Source: an uncultured Victivallales bacterium
GTDB lineage: Bacteria; Verrucomicrobiota; Lentisphaeria; Victivallales; UBA1829
DNA length: 64,000 bases
Assembly: GCA_944391115.1 (NCBI GenBank)
Contig: CALXSJ010000015.1
Location: 1-64,000, forward strand
Reading direction: 5' to 3'
This document shows positions 1 to 64,000 of this stretch, in pieces (the stretch's first letter is position 1; each line of letters opens with the position of its first letter). The notes beneath the pieces are model-generated. The model did no database searches, was not told the origin of the DNA, and was given only the letters and a program-made list of their open reading frames with translations. A program made the translations under genes and the position numbers.

Positions 1-357
1 ACCGGAGTCAAGGCTCTTTCGGGGAACCGGACGGAGCTGGAGCTGGACCGCTCCGCGCGGAAGGTGATCGCGGTTGTTGACGCTGCGCCGAACCGGAAGG
101 ACATGACGGTCCTTTCGGGGGGAGGGGACAATGCCGCGCCCGGCGACAATTTCGTGATTGACGGTAAGGCGTATAAAATCCTTTCCCAGGACAAATCCGG
201 GATAAGACATCGTGCCGGGAAAACGCTGGGATATGCGACGCTGAAACTGGAGAAGCCTTTACCGGAAAGCGGGGTGCAGCGGATTCCCGTGACGGAGTTC
301 GGCGCGGACGATCCTTATACGGTGATGACAAGCCGGACTGTTGAATTAACAGAATAA
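1..357 (+). CDS. C-terminal fragment of an unidentified protein
   Basis: The reading frame is open from the first base of the window and stops with TAA at 355-357, so only the last 118 residues are visible and the start lies upstream. The fragment alternates short polar and hydrophobic stretches with many Gly, Asp and Asn residues and looks beta-rich, as in accessory domains of secreted enzymes. I see no catalytic motif, membrane segment or repeat. It is followed by a hairpin and then, 115 bp later, by a secreted fucosidase gene on the same strand, so a role in glycan breakdown is possible but only by association. The family is not recognised. Confidence 0.6.
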   Translation, partial: TGVKALSGNRTELELDRSARKVIAVVDAAPNRKDMTVLSGGGDNAAPGDNFVIDGKAYKILSQDKSGIRHRAGKTLGYATLKLEKPLPESGVQRIPVTEFGADDPYTVMTSRTVELTE

Positions 358-381
358 AACATAACAGGGAGGCAAGGGCGA

Positions 382-410
382 CCCCGGAAGTTTCCGGATC
401 ATTTCCGGGG
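382..410 (+). terminator. Possible terminator hairpin after the first gene
   Basis: An 8-bp perfect stem (CCCCGGAA at 382-389, TTCCGGGG at 403-410) encloses a 13-base loop. It is followed by GATTGAAAAATTC rather than a clean T-run, so it may be a weak terminator separating the partial gene from the fucosidase gene. Confidence 0.4.
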
Positions 411-472
411 GATTGAAAAATTCATTCTTTTCCGTATTGAATTAGGAAAATATAAAAATTCATGGTGCAGTT

Positions 473-2812
473 ATGCAGAAAAAAAATCATTTCTTCTCAG
501 AGGTGCGCAGAATCCCGTTCCGCCGGATTCGGCTGTCGTGTTCCGTTATGAAATTGTGTGCGGGTTTTCTCGTCGTGTTATCGGCTCTTGCCGCCGCGGC
601 GGCGGAGAATCTGCGTCTCTGGCAGGATTTTCCGGCAAGAAGATGGCAGTCCGAGTATTTTCCCATCGGGAACGGCGCGCTTGGCGCGATGCTCGACGGC
701 GGGATCAAGCTCGACATCCTTCAGCTCAATCTGGATTCCCTTTGGACCGGGGACGGCAATCCCTCCGGAAATTTAGCTTCGATGGGCAGTTATCAGTCTC
801 TGGGCGAGCTGCGGATTTCCTATGACCGGGTCTCCCCTTCCAAACCCTACCGTAGAGAACTGGATATCACCCGCGCGATTCATACCGTCTCCATCGGCGG
901 CCAGACCCGGACCGCGTATGTCAGCGCCCCCGATCAGGTGCTGGTCTATGCCGTCCGTTCCGAAGAGCCGCTTTCCGGGCGGATTGTCCTGCGCGATTCC
1001 CGGGAAGGCATGGCATACCGGGAGAACGGAAAGGAGAAAAAAATCGGGACTTCCTATTCCGGCAGGGAACTCCGCCTTGACGGCGTTCTTCCCAATGAGC
1101 TGAAATACGGGAAAGACGGGAAAGTCATGAAGGAATTGATGTCAAAGGTGTTTGACGCCGTCCCGTCCGATCTGCGCTACGGCGTGCTTGCCGGAGTTTC
1201 CGCCGACGGCGTTGTCGAGGCGGCTGACGATGCGCTTTGTTTCCGGAATTGCCGCAATTTGACGGTTTTCCTCGTCGCGGACACCACGTATGAAATGAAT
1301 CCCGCGGCAAATTTCCGGAATCCGGAAAAACTCCGCGGTCTCCGGGAACGGCTGGAGAAGGCGTTTTCCGCGGGAGAGGAAAAACTTCGTCAGCGTCATA
1401 TCGCCGAATACCGCAGTTATTTTGACCGTGTTTCCCTGTCGCTCGGTTCCGGCCGCGGAGATCTTCCTCTGAGGCGGCGTCTGGCGGAATTCCGGAAAAA
1501 GGGCGGAGATCCGGAACTTCCGGCCCTGCTTTTCCAGTACGGGCGCTATCTGCTGATTTCCTCCAGCCGTCCGGGGACGCTGCCCGCCAATCTGCAGGGC
1601 ATCTGGAACAATTCCAACACTCCCCCCTGGCACAGCGACTATCATACGAACATCAACCTCCAGATGAATTACTGGGGCGCGGAACCAGCCGGTCTCCCCG
1701 AGTGCCATCTGCCGCTTTTCGATCTGATGAATGCCGCCGCTCCCATTGCGGAGCAGGGGATGCGGAGTCTGGCGGGCAAACGCCGGATAGAGGGCTTCAC
1801 CTTCCGGACCAGCCTGAATCCCTTCGGCGGGGGGGGCTGGAAGTGGAACTGTCCGTCCAATGCATGGCTGGCATTGCACATGTTCCAGCATTATGAATAC
1901 AATCCGGATCCGGATTTTCTGCGGCGGACTGCCTGGCCGTTTTTCGAAGGAACCATGAAATTCTGGCTTTCGTATCTGAAAGAGCGTCCGGACGGCAGTG
2001 TGGTCGTTCCCCGGGGATGGTCTCCGGAGCATGGACCGGTCGTCGACGGTGTTTCCTATGACCAGCAGATCGTGACGGAGTTCTTCGACGCCTTCCAGAA
2101 TGCCGCGCAGATCTTGAACATCCGGAATGCCATGACGGAACGTGCCGCCGCTGTCCGTCCCCGTCTGCTGGGACCGAAGATCGGCAGATGGGGCCAGCTC
2201 CAGGAGTGGGAGGAAGACCGGGATGTCAAGGGGGATTCCCACCGTCATACGTCCCACCTCTTTGCCGTGTATCCGGGGAACAGCATCAACGGCATTGAAA
2301 CGCCGGAGTTTTTCCGGGCGGCGCAGATTTCACTGGAGGGGAGGACGACCACTGGAGATGCCCGGCGTTCGTGGACCTGGCCGTGGCGCGCAGCCTTGTG
2401 GGCGCGGTTCGGAAATGGAGAGAAAGCCGTCGAAATGGTGAATTCTCTTCTTCGCTACAATACCATGGACAATTTTTTCACCACCCATGCGCCGTTTCAG
2501 ATCGACGGCAATCTCGGCATCGTCGGTGCGCTCTGCGAGCTCCTGCTGCAGAATAACGGCAACGGAATTTCCATTCTGCCTCTTGAACTTCCCGGGTGGC
2601 CGGACGGTTCCTTTGCCGGTCTGAGGGCCAAAGGCGGTTATACCGTCGGCGCCGCATGGAAGGACGGTAGAATCGCCGGTGCGGAAATTACCGCCTCCCG
2701 CGCGGGGACCGTGAAAGTCAGACTCCGCACTCCTTTGCGCTATAAGGGTTCTTCGGGCAAAGAGTTCAGCATTCCGATGAAAGCGGGGGAAACCGTTGTG
2801 CTGAGCCGCTGA
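473..2812 (+). CDS. Secreted GH95 alpha-L-fucosidase
   Basis: This glycoside hydrolase of family 95 removes alpha-1,2-linked L-fucose from glycans such as mucin or milk oligosaccharides. The N-terminal region carries the family hallmark around IGNGALGAM and LNLDSLWTG. The active-site residues known from the Bifidobacterium AfcA enzyme can be placed: the Asn pair N393 and N395 in TNINLQMNYW, the acid E578 in LQEWEED, and D678 in QIDGNLG. The length of 779 residues is normal for the family. A hydrophobic secretion signal (FLVVLSALAAAAA) ends near residue 45. An internal ATG at 548 gives a more typical signal peptide (MKLCAGF) and may be the true start; neither start has a clear Shine-Dalgarno sequence. 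The gene stands alone and faces uvrC convergently. Family assignment is firm; the exact linkage cleaved is inferred. Confidence 0.93.
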   Translation: MQKKNHFFSEVRRIPFRRIRLSCSVMKLCAGFLVVLSALAAAAAENLRLWQDFPARRWQSEYFPIGNGALGAMLDGGIKLDILQLNLDSLWTGDGNPSGNLASMGSYQSLGELRISYDRVSPSKPYRRELDITRAIHTVSIGGQTRTAYVSAPDQVLVYAVRSEEPLSGRIVLRDSREGMAYRENGKEKKIGTSYSGRELRLDGVLPNELKYGKDGKVMKELMSKVFDAVPSDLRYGVLAGVSADGVVEAADDALCFRNCRNLTVFLVADTTYEMNPAANFRNPEKLRGLRERLEKAFSAGEEKLRQRHIAEYRSYFDRVSLSLGSGRGDLPLRRRLAEFRKKGGDPELPALLFQYGRYLLISSSRPGTLPANLQGIWNNSNTPPWHSDYHTNINLQMNYWGAEPAGLPECHLPLFDLMNAAAPIAEQGMRSLAGKRRIEGFTFRTSLNPFGGGGWKWNCPSNAWLALHMFQHYEYNPDPDFLRRTAWPFFEGTMKFWLSYLKERPDGSVVVPRGWSPEHGPVVDGVSYDQQIVTEFFDAFQNAAQILNIRNAMTERAAAVRPRLLGPKIGRWGQLQEWEEDRDVKGDSHRHTSHLFAVYPGNSINGIETPEFFRAAQISLEGRTTTGDARRSWTWPWRAALWARFGNGEKAVEMVNSLLRYNTMDNFFTTHAPFQIDGNLGIVGALCELLLQNNGNGISILPLELPGWPDGSFAGLRAKGGYTVGAAWKDGRIAGAEITASRAGTVKVRLRTPLRYKGSSGKEFSIPMKAGETVVLSR

Positions 2813-2869
2813 ACCGCCGCTTCCGGTCCCCGGTTGGGATGAGCCGCCTGAAATTTTCCGTATCGCGGC

Positions 2870-2901
2870 GCGGACACTCTGGAGAAGTTCCGGATGTCCG
2901 C
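2870..2901. other. Hairpin between convergent fucosidase and uvrC genes
   Basis: GCGGACA at 2870-2876 pairs with TGTCCGC at 2895-2901 around an 18-base loop. No T-run follows on either strand, so its role as a bidirectional terminator is only a guess. Confidence 0.3.
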
Positions 2902-2933
2902 TCCGGGCCGGCGGCGGGGACGCGGAGGAAGTG

Positions 2934-4430
2934 TCACAGAATGTCGAAACTGCCTGTGGCCGGATGGCTTTCCAGATAGTCGTGAATCGCCTGAGCCGTT
3001 TCCGGACCGATCCCCTCCACTTTCGCGCAGATTGTCTCCGGCGACGCTTTGCGGAGCCGGTGCACGGAGCCGAAGGCTTCCAGAAGCATGCGCTTCCTTG
3101 CACCGCCGATGTTCGGAATTTCATCCAGAATTGAGTTCTGAATGGTCCGCAGGCGCAGGGCCCTGTGATAGGTGACGGCGAAGCGGTGTGATTCATCCCG
3201 GATCGCCTGCAGCAGTTTCAGGGCAGGGCGGTCCCTGCCGATGAGAATTGGTTCCGATCGGCCGGGAATGAAAACTTCCTCGTTGCGCTTGGCCAGACCG
3301 ATCACGGGAAAGGGCGGACAGTTCAGCTTGAGCAGTGCATCAATCGCGGAGCTGAGCTGTCCTTTGCCGCCGTCCACGATCATCAGGTCCGGAAGAGCCT
3401 GTTTCCCTTCCAGCAGTCGGAAGAAATGCCGGGAGACGGCTTCCCGCATCATGGCAAAGTCGTTGGCTCCTGTCACGGTCCGGATGCGGAAGCGGCGGTA
3501 ACCCTGTTTGTACGGACGGCCGTCGCGGAAACAGACCATCGATGCGACCGCAAGGGTTCCGGAGATGTTGGAAATGTCAAAGCAGATCATGACACGCGGC
3601 GGCGTTTTGAGCTTCAAGGCGCTGCGGAGATCCTCGACTGCTTCCGGTCCGCCTGCCGTCTGGGGAATGGATGCGTTCGAAAAGGTTCTTGTTTTCGAAC
3701 CGTACAGCGATTCCACGTTTTTCGAGATGTCCCGGAAAAGAGCGGCCTTCTCAAAATTGCGTTTTTCCGCATGTTCCTGCATTTTTCCCCGCAGAAGTTC
3801 CAGCATTCCGGAGACGTTTCCGTTCAGCAGATCAATCAGGCGGTCAAGACGTTCCCGGTATTCCGCTTCCGTGACCTTTCCGATGCACGGACAGCAGCAG
3901 TCCCGGATTTTTGCGGCAAGGCAGTGGGTGTATTCCTCTTCTCCCGGATCATGAAAACCGCACGAGCGCAAGGCGTAATGGCGGATCAGAAAGTCCAGTG
4001 TCTGGCGGAGGGCCGCTCCATGCGGAAAGGGTCCGAAGTAAAGGCAGGAGTCGTCCTTCCGCAGGCGTGCCGGCTTCGGCCGCGGGAAACGTTCCGAGAG
4101 ATCGATTTTGATGAGCAGATGGCGTTTGTCGTCACGGAGCAGGACATTGTATTTCGGAGCATACTCCTTGATCAGGCGCGATTCCAGAATCAGCGCCTCG
4201 TCCTCGCTGCGGACCGTCAGACATTCCCATGTGTCGATGGAGTTGATGAGCGAACGCAGTTTCGGGTCGGCGCGCGTCTCCCGGGAAGGCTGGAAATACT
4301 GTGACATCCGTTTCCGGAGATTTGCCGCTTTGCCGACATAGATCACCGTGCCGAAGGAATCGCGGTAAATGTAGACACCTGGTTTTGTCGGGATGTCGCC
4401 GGGATAAAACGATATTTTTTTCAAAGCCAT
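2934..4430 (-). CDS. uvrC: Excinuclease ABC subunit C (nucleotide excision repair)
   Basis: UvrC makes both incisions around a DNA lesion after UvrA and UvrB have located it. In order: an N-terminal GIY-YIG nuclease (GVYIYRD, then VIYVGKAANLRKR, with the metal-binding Glu in DEALILESRLI); a Cys cluster (CGFH ... CCCPC) like the iron-sulfur site found in UvrC; a UvrB-binding UVR helix near residues 195-230; an RNase H-like second nuclease with Asp residues in CFDISNI, NDFAMM and IVDGGKGQL; and a C-terminal helix-hairpin-helix pair (IPNIGGARK, VEGIGPETA). The protein is 498 residues, shorter than the usual 600 or so, mainly between the UVR and nuclease parts. I chose the ATG at 4430 over the TTG at 4439. 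It appears to be a single-gene unit. Confidence 0.95.
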   Translation of the reverse strand: MALKKISFYPGDIPTKPGVYIYRDSFGTVIYVGKAANLRKRMSQYFQPSRETRADPKLRSLINSIDTWECLTVRSEDEALILESRLIKEYAPKYNVLLRDDKRHLLIKIDLSERFPRPKPARLRKDDSCLYFGPFPHGAALRQTLDFLIRHYALRSCGFHDPGEEEYTHCLAAKIRDCCCPCIGKVTEAEYRERLDRLIDLLNGNVSGMLELLRGKMQEHAEKRNFEKAALFRDISKNVESLYGSKTRTFSNASIPQTAGGPEAVEDLRSALKLKTPPRVMICFDISNISGTLAVASMVCFRDGRPYKQGYRRFRIRTVTGANDFAMMREAVSRHFFRLLEGKQALPDLMIVDGGKGQLSSAIDALLKLNCPPFPVIGLAKRNEEVFIPGRSEPILIGRDRPALKLLQAIRDESHRFAVTYHRALRLRTIQNSILDEIPNIGGARKRMLLEAFGSVHRLRKASPETICAKVEGIGPETAQAIHDYLESHPATGSFDIL

Positions 4431-4592
4431 AATTTTCAAGAAAAGTTACCGGATTGCATGCAGTTGAAAACGGAAAGGTAAAATAGCCGCAAATGTCTGG
4501 AAAAACAATCATAGGAGGGAAAAAATCGCCTGAAAAGAGCGTGTCAAGAAAGATAAGAGCTTTTTTTTACGAAATTTTATGTCCTGCGGGGC

Positions 4593-4620
4593 TTGACATA
4601 AGCATATATGATTGTATTTT
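4593..4620 (+). promoter_or_regulatory. Candidate promoter of the pilus-like operon
   Basis: A consensus -35 box TTGACA (4593-4598) is followed after 16 bases by TATTTT (4615-4620), about 55 bp before the first operon gene. The surrounding 4440-4673 stretch is AT-rich and holds nothing else I can identify. Confidence 0.5.
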
Positions 4621-4673
4621 TCGATAATATTATTGTCTTTGACGTTGTGTTTAGCTTGGAAAGGGCATAAAAA

Positions 4674-5426
4674 ATGCGGTTCTTGCCGGCCTTGTTTCTA
4701 TCTGCTGTGCTGTTTGCGGCGGGCTCTCTTCATGCCCAGGGGCGGCGTTCCTCCTCCAGAAGAGCCGCGATTCCCGAGATTCAGCTTTCGGTCAGTCTTG
4801 TGAGCGCACCGTCCATTCAGGTGCTGGACAAGGCGGATGCAGGCATTCCTCTGGGGAAAAGCAAGAAATGGATTCAGTTCCTTGTCGCCTATAAATTTTC
4901 TTCTTCCGCTGTCAATGCCAGGAAGATTTACGAGGACATGAAGATTGAGCTTTATGTCCGCCATCCCGCTCCGGACGGATATGCCTGGTTCACCGGGGTG
5001 CAATATCTGCACTGCGTCATGGCAGACATGGAAAAACACTATGCCGCGCTTTACATGCCGCCGTCCACCGTCGCCCGTTATATTTCAAGAGAACGGAAGT
5101 CCCGGGATGTTCTGAAGAACCTTCAGGGGATTGTGATTCTCAGCGACCGGGATGACCAGATTCTCGGACTGCAGTTCTTTGACCTCTCGGCGGGCGGCAA
5201 GAAGCTTTCCTCCTCGCAGACTGCCGCTTTGCGCAATGCTTTCCGGAATATCAATCAGGAAAAATACAAGTTCGTCGATGCCATCTGGCCGAAGGAGAAT
5301 ACTCCCTGGCAATGGATCGACGCGGAGAAATATGATTTGCCGAAGCCTGTTTTCCAGAATATCCGGAAGACGCAGATCAAGGAAGTGCCTGCCGAAAAGA
5401 GCGCAGGAGATGAAAGCGGAGAATGA
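4674..5426 (+). CDS. Exported protein, first gene of pilus-like operon (Amuc_1102-like)
   Basis: A 250-residue exported protein of unknown biochemical function. Residues 1-22 form a clear signal peptide (MRFLPALFLSAVLFAAGSLH, cleavage near AQG), followed by a basic patch (RRSSSRR) and a mixed alpha/beta body with no catalytic motif. It sits 3 bases upstream of the PilM-like gene, the position occupied in Akkermansia muciniphila by Amuc_1102, a protein reported to have an immunoglobulin-like fold. The match is by position and general character, from memory, not by alignment. A periplasmic or cell-surface part of the same envelope machine is the natural inference. The start has a good ribosome site (GGAAAGGG). 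Confidence 0.75.
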   Translation: MRFLPALFLSAVLFAAGSLHAQGRRSSSRRAAIPEIQLSVSLVSAPSIQVLDKADAGIPLGKSKKWIQFLVAYKFSSSAVNARKIYEDMKIELYVRHPAPDGYAWFTGVQYLHCVMADMEKHYAALYMPPSTVARYISRERKSRDVLKNLQGIVILSDRDDQILGLQFFDLSAGGKKLSSSQTAALRNAFRNINQEKYKFVDAIWPKENTPWQWIDAEKYDLPKPVFQNIRKTQIKEVPAEKSAGDESGE

Positions 5427-5429
5427 ATC

Positions 5430-7190
5430 ATGCCTGCAAATGAACTGCTACTTTGCATTGATGTCGGCGGCGACAGTATTAAAGCGGCCGAGTTTTCCTA
5501 TTCTCCCGCAGGGGATATGGTCCTCGAACGTTTTGCATTTTCCGAGTTCGGCAAGGAGCTGAACGGTGAAGAGGATAATTTCCCCGCCTTTGCCACCGCC
5601 TTGTCCGACATTGTTCTGAAAAACGGATTTCAGGCGAAGAAGATCTGCCTTACCATTTCCGGTCAAAATTCCTACATCAAGTTCGTCAAAGTCCCCGCGA
5701 TGGTCAGTGACGAGAAGAAAATCAAGCAGATCATTGCATTCGAAGCCAAGAATGCAATCCCGTTTTCCATGGATGAGGTGGTATGGGATTCCCAGCTGAT
5801 CAGTTCCGCAGATGACAGCGGCGAAATAGAGGCGATGTTTGTCATTGTCAAAAATGAGGAAATCGATAAAATCACCCGCATACTGGAATCGCTGGGCAAG
5901 GAAATTGTCCTGATTGAAGTTGCTCCGACAGCCTGTTACAATGCCGCACGGGCGAATGGAGTCGGCGATGCGGACTGCGAGATGATCCTGAATATCGGCG
6001 GGCGCTGTTCCACCCTGATTTTTATCGACAGCGGAGGTTTTTTTGTCCGGATTATTCCCATCGCAGGGCATTCGGTCACTCTGCAGATCAGCAAGGAATT
6101 CGGAATTCCTTACAATGAAGCCGAGGAATTGAAACGACGTCACGGTTTTGTCGCTTTGGGCGGAGCATATGAAGAACCGGATTCCGAGGTGGCTGCCACC
6201 GTTTCGAAGATCATCCGGAATGTGATGACGCGTCTCCATGGAGAAGTCAACCGCTCCATCAATGTATACCGTTCCCAGCAGAAAGGCAGGAAACCGGAAA
6301 AGCTTTATCTTGCCGGCGGCAGCTCCGTCATGGCGTATACGCCGCGTTTCTTCTCGGAAAAACTCCGAATTCCCGTGGAATATCTGAATCCGTTCCAGAA
6401 CATTGCAATCGGACCGGAGCTGGACAAGGAAAGTCTTGCGAATCTCGCCCATATGTTTTCTGAAACCATCGGCCTGGCCGTCCGTCATGCGACCGTTTGT
6501 CCCATTGAAATTTCGCTGGTTCCGGAATCCATGAGAAGACTGAATGAGTTCAAGCTTAAGAAACCTTATCTTTATGCATCCGCAGCGTCTCTGCTTCTCT
6601 GTCTTCTTGTGACCTTTTTCGGCTTTTCCAAGCAGTTGGAGATCGCGGAATACAAACAGAAAATCGCCAGTAAATTCATGAAGGAGACAAACCAGGTCGT
6701 ATCCCGCTTGAAGTCTGCGGAAAATGATTTTTCCAATGCAAGAAGTGAATATGAGGCGGCGGCCCAGATTCTCGCCAGGCAGAAGGTCTGGCCGTCGATG
6801 CTGAATGAATCGCAGAAAGTTCTTCCCGATGACATGTGGCTGACCTCCTTTACTTTGACCAACAATCTCCCGAGCAATAAAAATCAGGCGCCTCAGGATG
6901 ATTTCTCCAGCGGCGGATTGTTCGGGACTGCACGTTCCGCTTCATCGGGACAGGCATCTTCTTCGCCGAATGAACTCTCCGCAGCAAAATTTGACGGGCA
7001 TGCCTTGATTCGCGACAACGGGATCAACGAACTGTATATGGAAATGCTTTCCAAATCCTCTTTCTTCAAGTTCAATCCCCAGACGGAGACATTTACTTCT
7101 GTAATTGACGGAACAGTGGCAAGTACGTTCAACGTATCGACATTTTCCCTGACATCCCATCTGAAGGAAATCTACAAAAGAGGCAACTAG
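5430..7190 (+). CDS. PilM-like ATPase fused to a PilN-like membrane segment
   Basis: A 586-residue protein with two parts. Residues 1 to about 345 have the actin-like ATPase fold of type IV pilus PilM: a phosphate-1 loop CIDVGGDSIKAAEF, an ILNIGGR loop, and LYLAGGSS near residue 295. Residues about 378-400 form one membrane helix (LLLCLLVTFFGF), followed by a coiled coil and a small alpha/beta domain containing LARQKVWPSML and VLPDDMWLTSF. That is the layout of PilN, which normally pairs with PilM as a separate protein. In the family, PilM is cytoplasmic and docks onto the N-terminus of PilN, so a fusion ties the cytoplasmic ring to the inner membrane. The order matches Akkermansia Amuc_1101. 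Genes on either side are 3 and 24 bases away. Confidence 0.85.
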   Translation: MPANELLLCIDVGGDSIKAAEFSYSPAGDMVLERFAFSEFGKELNGEEDNFPAFATALSDIVLKNGFQAKKICLTISGQNSYIKFVKVPAMVSDEKKIKQIIAFEAKNAIPFSMDEVVWDSQLISSADDSGEIEAMFVIVKNEEIDKITRILESLGKEIVLIEVAPTACYNAARANGVGDADCEMILNIGGRCSTLIFIDSGGFFVRIIPIAGHSVTLQISKEFGIPYNEAEELKRRHGFVALGGAYEEPDSEVAATVSKIIRNVMTRLHGEVNRSINVYRSQQKGRKPEKLYLAGGSSVMAYTPRFFSEKLRIPVEYLNPFQNIAIGPELDKESLANLAHMFSETIGLAVRHATVCPIEISLVPESMRRLNEFKLKKPYLYASAASLLLCLLVTFFGFSKQLEIAEYKQKIASKFMKETNQVVSRLKSAENDFSNARSEYEAAAQILARQKVWPSMLNESQKVLPDDMWLTSFTLTNNLPSNKNQAPQDDFSSGGLFGTARSASSGQASSSPNELSAAKFDGHALIRDNGINELYMEMLSKSSFFKFNPQTETFTSVIDGTVASTFNVSTFSLTSHLKEIYKRGN

Positions 7191-7214
7191 CAGGCGGAAA
7201 AAGGTTACGGCAAG

Positions 7215-8414
7215 ATGAATTTTATCAAAAAGAATATTGTATTTTTTATCGTCTGTTCACTGACGCTTTTTGCATCGCTTTATCTGATTTATCTGGATCT
7301 GGCAAAGCATTCCCTGATTGCCAAAGCCAATGCCGAAACAGAGGAAAGCCGGCAGAAAGCCGATAAGGCATATAAAGGCAAAGGCAATCGTCCGGTGGAA
7401 CCGAATGTCAAGATGATTGCATCCGATACGGAGATTGTGAAACAGCGGACCGCCGTTCTTCAGCGGATTTTCGGAAAACCTTACAGAAATGCTCTGATTG
7501 CTTTTGCCCGCGAAATTGGAATGACCGAGGACGAGCTCCTGAGCAAGTTCCGTGATTTTTACGAGAGTGATGAGCAGAAGGACAAATCTCCGGAAGTTCT
7601 GATTCCCGGATTCAAAAAGACTCTCGGCGATGAGAAGAAGGTGGAAAGCGCTTTCAATCGTTTTATCGAAACGGTTCAAAAGATTACCGTGGAGCCTTTG
7701 ACTGCTTCGAGCGGCATCGATATTTTTGCCGTTGCCTTGGGAATTCCCCGCTCTATGAATTCTTCCGCCTGCCACGTGTTTCTTGCCACGATGCAGCGTA
7801 ATATTTTTGACAGAAGAAATATTCCCGGGATTTTGAGTATTCAAACAGTTCGAGATTTTACCTACAGCCAGTATGTTCAGACTCCGCCTCCTCTGAATGC
7901 GATTCCTGATATTCTGACCATGATGCCGATTTACGAGGACATTTTTTACCGGATGCGTCTGAGCAAACTTACGAATGTGCAATCCTTCGGCAGACTCAAT
8001 TCCGGTGTTGCGCATTCTGATAAATATCGGAAGTATTCGTTCAAAACCAAAGTGACAGGCACGATTGATTCCATCCGGAATTTTGTCAATAACCTTCATG
8101 CTGCTTACAAGGAAAATCAGGTATATGTTGTGACATGGGTTTCCCTGGTTTCTCATACGGATCAGGAAGTCGCGCAAGCCCGGGCCCTGGTTGCAAGTGA
8201 TGCTGCCGGGCTGCAGCCGAATGCAAGATTGAACCAGCCTCGGCCGGAGGTCCGTGCAAATCAGTCGTCTTCGGCGGACAATGAGGCTCATCTTCCGTTG
8301 GAGGAGCGCTCCGATTATGGCAAGGTTATTATCGGCTTGAATCGTCAAGTGTCCGCGGAAATGGAATTTGACTATTATATCTTTGTCGGCGACAGGCTGG
8401 AAAAAACAAATTAA
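7215..8414 (+). CDS. Inner-membrane pilus-like protein (Amuc_1100/PilO-like)
   Basis: A 399-residue protein with one N-terminal membrane anchor (about residues 8-27, IVFFIVCSLTLFASLYLIYL) and a short cytoplasmic tail. A coiled-coil region with many Glu and Lys residues follows, and then an alpha/beta periplasmic body. The topology is that of PilO-type proteins, which form the periplasmic collar of type IV pilus machines. By position it corresponds to Akkermansia Amuc_1100, the outer-envelope protein known for signalling to host TLR2. I do not claim that activity here: the sequence is longer (Amuc_1100 has about 317 residues) and the resemblance is mostly architectural. It ends 22 bases before the likely start of the next gene. 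Confidence 0.8.
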   Translation: MNFIKKNIVFFIVCSLTLFASLYLIYLDLAKHSLIAKANAETEESRQKADKAYKGKGNRPVEPNVKMIASDTEIVKQRTAVLQRIFGKPYRNALIAFAREIGMTEDELLSKFRDFYESDEQKDKSPEVLIPGFKKTLGDEKKVESAFNRFIETVQKITVEPLTASSGIDIFAVALGIPRSMNSSACHVFLATMQRNIFDRRNIPGILSIQTVRDFTYSQYVQTPPPLNAIPDILTMMPIYEDIFYRMRLSKLTNVQSFGRLNSGVAHSDKYRKYSFKTKVTGTIDSIRNFVNNLHAAYKENQVYVVTWVSLVSHTDQEVAQARALVASDAAGLQPNARLNQPRPEVRANQSSSADNEAHLPLEERSDYGKVIIGLNRQVSAEMEFDYYIFVGDRLEKTN

Positions 8415-8436
8415 TGGATGGAATGAGGGTATTAAA

Positions 8437-9639
8437 TTGCTGTTTTTAAAGAAACATTATGAAAAGATTCTGCTCGGAACTCTTCTGATCATCTTTATCG
8501 TCTTGCTGATTTTTCAGTTTCTGCTCTGGCAGCAGGGACAGAAAATCAAAATCGACGGCATTCTGGAATTCACTCCTCCTCCTCCCAATTACACCAGTAT
8601 TGATTTTGAAGCGCAGGATTCCCCGTTTAATGTGCTGGCGAATCTTGCGGAAACGCCTCAGTGGCTCAAATCGGAGAAGCGTCTTGCATCATCTGTGATG
8701 TATACTGATTTCATGCTTCCTTATCCCATGGCGTTTTGTCCTTACTGCAGGAAAATGATTCCTGCAGTTGATTTCCCGCCGGTGAATTCCGATCGGGAAG
8801 GGCATTGTTCGCTTTGCCGTCATGTGTTGAAAGCCCCTCTTCGCAACAAGCTTAATATTGTTGTGGATACGGATGAAGACGGAATTCCGGACAAGGAGGA
8901 ACTCGCCCTGGGGATGAATCCGAAGGATCCGAATGATGCGGCGGCCGACTTCGATGATGACGGATTTACCAATTATGAAGAGTTCATTGCAGGGACCAAG
9001 ATCCGGGATCCCAAGAGCCGTCCGCCCTACCATCAGAAGATCTCTGTAGTCAATGTCAGCAAGACTGTTCTTCCGATTACGATCAAATTGATTGATTTCA
9101 AGGGGAAGGATGACAAGAATCTTGCCGATGTCCAAATCGGCATCCGGGACCGGAGAGGCCGTGAAAAAAGTCATTATCTCAAGCTGGGAAAAGCGTTTAA
9201 CTGCACAGCCGGCACATTTACCGTGGTGGATATCATCCGCCAGACGGAAACGGTAACCATCCGCGGAACAAATACGCAGACGGAAAGAGACAACTCCTAT
9301 GTCATTCTCCAGAAACGCGGATCAAAGGACAGAATCGAAGCACATCTCAAATCCCGTGTCACGGAACCTCGTGAAAAAATCGTTCTGCGTCTCGGCTCAC
9401 TCAAGCGGAATCAGGAAAAAGAATTTTATGCGGGAGACTCTTTCGAACTTGGAACCCAGATGACCGGAACTGAAAAATATACCATCGTGGCATCTGACGC
9501 CCAGAAGAAGACGGTCGATCTCAAGTTTGAACAAGACGGCAAGACTTATACGATTTCCCGGCAGCCGCAAATCGCGTTTATCATTGAGCAGAAACGGGCT
9601 GCTTCCCAAAAACAGCCCCCGCAACAGAGAAACAGATAG
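8437..9639 (+). CDS. Membrane-anchored zinc-ribbon/TSP3-type pilus-operon protein (Amuc_1099-like)
   Basis: The likely start is the TTG at 8437, preceded 7 bases away by GAGGG. An ATG at 8368 would give a longer protein that overlaps the previous gene and has no ribosome site. From TTG the protein has 400 residues: a membrane helix near 10-31 (ILLGTLLIIFIVLLIF), a zinc-ribbon knuckle pair C101-x2-C104 and C124-x2-C127, then two calcium-binding loops of the thrombospondin-3 type (DTDEDGIPD near 145 and DFDDDGFTN near 172). The C-terminal half is beta-rich. The anchor implies that the metal-binding domains lie outside the cytoplasm. By operon position it corresponds to Akkermansia Amuc_1099. 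Its function is unknown; the metal sites suggest structural stabilisation. Confidence 0.82.
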   Translation: MLFLKKHYEKILLGTLLIIFIVLLIFQFLLWQQGQKIKIDGILEFTPPPPNYTSIDFEAQDSPFNVLANLAETPQWLKSEKRLASSVMYTDFMLPYPMAFCPYCRKMIPAVDFPPVNSDREGHCSLCRHVLKAPLRNKLNIVVDTDEDGIPDKEELALGMNPKDPNDAAADFDDDGFTNYEEFIAGTKIRDPKSRPPYHQKISVVNVSKTVLPITIKLIDFKGKDDKNLADVQIGIRDRRGREKSHYLKLGKAFNCTAGTFTVVDIIRQTETVTIRGTNTQTERDNSYVILQKRGSKDRIEAHLKSRVTEPREKIVLRLGSLKRNQEKEFYAGDSFELGTQMTGTEKYTIVASDAQKKTVDLKFEQDGKTYTISRQPQIAFIIEQKRAASQKQPPQQRNR

Positions 9640-9660
9640 AATTTAATATAAGGATCAGCT

Positions 9661-12219
9661 ATGATGAAGTTTGTTATGGAGTTCAGCAGACAGTCCGTCC
9701 GGTTGTCATTATCCGTGATTGTCGTATTAACTCTTTCTTTGATCTCTGCGGAGGCATTTTCTCAAAACCAGAAGGCATCTTCCAAAGATGCCGTGTCCCG
9801 TCCGGATGCGTTTAAGATGGATCCCTTTGAATTTGAGATTCCGGATGACAATGTCATGGAGGAGATCCAGGTTCGGAATAATATTCTTGAACAAAGCGTT
9901 TTCCAGCAGGTGAGAATCGGGGACAAGTTTTATGCCGCTAACAGCTTTGCCGATGCATTCGGGGCTTACAAACGTGCTCTTGCCATTATTGAACGCAGCA
10001 AACTGGGAAATGGCGCCTATGTGATTTCCGTCAAAAGCAAAATTGAAAAACGAATGCTTCAGACACGGAAACAGTGGGCTTTTTCCATCGCCCGCGAGGC
10101 AAGGAAAATCTATCTGAACGCCTTGACACAGAAGGAGTCTGCCGGAGCAATTGCTGAATTCAACAAGGCGGAGCAGCTTGCCGCGTCCGCTCTGCCTGTT
10201 TATTATGCGGGGAAAACGATTGCCGAGGCGAACTTTGATGATAATACCCTGCAGAAACTTTCCAAAGATGATCCATCCTTTTATAATGGCGTGAAAACCT
10301 TTACCGCAGATTGCAAAAAAATGACGGAAGCGATTCAATTCCGCGAAGAAACTTCTCTTGCCGTAGTGGATCCCGACAATAAGAGACGCAAGGAGAATAT
10401 CGCCAATCTGCTCAAGGAATCTCAGATTTTATATAAAAAGAAAAAGTATGAAAAAGTCCGGGACAATATGGAAAAAGTACTTGTCCTCGATCCTTACAAT
10501 CAGGATGCCATGACTCTGCTCAACAAGACATATAAAAAACTGTACGATATCGGTCTTTCCCGGCGGGAAAACGACGCTTTGGAAAGAATGGCCGATGTTG
10601 AATGGAGATGGAACGAGCCGAGACTGCCTTCCGACAGCGCCATAGAGGAGGAGGTTCCCCGTGAGATGACGGGAAACCGATCCACTTTATATGACAAGCT
10701 TCAGAAGATCATGATTGATAAAATTCTTTTCGAGACAACTGACATCCAGTCGATTCTCGCACGTCTTGCCGCTCTCAGCAAGGAGAATGATCCGGAAGGG
10801 ACCGGAGTCAGCATTATTCCTCCGCCGGATATTGCGGTTCGTTCCAGAAAGATCCCTTATCTTGAACTGGAGAAAGTTCCTCTGCTGGAAGTACTGAAAT
10901 ATGTTTGCGAACTTGCCGGCCTCAAGTATAAAATCGAAGACCGTGCCGTTCTGGTCGGGACCGATGGGATTGACGACATGGAACACGGTTTCTTCCAGGT
11001 GAGAAATTCTCTGATCAACCGGATTGCCGCCGAGGTCGGGCCGAAAGAAGAGAAAAAAGAAGAGAAAACCGGAGGAATTACAGACCGTGTCGATACGTTT
11101 ACGGATGAAGGTGCATTTGATGAAGCTGCGCAGGAGATGATTTCCGTTGCGCCGGTGACTCCGGAAATGCTGAAACAGTTTTTCTCCGCGCGCGGCATTT
11201 CCTTTGATGCCCCAAATTCCTCGATAGCATTTGACACCAAAACGAACAAACTGATTGTGAAGAATACTCCTGACAATCTCCGGCGTCTGGATGCGTTGCT
11301 GAAAGAGATTGACATCCAAACTCCGCTTGTCCTGATTGAGGCAAAAATCCTTGAAATTACGATGGAGGCCATTGAGGAACTTGGCTTTGACTGGACTTTG
11401 ACGTATCTCAATACCAATACCAATCAGCGTTTCACCTTCGGGAATCTTCCCGTCTCCAACCTTTATCGTCCTTCCAGCGAGGCGAACAATAAAATTATCA
11501 ACAATCTGAATATTCTTCCGAATTTCGGCAGCGAGAATCAATTCAATTTGTTTCTTTCTGTTCGCGCCATCGACCGGACGGACCGGGCGGAAATTATTTC
11601 CTCCCCGCGTCTGCTGACGGTATCCGGAATGGAAGCGTCTTTGAATGTGGACCAGCAGCGTTATTTCCCGGATTCCTGGGATAAGCCCGATGTGACGATT
11701 GTCAACGGCACTTCCTATACCTACAATCCTCCTGTTCCGGAATTTGAGGAACAGGCCGTTGGAACCGTTTTCAGCGTTACGCCCACGGTCAGTCCGAACA
11801 ATTACACGATCATTCTCAAGATGAACAGCGATGTTTCAAAAATGACCGGCTGGTCGAATTACGACTACAGTATTATCATCGGCGGTCTTATGAACAGTCC
11901 CGCCGATACAACTCTCGGCAATATCACGCCGAAAATGAAAATGCCTGAATTTTCCCGCCGTGTAGTGGATACGCAAGTGAAAATCTATGACGGGGAAACC
12001 GTTGTGATCGGCGGCATTCTGGAGGACAAGGCCTCCAAAGTGGAAGACAAATGGCCTTTCCTCGGAGATGTTCCGTTGCTTGGCAGGCTTTTTACAAATT
12101 CTTTCAGCAACAGTCAGAAAACCAATCTTTTGATTTTTGTGACCGCCCGTTTGATGAAAGGGAACGGACTTCCTGTCCGGGATGCCCGTGCGCAGGGGTT
12201 GTTTGAATTTACCAGATAA
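9661..12219 (+). CDS. Outer-membrane secretin with TPR region (PilQ/GspD family, Amuc_1098-like)
   Basis: An 852-residue secretin, the ring-shaped outer-membrane channel of type II secretion and type IV pilus systems. A signal peptide covers about residues 1-36. TPR-like helical repeats follow (for example AANSFADAFGAYKRAL and KKKYEKVRDNMEKVL). Next come secretin N-domains around residues 370-560, including KLIVKNTPDNLRRLDALL, and then the beta-barrel secretin domain with EIISSPRLLT, GTVFSVTPTV and the signature FLGDVPLLGRLF near the end. It lies 21 bases after the previous gene and 17 bases before a second secretin. It should assemble with the PilM/N/O-like proteins into a trans-envelope complex. 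No pilin, PilB or PilT gene is present in the window. Confidence 0.93.
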   Translation: MMKFVMEFSRQSVRLSLSVIVVLTLSLISAEAFSQNQKASSKDAVSRPDAFKMDPFEFEIPDDNVMEEIQVRNNILEQSVFQQVRIGDKFYAANSFADAFGAYKRALAIIERSKLGNGAYVISVKSKIEKRMLQTRKQWAFSIAREARKIYLNALTQKESAGAIAEFNKAEQLAASALPVYYAGKTIAEANFDDNTLQKLSKDDPSFYNGVKTFTADCKKMTEAIQFREETSLAVVDPDNKRRKENIANLLKESQILYKKKKYEKVRDNMEKVLVLDPYNQDAMTLLNKTYKKLYDIGLSRRENDALERMADVEWRWNEPRLPSDSAIEEEVPREMTGNRSTLYDKLQKIMIDKILFETTDIQSILARLAALSKENDPEGTGVSIIPPPDIAVRSRKIPYLELEKVPLLEVLKYVCELAGLKYKIEDRAVLVGTDGIDDMEHGFFQVRNSLINRIAAEVGPKEEKKEEKTGGITDRVDTFTDEGAFDEAAQEMISVAPVTPEMLKQFFSARGISFDAPNSSIAFDTKTNKLIVKNTPDNLRRLDALLKEIDIQTPLVLIEAKILEITMEAIEELGFDWTLTYLNTNTNQRFTFGNLPVSNLYRPSSEANNKIINNLNILPNFGSENQFNLFLSVRAIDRTDRAEIISSPRLLTVSGMEASLNVDQQRYFPDSWDKPDVTIVNGTSYTYNPPVPEFEEQAVGTVFSVTPTVSPNNYTIILKMNSDVSKMTGWSNYDYSIIIGGLMNSPADTTLGNITPKMKMPEFSRRVVDTQVKIYDGETVVIGGILEDKASKVEDKWPFLGDVPLLGRLFTNSFSNSQKTNLLIFVTARLMKGNGLPVRDARAQGLFEFTR

Positions 12220-12236
12220 TTGAGGGATAGAGAATC

Positions 12237-15020
12237 ATGAAGGATAAGATACATACAATGGAGAGCATGACAATGCCTGTAAGATTTCTTCAATTTCTGA
12301 TAATTGCATCGCTTCTGCTGACGCTCGGCCATGCATCGGCACAGAATCCCGCCGGCAAACAGAAAAAAGCGGATGCTCCGCAGGCTTTGTCCGTTGCGGA
12401 GTTGAACGCGCGTAAAAATGAGTTCAAGAACCGGGAAGTCGTCCGTCTGCAGGGATCGGAGAAGGAGATAGACAAACTTGTTGCCGAAGCGGTGAAATTC
12501 TATCAGAACAATGAGTTTGACAAAGCCATTGATCTTTATCTGGATGCCAAGGGACGTCTTGAAACGCTCTACAAAATCAGTAATCTTCCAAGAATCAAGT
12601 CCAAAATCGACAATTGTGATCTTTCCGTATCCAAGGCTTATTATTACTGGGCTCAGAAGATTTATTTTGACGCAGTCAAATCCGCAAAGGCTTCCGATTA
12701 TGATGTTGCCATAGAAAAGTGCAGGAAAGCCATGGAGATCTATCCGCCCTGCAAAGACAAAATGGAAAAAATTATTGAGAAATATGAGCTGTTGAAAGAG
12801 AAAACCCTGGCTGCCGATAAAATCAAGGCGAATACAGCGGATGATCCGGAAGAGGTCAAGGAAAAGCGTATTCTGCTTCGTCAGGGCGAAGTGCTGTACA
12901 AGGAAGGACTCTGGGATAAGGCGCGTTCCAAATTTGAGGAAGTGATTGCGATGGATCCCTATAACGAGTTTGCCATTGATTATGTCCGCAAGATCAATAT
13001 CAAGCTCCTGGAAGCGGGAAGGCGCCGCACGGGAGTGACCAGAAATCAACGGGCAGCGGAAGTGATCTGGAATTCTGTTACCCCTATTATTCCCATGGAT
13101 AACGCAGCGAATGCGGCGATTCAGGAAACGGGGGTGATCAAGGAAACTTATGAAAGTCCGATCACGAAAAAGCTGAAGGAAATCATTATAGACCGGATTG
13201 ATTTTGAGGATGTGTCCATTGCGACTGCCGCGAAATATCTGAAAGAGCGGAGCAAGGAAAAGGATCCGGAAAAAGTCGGAGTCAATATTGTGCTGCGCGG
13301 CAAGATCAATCAGCCGATTACGGCGGACGGTGATGAAGTGCTTGAAGAGGAAGTCGTCTCCAACGATGGGGAAGGTCCGACGATCCAGCCCCTGACGATG
13401 ATGGTTGACAACATTCCGCTGGAATCCGCGATTAAATATATCTGCAATCAGGCGAATTTGAAATACCGTATTGAAAAATACGCCGTTGTGATCGCTTCGC
13501 CTGATGTCAAGCTGGAGGACGTGGAGACCAAAATCTATCCGATTGAAAAGGATGTGATTAATCTTGGAACCGATGAAAATATCAAAAGCAGTTTTGAAAA
13601 CCGGGGTATTTCCTTTCCGGCCGGAGCCGCGATTGTGTATGATGAATCCATCGGCCGTCTGATTGTTACGAATACTCCGGAAAATCTGCAGAAGATTGAG
13701 AGCATCATCAAGGAGATGAATATTGTCGATCCGCAGGTCCTGATTCAGACTAAATTTGTGGAAGTCAAATTCAATGACTTGGAAGAACTTGGATTCAAAT
13801 ACAACTTCTCCAGACAGAATTCCAATGTTGCCAAGCTGACGCAGTCTGACCTGATTGCCTGGGAACCGGGAACGGAGCAGTTCCTCGGAGACAAATATTA
13901 TAATGTTTATTTCCCTAACTCGACAACCGAGAGCATCAGCCTGGGAAGCGGTAATTCCACCTCCGGAACTTCTTCCGGGAACAACGGATTTACCGGAACA
14001 GGTTCCGGCACAGGCACAGGCTCAGGCTCAGGAACAGACACAGGCTCAGGCACAGGCTCAGGCGAAAGCGGCGGAGGGAGTCTTGTGTTTGAAACCACGA
14101 AGACATCCAAATGGCTGGATTATGGCGGCACCTTGCGGGGAACCGGCGGTCTGGTAAGCAATACTACCGGACAGACTATTTATTATACCAAAGCTCCAGT
14201 TCAGGATAAGTCCATATCATTCGGTCCGAATGATGATATCGTCCGTGTTTTCAACAGTACCGGACAGCTGGAAAATCCTTCGATTGTCGATACTTACGGC
14301 CAGTTGTTCAACATGTCATACTATAATAAATATGGATACAAGCTGGACGCCTCCATTTACGCCCTGGATCAGTCGGATGCCACGGACGTGCTTTCCTGTC
14401 CCCGCGTTACCACGATGAACGGTCAGTCTGCCACGATTAAAATGGTCACAGAGAAATACTACCCGACAGACTGGGAAGAGGCCGAATACACCGTTATGAG
14501 CGGCGGAAATGCTGAAATCCCCGTTTTTATCGGTTCCACGGCGGAGCTGGACGAGGCCACTGAGGAAGGTATTATCTTTACGGTTACCCCCAACGTCAGC
14601 TCCGATAAATACACCATCAACCTTTTCATGCAGCCATTGGTCCAGAACTTCATCGGCTGGGATGATTACAGTTACGATGTCCCGATGGACATTACAATCA
14701 ACGGCAACAATCAGGTCGTCAACGTCCCGAATACGATGAGAATGCCGATCTTTGAACGCCGCATGACAAAGACGAATGTCGAATGCACCGATAACGGCAC
14801 GATTATCATGGGCGGTATGATTCAGGACGAGACGACGACATTGGATGACGCCTATCCGATTCTCGGCGATCTTCCTTTGATCGGTCGCCTGTTCCAGTCC
14901 AAGGGACGTTCCGGAGCCAAGAAGAATCTGATGATCTTTCTTTCCTGCCGTCTGGTCAATCCGGATGGTTCTCCGCTTCGTGAACGTGAAGATCCCGGCA
15001 TTCCTTCATTCCGGAACTGA
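12237..15020 (+). CDS. Second secretin-family protein with Thr/Ser-Gly linker
   Basis: A 927-residue protein built like its upstream neighbour: signal peptide (VRFLQFLIIASLLLTLGHASA), N-terminal helical repeats, N-domains with GRLIVTNTPENLQKIESI, then a secretin domain with DVLSCPRVTTM, GIIFTVTPNV and the signature ILGDLPLIGRLFQ. Between the N-domain and the barrel it carries a low-complexity stretch of alternating Gly with Ser or Thr, near residues 585-615. This is encoded by a hexanucleotide DNA repeat (about 13996-14069), which gives a flexible linker or surface loop. The two secretins are clearly related and probably arose by tandem duplication. Whether they form mixed rings or separate channels cannot be told from sequence. 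Last gene of the operon; the ribosome site is GAGGG. Confidence 0.9.
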   Translation: MKDKIHTMESMTMPVRFLQFLIIASLLLTLGHASAQNPAGKQKKADAPQALSVAELNARKNEFKNREVVRLQGSEKEIDKLVAEAVKFYQNNEFDKAIDLYLDAKGRLETLYKISNLPRIKSKIDNCDLSVSKAYYYWAQKIYFDAVKSAKASDYDVAIEKCRKAMEIYPPCKDKMEKIIEKYELLKEKTLAADKIKANTADDPEEVKEKRILLRQGEVLYKEGLWDKARSKFEEVIAMDPYNEFAIDYVRKINIKLLEAGRRRTGVTRNQRAAEVIWNSVTPIIPMDNAANAAIQETGVIKETYESPITKKLKEIIIDRIDFEDVSIATAAKYLKERSKEKDPEKVGVNIVLRGKINQPITADGDEVLEEEVVSNDGEGPTIQPLTMMVDNIPLESAIKYICNQANLKYRIEKYAVVIASPDVKLEDVETKIYPIEKDVINLGTDENIKSSFENRGISFPAGAAIVYDESIGRLIVTNTPENLQKIESIIKEMNIVDPQVLIQTKFVEVKFNDLEELGFKYNFSRQNSNVAKLTQSDLIAWEPGTEQFLGDKYYNVYFPNSTTESISLGSGNSTSGTSSGNNGFTGTGSGTGTGSGSGTDTGSGTGSGESGGGSLVFETTKTSKWLDYGGTLRGTGGLVSNTTGQTIYYTKAPVQDKSISFGPNDDIVRVFNSTGQLENPSIVDTYGQLFNMSYYNKYGYKLDASIYALDQSDATDVLSCPRVTTMNGQSATIKMVTEKYYPTDWEEAEYTVMSGGNAEIPVFIGSTAELDEATEEGIIFTVTPNVSSDKYTINLFMQPLVQNFIGWDDYSYDVPMDITINGNNQVVNVPNTMRMPIFERRMTKTNVECTDNGTIIMGGMIQDETTTLDDAYPILGDLPLIGRLFQSKGRSGAKKNLMIFLSCRLVNPDGSPLREREDPGIPSFRN
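13996..14069 (+). repeat. Hexanucleotide repeat (CAGGCT/CAGGCA type) inside second secretin gene
   Basis: Tandem six-base units of the form CAGGCN or ACAGGN encode alternating Thr-Gly and Ser-Gly pairs. Because the unit is a multiple of three, gain or loss of copies would change linker length without breaking the frame. Confidence 0.8.
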
Positions 15021-15030
15021 TGCATTGCCG

Positions 15031-15075
15031 CTGTTCCCGGACATGGTTCCCCGGAAATCCTCCGGGGAGGAACAG
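15031..15075 (+). other. Nested hairpin after the secretin operon
   Basis: CTGTTCC (15031-15037) pairs with GGAACAG (15069-15075), and inside it CCCCGGA (15049-15055) pairs with TCCGGGG (15061-15067). No T-run follows, so it may attenuate read-through or protect the operon mRNA 3' end rather than act as a classic terminator. Confidence 0.4.
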
Positions 15076-15098
15076 CCGGACGGGAACAGGAGGATGTC

Positions 15099-15500
15099 AT
15101 GAGAGAACCTTCCGGATGGATATCCCTGAAAGCGCGCCTTGCCCGCTCCGGATTCCGTTCCCGTTTTCAGCTGGGGAAGACGGAATTGCGGATGATTGCG
15201 GAAAGCGGATGGGATAACACGGAACATCAATGCCGCGGCTTCATTCTGAAGCGTCTTGTTCCCGCGGAACCCTTCCATGACGGACGTCAGACTCCTATGC
15301 GCGGCCATCCGTGTTTTATCGCGCAGCATGCCACCGGATGCTGCTGCCGCTCCTGTCTGGAAAAATGGCATGGAATTCCCATGGGAAGAACCCTGACGGA
15401 TGCGGAAACCGCATATGTTGTTTCCGTCCTGATGGCATGGCTTCATGAGCATGCCTCAGGAGTGGAGAATCTGCCGTACACCCCGGATCTGTTTGAATGA
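15099..15500 (+). CDS. DUF4186 family protein
   Basis: A 133-residue soluble protein of the DUF4186 family, whose function is unknown. The family core is easy to recognise: TPMRGHPCFIAQHATGCCC, then RSCLEKWHGIPMGR, with conserved His and Cys residues that look like a metal or redox site, and a final helix (YVVSVLMAWLHEH). The start at 15099 is supported by a strong AGGAGG 6 bases upstream. The gene lies about 80 bp after the secretin operon and converges with the small zinc-ribbon gene, with only 8 bases between them. No pathway can be inferred. Confidence 0.85.
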   Translation: MREPSGWISLKARLARSGFRSRFQLGKTELRMIAESGWDNTEHQCRGFILKRLVPAEPFHDGRQTPMRGHPCFIAQHATGCCCRSCLEKWHGIPMGRTLTDAETAYVVSVLMAWLHEHASGVENLPYTPDLFE

Positions 15501-15508
15501 CTGCCGGA

Positions 15509-15757
15509 TCAGAAGCGTTTCCGCTTGCGGATGAAGCAGAGTTCATTGCATCTGGGACACCGGGTTACATTTTCGCTGTCGTGCTGAGCCAGAAAGGATA
15601 AATGACAGTTGTCGCAGAAATAGAGCCGTTCCTTTACGACGGACCAGTCATAGGCTTTTTTCTGACGCATTTCCTGCCGGATCCAGAGGATTGCAAGCGC
15701 AAGCAGCCAGAAGAAGATGTAGAGATAAAAAATATGAAGTTCGGAAATCGGAATCAT
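15509..15757 (-). CDS. Small membrane protein with C-terminal zinc ribbon
   Basis: An 82-residue protein with one N-terminal membrane helix (about residues 9-26, FYLYIFFWLLALAILWI). A short basic linker and a C-terminal zinc-ribbon follow: CDNCH near residues 48-52 and CPRCNELC near 67-74. It starts within a 4-base overlap (ATGA type) with the upstream TonB-position gene, so it is very likely the last gene of the ExbB/ExbD operon. I do not recognise a named family. The topology suggests a membrane-tethered metal-binding adaptor, with the ribbon probably in the cytoplasm because of the basic segment after the helix. Confidence 0.75.
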   Translation of the reverse strand: MIPISELHIFYLYIFFWLLALAILWIRQEMRQKKAYDWSVVKERLYFCDNCHLSFLAQHDSENVTRCPRCNELCFIRKRKRF

Positions 15758-16527
15758 TGATCTCTCTCCATTTTTACGGGTCCTGGCCGGTTCCAGGTGA
15801 CCAGGAACAGATTTCTGGTTTTCAATGCCTTCGCCGCAGCATAAAGCGCGAGCTGACGTTCCGCAAGGGTGTCAAGAGCGGTATTGCCGCAGGAGCGAAG
15901 AATCCGGATGATCGGAGGCATATTCTTCTCTTTTGCGGGGAGATAGGTCAGCATGGTTGTCGAATTCGCCTTGTTTTTTTCCAGAATTTGCCGGGATGCA
16001 GCATCCTCCACGAGGAGGCCGTAGAACAGTTTCCCCTTCAGGTCCGACCAGACGGGATATTGAACATGAGCGGGGGCAGTTTCCTTCACTTGCGGAATTT
16101 TGACCGGAATGTCGGGCGGTGAGTTCAGATCGGCAAGTTCCCTGACCTGGAGAGATGAATCGTCCGGTTTTTCCGGAACGGGACGGATGTGACCGGAATA
16201 CGCCATGCCTGGCTGCTGAAAATCATAATGGCGCATTTCCCGGATCAGGCTGAAACCATGTTCATCGTTGGGCTTGACAAAGCTTTCCGGCTCCGTGAAT
16301 TTCAGCCAGTAGTTCAATTGGTGGATATCTCCGCCTGCAAGGTCCTCGGGTTTGCAGATTATGGTATGATGGGAACCGGAATGCAGGGGGCGCGGATCCT
16401 TCTGGATCGGCTTGAAGAGAAACAGCAGCATTGCATGGAACGCCACGGACGCAAAGGCGATGGCGACAAGCGCTCCGGCCGGGAGGTTCTTTTTGGGTTT
16501 CATCCGCAATGCAGGGGGCCTTTCCAC
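15754..16527 (-). CDS. TonB/TolA-position periplasmic protein, family not assigned
   Basis: A 257-residue protein with a single N-terminal membrane anchor (GALVAIAFASVAFHAMLLFLF, about residues 17-38). A long Pro- and polar-rich middle follows (for example PDIPVKIPQVKE), then a small C-terminal domain ending in RNLFLVTWNRPG. It directly follows exbD and therefore occupies the place of TonB or TolA, the protein that carries proton-motive energy from ExbB/ExbD to the outer membrane. A canonical TonB C-terminal motif is not obvious, so the identity is positional. The start is a GTG 2 bases after the exbD stop; an ATG at 16503 is an alternative. Confidence 0.65.
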   Translation of the reverse strand: MERPPALRMKPKKNLPAGALVAIAFASVAFHAMLLFLFKPIQKDPRPLHSGSHHTIICKPEDLAGGDIHQLNYWLKFTEPESFVKPNDEHGFSLIREMRHYDFQQPGMAYSGHIRPVPEKPDDSSLQVRELADLNSPPDIPVKIPQVKETAPAHVQYPVWSDLKGKLFYGLLVEDAASRQILEKNKANSTTMLTYLPAKEKNMPPIIRILRSCGNTALDTLAERQLALYAAAKALKTRNLFLVTWNRPGPVKMERDQ

Positions 16528-16529
16528 GG

Positions 16530-16994
16530 TCAGTTGTCCAGAAAGTTGGTCTGCCGCCCGGTATCTGCGGGGCGGGCGAGCAGAAAAACGTTGATTTTCA
16601 GTTCATCCGCCAGCGACATGATTTGCGCGAATGTTCCATACTGGGTGTTCATGTCCGCACGGATCACGATCGCCGCGTTTTCCCCGAGAGCGGCTACGTC
16701 GGTCAGCAGTTTGCTTTTGAGCTGGTTGAGATTTTCGACGATTGTATCGTTGAAATAGATGTTTCCGTTTCTGTCAATCGTCACAATGTATTTTTTTACG
16801 CTGTAAGTCCCGGCAATCCTGGCGGTCGGCAGATTCACCGGAATTCCCGAAACAGGCACAAAAGAGCTTCCCATCATGAAAAATACAGTCAAAAGAAAGA
16901 AGACGCTGACAAAGGGAAGCAGCTCCGGAAAGCCTTTGATGAGTTTGACGCGCGGCCGGATGTGCGGCGATATGTTATTTTTCATCAGCGTCAC
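16530..16994 (-). CDS. ExbD/TolR-type biopolymer transport protein
   Basis: A 154-residue ExbD/TolR family protein. One membrane helix near residues 24-44 (LPFVSVFFLLTVFFMMGSS) is followed by a periplasmic domain with the family pattern VTIDRNGNIYFND and VIRADMNTQYGTFAQIM. The family normally has a membrane Asp near the start of the helix that conducts protons; here the helix begins with ELLPFVS and no Asp is evident, so the proton path may use the Glu, which is worth checking. The ATG at 16985 has a better ribosome site (AAGGAAGG) than the GTG at 16994; both overlap the end of exbB. It is the motor partner of the ExbB-like protein just upstream. Confidence 0.85.
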   Translation of the reverse strand: MTLMKNNISPHIRPRVKLIKGFPELLPFVSVFFLLTVFFMMGSSFVPVSGIPVNLPTARIAGTYSVKKYIVTIDRNGNIYFNDTIVENLNQLKSKLLTDVAALGENAAIVIRADMNTQYGTFAQIMSLADELKINVFLLARPADTGRQTNFLDN

Positions 16995-17613
16995 GGCCTT
17001 CCTTATGGTGTTTGAAAAAGTATATGATTTCGGAGGCGGCCTTTTCCATGTCGACGCAGAAGGCCTCGACGCGCGTGACGAGATAGTTGTAGGCGATCAG
17101 GCTTGGAATTGCCACGCAGAGCCCTGCCGCCGTGGTTGTGAGGGCAACGCTGATGCCGCCGGAAAGATCGCCGAGCGTCAGAGAAATCCCCTGCTTCATC
17201 TGCATGGCGATGAAGGTTTCCATCATGCCGACAACAGTTCCGAGCAGTCCCAGCATCGGCGTGACTTTGGAAATGGTTGCGAGGATGTTCATCCGGCTCT
17301 CCAGGCGGGGAAGTTCCACAAGGGCGGCATCGTCGATCGCCTTGCGGATGTCATCGTCGTTCTGATATGCCTGAATCGCGGCAGTGAGAATTCTCGCGAC
17401 AGGGCCCGGGGTGTTGTCGCAGAGCGTGATTGCCTCGATCATGCCGTCGCGGCGCAGCACGTTGACCAGTCCGCTGATTAGTTCCTGCACATTCACCTGC
17501 GCACGATGGAACTGAAACCATTTGGCAAGAAAGATATAAAGTGCAAGCAGACTGCACAGCACGATCACCCACATGACCGGTCCGCCGGAAACGATCATAT
17601 TCCAATACAGCAT
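16975..17613 (-). CDS. ExbB/TolQ-type proton-channel protein
   Basis: A 212-residue MotA/TolQ/ExbB family protein of the inner membrane. It has three membrane helices: residues about 11-31 (PVMWVIVLCSLLALYIFLA), one containing the signature PMLGLLGTVVGMM near residues 115-130, and a third with TTAAGLCVAIPSLIAYN near 155-175. These proteins form the stator-like pentamer that, with ExbD or TolR, uses the proton gradient to drive outer-membrane transport or envelope constriction. It lies 15 bases after the large TPR gene. The grouping TPR protein, ExbB, ExbD, TonB-like recalls the Tol-Pal or Ton loci, but no Pal or receptor gene is present. Confidence 0.92.
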   Translation of the reverse strand: MLYWNMIVSGGPVMWVIVLCSLLALYIFLAKWFQFHRAQVNVQELISGLVNVLRRDGMIEAITLCDNTPGPVARILTAAIQAYQNDDDIRKAIDDAALVELPRLESRMNILATISKVTPMLGLLGTVVGMMETFIAMQMKQGISLTLGDLSGGISVALTTTAAGLCVAIPSLIAYNYLVTRVEAFCVDMEKAASEIIYFFKHHKEGRDADEK

Positions 17614-17628
17614 ACCGAAAACCTCCCG

Positions 17629-20208
17629 TTATGGATTGAATTTTTGTTTTTTCAGTTTTTCAAAGCGTTCTTCCGCCGTCTTCCGGTCGATCAGCTTCGC
17701 ATCCAGAAGCCAGTGAAGTGCGAATTTCGCATCCTCCACAGTGGAACGCAGCGGATTTCCGGCCGCGATATCCACCAGCGCCTCGGCCGCTTTCACGCAC
17801 CAGACTGTTTCCACCGGACGGAGTTCCGCTTCCGCTGCGGGCAGCTTGTAGAGCAGCTGCTTGTAATAATCCGCGGCCGCTTCCTCATTTTCCAGTTTTC
17901 CTACGCAGCGGCCGATTTTGTAGGTGGCCATCATCTGCAGCTGCGGCGGACAGTTTTCCTGCTCCAGAAGTTTCCGGTAACAGGAGACGGCCTGATTCAG
18001 TTCTTTGCGCGGCCGGCTGCTTCCGGAGGTCGCGATTGCGAACATGCAGTCTCCGATGGATCCGAGCGCGGCGCATTCAATGACGGTTCCGGGACGAGTT
18101 TCCGCCGCCTTTCTGTAATAGGGAATCGCAGCGGCAAAATCGCCGTCTTCCCGGAGAATGTCGCCATGCAGGTAATAGGCGTCGCCGACGCTGGCTGTTT
18201 CCGGGAAGCGTTCATAAAGTTCATTCAGGAGCTTGAGCGCGGCATTGAACTCTTTGTTTTTGTAGTGCTGAAGCGCCTTTTCGAAAATGGCGCGCGCCTG
18301 AATCTGGGGAAATTTGTCATTTTTCATCAGTCTGTCAAGAGCGGCTTCCGCGCGGGAGGATGAGCCCGTATCGGCATAGCGGGATGCCAGGCGGAAAATG
18401 GCATTGACCGCGTATTCGGAATCCGGGAACCGCTCGGCGAGAAGCCAGGTTTCCCGTTCCGCGGAGATTTCATCGCCCATGCTGTAATATACGTGGATCA
18501 GCCAGAAGGCCGCCCGCGGAGCCAGCTTGTTTTTCGGATATTCCCGGACAAGACGGGCATACAGCGCGGCTGCTCCGGCCGGGTCTTTCGCGGAAAAGGC
18601 CAGAGATGCCGCATTATACAGGGCCTGCGGAAGGAAGTCGTTTCCTTGCCGGGCCGCTTCCAGAAATCGGCTGTAGACGTTCCTTGCCTCATGAAACAGC
18701 TCTTTCTGTTCGTCCGCGGCCGCTTCCAGAAACAGGAGATCGGTTTTTTCCGGCTCTGACGGATTCCGCTTTTTCAGATCATTCAGCAGCTGAAGAGTTT
18801 TATCCGGCTCTTTGGCTTCCAGCGCGGCTGCGGCGGCCAGGTAAAGCGCCTTCGAAGCCAGCGCCGGGCATTTTTCTGCAATTGCCCGGCAGACGTCGAT
18901 GCAGCGGTCTGTTTCTCCCCGCGCAGCAAGCACTTCGCCGATCAGAAATTCCCCGTCGGATTCCGCTGTACCCCGGTAATGGGAACGGATCAGTTTTTCC
19001 GCTGCCTGAAGCGTTTCTGGCGTTTTCTGCAGCATGGCATAACGGCGCAGCGCCTCGCGTTTTTCCGCGGGAGGCGTGCTGATATTCGAGTAGACCGATT
19101 CATAAAGCTGAAGGGCGGCATCCGGATTGCCGGCCTCTTCCAGCAGACGAGCCGTATTGAGCTTTGTATCCGGATTGACAAGCGAATTCTTGAACAGTTC
19201 AAGCTGTTTCAGGGCAAGCTCGGCGGCCTGTTTTTTATTGCCGATCCGCGAGAAGACCTGAACGATCCGGTCCAGCGTGCTGAAAGCCTCCTGCTTGCCG
19301 ACGGCCGCATGGAAGGCCGCGCGGTAGGAATCCAGCGCAAGAGCGTATTTTCTGGATGCGGCGAACGCATCGGCATAGGAGGAGGCGATCATGTAGAGAA
19401 GCGGGTCTGCTCCCCGTTCCCCGTTCAGATCGCGGAGCAGCGCCTGCCAGGCGCCTGCCGCAGCGTCTGCTCCTTCCGCTTTCAACAGAATATAAGCGTT
19501 CAGAAGCCTGTATGCGGTGAAATCCTTTGCACTGGAATTTGCCGGATAGGAGAGCAGGAGATCCAGAGCCTGCTTCGGTTCATCCGCCGCCGCCGTGCAG
19601 AGCACGCCGCGCTCGAATGCCAGCTTGCCGAGCGGAGAGGCTCCTGTCTGCTGATAAAGAATGTTGTAGACCTTTGCGGCGGACTTGTAGGCTTTCAGAC
19701 GTTCCAGAACAAAGGCATAGGAAAACAGCGTCCGCAGCCTGCGGGGATCTTTTGCCGGGAGTCCGGGAAGAATCCTCTCATAGATTTTCCGGGCGTCGGC
19801 ATAGCGCCCCCGCTGGGAGAGAATGTCGCCGCGCCACATGGTGATCGAGAGCGGATTTGCACCGGGAAACGCGGTTTCAAATTCCTGAAGCGTCTTTTCC
19901 GCAAGATCCGGCATGCGGCCGAGCACCAGTGCGTCGATCAGACGCTCGTAGGCGTCGCGCATGGTTTCCTGGCCGCCGATTTTTTTCGCGTCTTCCAGGT
20001 ATCTTCCGTAGAAACTTGCGGCAACGGCATAATCCTTCGCTGCGAAAGCGCGGTCTCCCGCCTTCCGGTCGCGGGATTCCGCCTCCATCACGGCATTGAA
20101 TACGTCAGAGCCGGGATTCAGCTGAGCGCAGAGCGGCGTCACCGCACTGAAGAACAGCGGTGCGGCGATGACGGCGGCAAAGCATTTATGCCCGGCATGA
20201 TGTTTCAC
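17629..20208 (-). CDS. Large exported TPR-repeat protein
   Basis: An 859-residue exported protein with a signal peptide (residues about 1-29, ending near TPLCAQ). It is made almost entirely of tetratricopeptide repeats, for example FAAKDYAVAASFYGRYLEDA, FHEARNVYSRFLEAA and FAAAIPYYRKAAETRPG. Such solenoids are protein-binding scaffolds. Its place directly upstream of exbB-exbD suggests a periplasmic partner of the energy-transduction complex, comparable to YbgF/CpoB in Tol loci but far larger. It begins 50 bases after recA and may be co-transcribed with it. No catalytic motif is visible. Confidence 0.85.
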   Translation of the reverse strand: MKHHAGHKCFAAVIAAPLFFSAVTPLCAQLNPGSDVFNAVMEAESRDRKAGDRAFAAKDYAVAASFYGRYLEDAKKIGGQETMRDAYERLIDALVLGRMPDLAEKTLQEFETAFPGANPLSITMWRGDILSQRGRYADARKIYERILPGLPAKDPRRLRTLFSYAFVLERLKAYKSAAKVYNILYQQTGASPLGKLAFERGVLCTAAADEPKQALDLLLSYPANSSAKDFTAYRLLNAYILLKAEGADAAAGAWQALLRDLNGERGADPLLYMIASSYADAFAASRKYALALDSYRAAFHAAVGKQEAFSTLDRIVQVFSRIGNKKQAAELALKQLELFKNSLVNPDTKLNTARLLEEAGNPDAALQLYESVYSNISTPPAEKREALRRYAMLQKTPETLQAAEKLIRSHYRGTAESDGEFLIGEVLAARGETDRCIDVCRAIAEKCPALASKALYLAAAAALEAKEPDKTLQLLNDLKKRNPSEPEKTDLLFLEAAADEQKELFHEARNVYSRFLEAARQGNDFLPQALYNAASLAFSAKDPAGAAALYARLVREYPKNKLAPRAAFWLIHVYYSMGDEISAERETWLLAERFPDSEYAVNAIFRLASRYADTGSSSRAEAALDRLMKNDKFPQIQARAIFEKALQHYKNKEFNAALKLLNELYERFPETASVGDAYYLHGDILREDGDFAAAIPYYRKAAETRPGTVIECAALGSIGDCMFAIATSGSSRPRKELNQAVSCYRKLLEQENCPPQLQMMATYKIGRCVGKLENEEAAADYYKQLLYKLPAAEAELRPVETVWCVKAAEALVDIAAGNPLRSTVEDAKFALHWLLDAKLIDRKTAEERFEKLKKQKFNP

Positions 20209-20258
20209 GGTTGTTCCTTTCTGCTTTCCGGAAAGCGGATGGCTTCGGCAAAACAGGG

Positions 20259-21398
<1,140 letters not shown>

Positions 21399-21441
21399 GT
21401 GATATGCTCCTTGAAGAATTTTCAATTCTGTGTTCTGCGGA

Positions 21442-23931
<2,490 letters not shown>

Positions 23932-24302
23932 TCACTCCATTCGTTACGTATTTGCAAACATTCATTTCCGCCGTTTTCTGGTGGTGGTCCGGAGAGAGTC
24001 CGGACCGGTATCCCGTAATATACATCCGCCCGCTTTTTTTTCAATGAAAAAAACGGAGAAAGAAGCGATCTCCGGCATGATCTTTTCCGGGATTTCCGGA
24101 ACGGGGCGCCGGATTCGGAGAAGTGCTCCCGCGGAAGCGGTCGCGCAGGCTCCTGAAAAACGTTTTTTTCCGCCTCCTGCGGCTTGAAAATGAAACAGAA
24201 AACGAGTAGGTTGCCGGCAGGAGCGGACGTTTCAGGCGGGATGCCCTCCCGCTTCCGCAGCCCGGGCGTTTCCGCGGAATCTCAGAAACAAGGAGGACGA
24301 TC
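23932..24302. other. Intergenic region between gyrB and aldo/keto reductase
   Basis: This 371-bp stretch separates two divergent genes and should hold both promoters. I can point to an 8-bp hairpin, GGTCCGGA (23986-23993) with TCCGGACC (23999-24006), in the gyrB leader, and a T-run facing an A-run at about 24031-24053. I see no gene, tRNA or known riboswitch in it. The 3' end has a strong AAGGAGG ribosome site for the reductase. Confidence 0.5.
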
Positions 24303-25151
24303 ATGCAATGCAAGACTCTGGAGTGCGGTTTTTCCATGCCGGAACTCGGAATGGGCACCTGGCAGATGGGAGGACGTCTGGAACGCAATCCGGACAATGA
24401 CGACAACGGGCAGATTCAGGCCCTGCGGACCGGACTGGATCTCGGATTCACCCTGATTGATACGGCGGAATCCTATGCCGACGGCAAGGCGGAGGAACTG
24501 GTCGGCGCGGCAATCCGCGGATACGACCGTTCCCGGCTGTTTCTGACGTCCAAGGTCTGGAAAACCCATCTTGCGTATGACGATGTGCTGCGTGCGGCGG
24601 AGGGGTCTCTCCGCAGGCTCGGAACCGGCTATCTGGACCTCTATCTGTATCATCAGGTCGGCGACGATGTCCCGCTGCGGGAGACGATGCGCGCCTTCGA
24701 CCGTCTGGTTTCTGAAAAACTCGTGCGTTTCATCGGTGTCAGCAATTTCGCTCTGGAGCGTTTCAAACGGGCGCAGGCCTGTGCGGAACACAAGCTTGTG
24801 GTCAATCAGATTCACTACAGTCTTGCGGTCCGGGAGGCCGAGGGCGAGCTGATCCCGTGGCTTCAGGACAACGATGTGATGATCCAGGCCTGGCGGCCCC
24901 TGCGCGGTGTTCCGGACTGTGCGCTTCTGGATTCGCTCTGCGCAAAATACGCGAAAAGCAAGGCGCAGATTGCGCTGAACTGGCTGATCCGCCAGAAAAA
25001 CGTCGTCACGATTGCGGCTTCCGCTTCGGAGGCGCATCTGCGGGAAAATCTGGAGGCCGCGGCGTTTGCGCTCGCGCCGTCCGATCAGGAGAAACTGACG
25101 CGGGAGTTTCCGGAACGGCGCCTGGTTTCCGAAGCGGTTCCCCTGCGCTGA
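24303..25151 (+). CDS. Aldo/keto reductase
   Basis: A 282-residue cytoplasmic NADPH-dependent oxidoreductase of the aldo/keto reductase superfamily. The catalytic tetrad can be read: D53 and Y58 in IDTAESYADG, the Lys in TSKVWKTH, and the His in YLYHQV. FIGVSNFALERF and ALNWLIRQKNVVTIAA match the cofactor-binding parts of the barrel. Length is normal. The substrate cannot be inferred: members reduce many sugars, aldehydes and ketones. The ribosome site is AAGGAGG. It is a single gene, divergent from gyrB, with clpB downstream behind its own promoter. Confidence 0.92.
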   Translation: MQCKTLECGFSMPELGMGTWQMGGRLERNPDNDDNGQIQALRTGLDLGFTLIDTAESYADGKAEELVGAAIRGYDRSRLFLTSKVWKTHLAYDDVLRAAEGSLRRLGTGYLDLYLYHQVGDDVPLRETMRAFDRLVSEKLVRFIGVSNFALERFKRAQACAEHKLVVNQIHYSLAVREAEGELIPWLQDNDVMIQAWRPLRGVPDCALLDSLCAKYAKSKAQIALNWLIRQKNVVTIAASASEAHLRENLEAAAFALAPSDQEKLTREFPERRLVSEAVPLR

Positions 25152-25246
25152 TCCGGATAGGCGGGAACGCCCGTCATGCGTCCTTTTTTTACAGAGTGCG
25201 ACAAAATGACACATCGATTTACCGCCTCTGCACTCATTTGTAAACA

Positions 25247-25283
25247 TTGGCATAATAGTTGCTTATCCTTATCCTGTCATAAT
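25247..25283 (+). promoter_or_regulatory. Candidate clpB promoter: sigma-54-like -24/-12, with alternative extended -10
   Basis: TTGGCA at 25247-25252 and TTGCTT at 25259-25264 place GG (25249-25250) and GC (25261-25262) exactly 10 bases apart, the spacing that defines sigma-54 promoters. An alternative sigma-70 reading is the extended -10 TGTCATAAT at 25275-25283, though its -35 is poor. No CIRCE element (TTAGCACTC inverted repeat) is present upstream of this chaperone gene. Confidence 0.4.
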
Positions 25284-25315
25284 CAGAAAATGAGAACAGA
25301 AAAGGAGAACCGTTT

Positions 25316-27937
25316 ATGGACATGGAAAAACTGACAGCGAAATCCAGAGAGGCGATGGTCAAAGCGCAGGAAACCGCCGTGGAATACGGGCATCAGGAGA
25401 TCCGCCCGGTCCATCTGCTGTATGCGCTGGTCAACCAGGAGCAGGGGCTGATACCCTCTCTTCTCAGGAGAATGAAAATCGATGCGGAACGGGTCAATGC
25501 CGCCGTCATTTCCGCGCTTGACGCCATTCCGTCCGTTTCGGGACCCGGCGCCCAGCAGACCTATACTTCGCGCGATTTCAGCCAGGTGCTCATCGCGGCG
25601 AAGAACAAAGCCGAGGAGATGAAGGATGAATTCATCAGCGTCGAACATCTCTTCCTTGCCCTGCTGGAGGACAGAACCTGCGAAAAGATTCTTTCATCCG
25701 TCGGCTGCACCCGCGACGGGGTTCTGCTTGCCCTCAAAGAGGTGCGCGGCAATCAGCGCGTGACGAATGAAAATCCCGAGGCCTCCTTCGAGGCTCTCGA
25801 AAAATACGGACGCGATCTGACCGAATCCGCCAGGAAGGACAAGCTTGATCCCGTGATCGGCCGCGATGACGAGATCCGCCGCACCATCCAGATTCTTTCA
25901 CGCCGCACCAAAAACAATCCCGTGCTGATCGGCGAACCCGGCGTGGGCAAAACCGCCATCGTCGAGGGGCTTGCGCTCCGCATCGTGCGCGGCGATGTGC
26001 CCGAAACCTTGAAGAACAAACGGATCGTCGCCCTTGACATGGGCGCGCTCATCGCGGGCGCCAAATACCGCGGCGAATTCGAGGAGCGTCTGAAAGCCGT
26101 CCTGAAGGAGGTGTCCTCCGCGAACGGCGACATCATCCTCTTCATCGACGAGCTGCACACCGTCGTCGGCGCGGGAGCCAGCGAGGGTTCCATGGACGCG
26201 GGCAACCTGCTCAAGCCCATGCTCGCCCGCGGCGAACTTCACTGCATCGGCGCGACCACGCTGGACGAATACCGCAAATACATTGAGAAGGACGCGGCGC
26301 TGGAGCGCCGTTTCCAGGCGGTTCTGGTCAGCGAACCGAGCCTTGAGGACACCATTTCGATTCTGCGCGGGCTCAAGGAGCGTTACGAGCTGCATCACGG
26401 CGTGAAAATCAAGGATGCCGCGATCGTCGCTGCCGCCACTCTTTCGAACAAGTACATTACCGAGCGTTTTCTGCCGGACAAGGCGATCGACCTGATCGAC
26501 GAGGCCGCCGCGAAGCTGCGCACCGAAATCGATTCCTGTCCGACGGAAATCGACGAACTCGAACGGAAGGCCATGCGCCTTGAAATCGAACTCGCCGCCT
26601 TGAAGAAGGAAAAGGACGAGGCCAGCATGGAACGGCGGAAGATCATCGAAAAGGAACTCGCCGAACAGAAGGAAAAGGCCAAAGCCCTCCGCGCCGCATG
26701 GGATGCCGAGAAAAACTCCATTTCGGAACTGCGCCTGATGCGGGAAAGTCTGGACGTCGCCAGGGCGAAGCTGGCCAGGGCGGAGCGGGAATACGATCTC
26801 GAAAAGGCCGCCGAACTGCGGCACGGCACGATCCCGGGGATCGAGAAACAGATCGCCGCGGCCGAGAAGAAGCTCAAGGCCGAAGATGCCGCCGAACACC
26901 GGCTCCTCAAGGAGGAGGTCGACGAGGAGGATGTCGCCGAAATCGTCAGCCGCTGGACGCGGATTCCCGTGAACAAGCTTGTGCAGACCGAGCGGGACAA
27001 GCTCCTGCACCTCTCCGAAAAGCTGCATGAGCGGGTGGTCGGACAGGACGAGGCGGTGGAAACCGTCGCCGACGCCGTGCTGCGCGCCCGGGCGGGACTC
27101 AAGGATCAGCGCAAGCCGACCGCGTCGTTCATTTTCCTCGGTCCCACCGGCGTCGGGAAAACCGAACTTGCCAAGGCGCTTGCCGAGGATCTGTTCGACG
27201 ATGAAAACGCCATCATCCGGATTGACATGTCCGAGTATATGGAGAAACACAGCGTGTCGCGTCTGATCGGCGCGCCTCCCGGATACGTCGGATTCGACGA
27301 AGGCGGCCAGCTGACCGAAGCGGTCCGCCGCCGGCCCTATTCGGTCGTGCTGTTCGACGAGATCGAGAAGGCGCATCACGACGTCTTCAACATCTTCCTT
27401 CAGATCCTGGACGACGGCCAGCTGACCGACTCCCACGGTCGGACGGTCAACTTCAAGAACACGATCATCATCATGACCTCCAACATCGGCAGCGACATGC
27501 TGCTGGAGGAGATCAAGGAGAAGAAGGATCCGGAAAAACTCCGTGAAGACCTGATGCAGCGTCTGCGCGATCATTTCCGCCCCGAATTTCTGAACCGTGT
27601 CGACGGCATTCTGATCTTCAAGTCGCTTCAGATGGATCAGATCGTGAAGATTCTTGACATCCAGCTCGCCGATTTCGCGCGGCGTCTGAAGGACCAGAAC
27701 GTCGGATTCACGATCAGCGAGGCTGCGAAAAAGCATCTTGCGGAAAACGGCTACGATCCCGAATTCGGCGCGCGTCCGCTCAAGCGCGTGATCGTCAACG
27801 AGATCGAAACGCCGGTCTCCCGGATGCTGATTGCGGGCGACCTCCGCGAAGGCATGACCCTGAAGGTCGATTTTGTCAAGGGCGCGCTCAAGTTCACGCC
27901 CGTCGCGGAAAAAGCGAAAGCACCGGAAAACGACTGA
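25316..27937 (+). CDS. clpB: ATP-dependent disaggregase ClpB
   Basis: ClpB is a hexameric AAA+ chaperone that, with DnaK, DnaJ and GrpE, pulls proteins out of aggregates. The 873-residue protein has the N-terminal Clp-N double repeat (residues about 1-150), the first AAA+ module with Walker A GEPGVGKT at 206-213, a coiled-coil middle domain (about 410-530, rich in Glu, Lys and Ala) that distinguishes ClpB from ClpA and ClpC, and the second AAA+ module with GPTGVGKT at 609-616 and [10 protein letters not shown]. The ribosome site AAGGAG is good. grpE and dnaJ follow on the same strand, which fits the shared role, but dnaK is not in the window. Confidence 0.97.
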
Positions 27938-27953
27938 GGTGAAGGCCGGGAAA

Positions 27954-27975
27954 ACGCGGAGGCTTTCCTCCGCGT
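27954..27975 (+). terminator. Terminator hairpin after clpB
   Basis: A 9-bp perfect stem, ACGCGGAGG (27954-27962) with CCTCCGCGT (27967-27975), has a CTTT loop and is followed by CCTATTTTCC. It is strong as a hairpin but the T-run is short, so partial read-through into grpE is possible. Confidence 0.6.
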
Positions 27976-28072
27976 CCTATTTTCCTTGCGAATCCCCCGT
28001 GCGGATGGTTGAAAAAACGCCCGTTGCGGCTACATTATCACGCATGAATGCAACATGAAGAAAGGACTGACC

Positions 28073-28720
28073 ATGAAGAATAGCGAAAAGGACAAGGAGA
28101 AGGAAGCTCCCCGGAAAGCGCAGGAAAAAAACGCCGAGAAGAAGGCGGAGAAGGCGGAGACGCCGAAGAACGCCGAGAAAAAGGAGGAGACGCCAAAGAC
28201 GGAAGCCCCCGCCTCCGAAGCTCCCGGCAAGCCGGAGGATGCTCCGGAACAGAAGATCGCCTCCCTTGAGAAGGCGGTGCTCGAGCTGGAGGACAAGAGA
28301 ATCCGCCTGATCGCGGAGATGGACAACCAGCGGAAACGCGCCGCCAAGGACATGGAGGCGCTGCGCTATTCCGTGATGACCGACACGCTTCACCCGTTCT
28401 TCCAGGTGTTCGACCATTTCGCGATGGCGGTCGCGGCGACGGAAACCAGCAACAATCTCAAGGCGCTGCTCGACGGCATGAAAATGATTCAGACCGAGTT
28501 CGACCGCGCCTTTTCGGATCTCGGAATCGAACGGATCGACGCGGTCGGAAAGGAGTTTGATCCGAATACGCAGGAGGCCGTTTCACAGGAACCGTCGGAC
28601 ACCGTGCCGGCGGGGAAGGTGATCCGCCAGTGGTGCTACGGCTACAAACTCCGGGACCGCCTGCTCAAGCCCGCCAGCGTTGTGGTGAGCTCCGGGCCCG
28701 CGGAAGCCGGAAGGAAATAA
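28073..28720 (+). CDS. grpE: Nucleotide exchange factor GrpE
   Basis: GrpE releases ADP from DnaK and so resets the chaperone cycle. The protein (215 residues from this start) has a long Lys/Glu/Pro-rich N-terminus, then the paired helix region LEDKRIRLIAEMDNQRKR and the C-terminal beta part with DPNTQEAVSQEPSDTVPAG and YKLRDRLLKPASVVVS, typical of the family. The ATG at 28073 is preferred to the one at 28055 because AAAGGA lies 6 bases before it. The highly charged N-terminal tail is longer than in most GrpE proteins. dnaJ begins about 70 bp downstream. Confidence 0.95.
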   Translation: MKNSEKDKEKEAPRKAQEKNAEKKAEKAETPKNAEKKEETPKTEAPASEAPGKPEDAPEQKIASLEKAVLELEDKRIRLIAEMDNQRKRAAKDMEALRYSVMTDTLHPFFQVFDHFAMAVAATETSNNLKALLDGMKMIQTEFDRAFSDLGIERIDAVGKEFDPNTQEAVSQEPSDTVPAGKVIRQWCYGYKLRDRLLKPASVVVSSGPAEAGRK

Positions 28721-28789
28721 ATATCGAAGCCGCCGGATTTTCATTCAGAAAAAGCCGGAATGTTCGGCTTGGGAAAGAAGTGTCAGCTT

Positions 28790-29986
28790 ATGGCGAATGA
28801 TTATTATCAGATTTTAGGCGTTCCCAAAACGGCGAGCGCCGAGGAAATCAAGAAAGCATACCGGAAACTTGCCGTGAAGTACCATCCGGACAAGAATCCG
28901 GGTGACAAGAGCGCGGAGGAGAAGTTCAAGCAGGTCTCCGAAGCCTATGATGTGCTCAGCGACGAGAAGAAGCGCAAGCAGTATGACCAGTTCGGCGCCG
29001 ACTACTTCCGCGCGGGCGGCCCCTCCGGCGGAGGCGCGGGAGCCTACGGACCCGGGGGCGCGGGGGGATTCCGCGATCCTTACGACATTTTCAGCCAGGT
29101 GTTCGGCGGAGCCTATGGCTCCGAGGGCGTCAATGCCGAGATGTTCGAGAATCTGTTCGGAGGCTCCTCGTCGCGCCGCGGCAGACGCTCCTCCGCGCAG
29201 AACGGCGGGAGAAACGGCGCGGATCTCCAGTATAAGCTGGAAATCTCCTTTGATGAGGCGGTCCACGGCGCCGACAAGCGCATCCGTCTTGCGAAATACG
29301 ATGTCTGCGCGGCCTGTTCCGGCACCGGCAGCCAGCCGGGATATGCGAAAACGCCGTGTCCGCAGTGCGGCGGGTCGGGAAGCATCAGCACCGGCAACGG
29401 GCTGTTCATGCAGGAGCAGCCCTGCAAGGCCTGCCGCGGAACGGGCTTCAAGATCACGCATCCGTGCAAGCCTTGTTCGGGAACGGGCCGGGTCAAGGTG
29501 GACAAGGAGATCATGATCCATATCCCGCCGGGTGTGGACAACGGTTCCAAACTGCGCATCGCCCGCGAGGGGGAAGCCGGAACGAACGGCGGCGCGCCGG
29601 GGAACCTCTACGTGATTATCTCCGTGCGGCCGGACGATCTGTTCCAGCGCGACGGAACGAATACGCTCTGCGAGCTTCCGATTGATGTGAACACCGCCGT
29701 TTCCGGCGGCATCGTGCAGGTCCCGACAATCAACGGGCTTGCGAAGATGCGCATTCCGGAAGGAACCCAGAACGGCACGACGCTCCGCCTCAAGGGCAAG
29801 GGGATTCCTGCGCTCAAGGGCGGCATCCGCGGCGATCATCTGGTGAAGGTGATGGTGGAAACGCCTGCGAACTTGTCGAAACAGCAGAAGGATCTGCTCA
29901 AGTATTACAACGATTCGCTCACTCCCCAGAACAATCCGTTGAAGACGGCGTTTGAGCAGAAGATCAGACGCCGCTTCCCGGGATGA
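28790..29986 (+). CDS. dnaJ: Co-chaperone DnaJ (type I)
   Basis: DnaJ delivers substrates to DnaK and stimulates its ATPase. The J domain with the catalytic HPD tripeptide (YHPDKNPG) spans about residues 1-70. It is followed by a Gly-rich linker unusually rich in Gly-Ala-Pro ([19 protein letters not shown]), the zinc-binding region with four CxxCxGxG repeats ([32 protein letters not shown]), and the substrate-binding C-terminal domains. The start at 28790 gives the usual MANDYYQ; a start 30 bases earlier is open but atypical. It lies between grpE and smpB, consistent with a proteostasis cluster. Confidence 0.97.
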
Positions 29987-30095
29987 TCCGGGCACAGTGA
30001 GGATTGGCGGGGCCCCGCCGACGGTGTGAAAAAACGCGCCTGTCAGCCGGACTCCGCTTTTTCTGTCAGAACCCAATGCTTCAAGGTGAAAGGCA

Positions 30096-30572
30096 ATGGC
30101 GGCAAAGAGAGAGGACAAAGAGGGCGGTGACGGCGTCATCGCGCGCAACAAGAAGGCGTTTCACGACTACCAGATCATTGACAGTCTGGAAGCCGGGATT
30201 GCCCTGCGCGGAACGGAAGTGAAGAGCTGCCGCATGCACTCCGTATCGCTTCAGGATTCTTTTGCGAAAATCGAAAACGGGCAGGTTCTGCTCTACAATA
30301 TGAATATATCTCCCTATTCCCATGGAAACCGCTTCAATCACACCCCGGTGCGGCCGCGTGTTCTGCTGCTGCACAAGAAGGAGATCCTGAAGCTCTCCCA
30401 GCGGGTGAAGGAGAAGGGATACGCGCTGATTCCGCTGAAACTTTATCTCTCGCGCGGCAGGGTCAAGCTGGAGCTCGGAACGGCGAAGGGCAAGACGTTC
30501 GAGGACAGGCGCGAAACACTGAAAAAACGCCAGGACGATCTCGATGTCCGGCGTGAAATCAAGATACGGTAG
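30096..30572 (+). CDS. smpB: SsrA-binding protein SmpB
   Basis: SmpB binds tmRNA and brings it to stalled ribosomes for trans-translation. The 158-residue protein shows the family pattern: NKKAFHDYQIIDSLEAGIAL, then GTEVKSCR, the DSFAKIENGQVLLYNMNISPY strand region, and the basic C-terminal tail (FEDRRETLKKRQDDLDVRREI) that enters the decoding centre. The tmRNA gene is not seen nearby. It is followed after 6 bases by a MATE transporter, so the two are probably co-transcribed. Translational rescue beside chaperones fits the setting. Confidence 0.97.
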   Translation: MAAKREDKEGGDGVIARNKKAFHDYQIIDSLEAGIALRGTEVKSCRMHSVSLQDSFAKIENGQVLLYNMNISPYSHGNRFNHTPVRPRVLLLHKKEILKLSQRVKEKGYALIPLKLYLSRGRVKLELGTAKGKTFEDRRETLKKRQDDLDVRREIKIR

Positions 30573-30578
30573 CAATTT

Positions 30579-31985
30579 ATGAAAATTCAGAAGAACCAGT
30601 TTCTCTCGACGGAAGGGGGACTGCTTGAAGTCCTGCGGATCGCGCTGCCTCTGATTATGGGCGCGGCGGCTCACGCCCTCAATCTGCTTTCCGACCGCGT
30701 CATGCTTTCGCATTATTCGGAGGAGGCGGTTGCCGCAAGTCTCACCGGCGGACTGACCGGTTTTACAATCGCCTGCTTTTTTCTCGGAACCATCGGTTTC
30801 ACGGGATCGTTCGTAGCGCAGTATTCCGGAGCGGGCGCCACGGGACGTGTCGGGACAGCGGTCTGGCAGGGCATTTTCCTTTCGCTGGCCGGTGGAGCGA
30901 TCCTGGCAACAGGATATTTCTGGGCGGATGCGCTTTTTGCGCTCTTCCGGCATGATCCTGACGTCACTGCGCAGGAAATCCGTTATTTCAAAATCCTTTC
31001 CGTCGGCAATGTGCTTCTTCTTCTCAACACCGCATTCGGCGCGTTCTGGAGCGGACGCGGAAAGACGATCATGGTGATGAGCGTGAGCTTTCTCATCACG
31101 CTGATGAACATTCCGTTCAACTATGCGCTGATCTACGGGAACTGGGGCGCTCCGGAGCTCGGAATCGCAGGCGCCGCGTGGGGGACAAATCTTTCGGCGC
31201 TGGTCGGAGTGCTGGTTTATGCGTATTTCTTTTTCGTCCCCCGGAGTTCGCGCCGCCACTTCAACACCTGCTCGAATATCATCGACTGGGGGCTGCTGTG
31301 GCGTCTGGTGCGCTTCGGCGTCCCGAACGGGTTCCAGTTCTTCATCGACCTTTCCGCCTTCAATATTTTCGTCATTGTGGTCGGAACCTACGGCAAGGAC
31401 ATCGGGGCGGCGACGGCGATTGCCTTCGGGTTGAATTCCATCGCGTTCACGCCGATCCTCGGCATCGGGCAGACCGTGGCGATTCTCGTGGGGCAGTCCA
31501 TCGGGGCGAACGACGTGCACCGGGCTAAGAAATCCGTGAAGAGCGCACGGAATCTGACGCTCATCTACATGGGGCTTATGGCCGTTTTATTCGTTCTGGT
31601 GCCGCAGGTGCCTCTGGCTATGTTCGACCAGAGCAATCCGGAGGTGATCCGCCTCACGAAAATCATGCTCTGCTTCATTGCCGTCTACCTGCTTTTCGAC
31701 GGCATGTCGATTATTTACAGCAGCGCGATCAAGGCCGCCGGAGACACCTTCTTTGCGATGGTCGCGGGGATGTGCATGGCGTTTTTCGGACTTGCGCTGC
31801 CGTCGCTGATTTTTGCAAAGCTTGGCATGGCGGTCTGGTTCATCTGGGGAACGATCGTGGTCTACATCATCATCTGCGGCATTGTGTTCTATGCCCGCTA
31901 TCTCGGCGACAAATGGACGCATATGAAGGTGATTGAGAATACCGCGACTCTGCCGGAGGATCAGGATCTTCTGCTCAAGGACTGA
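30579..31985 (+). CDS. MATE family efflux transporter
   Basis: A 468-residue inner-membrane protein with about twelve hydrophobic segments in two related halves, as in MATE (multidrug and toxic compound extrusion) transporters that use Na+ or H+ gradients. Typical features include LRIALPLIMGAAAHALNLLSDRVML at the start of the first half, GAAWGTNLSALVG in the middle and the mirrored second half beginning near LVRFGVPNGFQFF. The cargo cannot be inferred. It starts 6 bases after smpB and is probably translated from the same mRNA. No regulator gene is adjacent. Confidence 0.9.
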   Translation: MKIQKNQFLSTEGGLLEVLRIALPLIMGAAAHALNLLSDRVMLSHYSEEAVAASLTGGLTGFTIACFFLGTIGFTGSFVAQYSGAGATGRVGTAVWQGIFLSLAGGAILATGYFWADALFALFRHDPDVTAQEIRYFKILSVGNVLLLLNTAFGAFWSGRGKTIMVMSVSFLITLMNIPFNYALIYGNWGAPELGIAGAAWGTNLSALVGVLVYAYFFFVPRSSRRHFNTCSNIIDWGLLWRLVRFGVPNGFQFFIDLSAFNIFVIVVGTYGKDIGAATAIAFGLNSIAFTPILGIGQTVAILVGQSIGANDVHRAKKSVKSARNLTLIYMGLMAVLFVLVPQVPLAMFDQSNPEVIRLTKIMLCFIAVYLLFDGMSIIYSSAIKAAGDTFFAMVAGMCMAFFGLALPSLIFAKLGMAVWFIWGTIVVYIIICGIVFYARYLGDKWTHMKVIENTATLPEDQDLLLKD

Positions 31986-32062
31986 TTTCCCTGCGCTTTT
32001 CCCGCAGGTGCTTTTGTCCCGGGCGGCAGCTGGAAAAAATGCTCCGGATTCTTTTTGCGTCA

Positions 32063-32090
32063 TTGAAAAGCTTTTTATAAAGATTATATT
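32063..32090 (+). promoter_or_regulatory. Promoter of PrsW-like gene
   Basis: TTGAAA (32063-32068) and TATATT (32085-32090) are separated by 16 bases, about 45 bp before the start codon. The same two boxes with the same spacing occur upstream of the CsgG-like gene at 35827. Confidence 0.6.
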
Positions 32091-32133
32091 GTTTCGGATG
32101 GACTGAATCTCAGACAGACGGGCGGAGAACAGT

Positions 32134-32802
32134 ATGACGCATTCCGATCATTCCGGCAGACGGGATAAAACCGGCGGGCAGTCCGCTCCCTTGCCCAGCG
32201 GCGGACACTGGGACGATCCCGACGCATCCTACTATGAACTCTGGTTCAAGGATGTCATTGCGCACCATCCCATGCTGAAAATCGTTCCGGCCACTCTCTG
32301 TGCCGGTGTGTGCAGCGGCGTCGTTGCCGTCATCGGCGCCTTCTTCCGGCCGGATGGCGCATGGCTTGTCGTCCTGAACATCTTCTTTTTCTCCCCGTTC
32401 ATGGAGGAGCTCTTCAAACAGATCGGACTGATCTATCTTCTGGAAAGACGGACATGGCTGCTGCGTTTTCCCTGGCAGTTTCCGCTGGCGGGCGCCTTGA
32501 GCGGACTTACGTTTTCCGTGCTCGAAAACCTGATCTACCGTTATCATCATCTCGCTTCCATGACGGAAGAGGAAGTGCAGTATGTCATGGGATTCCGCTG
32601 GATTGTCTGCACAATCCTGCACCTGGCCTGTTCACTGATCGCCTCTGCGGGACTCTGCCATGCATGGAAACGTCATATGGGACATTTCCAGCCGTTCAAC
32701 CTGCGGGACGCGCTCTGGTATTTCGCCGCCGCAATCGGCCTGCACGGATTTTACAACTTTCTTGTCTTTCTCACCTTTTTCGATGAGATTTTCCATTTCT
32801 GA
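32134..32802 (+). CDS. PrsW-like intramembrane metalloprotease family protein
   Basis: A 222-residue polytopic membrane protein with about five to six hydrophobic segments. The spaced motifs of the PrsW family (and related CAAX-protease-like membrane enzymes) are visible: EELFKQ in the second segment (EExxK type), FSVLENLIY (FxxxEN type), HLACS and finally HGFYNF. These Glu and His residues would bind zinc inside the membrane. PrsW in Bacillus cleaves anti-sigma factors; no such target gene is seen here, so only the family-level role is proposed. It has its own promoter and ends just before a palindromic repeat region, convergent with the aspartate kinase gene. Confidence 0.8.
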   Translation: MTHSDHSGRRDKTGGQSAPLPSGGHWDDPDASYYELWFKDVIAHHPMLKIVPATLCAGVCSGVVAVIGAFFRPDGAWLVVLNIFFFSPFMEELFKQIGLIYLLERRTWLLRFPWQFPLAGALSGLTFSVLENLIYRYHHLASMTEEEVQYVMGFRWIVCTILHLACSLIASAGLCHAWKRHMGHFQPFNLRDALWYFAAAIGLHGFYNFLVFLTFFDEIFHF

Positions 32803-32822
32803 GATTTTTCCGTGCGAAGCTG

Positions 32823-32950
32823 TTCCGGCCTGCCGGAAACGGAAACGGTTTCGCGCATTGCGCGACCGGCGTTTCGCCGCCGGACCGCGACAAGGGCAAT
32901 GCCCTTGACTCACCGGGAAAAACGCTTCCGCATTTTTCCGCAGAGGGCGG
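32823..32950. repeat. Hairpin-chain repeat region A
   Basis: A run of short palindromes lies between two convergent genes: TTCCGGC/GCCGGAA (32823-32838), CGCGCA/TGCGCG (32852-32864), CCGGCG/CGCCGG with loop TTTCGC (32866-32883), AAGGGC/GCCCTT (32892-32906) and GGAAAAACGC/GCATTTTTCC (32916-32939, one mismatch). The last three occur in the same order at 54503-54577, with compensated stem changes, so this is a diverged copy of the same element. Confidence 0.8.
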
Positions 32951-32990
32951 AAAAGCCGTGCAAAGCGGTTGCGGGGAGCGGAAACGGTTC

Positions 32991-34400
32991 TTACGGATTC
33001 GCGTTTTCCACAAATTCCCGGTGCAGAACAATCTGCGCCTTTTTGAAGTCGTCGCGCGAGACGATGAACTGGATGTTCACCTGGCGCATGACCTGATCGA
33101 GCGCCAGGACGTTGATGTCCGCCTCGTAAAGCGCTTTTGCGGCCTTCGCCAGGAATCCGGGAATCTTCATGTTTGTTCCGATTACGGAAACGACAGCGAC
33201 GCGGGTTTCCGTGACGGAAGCGTGGACAAAGATTCTGCGCATTTCCTCCATGCAGGCGTCGATATTCTTGCTTTTCTGCGGGATGTAGTGAGTGATTGTG
33301 TTGGCGTTTGTATTCTTGGCAATGTAGTTGATCCCGTTGCGCGCCAGGCATTCGGTCAGCTTGTGGTCGTAGCCGACGCTTCCGACCATTTCGGGATCGT
33401 GCACTTCAAGGGCGATCAGGTCTCCGCGCCCGCAGATCATTTCCACGCGGGGGGTTGGAGACACGTAATCACGGCTGATGAGCGTGCCGGGATGCTCCGG
33501 ATCGAATGCGTTCTTGACGCGGATCGGGATGTTCTTCATCTCCATTTCCTTGGCGGCCTTGGAATGGATTGCTTCCATGTCCATGTCCGAGAGCTGGTCG
33601 GCAATGTCGAAATTCGTGTTGCCGATGATCTTCACCTTGTCGACGCCGATGAGCTTCGGATCGCCGGTGGAAAGGTGGAATTCCTTGTGGATGATTCCCT
33701 CCCTTGCGTCGGTCAGAACCGCGATTTTGCTGAAGGTGATCTCGCTGTAGCCGCGGTCGAAACGTTTCATGATGCCTTCGTCGTATTTGACATAGCCGGT
33801 GACGATCGGCATCTCCTTGTCGAATTCAATGTCCTTGAAAGCGGAAAGAATCGCTTCGTCAAGCGACATGATCTCGGGCGACATCCAGCCGGAAAGGTCG
33901 ACGAACCGGGCGTTGACGCCGTTGGCCCTGAGAATCCGGGCGGAGTTGTAGGCGCTGTGCGCTTCGCCGAGAGCCGCGAGGAATTCTCTGGTGGACGGCA
34001 GGTATTCGGAGGGCTTGGAGTGCCCCGCGCTGCGCAGGAACATAATGTATTTGAGGCATTCCCGGATGGCGTCGATGCGCTCGTTGACGAACTTGTCCGC
34101 GTCCGCGACATCCAGTCCGATGGATTCGAAGCTGCGGTTGTATTCCAGCATTTTCGCGCGGACTTTTTCCAAGGCTTCCGGCCAGTTCCGGCTGTCTTTC
34201 GCAATGAAGCCGTATACGCCTGGTTCTCCGGTCTTCTTGTCTTCGAGAAGCAGATTTGTGATGCCGGAATAAGCGGAGACGACAAATACGCGGTTGTAGA
34301 GTTCCGCGCCTTTTCTCGATCCGATGATGACGTTGTTCATGACTTCGCCGAAACGGCTCATTGAAGTCCCGCCGATTTTTTCAATGGTGTGGTTTCCCAT
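32991..34400 (-). CDS. lysC: Aspartate kinase
   Basis: This enzyme phosphorylates L-aspartate, the first step toward lysine, threonine, methionine and diaminopimelate for the cell wall. The kinase domain (residues about 1-290) starts with IEKIGGTSMSRF, a variant of the usual KFGGTS signature, and has FVDLSGWMSPE and VTGYVKYDEGIMKRFDRGYSE in the substrate region. Two C-terminal ACT domains (about 320-469, with VAVVSVIGTNMKIPGFLAKA) usually bind lysine or threonine as feedback inhibitors. The gene is 3 bases downstream of homoserine dehydrogenase, so the two form an operon for the threonine/methionine branch. The symbol is given by family; the regulatory amino acid is unknown. Confidence 0.93.
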   Translation of the reverse strand: MGNHTIEKIGGTSMSRFGEVMNNVIIGSRKGAELYNRVFVVSAYSGITNLLLEDKKTGEPGVYGFIAKDSRNWPEALEKVRAKMLEYNRSFESIGLDVADADKFVNERIDAIRECLKYIMFLRSAGHSKPSEYLPSTREFLAALGEAHSAYNSARILRANGVNARFVDLSGWMSPEIMSLDEAILSAFKDIEFDKEMPIVTGYVKYDEGIMKRFDRGYSEITFSKIAVLTDAREGIIHKEFHLSTGDPKLIGVDKVKIIGNTNFDIADQLSDMDMEAIHSKAAKEMEMKNIPIRVKNAFDPEHPGTLISRDYVSPTPRVEMICGRGDLIALEVHDPEMVGSVGYDHKLTECLARNGINYIAKNTNANTITHYIPQKSKNIDACMEEMRRIFVHASVTETRVAVVSVIGTNMKIPGFLAKAAKALYEADINVLALDQVMRQVNIQFIVSRDDFKKAQIVLHREFVENANP

Positions 34401-34403
34401 GGT

Positions 34404-35693
34404 TCAGATATCCTCGATTCTGATGAGTTTCACGGTGTCCCTGACCTCCGGGAGACGGTTGATGGCCTCGATAGCGTGCTTGATGTTTTTCTCCACGGTC
34501 ATATGGGTGATGATTAAAAGCGAGACGTTGTTCTTGGACTGGCCTTCCCGCTGGACCAGGCTGGAGATGCTGATCCGGTTTTCGCTGAGCAGCTGTGCGA
34601 CTTTTGCCAGCACGCCGGGCTGATCGACGACCTGGACGCGCAGATAGTAGCGCGAATGCACGTCGTCCATCCTGACGATGCCGGCGAACTGCGTGCCTTC
34701 CCGGAAGGACGGGATACGCCGCACGCATCCGTGCGTCAGGTTCAGCCCGACGTCGACAATGTCCGAGACCACCGCGCTGGCGGTTGCCGCGCGGCCCGCG
34801 CCGCGCCCGTAGAACAGGGTGTCGCCGACATAGTCGCCTGTGACCATGACGCCGTTGAACACCTCGTCGATCATGGCGAGCTGGGTCTTTTTCGGAATCA
34901 TCGTAGGATGGACGCGGATTTCGACGTCCTCGTTTTCCTTCTTGATGATGGCGAGGAGCTTGATCTTGTATCCGAGCTCGTCGGCGAGCTTGATGTCCGA
35001 AAGTGTGACGTCACGGAGCCCCTGCACATAAATCGGGTCCATGCCGAACCATTTGCCGTAGGCGAGCGCCGAAAGAATCGCGGCCTTGTGCGCGGTGTCG
35101 AAACCGTCGATGTCGAGCGACGGATTCGCTTCCGCGTATCCGAGCTGCTGGGCGTCCTTGAGCACAGGCGCGAAGTCGATCTCCTCGCGCTGCATGCGCG
35201 TGAGAATGTAGTTGCAGGTGCCGTTCATGATGCCGTAGATGCGGCTGATGCGGTTGCCGACGAACCCTTCGCGGAGGCTCTTGATGATCGGAATGCCGCC
35301 CGCCACGCTGGCTTCGTAGTAAATTTCGGTATGATATTTTTCCGCCGTGTCAAAGAGCTCGCGTCCGTGTTCGGCGAGCAGCGCCTTGTTCGCCGTGACG
35401 ACGGGTTTTCCTTTTTCGAGCGCGTTCAGAATCATCTTTTTGGCTACCGTGGTTCCTCCGATGAGTTCCACGACCACATCCACGCTGTCGATCAGCTCCT
35501 GCGCATCGGTTGTAAGAATTCCGGCGGGGACCTTGACGCCGCGGTCTGTCGTGATGTCCAGATCGGCGATCTTTGCGAGAACGGGCTTTACCCCGGTGCG
35601 TTTCGCTATTGCATCTGCGTTGTTCAGAAGGCAGTCCGCCACGCCGGCGCCGACAGTTCCGAACCCGATGATTCCCACTTTGAATTCTTTCAT
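34404..35693 (-). CDS. hom: Homoserine dehydrogenase
   Basis: This enzyme reduces aspartate semialdehyde to homoserine, the branch point to threonine and methionine. The N-terminal dinucleotide fold has VGIIGFGTVGAG, the middle catalytic domain has SVAGGIPIIKSLREGF, IMNGTCNYILTRM and DIDGFDTAHKAAIL with the expected Lys and Asp residues, and an ACT domain lies at about residues 350-430 (VQVVDQPGVLAKVAQLL). The 429-residue length is typical of monofunctional enzymes. The start MKEFKVG at 35693 is supported by GGAG 10 bases upstream. It is co-transcribed with the aspartate kinase. Confidence 0.95.
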   Translation of the reverse strand: MKEFKVGIIGFGTVGAGVADCLLNNADAIAKRTGVKPVLAKIADLDITTDRGVKVPAGILTTDAQELIDSVDVVVELIGGTTVAKKMILNALEKGKPVVTANKALLAEHGRELFDTAEKYHTEIYYEASVAGGIPIIKSLREGFVGNRISRIYGIMNGTCNYILTRMQREEIDFAPVLKDAQQLGYAEANPSLDIDGFDTAHKAAILSALAYGKWFGMDPIYVQGLRDVTLSDIKLADELGYKIKLLAIIKKENEDVEIRVHPTMIPKKTQLAMIDEVFNGVMVTGDYVGDTLFYGRGAGRAATASAVVSDIVDVGLNLTHGCVRRIPSFREGTQFAGIVRMDDVHSRYYLRVQVVDQPGVLAKVAQLLSENRISISSLVQREGQSKNNVSLLIITHMTVEKNIKHAIEAINRLPEVRDTVKLIRIEDI

Positions 35694-35826
35694 CAACGGT
35701 CTCTCCATACTTGTTGTCTGACCTGAAATACGGAATACAGCCCATTAATATAAACTCCTTTCCGCATTTTTAAAATAAAAAAGCGATTTTTCTTATGTTT
35801 GTTGCCTTTCATGATGCCTGGCGCGA

Positions 35827-35854
35827 TTGAAAAAAACTGCCGCCATGCTATATT
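35827..35854 (+). promoter_or_regulatory. Promoter of CsgG-like gene
   Basis: TTGAAA (35827-35832) and TATATT (35849-35854) with a 16-base spacer lie in an AT-rich stretch about 50 bp before the start codon. A GGAGG ribosome site follows. Confidence 0.6.
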
Positions 35855-35900
35855 ATTTAAAAAATTAAATTAAATAGAAACGAAAACGGAGGATATCCTT

Positions 35901-36482
35901 ATGGTTCGCAAGCTGCTCGCCGTTGTTGCGCTGTCCCTGCTGGGCGCGCTTTCCGCTTTTGCCCAGAAACCCGTCGTCTCTGCCGTGACGGACATTCAGG
36001 ACGATCCGACGAACGGACTGGAGATGTGCCGCAGCCTTTTCATCGAATATTTCCTTTCCGAACTGACGACTCATGCCAAGGTCAACGTGCTGGATACCAA
36101 AACCGTCCAGAAGGCGATCGGCGATCTGAAATTCGAACATGGAAAGAAACTTTCGAAACAGGAGATCGGCGCTTTGTGCGCGAAACTGAAATGCGGCGCC
36201 CTCTGTCTTGTCGGCATGAAGCGTGAAAAGAACGGGAAAATGGAGGCGACCATCAAACTGGTTGACAAAAACGGAAAACTCCTCGGCACCGTTTCCGCCC
36301 AGATGGACGGCGTCGGCGATACGGATTCGATCAGTTCCAAGCTCGCGCGCGACAGTGCGGCCATTCTCCGCCAGATCAATGGAACCGTGCTTGCCGGAAG
36401 TGAAATCGACAACAGGACGGACACTGTCTACAATGCTCTCCCGAGCACCGTGACAAATCTGTATGATACCGATGCCAGGTGA
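35901..36482 (+). CDS. Secreted CsgG/LpoB-like periplasmic protein
   Basis: A 193-residue exported protein with a signal peptide (about residues 1-22, LLAVVALSLLGALSAFAQ). The body contains FIEYFLSELTTHAKVNVLDTK, a short helix, KLKCGALCLVGMKREKNGK and ATIKLVDKNGKLLGTVSAQ. This alternation resembles the curli-export CsgG and penicillin-binding-protein activator folds (first strand pair, TKT.QKAI helix, then GALCLVG). No lipobox is present and no partner gene is adjacent, so function is not assigned. It has a strong promoter, a GGAGG ribosome site and a strong terminator, which suggests a well-expressed single gene. Confidence 0.75.
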   Translation: MVRKLLAVVALSLLGALSAFAQKPVVSAVTDIQDDPTNGLEMCRSLFIEYFLSELTTHAKVNVLDTKTVQKAIGDLKFEHGKKLSKQEIGALCAKLKCGALCLVGMKREKNGKMEATIKLVDKNGKLLGTVSAQMDGVGDTDSISSKLARDSAAILRQINGTVLAGSEIDNRTDTVYNALPSTVTNLYDTDAR

Positions 36483-36525
36483 CCGCCCGGTTTTTCCCCG
36501 CTGACTGCTGGACTGCGGTCACCTG
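36476..36525 (+). other. Inverted repeat across the stop codon of the CsgG-like gene
   Basis: CAGGTGACCGC (36476-36486) is the exact reverse complement of GCGGTCACCTG (36515-36525). The left arm contains the TGA stop codon at 36480-36482. It precedes the true terminator by about 27 bases. Confidence 0.6.
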
Positions 36526-36551
36526 CTGATTCCCATGCCCTTTTCGGATCT

Positions 36552-36577
36552 CCCCGCTTTCCTGCGGGGATTTTTTT
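36552..36577 (+). terminator. Rho-independent terminator of CsgG-like gene
   Basis: CCCCGC (36552-36557) pairs with GCGGGG (36564-36569) and is followed by ATTTTTTT (36570-36577), a classic intrinsic terminator on the plus strand. Confidence 0.85.
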
Positions 36578-36660
36578 GTACGGAAAACAAAAGAGACCGC
36601 CGAACGGCGATGCGATGGTGGAGACGCTTCGCCGCCCGGCGGCCGGAGTGGGGCATGATG

Positions 36661-38031
36661 TCAGTTCGAGAGATACCGGTCGATCCGTGCGGCGGCTTTT
36701 CTTCCGTCGACGATCGCGCGGACCACGAGCGAGGGGCCTGTCGCGGTATCGCCTGCGAGGAACACATTCGGCGCATCGTTCAGATGCAGGCGTTCAAGCA
36801 TTGCTTTGCGGTCGAGCTTGAGAAAACCGAGCGCCAGCAGGACAAGATCCGCTTCGATGGTTTCCGTCTTGCCGGAAAGCTCCTCGAATTTCTGCGGCCG
36901 TCCGAACGGCGAGAGCGTCCAGCGGACCGGGACGACCTCCACGCCGCGCACCTGTCCGTTTTCTCCGGAAAAGTTTTTGCTCTGCAGTTCCCATCGCCGG
37001 ACACAGCCTTCCTCGTGACTGGAAGACGTGCGCAGCTGATAGGGCCAGAAGGGCCAGGGGGTTGAGGGCGAACGCGTTTCCGGGGGACGGGGCATGATCT
37101 CGATCTGCGTGACGCTTCGTGCCCCCTGCCGGTTCGCCGTTCCGACACAGTCGCTTCCCGTGTCGCCGCCGCCGATCACGAGCACGCGTTTGCCTTTCGC
37201 CGAGACGGGAACCGTGGAGGATTCTCCGGAATTCGCCCGGTTCTGCCCCTGAAGAAATTCCAGTGCAAAGTGAATGTTTTCCAGTTCACGTCCGGGGATA
37301 TTGAGGTCGCGCGGCACAGGGGTTCCGCAGGAGATCAGAAGCGCGTCGCAGCGGCCGCGCAGATATTCGGCGGAAACATCGCGCCCGACCTCGGTATCCA
37401 GCACAAAACGGATGCCCGACTCCTCCAGAATCCGGATGCGCCGTTCCACGACCGCCTTGTCCAGTTTGAAGTCCGGAATTCCGTAGCGCAGCAGTCCGCC
37501 GGGGAAATGATTTTTTTCATAGACAGTGACATGATGTCCCGCCTTGTTCAGCAGCACTGCGGCTGCGAGTCCGGCGGGGCCCGCTCCGACGATGATGACC
37601 TTGCGGTCCGAGCGTTTTTCCGGAGCGGACGGTTTGATCCAGCCGTTTGCGAACGCGTGTTCGACAATCGCCTTTTCAATCTGGCGGATCATGACCGGCT
37701 CCAGGTTCAGTCCTTCCGTGCAGCTTCCTTCGCAGAGCGCGGGACAGACGCGGCTGGTGAGTTCGGGAAAAGAGCTTGTCGCGCTCAGAAGCTCCCAGGC
37801 CTGCCGCCAGTCTCCCTGATGCACAGCCTCATTGAAGTCCGGAATCAGATTGCCAAGCGGACAGCCGGTGCCGTGGCAGAAGGGAATGCCGCATCCCATG
37901 CAGCGTGCGGACTGCTCATGCAGCTGTTTTTCCGTAAGGGGGACTTCCACCTCTTTAAAATCGCGCACCCGTTCTCCGGCGCTCCGGTAGACGTGCCCGA
38001 TCCGTTCTATCTTCATGAAATCTCTGCTCAT
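36661..38031 (-). CDS. gltD: Glutamate synthase small (beta) subunit
   Basis: The small subunit of NADPH-dependent glutamate synthase passes electrons from NADPH to the large subunit, which makes two glutamates from glutamine and 2-oxoglutarate. The 456-residue protein has the N-terminal Cys-rich iron-sulfur region (CMGCGIPFCHGTGCPLGN, then CPALCEGSCTEG), the FAD-binding motif VIIVGAGPAGLAAAVLL and the NADPH-binding motif VLVIGGGDTGSDCVG, and ends with VFLAGDTATGPSLVVRAI. It follows gltB after 3 bases and is co-transcribed with it. Confidence 0.96.
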   Translation of the reverse strand: MSRDFMKIERIGHVYRSAGERVRDFKEVEVPLTEKQLHEQSARCMGCGIPFCHGTGCPLGNLIPDFNEAVHQGDWRQAWELLSATSSFPELTSRVCPALCEGSCTEGLNLEPVMIRQIEKAIVEHAFANGWIKPSAPEKRSDRKVIIVGAGPAGLAAAVLLNKAGHHVTVYEKNHFPGGLLRYGIPDFKLDKAVVERRIRILEESGIRFVLDTEVGRDVSAEYLRGRCDALLISCGTPVPRDLNIPGRELENIHFALEFLQGQNRANSGESSTVPVSAKGKRVLVIGGGDTGSDCVGTANRQGARSVTQIEIMPRPPETRSPSTPWPFWPYQLRTSSSHEEGCVRRWELQSKNFSGENGQVRGVEVVPVRWTLSPFGRPQKFEELSGKTETIEADLVLLALGFLKLDRKAMLERLHLNDAPNVFLAGDTATGPSLVVRAIVDGRKAAARIDRYLSN

Positions 38032-38034
38032 GGC

Positions 38035-41000
38035 TCATGCCTCCTTTTTCCGCGCCGCCATTGCGTGACGGTATTCCACGGGAATGACTTTGACGAATTT
38101 GCAGCGTTCGTTTTCCCAGTCTTCGAGTTTTGCCGCCGCACAGGGACTGCCCGTTGCCTCCAGATGCTCCCGGAGGAGGGCGAGAAGCTCTTTTTCATCT
38201 TCGGACCCCGCCAGAACGCTTTCCAGATCGACCGTCCCGACGTTGCAGCGGAGGTCGAAGTCGTTGGTCGCGTCGTAGACGTAGGCGATGCCGCCGGTCA
38301 TTCCCGCGCCGAAGTTGACGCCGGTCGGACCGAGCACCACGACCCGTCCCCCCGTCATATATTCGCATCCGTGGTCGCCGACTCCCTCGACGACCGCCGT
38401 GAATCCGCTGTTGCGGATCGCGAAGCGTTCACCCGCCTGACCGTTGAGAAAGATTTTGCCGGAGGTGCCGCCGTAGCCGATTACATTGCCGGCGATGACG
38501 TTGTCCGCCGGAGCGAACGGACTGTCCGCCGGCGGGCGGATGATGATTCTGCCGCCTGAAATTCCCTTCCCGACAAAGTCGTTGGCTTCTCCCTCCAGAC
38601 GGAAGGTGACGCCGTGGGCGAGGAAGGCGCCGAAGCTCTGTCCGGCGGTTCCCGTGAAGCGGACCGTCACCGTGTCGTCCGGGAGTCCCTGCGGCCCGAA
38701 GCGGCGGACGATCTCGCTGGAGAGGCGTGTGCCCGCCGTCCGGTCCACGTTCCGGATCGGAAGCGCCAGTTCCGCTTTCGATCCGTCGCGGAGCGTCTTT
38801 TGGAGGCGCGGAAGCAGATGTTCATCGTCGAATGTTTCCAGCGGATTTTTTCTTCCCGCAAACCGCACATCGCCGTCCTGCACACGCAGAAAGACGTTTG
38901 AAAAGTCGAGATTGCGCGTCTTGTAGAAGTCGATTGCGCGGTTCATCCGCAGAAGATCGGAACGCCCGACCGCCTCGTCGAGCGAGCGGAGCCCGAGTTT
39001 TGCGAGATATTCACGCACCTCGGAAGCCAGCATCCGCAGGAAGTTGATGATGTATTCGGGTTTGCCCCGGAAACACTTGCGCAGTTCCGGATCCTGCGTG
39101 GCGACGCCGACCGGGCAGGAGTTCTCATGGCATTTGCGCATCATGACGCAGCCGAGACAGACCAGAAGCGTCGTGGCGAATCCGAACTCCTCCGCGCCGA
39201 GCAGCGCGCCGATGATGACGTCGCGTCCGGTCTTGAGCTGGCCGTCCACCTGAAGCTTGACATTGCCGCGCAGTTTGTTGAGGACGAGCGTCTGCTGGGC
39301 TTCCGCGATGCCGAGCTCCCAGGGGAGCCCCGCATGCTTGATGCTGGTGAGGGGCGACGCGCCTGTGCCGCCGTCGTGCCCGCTGATGAGGATCACGTCC
39401 GCGTGCGCCTTCGCCACGCCCGCCGCGATTGTGCCGACGCCGACCTCCGAGACGAGCTTCACCGAAACGCGCGCCTTCTCGTTGGCGTTGCGCAGGTCGT
39501 AGATGAGCTGCGCGAGGTCTTCGATCGAATAGATGTCATGGTGCGGGGGAGGGGAGATCAGCGTCACGTGCGGCGTCGAGTGGCGCACCCGCGCAATCGC
39601 CTCGTCCACCTTGTGGCCGGGCAGCTGTCCGCCTTCGCCCGGCTTCGCGCCCTGCGCCATCTTGATCTGAAGGTCGCGCGCGTTCGCCAGATAGTCGATC
39701 GTCACGCCGAAACGTCCGCTGGCGATCTGGCGGATGGCGCTTCTGCGGTCCTCTCCGTTCGGGCCGGGCGTTTCCCGCGCGGGATCCTCGCCGCCCTCGC
39801 CGCAGTTGCTCATTGCGCCGATGCGGTTCATCGCAAGCGCGATCGCCTCATGCGCCTCCGGACTGAGCGAACCCAGGCTCATTGCGCCGGAAACGAAGCG
39901 CCGGAGAATGCTTTCCACGCTTTCGACCTCGTCGAGCGGAATGCTCTGCGTGTCCGCGAATTCAAAGAGCCCGCGCAGCGTGCAGAGGTGTTCCGACTGC
40001 TGATTGATGCAGGCGGCATATGCCTTGTATTTTTCCGGATCGTTGTTCTGCACCGCCTGCCGGAAGAGACTCAGGCTTTCCGGTGTCCAGAGGTGGTTTT
40101 CCCCGTCGCGCCGGAACCGGTACTGGCCGCCCGACGGAAGAAGGCCCGCTTTTGCCGCGCCGCAGCGGAGACGCACCTCCTCGGCGATGTCGTTCAGGCG
40201 GATTCCTCCGATCCTGCTCGCGGTTCCGGGGAAATAGCGCTCGATGACGCTGCGGTCGATGCCGACCGCTTCGAAAATCTGTGCCGAACGGTAGCTCCGG
40301 AGCGTCGAGATGCCCATCTTGGACATGACTTTCAGGAGACCCTTGTCCACGGCGTTGATATAGTTCTCCACGGCGCGCGCCGGATCGAGTCTGAGTTTTC
40401 CCGTTGCGCTCAGCACGCTGATCGTTTCCAGCGCCAGATACGGGTTGATCGCGGTCGCGCCGAAGCCGAGGAGAAGCGCGTAGTGCATGATCTCGCGGAT
40501 CTCGCCGGACTGGATGATTACGCCGACCGGAGGGCGGAGCCCCGCCGCCGAGAGCGCGCGGTTGACTGCCGCCGCCGCAAGAAGCGCGGGGATCGGCATG
40601 GAGCCTTCCGGAAGCTCGCGGTCGCTCAGAATGAGGATGTTGCGGCCGTTCTTCACCGAAGAGACCGCGCTTTCCTCGAGTTTCGCGAGCGCTTCCTCGA
40701 GACTGCCGTTCCAGGAGATCGGGAGCGTTGCCGCCGAGAAATATCCGTCGCTCAGCGAGCTCAGACGCCGGAGATCCTCGTCGGTGAGGACCGGGCGCGG
40801 AAGCTTGATGAGCTTGGATTCCGGCTGTTCGTCGGAGAGGATGTTGCCCTCGTTGCCGATGTAGGTGGTCAGACTCATGACGAGCTCCTCGCGGATCGGG
40901 TCGATCGGCGGGTTCGTTACCTGCGCGAACAGCTGTTTGAAGTAGTTGTAGAGGAGCTGAGGCTTGCCCGAAAGCACTGCCAGCGCGGCGTCGTTGCCCA

Positions 41001-42480
41001 TCGAACCGACGGGTTCGTGTCCGGTTTCCGCCATCGTCTGCACAATGATTTCGACATCCTCGCGTGTCCAGCCGAAAAGGCTCTGGCGGAAGCTGATGTG
41101 TTCGGGCACTTCCGGAGGATTGACCGAATCGAACAGCCCGTGCACGGTGATTTTCTCCTCCTCCGCCCAGCGGCGGTAGGGTTTGCGGCGGGCGGCGTCG
41201 TTCTTGAGCTCCGCGTCGAAGACAAGACGGTGTTTTTCCAGATCGCAGTAGATCATTTCGCCCGGTTTGAGGCGTCCTTTCCGGACAATTTCACCGGACT
41301 TGAAGTCAAGAACGCCGGTTTCGGAGGCGAGCACGAAGATTCCCTCCTTTGTCAGCGAGTAGCGGGCGGGGCGCAGACCGTTGCGGTCGAGAATCGCGCC
41401 TGCGTTCACGCCGTCGGAAAAGGCGACTGCCGCCGGACCGTCCCAGGGCTCCATCAGCGCCGAATGGTAGTCGAAGAATCCGCGGACGTCGCGTCCGAGG
41501 TGGTAGTTCTGCCCCCAGGCCTGCGGGATCAGCATCAGCATCGCGTGCGGCAGACTGCGCCCGGCGGCGACCAGAAGCTCGAACATGTTGTCCAGACTTG
41601 CCGAGTCGCTCTGTCCCGCGTCGATCAGCGGGAGAATCTTGGGAATGTCCGCTCCGAGCAGTTCGGATTTCAGGAACGGCTCCCGGCTTCTGAGCTGGTT
41701 GAGATTGCCGCGCAGCGTGTTGATTTCTCCGTTGTGCGCAAGATAGCGGAACGGGTGGGCGAGCTTCCATGTCGGAAACGTGTTTGTGCTGTAACGCTGG
41801 TGCACCAGTGCGAGGGGGCTTTCAAAATCCGGATCGTTGAGATCGGAATAGAACTTGTCGATCTGGGTGGCGAGCAGGAGTCCCTTGTAGACGATGCTCC
41901 GGCTGGAACAGCTCGGGATATAGCAGTCGGGCAGACGCTTTTCAATCAGTCTGCGCATGACGAAGAGCTTGCGTTCGAACACGGCCTGCGAGGAGAACTC
42001 TTCACCTCCGATGAAGACCTGGCGGATCAGGGGACAGGTCTTGCGCGCCGCCGCGCCGATGCACTCCGGATGAACCGGAACATCGCGCCAGAAGAGAATC
42101 CGTCCCCCTTCCGAGGTGACGATGCTTTCGATCCGCGACTCCTCATGTGCGCCCCCGAAGAGCATTGCCACGCCGTAGGATCCCTTTTTCGGAAGGGCGA
42201 CCGGAAGAACCTTCCGGAAAAATTTATCCGGCATCGAGAGAAGAATTCCGGCGCCGTCTCCGGTTTCCGGGTCTCCGCCCGCCGCGCCGCGGTGCATGAG
42301 GCGCTTCAGAACCGTGATCCCCATTTCGACGATCCGGTGTCCGGCTTCATTGTTCAGATTCGCGACCAGCCCGACTCCGCAGGCGTCGTGCTCGTTGCGG
42401 AAGGAATACAATCCCGTGTCGGGCACGGGATATGCCGCCTGCCGTTCCGGGCTTTGCTGTTCCTGATTGTTTTCCACCAT
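38035..42480 (-). CDS. gltB: Glutamate synthase large (alpha) subunit
   Basis: A 1481-residue multidomain enzyme of ammonia assimilation. The N-terminal glutaminase starts after a propeptide of about 31 residues at the nucleophile Cys in EHDACGVGL. The central domain, the FMN-binding barrel ([20 protein letters not shown]) and the [3Fe-4S] cluster region ([30 protein letters not shown], shown here only to locate the Cys ligands) follow, then the C-terminal beta-helix with repeated Gly motifs ([13 protein letters not shown]). The start at 42480 (MVENNQ) is chosen over an upstream in-frame ATG because AAGGAG lies about 10 bases before it. It heads the gltB-gltD operon. The upstream region carries a hairpin-chain repeat, shared with divergent purF. 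Confidence 0.96.
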   Translation of the reverse strand: [1481 protein letters not shown]

Positions 42481-42556
42481 AATTGCCACACTCCTTGTTT
42501 GCATTCTGGTTTTCCGTATCAGCATGTTTCATGCCAGAATCGGAAAATGCCTGAAA

Positions 42557-42786
42557 CGGAAAAATGCAGAGCATTTTTCCCGGGGTCAAGGGTCGTTGAC
42601 CCTTGCGCGGTCCGGCTGCGTAAGCCGGTCGCCGGAGGCGAAACAGATTCTGCGCGCGAAGCTGCGCCGGAAAAATAATTTGCAAAGCAAATTATGATTC
42701 ATGCTTTCCCGTGAGTCCTGCCTCGGTCCGGCTGCGTAAGCTGGCCGCCGGAGGCGAAATCCACGGAACGCGTGTGCTCCGCACTG
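42557..42786. repeat. Hairpin-chain repeat region B
   Basis: Between divergent gltB and purF lies a string of palindromes: GGAAAAATGC/GCATTTTTCC with loop AGA (42558-42580), AAGGGTC/GACCCTT (42588-42604), CCGGCT/AGCCGG (42612-42628), CGCC/GGCG (42630-42640), ATAATTTGC/GCAAATTAT (42675-42695), CCGGCT/AGCTGG (42728-42744), CGCC/GGCG and GTGC/GCAC. Most modules also occur at 53950-54577 and 56468-56864, in other orders and orientations. Confidence 0.85.
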
Positions 42787-42790
42787 ATAT

Positions 42791-42840
42791 TTTTACAATT
42801 TTGTAAAATTATCATATTTTCATTTTACAAAAATGTAAAA
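42791..42840 (+). promoter_or_regulatory. Tandem palindromic operator candidate upstream of purF
   Basis: Two copies of TTTTACA-N4-TGTAAAA occur at 42791-42808 and 42823-42840. Their centres are 32 bp apart, about three helical turns, so two dimers would bind the same face of the DNA. They lie about 100 bp before the purF start and are followed by a third, different dyad, TGAAAT-N4-ATTTCA (42850-42865). The regulator is unknown. Confidence 0.6.
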
Positions 42841-42941
42841 AATATTGGTTGAAATTCATATTTCAGGCGTGCCGCATTCTGGCATTGATCCTGCTGTATG
42901 GATATTATGGAATCAGGAAAAACGGGAGAAGAACGGGAATC

Positions 42942-44723
42942 ATGTCCGATGAAATCAAACACGAGTGCGGCGTTGCGCTTCTGCGCCTGCGGAAGGATCT
43001 GAACTATTATCAGCGGAAATACGGGACCGCGTATTACGGCTATCACAAACTTTCCCTGCTGATGGAAAAACAGCACAACCGGGGACAGGACGGCGCGGGA
43101 ATTGCGGCGCTTGGACTTGACGTCGAACCGGGACGGCCCTATTATCAGCTGGAAAAGTCGGCCCGCGATCTGCCGCTTGCGGATCTTCTGGAGCGGATCG
43201 GGAGCCGGATCGAAGACGGACTTGCGGGGGAGGGGGAAACAGCCGCCCGCCTCTCCTCGCTTTCTCTGCCCTTCTGCGGGGAGCTCTATCTCGGACATTT
43301 GCGATACGGGACATTCGGAAACCGCACCCTTTCCGCGTGTCATCCGGTCACGCGCGTCAGCTCCTGCCGCAATCATACCATGCTTCTTGCGGGAAATTTC
43401 AATTTGACGAATACAGAGGCGATTTTCCGGGAACTTGTCAAGTCCGGTCATCATCCGGCGGGGCGGCAGGACAGCGAGATTCTGCTTCTGCATCTGGGGC
43501 ATCACCTTGAGAAGATGCTGGAAGCGCGCAACGGACACGAGCCGATGCTGGACATCTTTGAGCTGCTCCGGCGCGCGGCGCGGGAATGGGACGGCGGTTT
43601 CACCCTGTGCGGCATGTTCGGAAACGGCGACGCGTTTGCTCTGCGCGACGCCTGCGGCATCCGCCCCGGCTATTACTATTTTGATGACGAGATCGCCGTG
43701 GTCGCCTCCGAACGGCCCGCGATTCAGACCGCCTTCAACCTCTCATCATCCGAGGTGATGGAACTTCCGCCGGGGCATGCGCTTTCCATTTCAGCGGACG
43801 GGAGAATCGCGCTCCGGGAGTGTCTGGAGCGTGCGCCGCACCGCCGCTGCGTATTCGAGCGCATCTATTTCTCGCGCGGAAATGATGCGGACATCCATCG
43901 TGAACGCCTTGCGCTCGGGCGCGCACTTGTTCCGTCCGTCATGAAGGCGATTGGCGGCGACCTCGAAAACACGGTCTTTTCCTACATTCCCAATACTGCG
44001 CAGATCAGCTTTCACGGTCTTCTGGAGGGGCTTGACGAACTGCGGGGAAACCGTCGCGTCCGCTTTTCGCAGATTGCCGTGAAGGACGCGAAATTCCGCA
44101 CGTTCATCACGGACGCAGCCCATCGGCGCGATCTTTTTCCGCATGTCTACGATGTGACCTACGGCGTTGTGCGTCCCGGGGCGGATACCCTGGTCGTCCT
44201 GGACGACTCCATCGTGCGCGGCAACACGATGCGCAACGCGATTCTGCCGATTCTGGACCGCCTCGGTCCGAAAAAAATCGTCGTGGCCTCCGCCGCACCC
44301 CCGATCTGCTATCCGGACTGTTACGGAATCGACATGTCCAGCTTCGGGGAACTGGTTGCGTTCGAGGCGCTCGTCTCCCTGCTCGGGAAACGGGGGGAAG
44401 GCGGCCTTGTCGCCCATGCGGCCGAAGCGGCCGCCGCCGATCTGAAAAAGGGGGACACGGAAATGCGGAATCGAGTCCGGGCGCTGTACGAGCGCGTTTC
44501 ATTCGAGGAGCTCTGCGGGGAAATCGGAGCGCTTCTGACGCCGCCGGATCTCGCCGCATCCGTCGAGGTGGTGTTCCAGCGTCTGGAAGATGTGCATGCC
44601 GCATGCCCGATGCATCGCGGCGACTGGTATTTTTCCGGGGATTACCCGACCCCCGGAGGCAATCGCGTCGTGAACCGCGCACTTGTCAATTATGCTGCAA
44701 AGATAAGCGGGCGTTCCTACTGA
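42942..44723 (+). CDS. purF: Amidophosphoribosyltransferase, long form
   Basis: The first enzyme of purine synthesis transfers ammonia from glutamine onto PRPP. The start at 42942 gives MSDEIKHEC, so the nucleophile Cys9 would be exposed by removing an 8-residue propeptide, as in Bacillus PurF. The glutaminase half contains QHNRGQDGAGIAA and LGHLRYGTFGNRT. The phosphoribosyltransferase half has the PRPP loop VVLDDSIVRGNTM near residues 417-429. At 593 residues it is about 100 longer than classic PurF and matches the long type seen in Bacteroides. The open frame extends upstream to 42849, but that part has no ribosome site and would block the N-terminal Cys. Its 3' end overlaps the convergent nitroreductase by 7 bases. 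Confidence 0.88.
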   Translation: MSDEIKHECGVALLRLRKDLNYYQRKYGTAYYGYHKLSLLMEKQHNRGQDGAGIAALGLDVEPGRPYYQLEKSARDLPLADLLERIGSRIEDGLAGEGETAARLSSLSLPFCGELYLGHLRYGTFGNRTLSACHPVTRVSSCRNHTMLLAGNFNLTNTEAIFRELVKSGHHPAGRQDSEILLLHLGHHLEKMLEARNGHEPMLDIFELLRRAAREWDGGFTLCGMFGNGDAFALRDACGIRPGYYYFDDEIAVVASERPAIQTAFNLSSSEVMELPPGHALSISADGRIALRECLERAPHRRCVFERIYFSRGNDADIHRERLALGRALVPSVMKAIGGDLENTVFSYIPNTAQISFHGLLEGLDELRGNRRVRFSQIAVKDAKFRTFITDAAHRRDLFPHVYDVTYGVVRPGADTLVVLDDSIVRGNTMRNAILPILDRLGPKKIVVASAAPPICYPDCYGIDMSSFGELVAFEALVSLLGKRGEGGLVAHAAEAAAADLKKGDTEMRNRVRALYERVSFEELCGEIGALLTPPDLAASVEVVFQRLEDVHAACPMHRGDWYFSGDYPTPGGNRVVNRALVNYAAKISGRSY

Positions 44724-45307
44724 GAATCTGAGGATGAGGGTGCTTCAGCGATTTTCCCGCCCCAGCGTTCGGCAAAGGCGATTTCGGCAAGCTCCCTGCG
44801 CGGCGTCGGTTCCCTGCTTTCGAGAGGATAACCTGCGGCGATCAGCGCGACCGGCTGGATCCCCCGGGGAATGCCGAGCATTTTCGCAACCGTTTTCCCC
44901 TTGAACCAGCCGATCCAGCACGTGCCGAGTCCCTGCGCTTCCGCCGCGAGACAGAAATGTTCTCCGGCAATGCCCAGATCGACCAGATGATACTGCACCC
45001 CGGAGAGAATCGGTGCGAGCCAGTGCACTTTCGCATCGGTCTTCGCGCAGAGAACTGCAATGGCGGAAGCGTCCGCAAGCCATTTCATGCCGATCCCCGG
45101 AAGCAGTCCGCCGTCCGTGATGCGCCGGATCATCTCCGGATTCCGGACGATGACGAAACGCCATGGCTGGCGGTTGCAGGCGGATGGCGCGAGGCGCGCC
45201 GCCTCCAGACAGCTGCGGATGATCTCGTCGGAGATTTTCTTTCCCGGCAGATACGCCCGGCAGCTCCGGTGGTTCCGGATCAGAAGCAGCAGATTTCCGA
45301 TATTCAT
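44717..45307 (-). CDS. Nitroreductase family flavoprotein
   Basis: A 196-residue FMN-dependent oxidoreductase of the nitroreductase fold. Family features are the N-terminal RNHRSCRAYLPGKKIS phosphate-contact region, APSACNRQPWRFVIV, and the GLGTCWIGWF stretch before the C-terminal helix. Such enzymes use NAD(P)H to reduce nitro-compounds, quinones or flavins; the natural substrate is not evident. It ends 7 bases inside the convergent purF gene. An intrinsic terminator at 45332-45367 separates it from the upstream foldase gene, so it should have its own promoter within the short gap. Confidence 0.88.
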   Translation of the reverse strand: MNIGNLLLLIRNHRSCRAYLPGKKISDEIIRSCLEAARLAPSACNRQPWRFVIVRNPEMIRRITDGGLLPGIGMKWLADASAIAVLCAKTDAKVHWLAPILSGVQYHLVDLGIAGEHFCLAAEAQGLGTCWIGWFKGKTVAKMLGIPRGIQPVALIAAGYPLESREPTPRRELAEIAFAERWGGKIAEAPSSSDSQ

Positions 45308-45331
45308 GATTTCCCTCCCTGTTCCCGTTGG

Positions 45332-45367
45332 AAAAAAAGCCCGCTTCCGTGCGGAGGCGGGCTTTTT
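45332..45367 (-). terminator. Intrinsic terminator after the PPIase gene
   Basis: GCCCGC (45339-45344) pairs with GCGGGC (45357-45362), with an inner TCCG/CGGA stem. The A-run before and T-run after make it bidirectional, and it directly follows the end of the minus-strand PPIase gene. Confidence 0.85.
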
Positions 45368-45391
45368 GCGTGACTGTTTTTCCGATCTCGC

Positions 45392-46534
45392 TTATTTGAA
45401 GTCGCTGATCGTGACTTTCATTTCGGCTTTCTGTTTGGTCAGCACGTCGGAAAGCTGTTTTTCCAGTGTCTGCGCCTCAAGCTGTCCCTTGATCTGATTC
45501 TTGACATCCGCCAGGGGCATCACGCTTGCCGGAGTTTTTGCCTCCAGCTTGATGATGTGATAGCCGAACTGCGTTTTGACGATACCGGAGAGCTCGCCGG
45601 GTTTGAGGGCGGCCGCGGCCTTTTCAAACTCGGGAACCATCTGTCCTCTGGTGAAGGGGGGAAGCTTTCCTTTTGCGTTCTTTCCGCTCGGGCATGCGCT
45701 TTCCTTTTCGGCGAGAGCCCCGAAATCAGCGCCTTTCTTGAGATCGGCAAGGATTTTCTCGGCTTTCGTCCTGGCTTCCTTGTCCTTGGCGGGATCGACT
45801 TTGTCTGCGGGTTTGCCGTCGGCGCCCATCGTGGAAATCAGGATATGGGAGGCGGTGAGCGTTTCAGGCTTCTTATACTGATCCTGATGCTCCTTGTAGT
45901 ATTTTTCGATCTCCGCATCGGTGACTTTGATCTTGTTCTTCAGATTGTCCTCGACCCATTTGTTGATCGCGTAAAGTTTGAAGGTGTTCGGATCCTTGAG
46001 CGCTTCGTTCTTGAGATCGTCGATCTTCTTGCCCTGCAGCTCCAGCTGCTTGTTGACCATGTCAAGCTGTTCCTTGGGCATTTCCTTGAGGCGTTTGTCG
46101 AATTCGGCGACGACAAGCTCTTTCGTAGGCTTGATGCCCGCTTTTTCCGCGAGGACAAGGAGAACTTCCATGTCAACCAGATTGCCGACCATCTGTTTCG
46201 CCTGGTTTTTGAGCATTTCCGGCGTCAGCTGCGCAAGATATTCCACGGGAATCTTCCCGAGCTGGCTGAGAAAATCCTGCTTGGTGATCTTCTTGTCGCC
46301 GACGGTCGCAAGGGTGTCGGGCAGGAAGACAAACACTTCGTCCAGCGTTTTGGCCGCAGGTTTGGCCGGTGTGTTCTTGACATTTGCAGCTGCCTGTTTC
46401 ACGTTTGCCGCCGGAGCTCCGGCAGCGGCTGTGGTTTTCGGGTTTTCATCGCATGCACAGAGCATTGCGCTCAATGCCAGCGCACCGGCTGCCGAAACCG
46501 TCGCGGAGCGGAAGAATGCGTTTTTTTTCATCAT
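45392..46534 (-). CDS. Parvulin-type peptidyl-prolyl isomerase lipoprotein (SurA/PrsA-like)
   Basis: A 380-residue exported foldase. The N-terminus has a signal sequence ending in LCAC; Cys28 fits a lipoprotein attachment site. An Ala/Pro/Lys-rich linker follows, then a SurA-like helical chaperone domain (LGKIPVEYLAQLTPEML, YYKEHQDQYKKPE). The parvulin rotamase domain at about residues 225-335 contains LTASHILIS, ADFGALAEKESACPSG, FTRGQMVPEFEKAA and TQFGYHIIKLE. Such proteins help outer-membrane or secreted proteins fold in the periplasm. The ribosome site is AAAGGGG. A lipoprotein gene lies just upstream on the same strand and the two may be co-transcribed. Confidence 0.9.
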   Translation of the reverse strand: MMKKNAFFRSATVSAAGALALSAMLCACDENPKTTAAAGAPAANVKQAAANVKNTPAKPAAKTLDEVFVFLPDTLATVGDKKITKQDFLSQLGKIPVEYLAQLTPEMLKNQAKQMVGNLVDMEVLLVLAEKAGIKPTKELVVAEFDKRLKEMPKEQLDMVNKQLELQGKKIDDLKNEALKDPNTFKLYAINKWVEDNLKNKIKVTDAEIEKYYKEHQDQYKKPETLTASHILISTMGADGKPADKVDPAKDKEARTKAEKILADLKKGADFGALAEKESACPSGKNAKGKLPPFTRGQMVPEFEKAAAALKPGELSGIVKTQFGYHIIKLEAKTPASVMPLADVKNQIKGQLEAQTLEKQLSDVLTKQKAEMKVTISDFK

Positions 46535-46583
46535 TGTCTGGAACCCCTTTCTTATTTGTTGAAAGCTTCAGTCATGAAAATTA

Positions 46584-47321
46584 TTATTTCCGGCCGCCCG
46601 GGGAGCCGGCCATGGCGGAAAGAATTTTCGGAAGAGCCGGATTTGTCCCGTTTTCCAGCGCCAGCAGCGCCGTGACTGCCGCCGCGGCTGCTCCTTGTTC
46701 CTGCTCAAGCAGCATGCCGATGTCGGCTATCATGCCGAACTGCATCCGGTCTTTTTCCGCCATTTGCATCGTCTTTACTTCAGACTCTTTTCTTTCGATA
46801 AAGTTCTGTATCTTCTGGGAAATCATGATGTTTTTCGCCGCGCTGCGCAGACCTGCAAGTGCTTTTTCAAGCTGATCGGAGGATTTTGCCTTGCGTGCCT
46901 GTTCCAGATACGAGGCGATTTTTACAAGACGCTTCAGCTGTTCCATTGCCTCCGTCGTATCTTCATGCTTGCCGTTTTTGACCTCCTGAGCTTCCAGGTA
47001 GTTCAGCGCAGCTGTGAATTTTCCTTTTTTGATCAGTCCGTTTGCATGTTCCATTACGGCATTGTTGCGCTCGACGGCTTCCAGTTCCGACAGGAACACG
47101 CTGGTTTTTTCAATGGCGCGGAGCCGTTCAATCTTCACGAGGGCCAGTTTATGATTTCCCTTCGCGGTTGCGTCGTATACTTCGAGGAGAAGTTCCGGAT
47201 GCGCTTTCGGCGGGGCTGGCAGTTTGCTGTCCGAGCAGGAGACCAGAAACAAGGCCGACAGAGCCGTTGCAAAAAGAAAACCGTTTCCGGTTCGCACCCT
47301 GTTCCGTTTTTGAAGATTCAT
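46584..47321 (-). CDS. Helical-repeat lipoprotein, unknown function
   Basis: A 245-residue lipoprotein with a clear lipobox (FLVSC, Cys29) after a basic, then hydrophobic, signal. The mature part is helical with TPR-like spacing, such as DATAKGNHKLALVKIERLRA and LIKKGKFTAALNYLEAQE. It ends in a Gly-rich tail (MAGSPGGRK). The start at 47321 (MNLQKRN) is preferred because it gives a standard signal; an upstream in-frame ATG at 47369 adds a non-signal extension. It lies 50 bp upstream of the foldase lipoprotein on the same strand, suggesting a shared role in envelope assembly. The family is not recognised. Confidence 0.78.
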   Translation of the reverse strand: MNLQKRNRVRTGNGFLFATALSALFLVSCSDSKLPAPPKAHPELLLEVYDATAKGNHKLALVKIERLRAIEKTSVFLSELEAVERNNAVMEHANGLIKKGKFTAALNYLEAQEVKNGKHEDTTEAMEQLKRLVKIASYLEQARKAKSSDQLEKALAGLRSAAKNIMISQKIQNFIERKESEVKTMQMAEKDRMQFGMIADIGMLLEQEQGAAAAAVTALLALENGTNPALPKILSAMAGSPGGRK

Positions 47322-47445
47322 CACTTTCTCTTCTGTCCTGCAAAACTTGTGAAATGAAAAATCAGACACATTTAACTTTAGCAGTTTTCTTTCAATTTAC
47401 AACCGCAAAAGTATAATTTTTATGTTATTTTGGAGCATTCCAAAC

Positions 47446-47473
47446 TTGATTTCCCGGAAAAACATGATATTTT
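47446..47473 (+). promoter_or_regulatory. Promoter of the 35-residue basic protein gene
   Basis: TTGATT (47446-47451) and TATTTT (47468-47473) with 16 bases between lie 55 bp before the small gene and face away from the lipoprotein gene. Confidence 0.5.
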
Positions 47474-47528
47474 GCATGGTTTAACATGATGTGTCAAAAA
47501 CAACGATGGACGACAAGGAGTCGAAAAA

Positions 47529-47636
47529 ATGGGAAAGCAGTATAACAAGCTTCAGAAGAGAGCCCGCCGCAAAGCCTATCTGGAAAGAGTCAAGGCGAAA
47601 GTCAGAGCGGCAATGAAGACCGGCAAAAAGAAATAA
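47529..47636 (+). CDS. 35-residue highly basic protein
   Basis: A short frame from ATG at 47529 to TAA encodes 35 residues, beginning MGKQYNKLQKRARRKAYLE and ending in MKTGKKK. About 40 percent of residues are Lys or Arg and there are no acidic clusters, which suggests RNA or ribosome binding. It is well supported as a real gene: AGGAG lies 8 bases before the ATG, a promoter lies upstream and a strong intrinsic terminator starts 7 bases after the stop, forming a compact single-gene unit. It is too short for routine gene calling. I recall similar short GKQYNK-type proteins in related phyla but cannot confirm this here. It could be a small ribosome-associated protein. Confidence 0.75.
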   Translation: MGKQYNKLQKRARRKAYLERVKAKVRAAMKTGKKK

Positions 47637-47642
47637 TCGCAG

Positions 47643-47666
47643 GGCGGGGATTTCCCCGCCTTTTTT
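47643..47666 (+). terminator. Intrinsic terminator of the small basic protein gene
   Basis: GGCGGGGA (47643-47650) pairs with TCCCCGCC (47653-47660), followed by TTTTTT (47661-47666). Confidence 0.88.
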
Positions 47667-47728
47667 CTGTCTGCAACATTGAAATCCGTCCGGATCCGGA
47701 CATTTTTTCCTACAGCAAGGAGTTCTTC

Positions 47729-48526
47729 ATGGCTAACATTCATCCGACGGCGATTGTCGATCCGTCCGCCGTGCTGGCAGAGGACGTCGAGGTCGGGCCC
47801 TACTGCGTCATAGAGCATGATACCAGAATCGGGCCGGGCACCCGGCTTCTCGGACAGTGCCGCATCGGCGCATACGCCACACTCGGCGCGAACAATGTCG
47901 TCTACCCTTTTGCTTCGATCGGCACGGAACCGGAAGATTACGGCTTCGAGGGCGGCGTTTCCTATACGAAAATCGGTGACAACAACAAATTCCGCGAAGG
48001 CGTCACGGTCAACCGGGGAACTCACGAGGGCACTGTGACAACAATCGGGAACGGCTGTTTCATGATGGCGAATACGCATGTGTCCCACAACTGCACGATT
48101 GGAAACGGCGTTGTGATGGTGCCTTACAGCGGCTGCGCCGGATACTGCACCGTCGGGGACAAATGTCTGATTTCCGGACTTTCCGGAATGCATCAGTTCT
48201 GCCGCATGGGGCGCATGGCCGTCCTGAGCGGCGGATCGCAGATTTCGATGGATCTTGCGCCGTTCATGATCGGCGACGGACGCAACGGCGGGGTGCGCGG
48301 CTTCAATATCGTCGGGATGAAGCGCAACGGTTTTTCCAAAGAGACGATCCGCGCAATCAAGGATCTTTACGACATCTTTTTCCGGCATGGCCTGAGCATG
48401 AGCAACGCGATTGCCAGGGCGGAGGCCGAGGTTCCGCTCCTGCCCGAGGTCGTGGAGTTTCTCGATTTCATCAAGACCACGAAACGCGGCATTCTGACCG
48501 GCGACCGCGGCGGTCGCAGAGCCTGA
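47729..48526 (+). CDS. lpxA: UDP-N-acetylglucosamine acyltransferase LpxA
   Basis: LpxA transfers a 3-hydroxyacyl chain from acyl carrier protein to UDP-GlcNAc, the first step of lipid A synthesis. The 265-residue protein has the left-handed beta-helix hexapeptide repeats (IHPTAIVDPSAVLAEDVEVG, IGPGTRLLGQCRIG) and the catalytic His at position 120 in NTHVSHNC, equivalent to His125 in E. coli. The C-terminal helices (FSKETIRAIKDLYDIFF) are typical. It shows that the cell makes lipid A. Unlike in many genomes it is separated from lpxC and fabZ, which lie 3 kb away on the other strand. Confidence 0.95.
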   Translation: MANIHPTAIVDPSAVLAEDVEVGPYCVIEHDTRIGPGTRLLGQCRIGAYATLGANNVVYPFASIGTEPEDYGFEGGVSYTKIGDNNKFREGVTVNRGTHEGTVTTIGNGCFMMANTHVSHNCTIGNGVVMVPYSGCAGYCTVGDKCLISGLSGMHQFCRMGRMAVLSGGSQISMDLAPFMIGDGRNGGVRGFNIVGMKRNGFSKETIRAIKDLYDIFFRHGLSMSNAIARAEAEVPLLPEVVEFLDFIKTTKRGILTGDRGGRRA

Positions 48527-48562
48527 CGGATTTTTCCGCGGTTCATTGCCGGGGGAGGAAAT

Positions 48563-48599
48563 AAAAAAAATCCCATGCGGTGCGCATGGGATTTTTTTT
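48563..48599. terminator. Bidirectional terminator between lpxA and the sugar isomerase gene
   Basis: ATCCCATGCG (48570-48579) and CGCATGGGAT (48583-48592) form a 10-bp stem with a GTG loop, flanked by eight A on one side and eight T on the other. It ends both convergent genes. Confidence 0.92.
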
Positions 48600-48619
48600 A
48601 TGCGGCGGAATAAGATGCT

Positions 48620-49363
48620 TCATCCGCGCGGACGGAGCTTGTGAAGAGCGGCGAGCGACTGCGCGACCCCTTTCTCCGGATCATTTTTTTCTTCATATTC
48701 CACGACAATCCATTCCGTATTGCCGCGTTTTTCACAGAAATCCAGAATTTTTTCCCACGGAAGATCGTCCGCTCCGATTGCGGGGGCGAATTTTTCAGCC
48801 GCCGAGTAGGGCTTGAAATGGATCGACTGGCTGCGTCCGGGATATTTCTCCAGCACGGCGGGAACATCCGCGCCTCCGCTTGCGGCATTGCCCGTGTCCA
48901 GCTGCAGAATCACCTGCGGGAGCGTGTTTTCCGCGACGATGTCCCAGGGAAGAAGTCCGTCCACCGGCTGAAATTCATGTGCATGATTGTGATAGCCGGT
49001 CCGGATTCCGTACGGCGCAAGCTTTTCCGCAATGGCATTCAGGCGGTCGGCGAATTTTTTCCATTCATCCGCGATGGGCGCATTGAACCATGGCACGCAG
49101 ACATACCGGTTGCCGAGAAGCAGATTCCGCCGGAGAACGGATTCGAAATCATCTTCCAGCGCCTCGATCGGCATGTGCCAGCCGGCGCAGGCAAGACCGG
49201 TTTCACGGAGGAGGGCGGGATAGAATTCCGCCTGGAAATGCATGCCGTAGAATTCCACTCCGGTGTAGCCGGCTTTCCGGGCTGTTTTCAGGGCTTCCAG
49301 CGGGTTGCCGTCATAAATGTTGCGGAGAGAATACGCCTGCAGGGCGATTGGCAGCTGAATCAT
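48620..49363 (-). CDS. Sugar phosphate isomerase/epimerase family protein (TIM barrel)
   Basis: A 247-residue protein of the xylose-isomerase-like TIM-barrel family (AP endonuclease 2 superfamily). Typical parts are ALQAYSLRN at strand 1, GYTGVEFYGM with the first metal-binding Glu region, GIRTGYHNHAHEFQP, VILQLDTGNAASGG with the Asp ligand, and a final IVVEYEEKNDPE. These enzymes bind a divalent metal and isomerise or dehydrate sugars, often inositol-type or keto-sugars. The start at 49363 is supported by AAAGGA 8 bases upstream. It is divergent from a fucose-isomerase-like gene, and the shared 236-bp region contains both promoters, so the two may serve one pathway. Confidence 0.88.
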   Translation of the reverse strand: MIQLPIALQAYSLRNIYDGNPLEALKTARKAGYTGVEFYGMHFQAEFYPALLRETGLACAGWHMPIEALEDDFESVLRRNLLLGNRYVCVPWFNAPIADEWKKFADRLNAIAEKLAPYGIRTGYHNHAHEFQPVDGLLPWDIVAENTLPQVILQLDTGNAASGGADVPAVLEKYPGRSQSIHFKPYSAAEKFAPAIGADDLPWEKILDFCEKRGNTEWIVVEYEEKNDPEKGVAQSLAALHKLRPRG

Positions 49364-49413
49364 TGTTCTGTCCTTTCCATAAAGTTTTCCGGATTGTGTC
49401 CGTTTGAGGGGTA

Positions 49414-49441
49414 CATATATCCTGTCAGAGCGGATTGTCAA
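49414..49441 (-). promoter_or_regulatory. Promoter of the sugar isomerase/epimerase gene
   Basis: Read on the minus strand, TTGACA (49441-49436) and TATATG (49419-49414) are 16 bases apart, about 50 bp before the start codon. It is one of the best promoter matches in the window. Confidence 0.7.
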
Positions 49442-49507
49442 GAGTTTCGGCGGGCGCTTTCGGAAGAAAGATGCGGAACGGTGCGCGGGGAGCCGCGGCG
49501 GACTGCG

Positions 49508-49568
49508 CCAAAAATCCGCTTTCTGAACCAAAAATCCGCTTGGCGGATCGTCTCTCCGCGTGTAATTT
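49508..49568 (+). promoter_or_regulatory. Promoter with two direct repeats upstream of the FucI-like gene
   Basis: CCAAAAATCCGCTT occurs twice, at 49508-49521 and 49528-49541, exactly 20 bp apart. The second copy touches a -35 box TTGGCG (49540-49545), which is 17 bases from TAATTT (49563-49568). Direct repeats two turns apart that overlap a weak -35 are typical of AraC-type activator sites. Confidence 0.6.
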
Positions 49569-49599
49569 TACTTCGACGCCATAAACTCAGGAGGATGTC

Positions 49600-50943
49600 A
49601 TGAAAAAAGTGAAGGTCGGTTATCTTTCTCTCGTCAAAGGAGCCTGGATCAATGAACGGCTTGCCGGGCAGCGCGCGGATGCCCTGAAAATGCTGAATGG
49701 ACTCGATATCGAAGTGGTCGATTGCGGCGGTCTGATTCAGAACGAGGCGCAGGCGGCGGAGGCGATCGACCGCTTTGCCTCTGCCTCCGTGGATTGTCTG
49801 CTGATTCATTTTCTGACATTCGCACTGGGCGCCTGCGCGCCCTCCGCGGCGAAGAAACTGGGGGTTCCCGTGATTTTCTGGTCCGTGCCGGAGCCTCCGA
49901 TGTGCGGCGGCCGCCTTCAGGCGAACAGTTTCTGCGCGACCAACATGAATGCGCACGCCTTGTGGCGGATGGGACTCCGCTATTCCTTTGTTTACGGGGA
50001 CAACGATTCCGTCCGGGAGAAACTGTGCGAAAAATTCCTCGTGGTGCGCGCCATTCGCGAACTGGCGGGACTGCGCATCGGTTCCGTCGGCGGCCGGGTT
50101 CCCGGATTTTATACGTCCAACTACGATGAGCTGGGGCTTTGTGCTAAGTTCGGTGTGGAAACGGAAAAGATTACGCTTCTGGAAGTGGTCGACAAAGCGC
50201 GGAAAATTCTGGAAGCCTCCGCGGAACCCGTTTGCGCCGCGGCGGACAAAGTCCGGGTCCGGGATGTCACGGCGGAGGAATTGCGGAAGCTCAAGGCGTT
50301 GTATCAGTCGCTCGTCGGTATGGCGGAAAAATACCGTCTTTCCACTTTTGCGCTCCGCTGCTGGCCGGATGTCAATGACATTTACGGTCTCGGCATATGC
50401 GGACTGATCGGAATGCTGAATGAAAGCGGTTACATCACCGCGTGTGAAGGCGATGTCCTCGGCGCCGTGGCGATGAAGCTGGCGCAGTGGCTTACCGACG
50501 GAGCTGTCCCGTTTTTCTGCGACTGGATCGCTTTCGATGAACGTGAGAACACCGGGGTCGTCTGGCACTGCGGCGCGGCGGCTCCCTCTCTCTGCCGCGC
50601 GGGCTGCAGTCCGCAGTTCTGCAAATCCTCGATCATCGACGGCGGCGGCGTCAAGGGCGTGACCTGTGAATTTCCGCTGAAGCCGGGCCGTGTCACAATG
50701 CTTCGGCTCGGCGAAACCCGGGAACAGGGAAAATACCGTTTGTTCGCCGCGGCGGGAACGGCGCTGGACACCGATCAGATTCTCCGCGGCAATCCGCTGA
50801 ATGTGAAGTTCGACCGCAGAATTCCCGAAATGATTGACACGGTCATCGAAAACGGCATTGAACACCATTACGTCGTCGTGCACGGCGACATCATGGACAA
50901 GCTCAGGCTGTTTGCCAAATGGATGGATCTGGAAATCCTTTAA
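49600..50943 (+). CDS. L-fucose/L-arabinose isomerase-like protein
   Basis: A 447-residue protein of the fucose isomerase-like family. The N-terminal Rossmann-like part begins KVKVGYLSLVKGAWINERL, and the central part has VPVIFWSVPEPPMCGG and RIGSVGGRVPGFYTSNYDE. The C-terminal domain contains FALRCWPDVNDIYGLGICG and ACEGDVLGAVAMKL, where Glu and Asp ligands for the metal are expected. Members interconvert aldoses and ketoses such as fucose and fuculose, but several branches act on other sugars, so the substrate is open. With a fucosidase in the same window a fucose role is tempting, but the two genes are 47 kb apart. The ribosome site AGGAGG is strong. It ends at a strong terminator. Confidence 0.88.
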   Translation: MKKVKVGYLSLVKGAWINERLAGQRADALKMLNGLDIEVVDCGGLIQNEAQAAEAIDRFASASVDCLLIHFLTFALGACAPSAAKKLGVPVIFWSVPEPPMCGGRLQANSFCATNMNAHALWRMGLRYSFVYGDNDSVREKLCEKFLVVRAIRELAGLRIGSVGGRVPGFYTSNYDELGLCAKFGVETEKITLLEVVDKARKILEASAEPVCAAADKVRVRDVTAEELRKLKALYQSLVGMAEKYRLSTFALRCWPDVNDIYGLGICGLIGMLNESGYITACEGDVLGAVAMKLAQWLTDGAVPFFCDWIAFDERENTGVVWHCGAAAPSLCRAGCSPQFCKSSIIDGGGVKGVTCEFPLKPGRVTMLRLGETREQGKYRLFAAAGTALDTDQILRGNPLNVKFDRRIPEMIDTVIENGIEHHYVVVHGDIMDKLRLFAKWMDLEIL

Positions 50944-50968
50944 AGGTTCCGGAAGAGACGCTGCAAAA

Positions 50969-51000
50969 AAAAGCACGGCGCCGGAAACGCCGTGCTTTTT
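50969..51000. terminator. Bidirectional terminator between FucI-like gene and fabZ
   Basis: AAGCACGGCG (50971-50980) pairs with CGCCGTGCTT (50988-50997) over 10 bp with a 7-base loop, and there are A- and T-runs on either side. It serves both convergent genes. Confidence 0.9.
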
Positions 51001-51027
51001 CTGTGCCCGTGATCGCGGAATCCGCGG

Positions 51028-51948
51028 TCAGGGATCGACAATGGCAAAGAGCATGGAGGTATGCGAGGCGAGCTTTTCACCGACATACATGTAGCCTTCC
51101 CCCTTGCCGAATTTCGATTTCCCGTCGGGGATGTCCACTTCAAGGCGGAGCTGATCGCCGGGGAAGACCGGAGCGAACATTTCGGATTTGTCAATGCCCA
51201 TGAAGTAGGCGATCTTGCCTTTGTTGTTCTCATGTGAGAGCATGTAGATTGCGCCGACCTGCGCGATGATTTCCGCCTGGACCGCACCCATGAGAACCGT
51301 GTAGCCGTCTTTGTACTGGCGGAAGATCGGTTCGCTTTCCGCAGTGTTCTTGACGCCGGTCACATGGCTGCCCTCGATTTTGGAAACATAGTCGACAAAC
51401 AGGAAAGGATAGCGGTGCGGAATCAGTTCCATGATCTGGTTGACGCTCATGACGCTGTTTTCGCCTTTGTCGAACTCATTGTAGGGCATGATCGGTTCTA
51501 CTGCTGCAACCTTCGGACGGATTGCGACGACGCCGTTGGCGTTGCAGGCCACGCCGGAGTTGTTCCGGACGGTCGCCTTGAATTCCGCGCTGTCCGTTCC
51601 GATGTTGCAGAGTTCCACCTCGATCACGAGACGGTCTCCGGGATTGTTCGGGCGGCGGAATTTGATCTTGTGGAGTTCCTTGATGTAGAAGTCGCCCTTG
51701 CGCTCCGGATCAAGGCGCTTCCAGAGTCCGACCTCGGCAAGCTGCGCAATCGCCTCGACCTGAAGCACGCCGGGCAGGATCGGATGGCCGGGGAAATGGC
51801 CCATGAAGCAGGGTTCGTTCATTGTAACGGATTTGAGTCCCACAAGTTTGTTTTCACTCTCCACGAAGACGCGGTCGAGCAGGAGCATGGAGGGACGGCA
51901 GGGAAGAATTTCCCGGAGGGCGGAAACGCCGATCATTTCTCCAGACAT
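51028..51948 (-). CDS. fabZ: Double-hotdog FabZ-type 3-hydroxyacyl-ACP dehydratase
   Basis: A 306-residue protein made of two FabZ (hotdog) domains in tandem, about twice the usual 150 residues. FabZ dehydrates 3-hydroxyacyl-ACP in fatty acid synthesis. The first domain (about 8-145) keeps the catalytic pair His51 (GHFPGHP) and Glu65 (QVEAIAQ). The second (about 167-306) starts with LIPHRYPFLFVDYV, the classic FabZ opening, but its catalytic His position is Tyr212 (IFRQYKDGY), although Glu226 is kept. The second half therefore looks catalytically dead and may be structural or ligand-binding. The gene is 15 bases downstream of lpxC, so fatty acid and lipid A steps share one transcript. Confidence 0.88.
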   Translation of the reverse strand: MSGEMIGVSALREILPCRPSMLLLDRVFVESENKLVGLKSVTMNEPCFMGHFPGHPILPGVLQVEAIAQLAEVGLWKRLDPERKGDFYIKELHKIKFRRPNNPGDRLVIEVELCNIGTDSAEFKATVRNNSGVACNANGVVAIRPKVAAVEPIMPYNEFDKGENSVMSVNQIMELIPHRYPFLFVDYVSKIEGSHVTGVKNTAESEPIFRQYKDGYTVLMGAVQAEIIAQVGAIYMLSHENNKGKIAYFMGIDKSEMFAPVFPGDQLRLEVDIPDGKSKFGKGEGYMYVGEKLASHTSMLFAIVDP

Positions 51949-51963
51949 GGCTTTTTCCTTTCT

Positions 51964-52809
51964 TTATTTTCCGGCGGTATCCGCGGCGAGCATGGTTTTG
52001 GCAAGCTGCACATTCGTGGGATGACCGGGTTTGATTGCAATGACATGGGCGCGGACCCGTTTCCCCGTGAGGAAAAGATCGCCGACCATGTCCATGATTT
52101 TATGCCTGACCAGTTCATTCGGGAAACGCAGTCCGTTGTTGCTGATGATGGCTCCTTCGTGAAGAATGACCGCATTGTCAAGACTGCCGCCTTTGGCGAG
52201 GCCTGCCGCAATCAGCTGCGCGAGGTCGCGGTAGGCCGCGAATGTCCGGCACGGGCCGAGTTCCTTTTCAAAGCTTTCCGGCGTGATTTCCAGAGAATGG
52301 AACTGCGTGTCAAGAGCTGTTTCCCCGAAGGCCACGGTGCAGGTGATCCGGAAAACGTCCGACGGCAGGACGACCATTGTCGTCGCTCCGTTCTCGACAT
52401 AGAGCGGCGTCTTGGCGGTCCAGATCTGCGCGGGCGCGTTCTGTTCCCGGATTCCGGCTTCGCGGATCATCTTGAAATAAGGTCCCGCGCTGCCGTCGGC
52501 GATCGGGGGTTCGGCGTTGTCCATTTCCACGTAGACATTGTCCACGCGTGCTGCATGAAGCGCCGCCATGATGTGTTCCACCGTGACAACATACGCCTTG
52601 GATGGTGCGGCAATCGTCGTGGCGCGGCGGACGTCGATGACATTGGGGGCAAAGGCTCTGACCTCCGGAGAGCCGGGCATATCGGTTCTCCGGAACACGA
52701 TTCCCGTATTTTCCGGAGCCGGTTTCATGCGCAGATGGACGCGGAGCCCCGTATGGAGCGCGATTCCGCTGATTGCGGCCTCGCTTCCGATTGTATTCTG
52801 CATTTCCAT
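51964..52809 (-). CDS. lpxC: UDP-3-O-acyl-N-acetylglucosamine deacetylase LpxC
   Basis: LpxC is the zinc deacetylase that commits the cell to lipid A synthesis. The 281-residue protein has the two-layer LpxC repeats. The zinc ligands are His79 in TVEHIMAAL and the His and Asp in RHKIMDMVGDL. The catalytic Glu is in TVEH and the C-terminal His in KPGHPTN. The N-terminal GIALHTGL and DVRRATTIAAP regions are typical. It lies directly upstream of the double FabZ. In some phyla LpxC and FabZ are fused; here they are separate with a 15-base gap. It is divergent from miaA. Confidence 0.95.
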   Translation of the reverse strand: MEMQNTIGSEAAISGIALHTGLRVHLRMKPAPENTGIVFRRTDMPGSPEVRAFAPNVIDVRRATTIAAPSKAYVVTVEHIMAALHAARVDNVYVEMDNAEPPIADGSAGPYFKMIREAGIREQNAPAQIWTAKTPLYVENGATTMVVLPSDVFRITCTVAFGETALDTQFHSLEITPESFEKELGPCRTFAAYRDLAQLIAAGLAKGGSLDNAVILHEGAIISNNGLRFPNELVRHKIMDMVGDLFLTGKRVRAHVIAIKPGHPTNVQLAKTMLAADTAGK

Positions 52810-52952
52810 AATTGTTTCTGCTCTCGGTTTTAAAAATTTGAAAAATTTCTATAATTTAACGCCAAAACCGCATGATTACCAGCAGACAAGCATTATATTT
52901 ACGCCCTTGGACAATGATTTTTGCATTTTTTTTTGAAAAAAGGCCCTTTTTT

Positions 52953-53954
52953 ATGAATGATGACGGAAAAGTGATTGTGATTCTCGGTCCCACGGCATCC
53001 GGGAAAACCGCGTTCGGCGTGCGTCTCGCCTCCCGGATCGGTGGTGAGATTGTCAGCGTCGACTCCCGCCAGCTTTACCGCGGACTTGATATCGGAAGCG
53101 GGAAGGACATTGCCGAATACACGCTTCCGTCGGGGGAGACGGTCGGACATCACCTGATTGATATTGCAGAACCGGATCATCCTTACAATCTGGCGGAGTT
53201 CATGCGCGACTGCCGCAATGCCGTGGAAAAGATTCTTGCGGAGGGACATGTCCCTGTGCTGGTTGGCGGCAGTGCGCTGTATCTGGATGCGGTTCTGCAC
53301 AACTATTCGCTTCAGGGAGGGGCGCCGGATCCTGTGCAGCGCGCCGCGCTCCGGGCTCTTCCCACGGAGGAACTGCGCGAAAAGCTCCGCGTGCTGGAGC
53401 CAGCTTCCGAGATCCTGCGTCGAGAGCCGGAGAATCGGACGCGATTGATCCGGCGGATTGAGATGTTGACGCTGCCGCCGGATGAAGCACTGCTTTCCAA
53501 TGCAAATGCGCCCTCGGAGAAATGGCGTTTTCTGGTGACGGGTGTATTGCGCGACCGAGCGGAAATTCATTACCGGATTGAGAAGCGTCTGGACGAGCGT
53601 TTCGCTTCCGGAATGCTCGACGAGGCGCGGCATCTTCACGATGAAAAGGGGGTCAGCTGGGAACGGCTCGAATTTTTCGGGCTCGAATACCGCTACATGG
53701 CGCTTCACCTTCAGGGGAAGCTTTCGTTTCAGGAGATGCGCGATCAGCTTCTGATCCGGATTCGCCAGTTTGCCAAGCGTCAGGATTCCTGGTTCCGCAA
53801 CATGGAGCGCAACGGCATTGCGATCCACTGGTTCCGGGAGACGGAATTCGAGCAGGCGCTTGCGCTGTCGCGCGATTTCCTCGCGGAAAAAACTCTGCCC
53901 GAACCCGCCTTCAAACTCTCTGAGACTTTTTACGGGCCACGCAGCAGAGATTAA
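52953..53954 (+). CDS. miaA: tRNA dimethylallyltransferase MiaA
   Basis: MiaA adds a dimethylallyl group to A37 of tRNAs that read codons starting with U, which improves decoding. The 333-residue protein has the P-loop VIVILGPTASGKTAFG, the catalytic SVDSRQLYRGLDIGSGK and HHLIDIAEPDHPYNLAEF motifs, VLVGGSALYLDAVL, and the basic FAKRQDSWFRNM region near the end. The start at 52953 (MNDDGKV) is chosen because the family begins just before the P-loop; upstream in-frame ATG codons add a Phe-rich tail without support. The TAA stop at 53952-53954 is shared with the first base pairs of a 107-bp repeat array. Confidence 0.95.
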   Translation: MNDDGKVIVILGPTASGKTAFGVRLASRIGGEIVSVDSRQLYRGLDIGSGKDIAEYTLPSGETVGHHLIDIAEPDHPYNLAEFMRDCRNAVEKILAEGHVPVLVGGSALYLDAVLHNYSLQGGAPDPVQRAALRALPTEELREKLRVLEPASEILRREPENRTRLIRRIEMLTLPPDEALLSNANAPSEKWRFLVTGVLRDRAEIHYRIEKRLDERFASGMLDEARHLHDEKGVSWERLEFFGLEYRYMALHLQGKLSFQEMRDQLLIRIRQFAKRQDSWFRNMERNGIAIHWFRETEFEQALALSRDFLAEKTLPEPAFKLSETFYGPRSRD

Positions 53955-54180
53955 AAAAATTGCGGAAGCAATTATGATTCGTGCAGGCCTTTCAGTCCTG
54001 CCGCGCAAGGGTCAGCGACCCTTGACCCCGAGAAGAATGCGTTGCATTCTTCCGTCATTAAAAAAATTGCGGAAGCAATTATGATTCGTGCAGGAGTTCC
54101 AGTCCTGCCGCGCAAGGGTCAGCGACCCTTGACCCCGAGAAGAATGCGTTGCATTCTTCCGTTATTAAAAAAATTGCGGG
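53950..54180. repeat. 107-bp tandem repeat, two full copies and a partial third
   Basis: Units begin with ATTAAAAAAATTGCGG at 53950, 54057 and 54164, so the period is exactly 107 bp. Each unit is a chain of hairpins: AATTGC/GCAATT with a GGAA or GGGA loop, GCAGG/CCTGC, AAGGGTC/GACCCTT with loop AGC, and GAAGAATGC/GCATTCTTC with loop GTT. The third unit runs on into the 397-bp inverted-repeat module after its GCAGGACT/AGTCCTGC hairpin. The first unit starts inside the miaA stop codon. Confidence 0.92.
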
Positions 54181-54577
54181 AGCAATTATGATTCGTGCAG
54201 GACTTTCAGTCCTGCCGCGGTCCAGCTGCGCAAGCTGGTCGCCGGAGGCGAAATCTCCCCCGGCGGCGGTTCCACCCGCTTAAGGACGAGAAGCGAAGCT
54301 TCGAGAGCCGCCGACACAGTGCATGACCGCAGGGAATGATCCGGAGCTCTCGTGAATAATGAGTATTAAAGAGCCGAAAGAATGCTTGTGCATTCTTCCG
54401 ACTCCATGGATAAGCCCGGAGCTCTCGAACTTTTCCAGCAGAAAAGTTCTCGTCTCTGAGCGGTTTGAACCGCTCCGGGCGGGGGATTTCGCGCTCCGCA
54501 CGACCAGCGTTTCGCCGCTGGATCACGCCAAGGGCCAACGGCCCTTGACCCCGGGAAAAATGCAGCGCATTTTTCCG
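54181..54577. repeat. Left arm of 397-bp inverted repeat (hairpin-chain module)
   Basis: This 397-bp segment is the reverse complement of 56468-56864 with no gaps and 14 mismatches. The outer 271 bp (54181-54451) are identical and all mismatches fall in the inner third. It contains about ten hairpins, including CCAGCT/AGCTGG, GAAGC/GCTTC, CGAGAGC/GCTCTCG, AAGAATGC/GCATTCTT, GAACTTTTC/GAAAAGTTC, GAGCGGTT/AACCGCTC, CCAGCG/CGCTGG, AAGGGCC/GGCCCTT and GGAAAAATGC/GCATTTTTCC. Confidence 0.93.
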
Positions 54578-54589
54578 TTATCTTCTTTC

Positions 54590-56308
54590 TCAATACGCCG
54601 GAACGGAAGTTCTCCGGAATCTCTCCCCGTTTTCCACGTCCGGTTCCAGCTCAAAATTGTGTCCGTCGGAAGCATAGCGGTATGGCTTCCGCGTATCTGG
54701 ATACACAGGAAGCGCATCCAGATATTCCGGGACAAGGTTCTCCAATGCAGCCGGATAGGCGCCATGTTCGCTTCGGTAAAGTTTCAATGCCGCGGCAAGC
54801 ATGTTGAGCGCCTGGCCCCGCTGGTAAACAAGGGCGGCATTACGATAGTAGTCGGGAATTTTCGAATCCCACTCTCCCGTCTCGGGAACCGTCTCCGTTT
54901 CCATCTGTCTCAAAAGGGACTGAAGCGCAAGATGTGTATCAATCTCCTGCGCTGTTTTCGCAAGGTGCATCGGATAGGCAAAGCGGGCATTTTCCCAGCT
55001 CAGGGAACGCATGGCGGCAAGAAAATATCCGGTCTCGCCCGGCAGATTGAGGGAACGGGAACGCAGCAGGGAAAGCAATTCACGGTAAAAGGGAGCGTAT
55101 TCCTTCCCGTCCGGCCCCAGCGAAACCGCCGCAGGAGTAAGGATGCAGTAAACAGCATTCAGAACCAGCTCCGAAATAAGCCAGGTCTGCCGGGGCATGT
55201 TTTTCAACATGCGCAGACACACTTCCAGCTCGGGAAGAATCTTCTCCGTCTGTCCTGTTTCCCGGAAAAGCGCGGCACGGCCCGCACGGTTCCTCACATA
55301 CGAGCGGAAGTTGTTCAAGATCGGTCCGGCATCCACAGGATTCTTCTCGAACGGAGCCAGCGCCGCAGCTTCAGCGGCCAGCAGCACCTCAAAATCAGGA
55401 GCCTGGAAAAGTTTCAGAGTCTCACGCCGATTTTTCTCCGGAATTAAGCGACTCGCAGATACCGTTTTCTGTTGATTTTTCCTCGAAAGCAATTTTACGG
55501 CAGGAGTTTCATGCCAGGAATAAATGCCTGCAAACGGAAGAGAAAATTCGGGATGGCACTTGTAAAATTCGCTCACCGGCTTCAGAAGTTTCTCTGTTTC
55601 CGGAGACAATTTCCAATCAAGGGTATCCGGGACGACGCCGTTTGCCAGAGCCTTCTTTTCCGCCCCGGAAGCATACAGCTGAGCAGAAGCCAGCGCAACA
55701 AGCCAGAACGCAAGGCAGCAGAGTCCGGGCAGAACACTCATGCCGAGGAGAACTTTCCATCCCGTGCGGTCGGAAAAGCAAGTCCGGACACTCCATGCAC
55801 ACAGCAGAACAAGCAGAAAAAGAAAGGTTCCCAGAATACCGTTTGAAATAGTGCAGACCGGGGAGAAATTTCCGATCATGCACAGAAAAGCAATCATCCC
55901 GTAAACAGCAGGTGCAAAGCAGACGGAAACAAGTCCCGCACACAGCAGGATTCCCCACAATGCGTGCCATGGACTGCCGGCAGTTCTCCGGCAGTTGAAG
56001 GCACTCAGATAGAAAATGGGCACGGTCAGAAGCATACAGACAGCGATCCACCGGATCAGGGAATCCCCCATCAATGCCGACATGTTCAATTTTGCAAACT
56101 CATTATTCCATCCGAGCAGGAGTTCCTGAGCGCCTCTCATATCGCACAGCAGAAAGAGGAGAAGCGGAAGCGCGCACAAGACGGCGATTCCAAGTCCGAT
56201 GAAAAAACGTTTCACCAAAAGAGTCCGGTCGGGAACGGCTCCTGCAAAAAAGCCGCTGCACAACGCGCCGATCATCAGAACAACATACAATACTGCATAC
56301 CAGAACAT
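54590..56308 (-). CDS. Polytopic membrane protein with pseudopilin-like C-terminal tail, unknown function
   Basis: A 572-residue protein. The first 230 residues contain about six membrane helices (for example VLYVVLMIGALCSGFFAG, FFIGLGIAVLCALPLLLFLL, VLLGMSVLPGLCCLAFWLVAL). The rest is soluble and mostly helical, ending with LKLYRSEHGAYPAALENLVPEYL. This final stretch recalls the C-terminal region of type II secretion pseudopilins and related planctomycete-verrucomicrobial membrane proteins. No catalytic motif is visible. The start at 56308 (MFWYAV) has AAGGGG just upstream; the frame is open further upstream but runs into repeat sequence. The stop lies 13 bases from the left arm of the inverted repeat, and the gene is alone inside it. 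Confidence 0.8.
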   Translation of the reverse strand: MFWYAVLYVVLMIGALCSGFFAGAVPDRTLLVKRFFIGLGIAVLCALPLLLFLLCDMRGAQELLLGWNNEFAKLNMSALMGDSLIRWIAVCMLLTVPIFYLSAFNCRRTAGSPWHALWGILLCAGLVSVCFAPAVYGMIAFLCMIGNFSPVCTISNGILGTFLFLLVLLCAWSVRTCFSDRTGWKVLLGMSVLPGLCCLAFWLVALASAQLYASGAEKKALANGVVPDTLDWKLSPETEKLLKPVSEFYKCHPEFSLPFAGIYSWHETPAVKLLSRKNQQKTVSASRLIPEKNRRETLKLFQAPDFEVLLAAEAAALAPFEKNPVDAGPILNNFRSYVRNRAGRAALFRETGQTEKILPELEVCLRMLKNMPRQTWLISELVLNAVYCILTPAAVSLGPDGKEYAPFYRELLSLLRSRSLNLPGETGYFLAAMRSLSWENARFAYPMHLAKTAQEIDTHLALQSLLRQMETETVPETGEWDSKIPDYYRNAALVYQRGQALNMLAAALKLYRSEHGAYPAALENLVPEYLDALPVYPDTRKPYRYASDGHNFELEPDVENGERFRRTSVPAY

Positions 56309-56363
56309 TTTTTCCCCTTCTTTTTCTGCGATATCGGCATAATACCGGAATTGTCTATCTCCG

Positions 56364-56392
56364 AAAATAGCATAAAAACGGGAGAAAATCAA
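56364..56392 (-). promoter_or_regulatory. Promoter of the IR-enclosed membrane protein gene
   Basis: On the minus strand TTGATT (56392-56387) and TATTTT (56369-56364) are 17 bases apart, about 55 bp upstream of the start. A further TATAAT-like sequence lies near 56430. The promoter is inside the inverted repeat, so it would move with the gene on inversion. Confidence 0.5.
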
Positions 56393-56467
56393 GAATATCA
56401 AAGGACTGAGCCGCACAATATTATACTGTTTAATTAAAGGACATTGAACTTTGGCATGATCCAGTGA

Positions 56468-56864
56468 CGGAAGAATGCAACGCATTCTTCTCGGGGTCAA
56501 GGGTCGCTGACCCTTGGCATGATCCAGCGGCGAAACGCTGGTCGTGCGGAGCACGAAATCTCCCGCCCGGAGCGGTTCAAACCGCTCAGTGATGAGAACT
56601 TTTCTGCTGGAAAAGTTCGAGAGCTCCGGGCTTATCCATGGAGTCGGAAGAATGCACAAGCATTCTTTCGGCTCTTTAATACTCATTATTCACGAGAGCT
56701 CCGGATCATTCCCTGCGGTCATGCACTGTGTCGGCGGCTCTCGAAGCTTCGCTTCTCGTCCTTAAGCGGGTGGAACCGCCGCCGGGGGAGATTTCGCCTC
56801 CGGCGACCAGCTTGCGCAGCTGGACCGCGGCAGGACTGAAAGTCCTGCACGAATCATAATTGCT
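56468..56864. repeat. Right arm of 397-bp inverted repeat (hairpin-chain module)
   Basis: Reverse complement of 54181-54577. Compared with the left arm, stem changes are paired: AAGGGTC/GACCC replaces AAGGGCC/GGCCC, and GGAAGAATGC/GCATTCTTC replaces GGAAAAATGC/GCATTTTTC. Possible reading frames across it are translations of palindromes and are not counted as genes. Confidence 0.93.
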
Positions 56865-56872
56865 TCCGTTAC

Positions 56873-56912
56873 AAAAAAACGGGGAACAACCCGTTTCCGG
56901 ACGTTCCCCGTT
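56873..56912 (-). terminator. Terminator after the PIG-L operon
   Basis: AACGGGGAAC (56878-56887) pairs with GTTCCCCGTT (56903-56912). On the minus strand the hairpin is followed by seven T (A-run at 56873-56879), just past the end of the deacetylase gene. Confidence 0.85.
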
Positions 56913-56934
56913 CAATATCCGCGTTTTCTTTTTG

Positions 56935-57717
56935 TCAGCGGATCGCGTGCGGCATGAGCTTCACGAAATCCTTGAGCGCAACGGCCAGCGGATTGAAGTC
57001 CTCCGGGCCGAATCCCAGCGGATTGTGCTGAACCCATCCCTCCGCAAATTCAAACACGCCGGACTGTTTTCCGAAAATCGCGGCGCGGTTCTCCATGTCC
57101 TTGATGTAGGCGTCCATGCCCTGGCTGATGTCGAGCCACTCCTTCTGGCTCTTGTGGCAGCCGAGCGCCTGACGCTTGATCTCCATCTTGGAGGCGATGT
57201 TCACATAGAAGTCAGCCTCGACCGGACGGCGCAGCTGATCCGTGATGCTGTGCGGCATGCAGTGATAAACCGCGACGTTCTGGAGGGTCGGCTTCGCCGT
57301 AGGCGCGCACTTCATGTTCACCATGCCGCGGCAGAAGGCGGCGGTGACGGCGAGACGCCCGGCATTGACATGATCCTCCATGTAGTCGTAGGGGCCCTGC
57401 GTGAGGATGATCTCCGGCTCGACCTCGCGAACAACCGGAACGAGTTTCGCCAGATTCTCGTAGTTGTAGAACACCTCGATGTCGTCGCAGATGCTCTCAT
57501 GGAAGATCGCTCCGACGAGCTTTGCGGAGTTCATCGCCTCCTCGCGGCGCGTCCGGACGATCGTCTGATAATCATGATGATCCGTTCCGAGAGAACCGTT
57601 GGAGACGTTCATGTAATGGACTTCATAGCCCGCGTCCTTCAAGAGCATCATCGTGCCCATCATGCCGAATTCAAGATCATCCGGATGACAGGCGATGGCA
57701 AACGCTTTCTTCGTCAT
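56935..57717 (-). CDS. PIG-L/LmbE family zinc-dependent N-deacetylase
   Basis: A 260-residue enzyme of the PIG-L superfamily, which removes acetyl groups from N-acetylglucosamine and related compounds. The zinc motif is IACHPDDLEFG (His11 and Asp14) with the third ligand His in DYMEDHVNAGR. No signal peptide or membrane segment is seen, so it acts in the cytoplasm. It is the last gene of a four-gene unit and starts 2 bases after the NagB-like gene. Deacetylase followed by deaminase is the classic order of amino-sugar breakdown, so the substrate is probably an N-acetylated amino sugar or its derivative, although the unusual neighbours leave this open. Confidence 0.9.
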   Translation of the reverse strand: MTKKAFAIACHPDDLEFGMMGTMMLLKDAGYEVHYMNVSNGSLGTDHHDYQTIVRTRREEAMNSAKLVGAIFHESICDDIEVFYNYENLAKLVPVVREVEPEIILTQGPYDYMEDHVNAGRLAVTAAFCRGMVNMKCAPTAKPTLQNVAVYHCMPHSITDQLRRPVEADFYVNIASKMEIKRQALGCHKSQKEWLDISQGMDAYIKDMENRAAIFGKQSGVFEFAEGWVQHNPLGFGPEDFNPLAVALKDFVKLMPHAIR

Positions 57718-57719
57718 GA

Positions 57720-58649
57720 TCAGTGCATCTCCACGTCGCAGACGCCGAACCCGAAGCGGTAGAAGTTGAAGATGATCTCTCCCGGGTGCTTGGAGAGCAG
57801 GGACATCGGCACGCAGCTGTCCGCGATCTTCTGCGAGATCATGAACGTGGAGAGACGCTGTCCGAACGGATTGTCGTGGTGGCCCGGATGCCAGATCGAG
57901 ACACGCTCGGCCTTCCAGGTTTCATACGGACCGACGGAGACCGCCGAAGACGGCACGTTCTGCACCGTTCCGCCGCCGGAGGTCCTCGCATTCTGGATCA
58001 GCGTGATCGGATGAAGTTCGACGACGCGGGCTTTCTTCTTGAGATACTCTTCCGGCGTCGGGGGATTGTCCTTGTACTGCCCGATGCGCTTGACCGGGTC
58101 GTTGAACGCCCAGTGCTTGGTCTCTCCCTGTCCGCCCTGCATCGTGACGCAGCGCGCGAGATCGTAGGACTTCGTGTATTCCTCCGGATTCTCGGTCGGG
58201 AAGTGGAGGTTTTCCTTCGGCATCATGAGTTCGGGACGGATTCTGCCGAAACACAGATCCATGTCCGCCTTCGCGAATCCGAGCGGGAAGTTGATGTCGG
58301 CGGCCTTGCCGTCCACGATCCATTCGTCCATGCCCCAGAAATGGCAGTTCTTGAGCGAGAGATCCATCTCGTTGACCATCTGCGCAACGAGCGGAAGCTG
58401 TTCGGTCGGACCGATCGGGCCGCAGATTCCGGCGGGCTTGGAGGGCGTCGCCTGCTTCCATGCGTTGATGTATTCCAGCGCCTCCGCGCAGTAGAACTCC
58501 TGCAGCGTGTCGTAGATGTTGATTTTGAAGCCGGGGCGTTCGAAGCTCTTCAGCGTGTCAATGGTGATTTTCGCGGCCTCGTCGAGGATGCCGCGGTCGA
58601 GTGTGGTGTAGTCCCACCACTCCGGAGAAATTTTGCTGAATGCGCGCAT
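57720..58649 (-). CDS. NagB-like (glucosamine-6-phosphate deaminase superfamily) protein
   Basis: A 309-residue protein related to NagB/6-phosphogluconolactonase-type sugar isomerases. The phosphate-binding region [20 protein letters not shown] and the catalytic-region match [16 protein letters not shown] (compare NMDEYVG in NagB) support the assignment. The second active-site motif of true NagB, DGHIAFNEP, is not recognisable, and the protein is longer than the usual 240-270 residues. It may therefore act on a different amino sugar. It is tightly coupled to the PIG-L deacetylase (2-base gap), which supports a joint deacetylation and deamination role. Confidence 0.75.
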
Positions 58650-58691
58650 TTTTCTTCCTTTGTTTGATTGTGTGTGAAACGGGTTTCTCTC

Positions 58692-60029
58692 TTAAAGATA
58701 ACGCTTCAACAGCTTTTTTCCAGTCTCAATAAAAATATTTGCGGCGTTATACGCCATTCCCGTTTCGGCGATCGGCAGAATTTCATAGCCGCCGCGGGGA
58801 TAGCACTCCTCCATGCAGATGTATCCGGCTTCGCCCATTGCCAGCGTGACCATGAAATTGTATTTCGCGTCCGACGCCGCCTTGACCGCCATGCCGATCT
58901 GCGTGAAGGGTTCCCCGGGGAAGGACACTGCGACAAAATCCGGACCGATTTTCAATGATTTGAACTCGAATTTCGCCGGAATTCCCTGCCACTCCTTCGC
59001 AAATGCGAGAAGCTGTTTTGCAAAGAAGCGGAGCACCGGACCGGCTCCCGCGGCGAGTTCTTCGCTGGTCATTGCCGCGCCGCCGTCGAAGTGTTTGGTC
59101 TCTTCCATGATCTGTTCCGCCCTGCGGACTTCCTCTTCCGGAATCGTGCGGCGGGGAATCTCGACGGTTTCCGTTGCGGTGCGGAGCGTATCGTCGGGAA
59201 TCTTTTCCGCCTTGTCGATCAGCTTTGCGACGATGTCCGCATAGATCGTGCCGATGCGTTTCGCTTCCGCGTAGCTGGTCTGGTCGGCCTTCGAGTTCAC
59301 GTCGAAGTGGTTGATGTTGCCGGAACAGCCGAGCATCATGGCGACCTGGACGCCGGAACCGAGTTTTGTCCGAAGCTCATGCTCCATCCTGCCCGGCCAG
59401 TCGGCGGATACGAGATCGTCCCCGATCGTGTCGGTGTGGTTGACGATGTTCGCAAGGACCGCGCTGATGCGTCCGCCCTGCCGGATCGCCATCACCGTGA
59501 TCTCCTCGTCCACGGGGCCTTCCGGCCTGACGATGTCCGGATTGCATTTGCCCGGATTCGTCACGACCTTGCCGTTTTTCATGAAGTAGCGGCGGTTGAA
59601 GGCGAGCGGATTGTTCTTCTCCTTCGCGCAGAAAAGTTCCGCGTCCGCAAGATTGCGCCATGCGCGGCGCACCGCCCGGAACGAGGCGTCCGCAAGATCG
59701 TCGAGATATGCCTTGTCCGTGCAGTCCGCGCCGAAGAACGGCGCGGGGTAGGGGGCGGTGTGCGAGTGTGTCGCATGGAAGATCAGCTCGTTCCCGAATG
59801 CGAATCCCGCATCCGCGAGCTTCTTTCTGACCGCGTCGATGATGTTCATGCAGATGAAGCAGAGATCGTAGCTGACGAATCCCGTGACGAGGTCGCCCTG
59901 CCGGAACAGCGTCACTTTGACCTTGAGATCGTCATGCGCTCCCGTGTTCGGGCGGGGATCGAAATACCCCGCGAGCGGAATTCCTCTCGCGGGTGTGATG
60001 ATCTCCGAGGCGGTTCCAGCCTGGATCAT
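58692..60029 (-). CDS. Neutral ceramidase-like amidohydrolase without signal peptide
   Basis: A 445-residue protein related to the N-terminal domain of neutral/alkaline ceramidases, zinc amidases that cleave N-acyl bonds. Recognisable pieces are AGTASEIITPARGIPLAGY at the start, the zinc-binding FHATHSHTAPYPAP, a second His region NIVNHTDTIG followed by SADWPG, and LGCSGNINHF in the place of the catalytic Ser/Asn segment. Unlike secreted ceramidases it has no signal peptide and no C-terminal Ig-like domain. Such short cytoplasmic members are common in planctomycete-verrucomicrobial genomes and their substrates are unknown. Its gene overlaps that of the dehydrogenase by 4 bases, so both proteins are translated together. 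Confidence 0.8.
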   Translation of the reverse strand: MIQAGTASEIITPARGIPLAGYFDPRPNTGAHDDLKVKVTLFRQGDLVTGFVSYDLCFICMNIIDAVRKKLADAGFAFGNELIFHATHSHTAPYPAPFFGADCTDKAYLDDLADASFRAVRRAWRNLADAELFCAKEKNNPLAFNRRYFMKNGKVVTNPGKCNPDIVRPEGPVDEEITVMAIRQGGRISAVLANIVNHTDTIGDDLVSADWPGRMEHELRTKLGSGVQVAMMLGCSGNINHFDVNSKADQTSYAEAKRIGTIYADIVAKLIDKAEKIPDDTLRTATETVEIPRRTIPEEEVRRAEQIMEETKHFDGGAAMTSEELAAGAGPVLRFFAKQLLAFAKEWQGIPAKFEFKSLKIGPDFVAVSFPGEPFTQIGMAVKAASDAKYNFMVTLAMGEAGYICMEECYPRGGYEILPIAETGMAYNAANIFIETGKKLLKRYL

Positions 60030-61099
60030 TTCGCAATCTCCATGATTTTTCCGTTGTTCCGCGCGGAGGCGTGCGCCGCTTCGCAGAGCAGGATGTTATG
60101 GAGCGCGTCGCCGCCGTCAAGCGGTTTGCCGTCGAGGACGGACTGCGCGTGATGCTCGATCAGGCACTGGTAGATGTTGTGAATTTCGCCCGCGGGAATA
60201 TTTTCCGCCGTGCCGTCGAATCTGTCGAGTTCCAGACGGATTTTCACGGGCTCGTCCTTGTGCCCGGAAAGCTGGAACATCGTGCCGTAGCCGCGCAGCG
60301 CGGCCTTGTCGCCGTAGATTTCATAGCCGAGATTGCTCAGCGTTCCCCCGAGTCCGCCGCGCAGTTCGGAGAAGGCCACTTTCGCGCTGGACTGCATGCC
60401 GTCCTCGAAGAAGAACTTGATGTAGGCGCCGTCCTCCGCGACGATGGACATGATCTTCGGCAGATAGACCGCCGCAAGTTTCGTGATCTTCTTTCCGAAA
60501 ATGTACTCCGCCAGATAGAAGCAGTGGCTGGCGACGTCGCCGATGGGGCCGCCCATCTCCTCGATTTTCGAGCAGCGCCAGGTCGCGGCTTCCGCGGGAT
60601 CGTAGCCGTAGGCGAACTCCATGTGGAAACAGGAGTCGTTGACCGTTCCGAGCGCACCGCCCTTCACGAGTTCCTCCGCCTTGATGTTCCAGGCGTTGTA
60701 GATCATCATGTGGTCGACCGCGAGCGAGAGACGCTTTTCCTTCGCGAGCGCAACCAGTTTCTCCGCGTCGCCCGAGGCGGTGGCCATCGGTTTCTCGGAA
60801 ATGACGTGCTTTCCGGCGTTCAGCGCCTTGATCGCCAGCGGCACGTGAGTCGCGTTGTTGGTGGCGATGTAGACGGCCTGGATTTCCGGATCCGCAAGCA
60901 TCGCGTCCGCGTCGGCATACCATTTGAGTCCGAGCGCTTCGGCGGCCGCCTTGCGGCCCTGGTTGATGTCCGTGGCAGCGACGAGTTCCGCCTTCTGAAG
61001 CGGTGCGAAGCGCGCCCTGTCGCAGGCGAAACCTTCCTTGGCAACGCGGTTTTCGGCGATTCCTCCGAATCCGATCAGTCCGTACTTGACTTTTGACAT
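60026..61099 (-). CDS. Gfo/Idh/MocA family sugar dehydrogenase
   Basis: A 357-residue NAD(P)-dependent oxidoreductase. The N-terminal Rossmann fold has YGLIGFGGIAENR, followed by VYIATNNATHVPLAIKAL and the family catalytic segment HVISEKPMATA with the Lys. The C-terminal alpha/beta domain contains MGGPIGDVASHCFYLAEYIFG with the His expected for proton transfer. The start at 61099 (MSKVKYG) is supported by AAAGGA 8 bases upstream; an open extension upstream overlaps the promoter. It is the first gene of the four-gene unit, has its own promoter, and is separated by a terminator from the aminotransferase upstream. Confidence 0.92.
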   Translation of the reverse strand: MSKVKYGLIGFGGIAENRVAKEGFACDRARFAPLQKAELVAATDINQGRKAAAEALGLKWYADADAMLADPEIQAVYIATNNATHVPLAIKALNAGKHVISEKPMATASGDAEKLVALAKEKRLSLAVDHMMIYNAWNIKAEELVKGGALGTVNDSCFHMEFAYGYDPAEAATWRCSKIEEMGGPIGDVASHCFYLAEYIFGKKITKLAAVYLPKIMSIVAEDGAYIKFFFEDGMQSSAKVAFSELRGGLGGTLSNLGYEIYGDKAALRGYGTMFQLSGHKDEPVKIRLELDRFDGTAENIPAGEIHNIYQCLIEHHAQSVLDGKPLDGGDALHNILLCEAAHASARNNGKIMEIAK

Positions 61100-61181
61100 G
61101 GGAAAATCCTTTCGTTCTGTTCCGGTGCATTTCCTTTTTTCAGACATTCCGCCGTCTTGCACGGAGCGGCGCCCGAGAGGC

Positions 61182-61210
61182 AAAATAGCTCCGCGGCGGA
61201 TTCGCTTCAA
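61182..61210 (-). promoter_or_regulatory. Promoter of the dehydrogenase-ceramidase-NagB-PIG-L unit
   Basis: On the minus strand TTGAAG (61210-61205) and TATTTT (61187-61182) are 17 bases apart, about 80 bp before the dehydrogenase start. Confidence 0.55.
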
Positions 61211-61243
61211 GTTTGAAAAAGGAGTTTTTTTCTGCTTTTTCAT

Positions 61244-61281
61244 GAAAAATGCCGCGCTTGCGTATTACAAGGCGCGGCATT
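61244..61281 (-). terminator. Terminator after the DegT aminotransferase gene
   Basis: AATGCCGCGCTTG (61248-61260) pairs with CAAGGCGCGGCATT (61268-61281) with one bulge. On the minus strand five T follow (A-run 61245-61249). Confidence 0.8.
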
Positions 61282-61343
61282 CTGCGTTTCGCAGGTTTCG
61301 GACAGGCTGCATCCCGTCCGGAACCTGCGCATGAAGAATCAGC

Positions 61344-62618
61344 TTATTTCATGTAAGCGTCCGCGACCTTCTTGAATGCGTCGACGTAAGCCTTCATGTG
61401 CTCCTCGGTGTAGACCGGGTGCGTGAAGAAGCTGATTGTTCTGTCGGTCATCCAGTTTGCCTGCTTGCAGTTGAACTGGCCGTAGTCGATGTTTCTGGCC
61501 TTCGGATCGTGGAAGGGATACTTCGCCACGCCGAAGCCGTTGCGCTCGACATAGGCGCGCTCCTTGTACATTTCCGGCCAGAGGACGCTGTAGACGGGCA
61601 CGCCTTCCGCCGCGACAGCCGCGATGAAGTCCTTGGTGGTGATGCCGGCTTTGAACTTCGTGGTGTCAAGCACGAAGGGAGCCCACCAGAAGGCGTTCTG
61701 GCGTTCCTTGGTGTCGAGCGGCGCATACTTCACCAGCGGGTGGTTCTTCAGGGCCTTGATGAGATATTTGCCGTTGAAAATGCGGTTCTTGAGGTTCCAG
61801 CTGTCGAATCTCTTGAGTTCGCAGAGACCGATCTGGGACTGCATTTCGGTCATGCGGAAGTTGAATCCGACGCGTTTGTGGATGTAGAGCTGCTTGCCTT
61901 CCATTTCGAGGAGGTTGAGCTTGGCCTGCACATCGTAACCGTGATCGCGGAAGGAGCGGAACTCCCAGGCGAGATCGTCGTTGTTCGTGACGACCATGCC
62001 GCCTTCTCCGCCGGTCGTGAAGTGTTTGCTCTGGCAGAAGCTGAAGCATCCGACGTCGCCGATCGTTCCGGCCTTTTTGCCCTTGTAGACGCCGCCGAAG
62101 CACTGCGCGCAGTCCTCAACGACCTTCAGGTTGTATTTCTTCGCGATGGCCATGATCGGATCCATGTCGGCGACGATGCCGTAGAGGTGGACGACGACGA
62201 TCGCCTTCGTGCGCTCGGTGATAAGGGGTTCGATCGCCTTGGGATCCAGCGTGTGGTCCGTCGTGACGTCCGCGAACACAGGGAGGGCGCCCGCCTGCAG
62301 CGCGCAGAAACTCGAAGCGATGAAACTGTAGGAGGTGCAGATCACTTCATCGCCCGGGCCGATGTTCATGCCGGCGAGAGCGGTGTGAAGCGCGCATGTC
62401 CCGTTGGCGACGCTGATGGCGTTCTTCACGCCGAGCCATTTCGCCCATTCCTTCTCGAACTGCATTCCGATCTTGCCGGTCCAGTAGTTCACTTTGCCGC
62501 TTCTGAGGACGTCAGCGGCGGCCTGTACGGTGGACTCTTCGAAGCTCGGCCAGGCCGGGAATGTTCCGTTGTAGACCTTCTTGCCGCCGTCGATTGCGAG
62601 TTTCTGTTTTGCAGCCAT
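61344..62618 (-). CDS. DegT/DnrJ/EryC1/StrS-type sugar aminotransferase
   Basis: A 424-residue PLP-dependent aminotransferase that moves an amino group onto a keto-sugar or related compound. The PLP site is readable: VVEDC with Asp169, and the Schiff-base Lys198 in FCQSKHFTTGGEGG. SVANGTCALHTALAGM and TSYSFIASSFCALQAGA are family features. The overall pattern is closest to the branch that includes AHBA synthase and 3-keto-sugar aminotransferases, which usually work with a Gfo/Idh/MocA dehydrogenase, and one lies next door. The start at 62618 (MAAKQKL) has AAGGAG 8 bases upstream. Its strong promoter carries a perfect palindrome, and an AraC regulator is divergent. Confidence 0.93.
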   Translation of the reverse strand: MAAKQKLAIDGGKKVYNGTFPAWPSFEESTVQAAADVLRSGKVNYWTGKIGMQFEKEWAKWLGVKNAISVANGTCALHTALAGMNIGPGDEVICTSYSFIASSFCALQAGALPVFADVTTDHTLDPKAIEPLITERTKAIVVVHLYGIVADMDPIMAIAKKYNLKVVEDCAQCFGGVYKGKKAGTIGDVGCFSFCQSKHFTTGGEGGMVVTNNDDLAWEFRSFRDHGYDVQAKLNLLEMEGKQLYIHKRVGFNFRMTEMQSQIGLCELKRFDSWNLKNRIFNGKYLIKALKNHPLVKYAPLDTKERQNAFWWAPFVLDTTKFKAGITTKDFIAAVAAEGVPVYSVLWPEMYKERAYVERNGFGVAKYPFHDPKARNIDYGQFNCKQANWMTDRTISFFTHPVYTEEHMKAYVDAFKKVADAYMK

Positions 62619-62687
62619 GGATTTTCTCCTTGTAGTTTCTGGTTGTCCGTAATTTCTTACGTTCTGCAATTTGTTTTTTCTTTTTTC

Positions 62688-62725
62688 TGCTATAAATTAT
62701 AGCATCGGCGGCGGCTTTCCGTCAA
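62688..62725 (-). promoter_or_regulatory. DegT promoter with a 17-bp palindromic operator over the -10 box
   Basis: On the minus strand TTGACG (62725-62720) is 18 bases from TATAAT (62701-62696). The -10 lies inside the perfect palindrome TGCTATAAATTATAGCA (62688-62704). A repressor bound here would block RNA polymerase directly. Confidence 0.7.
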
Positions 62726-62774
62726 TCGGAATCGTTTGGAAAAAATAACCATTAAATTGTGAAAAATTACTGTC

Positions 62775-63644
62775 ATGGGCGTTTTTGAAGACATCAAGCT
62801 GGAATCGCAGGATCATCCTTCGCTCACTCTTGCCAGTCCGTTCAACATTCTCTGGGAATACGGGCGCGGGCCCGAGGAGAATCTGACCGGGGATGTGCAT
62901 TATGCGCTCCAGATCTCCATTGTGATGGAAGGCGCCGCAGAGGCCGTGTTCGGCGACTGGTCGCGCGTTTTCCGCAAAGGCGAACTCTGGTGGACCATGT
63001 GCTGGGAACCTCATGCATACCGCCTGCTCGGCGCAAGGAATTTTGTCATGTCGGTCAACATCAACATCGACAATCTCGGCAACTGCGGTCCCTGCTCAAA
63101 TGCCGACTGGCTCGCGCCGTTTACCGTCGATCCCTGCCGGCGCTACTGTCCCGAAACGGATCCGGAGCGGCGGGAAATCGCACTTGTCGCCCGGAAACTG
63201 CTCCGAATTTACAATAGAAAAAGCCCGAACTGGCGGACTCACTGCTGGCTGATGATTCACGAACTGATTCTCAGGGCCTCCGAACGGGTTGCCGCTTTCG
63301 CCCAGCCGGAAACCAGCGGATTCAACGCGGGAATGAACCGCATTCAGAAGGCCGTCAGCCTGGTCAGAACTTCTCCCGTGCCGCCTTCGCTCGGCGATGC
63401 CGCGCAGGCGTGCTCTCTGAGCGTCAGCCGCTTCTCCTGCCTGTTTCATTCGACGATGGGGGTGAGCTACGGCCAGTTTGCGCTCCGCGTCCGTCTGACG
63501 AACGCGGCGAACGATGTGAGAACCGGCATCTATACGCTGAACGAAATTGCCGAGCGCCACGGCTTCTGTGACGCAAGCAGCTTCTGTCATGCGTTCCGCA
63601 AGGTCTACCGCTGCACGCCGAACGAGTTCAAGGCGCGGAAGTGA
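62775..63644 (+). CDS. AraC family transcriptional regulator
   Basis: A 289-residue regulator. The N-terminal part (about 1-150) is a cupin-like sensor fold with the AraC-type patterns YALQISIVMEGAAEAVFGD and FRKGELWWTMCWEPHAYRL. The C-terminal part (about 185-289) holds two helix-turn-helix motifs, with SLGDAAQACSLSVSRFSCLFHSTMGVSYGQF and NEIAERHGFCDASSFCHAFRKVYRCTPNEF. It is divergent from the DegT gene with about 156 bp between, so it most likely controls the amino-sugar cluster in response to a sugar ligand. Its stop overlaps the end of the convergent downstream gene by 17 bases. Confidence 0.93.
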   Translation: MGVFEDIKLESQDHPSLTLASPFNILWEYGRGPEENLTGDVHYALQISIVMEGAAEAVFGDWSRVFRKGELWWTMCWEPHAYRLLGARNFVMSVNINIDNLGNCGPCSNADWLAPFTVDPCRRYCPETDPERREIALVARKLLRIYNRKSPNWRTHCWLMIHELILRASERVAAFAQPETSGFNAGMNRIQKAVSLVRTSPVPPSLGDAAQACSLSVSRFSCLFHSTMGVSYGQFALRVRLTNAANDVRTGIYTLNEIAERHGFCDASSFCHAFRKVYRCTPNEFKARK

Positions 63645-64000
63645 CCGCGGCCATTTCTCCGGCTGTCTCCTCTCCGTTTCCGAACGGTTTGTTTTCCGGC
63701 AGATTCTCCAGCACGCCCCGCAGATGGCAGATCAGCTCATAATAGTGTTTGTCCCTGCCGTTTTCAAGCTGGATGCCGCCGAGGTCTTCCAGTGAACGGA
63801 TCACTTTCATGGGCGTGAGATCCTCCAGCGGCATCGCGGGCTGATAGGCGCGCAGGGTGTTCTCGTTTTTCATGTAGACTTCGCTGAGCAGTCCCGCCGC
63901 AACCATCTCGAACAGCACTTTCCGCACGGTCCGGATCGGGATTTCCAGCGATTCGGAGAGCTGTTCGTCGGAGAGCGGCTGCTCCGCCTCGCGGAACACC
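63628..64000 (-). CDS. C-terminal part of a winged-helix protein, probably YihY/RNase BN-like
   Basis: The minus-strand frame runs off the right edge, so only about 124 C-terminal residues are seen. They contain a winged-helix pattern, AEQPLSDEQLSESLEIPIRTVRKVLFEMVAAGLLSEV (residues given only to place the helices), followed by a wing and a helical tail rich in Glu and Gly. In related bacteria this combination follows the membrane part of YihY/BrkB-type proteins, where a cytoplasmic Rrf2-like domain is appended. Without the upstream half this is tentative; an Rrf2-type regulator is the main alternative. It is convergent with the AraC gene, overlapping by 17 bases. Confidence 0.5.
   Translation of the reverse strand, partial: VFREAEQPLSDEQLSESLEIPIRTVRKVLFEMVAAGLLSEVYMKNENTLRAYQPAMPLEDLTPMKVIRSLEDLGGIQLENGRDKHYYELICHLRGVLENLPENKPFGNGEETAGEMAAVTSAP

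Follow-up and report, generated by a model that had tools for sequence, protein, structure and literature searches.

A dispersed repeat family of ordered hairpin chains in the intergenic DNA of a Victivallales bacterium and its relatives

Introduction

REPINs and BIMEs are high-copy, intergenic repeats with inverted palindromic halves, tandem clusters and compensatory changes in their hairpins, and the invariant ends of GI REPINs lie 71 bp apart (Bertels and Rainey 2011, PMC3116915). The pneumococcal BOX elements (boxA-boxB(n)-boxC) are modular, interspersed and structured, and they vary inside (67-637 bp) (PMC3049150). In organelles, the sponge RHE (PMC2800124), the palindromic repeats of Volvox (PMC2670323) and double-hairpin elements are described as single, double or triple hairpins with conserved or symmetrically changed stems and variable loops; they fill intergenic DNA in tandem and have been read as selfish. 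REPs that carry GTAG or CGTC tags are palindromic and intergenic as well, are present in PVC bacteria and, in the CGTC class, have no dedicated transposase (PMC3733652).

The hairpin chains described here lie in a 64,000-nt stretch of DNA (the window) from the draft genome of an uncultured Victivallales bacterium (G000; 3.66 Mb, 44 contigs), and they resemble all four groups in many of the features just listed. They differ from REPINs and BIMEs in size, having four-hairpin halves of ~97 nt and a unit of ~410 nt, and also in the lack of a tag, the lack of a consistent RAYT gene and the hypervariable loops, whereas REPIN ends are conserved. In contrast to BOX as described, nearly every module is a palindrome and the ends are multi-hairpin inverted homologues; the organellar elements lack the fixed order of 12 modules, and the tagged REPs have a constant tag at the hairpin end that is missing here. 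The element works like REP/BIME/REPIN or BOX, but it lacks two of the defining REP/REPIN features that were tested, the cognate RAYT and the tag.

An initial annotation of the window had set the chains apart from single REP or BIME units and from CRISPR. Both distinctions hold, since the halves are four-hairpin chains within an ordered unit and since repeat analysis of the region gave no identical repeats with unique spacers of constant length. The same annotation knew of no described element with this architecture. None was found in Rfam, in phage and plasmid collections or in the literature searched, but close functional analogues do exist, and the absence of a named match in these sources is not proof of novelty.

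Hairpin chains and architecture of the unit

Hairpins with a perfect stem of at least 5 and a loop of 2-8 make up 40-53% of four regions of the window, whereas they make up 10-15% of dinucleotide shuffles. Weighted stem scores of these regions (10, 18, 59 and 34) exceed the shuffle maxima (7, 8, 15 and 11), and the stem score of an adjoining gene is at the level of its own shuffles. The excess over shuffles confirms the hairpin chains. The regions had been said to consist almost wholly of palindromes, which is too strong for perfect stems, as these cover about half of them. The recurrence of the module GGAARAATGC is borne out by 12 occurrences in the window against 0.75 expected. A whole unit is strongly folded, with z about -10 for both strands as RNA and for the plus strand as DNA.

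About 12 hairpins, A to L, follow one another in a set order along the full unit (~410 nt). Those on the head side are A (AAAATTGC or ATAATTTGC), B (GCAGGACT), C (CCAGCT) and D (TCGCC), those on the tail side are I (TCGTGC), J (CCAGCG), K (CAAGGGTC/CC) and L (GAARAATGC), and the central part E-H has longer, nested stems. Units are built from half-units (~97 nt), each with four hairpins in a row: A-B-C-D is the head and I-J-K-L the tail. Short forms (A-B-C-D, I-J-K-L, A-B-C-D-I-J-K-L and A-B-K-L) are frequently in tandem, and solo tails are common. The four regions of the window are copies of one dispersed repeat family, as follows.

32844..32940, plus strand: solo tail half-unit I-J-K-L, between convergent genes (profile positions 320-412, E 8e-18; covariance model 32847-32942, 89 bits)
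42555..42645, minus strand: chimaeric tail half-unit, outer hairpins of tail type and inner ones of head type (profile E 6e-15; covariance model 79 bits)
42673..42762, plus strand: head half-unit A-B-C-D with B degenerate (profile positions 1-90, E 3e-18)
53950..54056, plus strand: 107-nt deletion derivative A-B-K-L, copy 1 (direct repeat D1; profile matches 2-53 and 363-414)
54057..54163, plus strand: 107-nt deletion derivative A-B-K-L, copy 2, 96% like copy 1 (direct repeat D1; profile)
54164..54580, plus strand: full-length unit A to L, about 12 hairpins (profile 1-414, E 1e-145; fold z -10.6 as RNA, -10.2 as DNA)
54590..56308, minus strand: gene between the inverted full units, 572 aa, no Pfam match
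56466..56871, minus strand: second full-length unit, inverted relative to the first (inverted repeat I1, 402 nt, 96%; profile 8-414, E 1e-141)

The modules had been thought to recur in different orders. Instead, the order is fixed from A to L, which rules out free shuffling of modules, and other orders are only apparent because copies are inverted, internally deleted or tandemly repeated. Likewise, 53950-54577 and 56468-56864 had been treated as separate chains, but 54177-54578 and 56467-56868 form an inverted pair with 96% complementarity.

The head in reverse is homologous to the tail (GATTTCGCCTCCGGCGACCAGCTTGCGCAGCTGGACCGCGGCAGGACT and GATTTCGTGCTCCGCACGACCAGCGTTTCGCCGCTGGATCACGCCAAGGGTC). 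Heads are detected on the opposite strand by the covariance model of the tail, and the profile of the unit also gives a match to the unit's reverse strand. The full unit is two inverted half-units plus the central part, that is, a palindrome built of palindromes. Therefore, it folds as separate hairpins and also as one long nested palindrome.

REPINs, too, have a variable centre flanked by inverted conserved halves and lie in intergenic tandem clusters (PMC3116915). Accordingly, the unit could be a giant REPIN, in which two inverted REP-like halves are moved as a single-stranded hairpin by a RAYT (Y1 tyrosine transposase) that is now lost or rare, and RAYT-family genes are indeed present in G002, G012 and G134, with fragments in G000. 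However, G003, G019 and G026 have no Y1 match despite many copies, the pieces in G000 are all broken, and no element is near any of the Y1 loci examined. Neither GTAG nor a consistent CGTC tag stands beside hairpin L, where the following bases vary (CGTTT 31, CGTCT 19, CGTAA 16, and others). Overall, a REPIN origin seems unlikely.

Distribution and genomic context

The genome of the window has 98 unit matches, and 114 half-unit matches by the covariance model. Three congeners (G001, G002 and G003) were compared, all genomes of the genus used being draft assemblies; the element has tens of copies in G001 and G003 and few in G002. When 198 genomes of the class were surveyed with a model of the half-unit (cut-off E 1e-5, the E-values of the model being rough), matches were obtained in 32, and the half-unit was abundant in one sister genus. 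The element is shared with related genomes. In other families of the order, half-unit matches are weaker, and stem sequences are swapped while pairing is retained, such as CCAGGGC/GCCCTGG for CAAGGGC/GCCCTTG. Phage and plasmid collections contained no homologues. A single IMG/VR contig had one partial match of 29 positions to the I-J part (L320:788-816), which is uninformative.

Element density was taken from stretches totalling 624 kb, and gene context from the calls of a home-made gene finder. Elements account for 0.9% of this DNA and nearly all lie outside predicted genes; their share of non-coding DNA is about 5-9% in contigs C1 and C4 and 19% in the window. Among the functions proposed in the initial annotation, that of a selfish palindromic element fits best, with many dispersed intergenic copies whose number varies between species.

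Many contigs of G000, G001 and G003 end within elements (e.g. C43, C24, C20 and C23), and therefore the true arrays may exceed their assembled length. Such breaks, and the difficulty of assembling the orientation of DNA between 400-nt inverted repeats, might point to an artefact of assembly or binning. However, three assemblies of the genus have full units in the interior of contigs, bordered by unique DNA, and several of these flanks match, which refutes an artefact for the elements themselves, the orientation of 54580-56466 aside; this explanation is extremely improbable.

Arrays with two predicted neighbours lie between convergent genes in 19 of 68 cases and between divergent genes in 7 of 68, compared with 36 and 54 of 236 ordinary gaps, in counts that depend on the home-made gene finder and on arrays partly picked for matching, some sites being one site counted in two species. 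Tail and full units are oriented 15 sense and 8 anti relative to transcription. It is conceivable that the elements are protein-bound sites of DNA architecture (gyrase, a nucleoid protein or a replication barrier) selected for chromosome structure, as has been proposed for BIMEs, since the stems are symmetric with slight strand preference and the sites are intergenic, often convergent places where supercoils collect. However, copy number and presence vary among congeners, and in many genomes of the same family no element reached the threshold, so that such a role is very unlikely.

Evolution of stems and loops

Stems were counted after being placed strand-symmetrically across 111 tails. This placement superseded RNAalifold on plain alignments and linker-anchored counting, both of which misplaced stems because loop lengths vary. 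Among 3211 cells of the tail stems, 3076 are standard pairs and 466 are changed in both arms; the non-standard cells comprise few G-T (20) or A-C (50) intermediates and 65 others. Stems are perfect in 528 of 682 hairpins. In 15 diverse tails, the number of paired cells and the covariation score were above all 500 of 500 shuffles and every slid control.

RNA under selection normally evolves via G-U intermediates. On the plus strand of the unit, G-T mismatches are rarer than A-C (24 against 58, p 2e-4, for copies that are not independent), and when stem mismatches are read by presumed transcript direction, 10 are G-U and 18 are A-C. These counts speak against pairing in RNA as the dominant force. 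The asymmetry between A-C and G-T could reflect a weak RNA effect on the opposite strand or strand-biased mutation.

The same observations bear on whether the chains are functional RNA, either transcribed 3' regions or ornate RNAs, with hairpins that protect mRNA ends, stop transcription or bind protein. Strong folds on both strands, compensated stems, enrichment between convergent genes with depletion between divergent ones, and one L hairpin that scores as terminator-like are all compatible with such a role. However, there is no Rfam match at the gathering score (the best, E 0.14, lies outside the element), no G-U preference by presumed transcript direction and no excess of terminator-like sites over shuffles; moreover, the elements occur in either orientation relative to transcription and their presence varies among species. 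A functional RNA is therefore an improbable explanation. Protection of mRNA 3' ends, as put forward in the initial annotation, agrees with the convergent enrichment and divergent rarity but not with the missing G-U preference in the presumed transcripts.

Rates of change between G000 and G001 were compared in seven matching pairs, two of which are ambiguous tandem copies, and the main figures come from the five clear pairs. Loops changed at 16.0% of positions (30/187), linkers at 4.9% (42/857) and stems at 2.6% (19/738), compared with 6.6% for other intergenic DNA and 6.5% for the loops of ordinary intergenic hairpins. It appears from these few copies that, relative to ordinary intergenic DNA, loops evolve about 2.7 times as fast (p 2e-5) and stems about 0.4 times as fast (p 1e-5). 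With the two ambiguous tandem pairs included, loop change is 19.7%. Loop inversion was rejected as a general cause of loop change, as inverted loop pairs were seen only in hairpin L and, weakly, in A.

In E. coli, template switching has been documented to turn imperfect palindromes into more perfect ones (PMC7202029). It would yield symmetrical stem changes without lasting intermediates. The combination of stem pairing and fast loops suggests that the shape of the element is maintained by the DNA hairpins as such, and the stems are probably re-templated by template switching during replication.

Changes between species

The number of units differs between G000 and G001 at the matching sites C1:157067 (2 half-units versus 1), C4:95472 (1 unit versus 1.5), C5:90791 and C2:113419. 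At the site at 42555 of the window, the element is present in G000 and absent from G001, G002 and G003. No clean target-site duplication was seen.

The segment 54113-56868 of G000 lies the opposite way round in G001, relative to its flanks. At one edge of this segment, two full units in G001 correspond to one L-type hairpin in G003; the array may have grown from a single hairpin or been cut back to one by deletion. G003 shares the orientation of G001 at the segment junction and has no long repeat there. Therefore, G000 is probably the inverted one, in a draft assembly whose 400-nt inverted repeats make the orientation of the DNA between them difficult to establish. Recombination or a phase-variable inversion is possible.

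A proposed mode of maintenance and spread

On balance, the chains are probably non-autonomous, dispersed palindromic repeat DNA that acts at the DNA level. The proposed course can be described as follows. The unit would fold as single-stranded DNA during replication, and the polymerase would switch template within each hairpin so that one arm is copied onto the other, whereby a mutation in a stem would be either reversed or made symmetrical. Exposure as single strands may account for the fast change of the loops. Arrays may grow and shrink by unequal recombination or slippage, and new sites would be reached with the help of a trans-acting enzyme (perhaps of the single-strand HUH kind) or by recombination; no mobilising enzyme was found. 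Elements gather between genes and favour 3' ends, probably since these are the places where an insertion is least harmful, and some L hairpins may end transcription as a side effect. Alternatively, the spread may have taken place long ago, leaving tandem change and recombination as the only processes now active, and selection for a hairpin in RNA or DNA, instead of template switching, may be what conserves the stems.

A more far-reaching version of the DNA-level reading, offered tentatively, is that of a self-rewriting palindrome of palindromes, in which arm templates arm, loops change faster than neutral, shape and not sequence is inherited, and an enzyme other than RAYT spreads the element. 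If the DNA-level reading is right, these genomes hold hundreds of natural records of DNA hairpin mutation, with symmetrical stems and fast loops, and the shaping of repeat families by template switching in nature, a long-standing question, becomes testable by comparing related genomes. Inverted pairs also provide a way for genes to be inverted, and many assembly breaks in this group are explained by the copies.

A second repeat family and other inverted repeats

A second family of ~155 nt, absent from the window, shares B-C-D and has inverted ends (AATACCGCGATGC ... GCATCGCGGTAAT) and TTTATT-like edges. G000 has about 20 copies (e.g. C1:128190-128343), often in tandem, that are about 97-98% identical to a copy in G001, and G001 and G003 each have their own near-uniform set. 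The near-uniform copies within species point to recent spread or homogenisation of this relative of the window element. Examined for the terminal inverted repeats and target-site duplication of a MITE, it showed, besides its inverted ends, a left edge that varies and a right edge that is nearly fixed; no clean empty site was seen at the one site tried. At G000:C2:147332-149424, between flanks that in G001 enclose a ~155-nt element, there is an unrelated stretch of 2.1 kb, apparently a membrane-protein gene.

At 42791-42838 of the window, two 18-bp inverted repeats, TTTTACAATTTTGTAAAA and TTTTACAAAAATGTAAAA, lie between a gltB-like gene and a glutamine amidotransferase gene. The gltB-like gene (38035-42525) has its closest named relative in Oligosphaera ethanolica (74%); judged by this one gene, the bacterium probably belongs to the Lentisphaeria or a neighbouring group. 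Similar pairs of repeats are found at the same place in G001, G002 and G003, and the pair resembles a conserved regulator site and seems to have no relation to the hairpin arrays.
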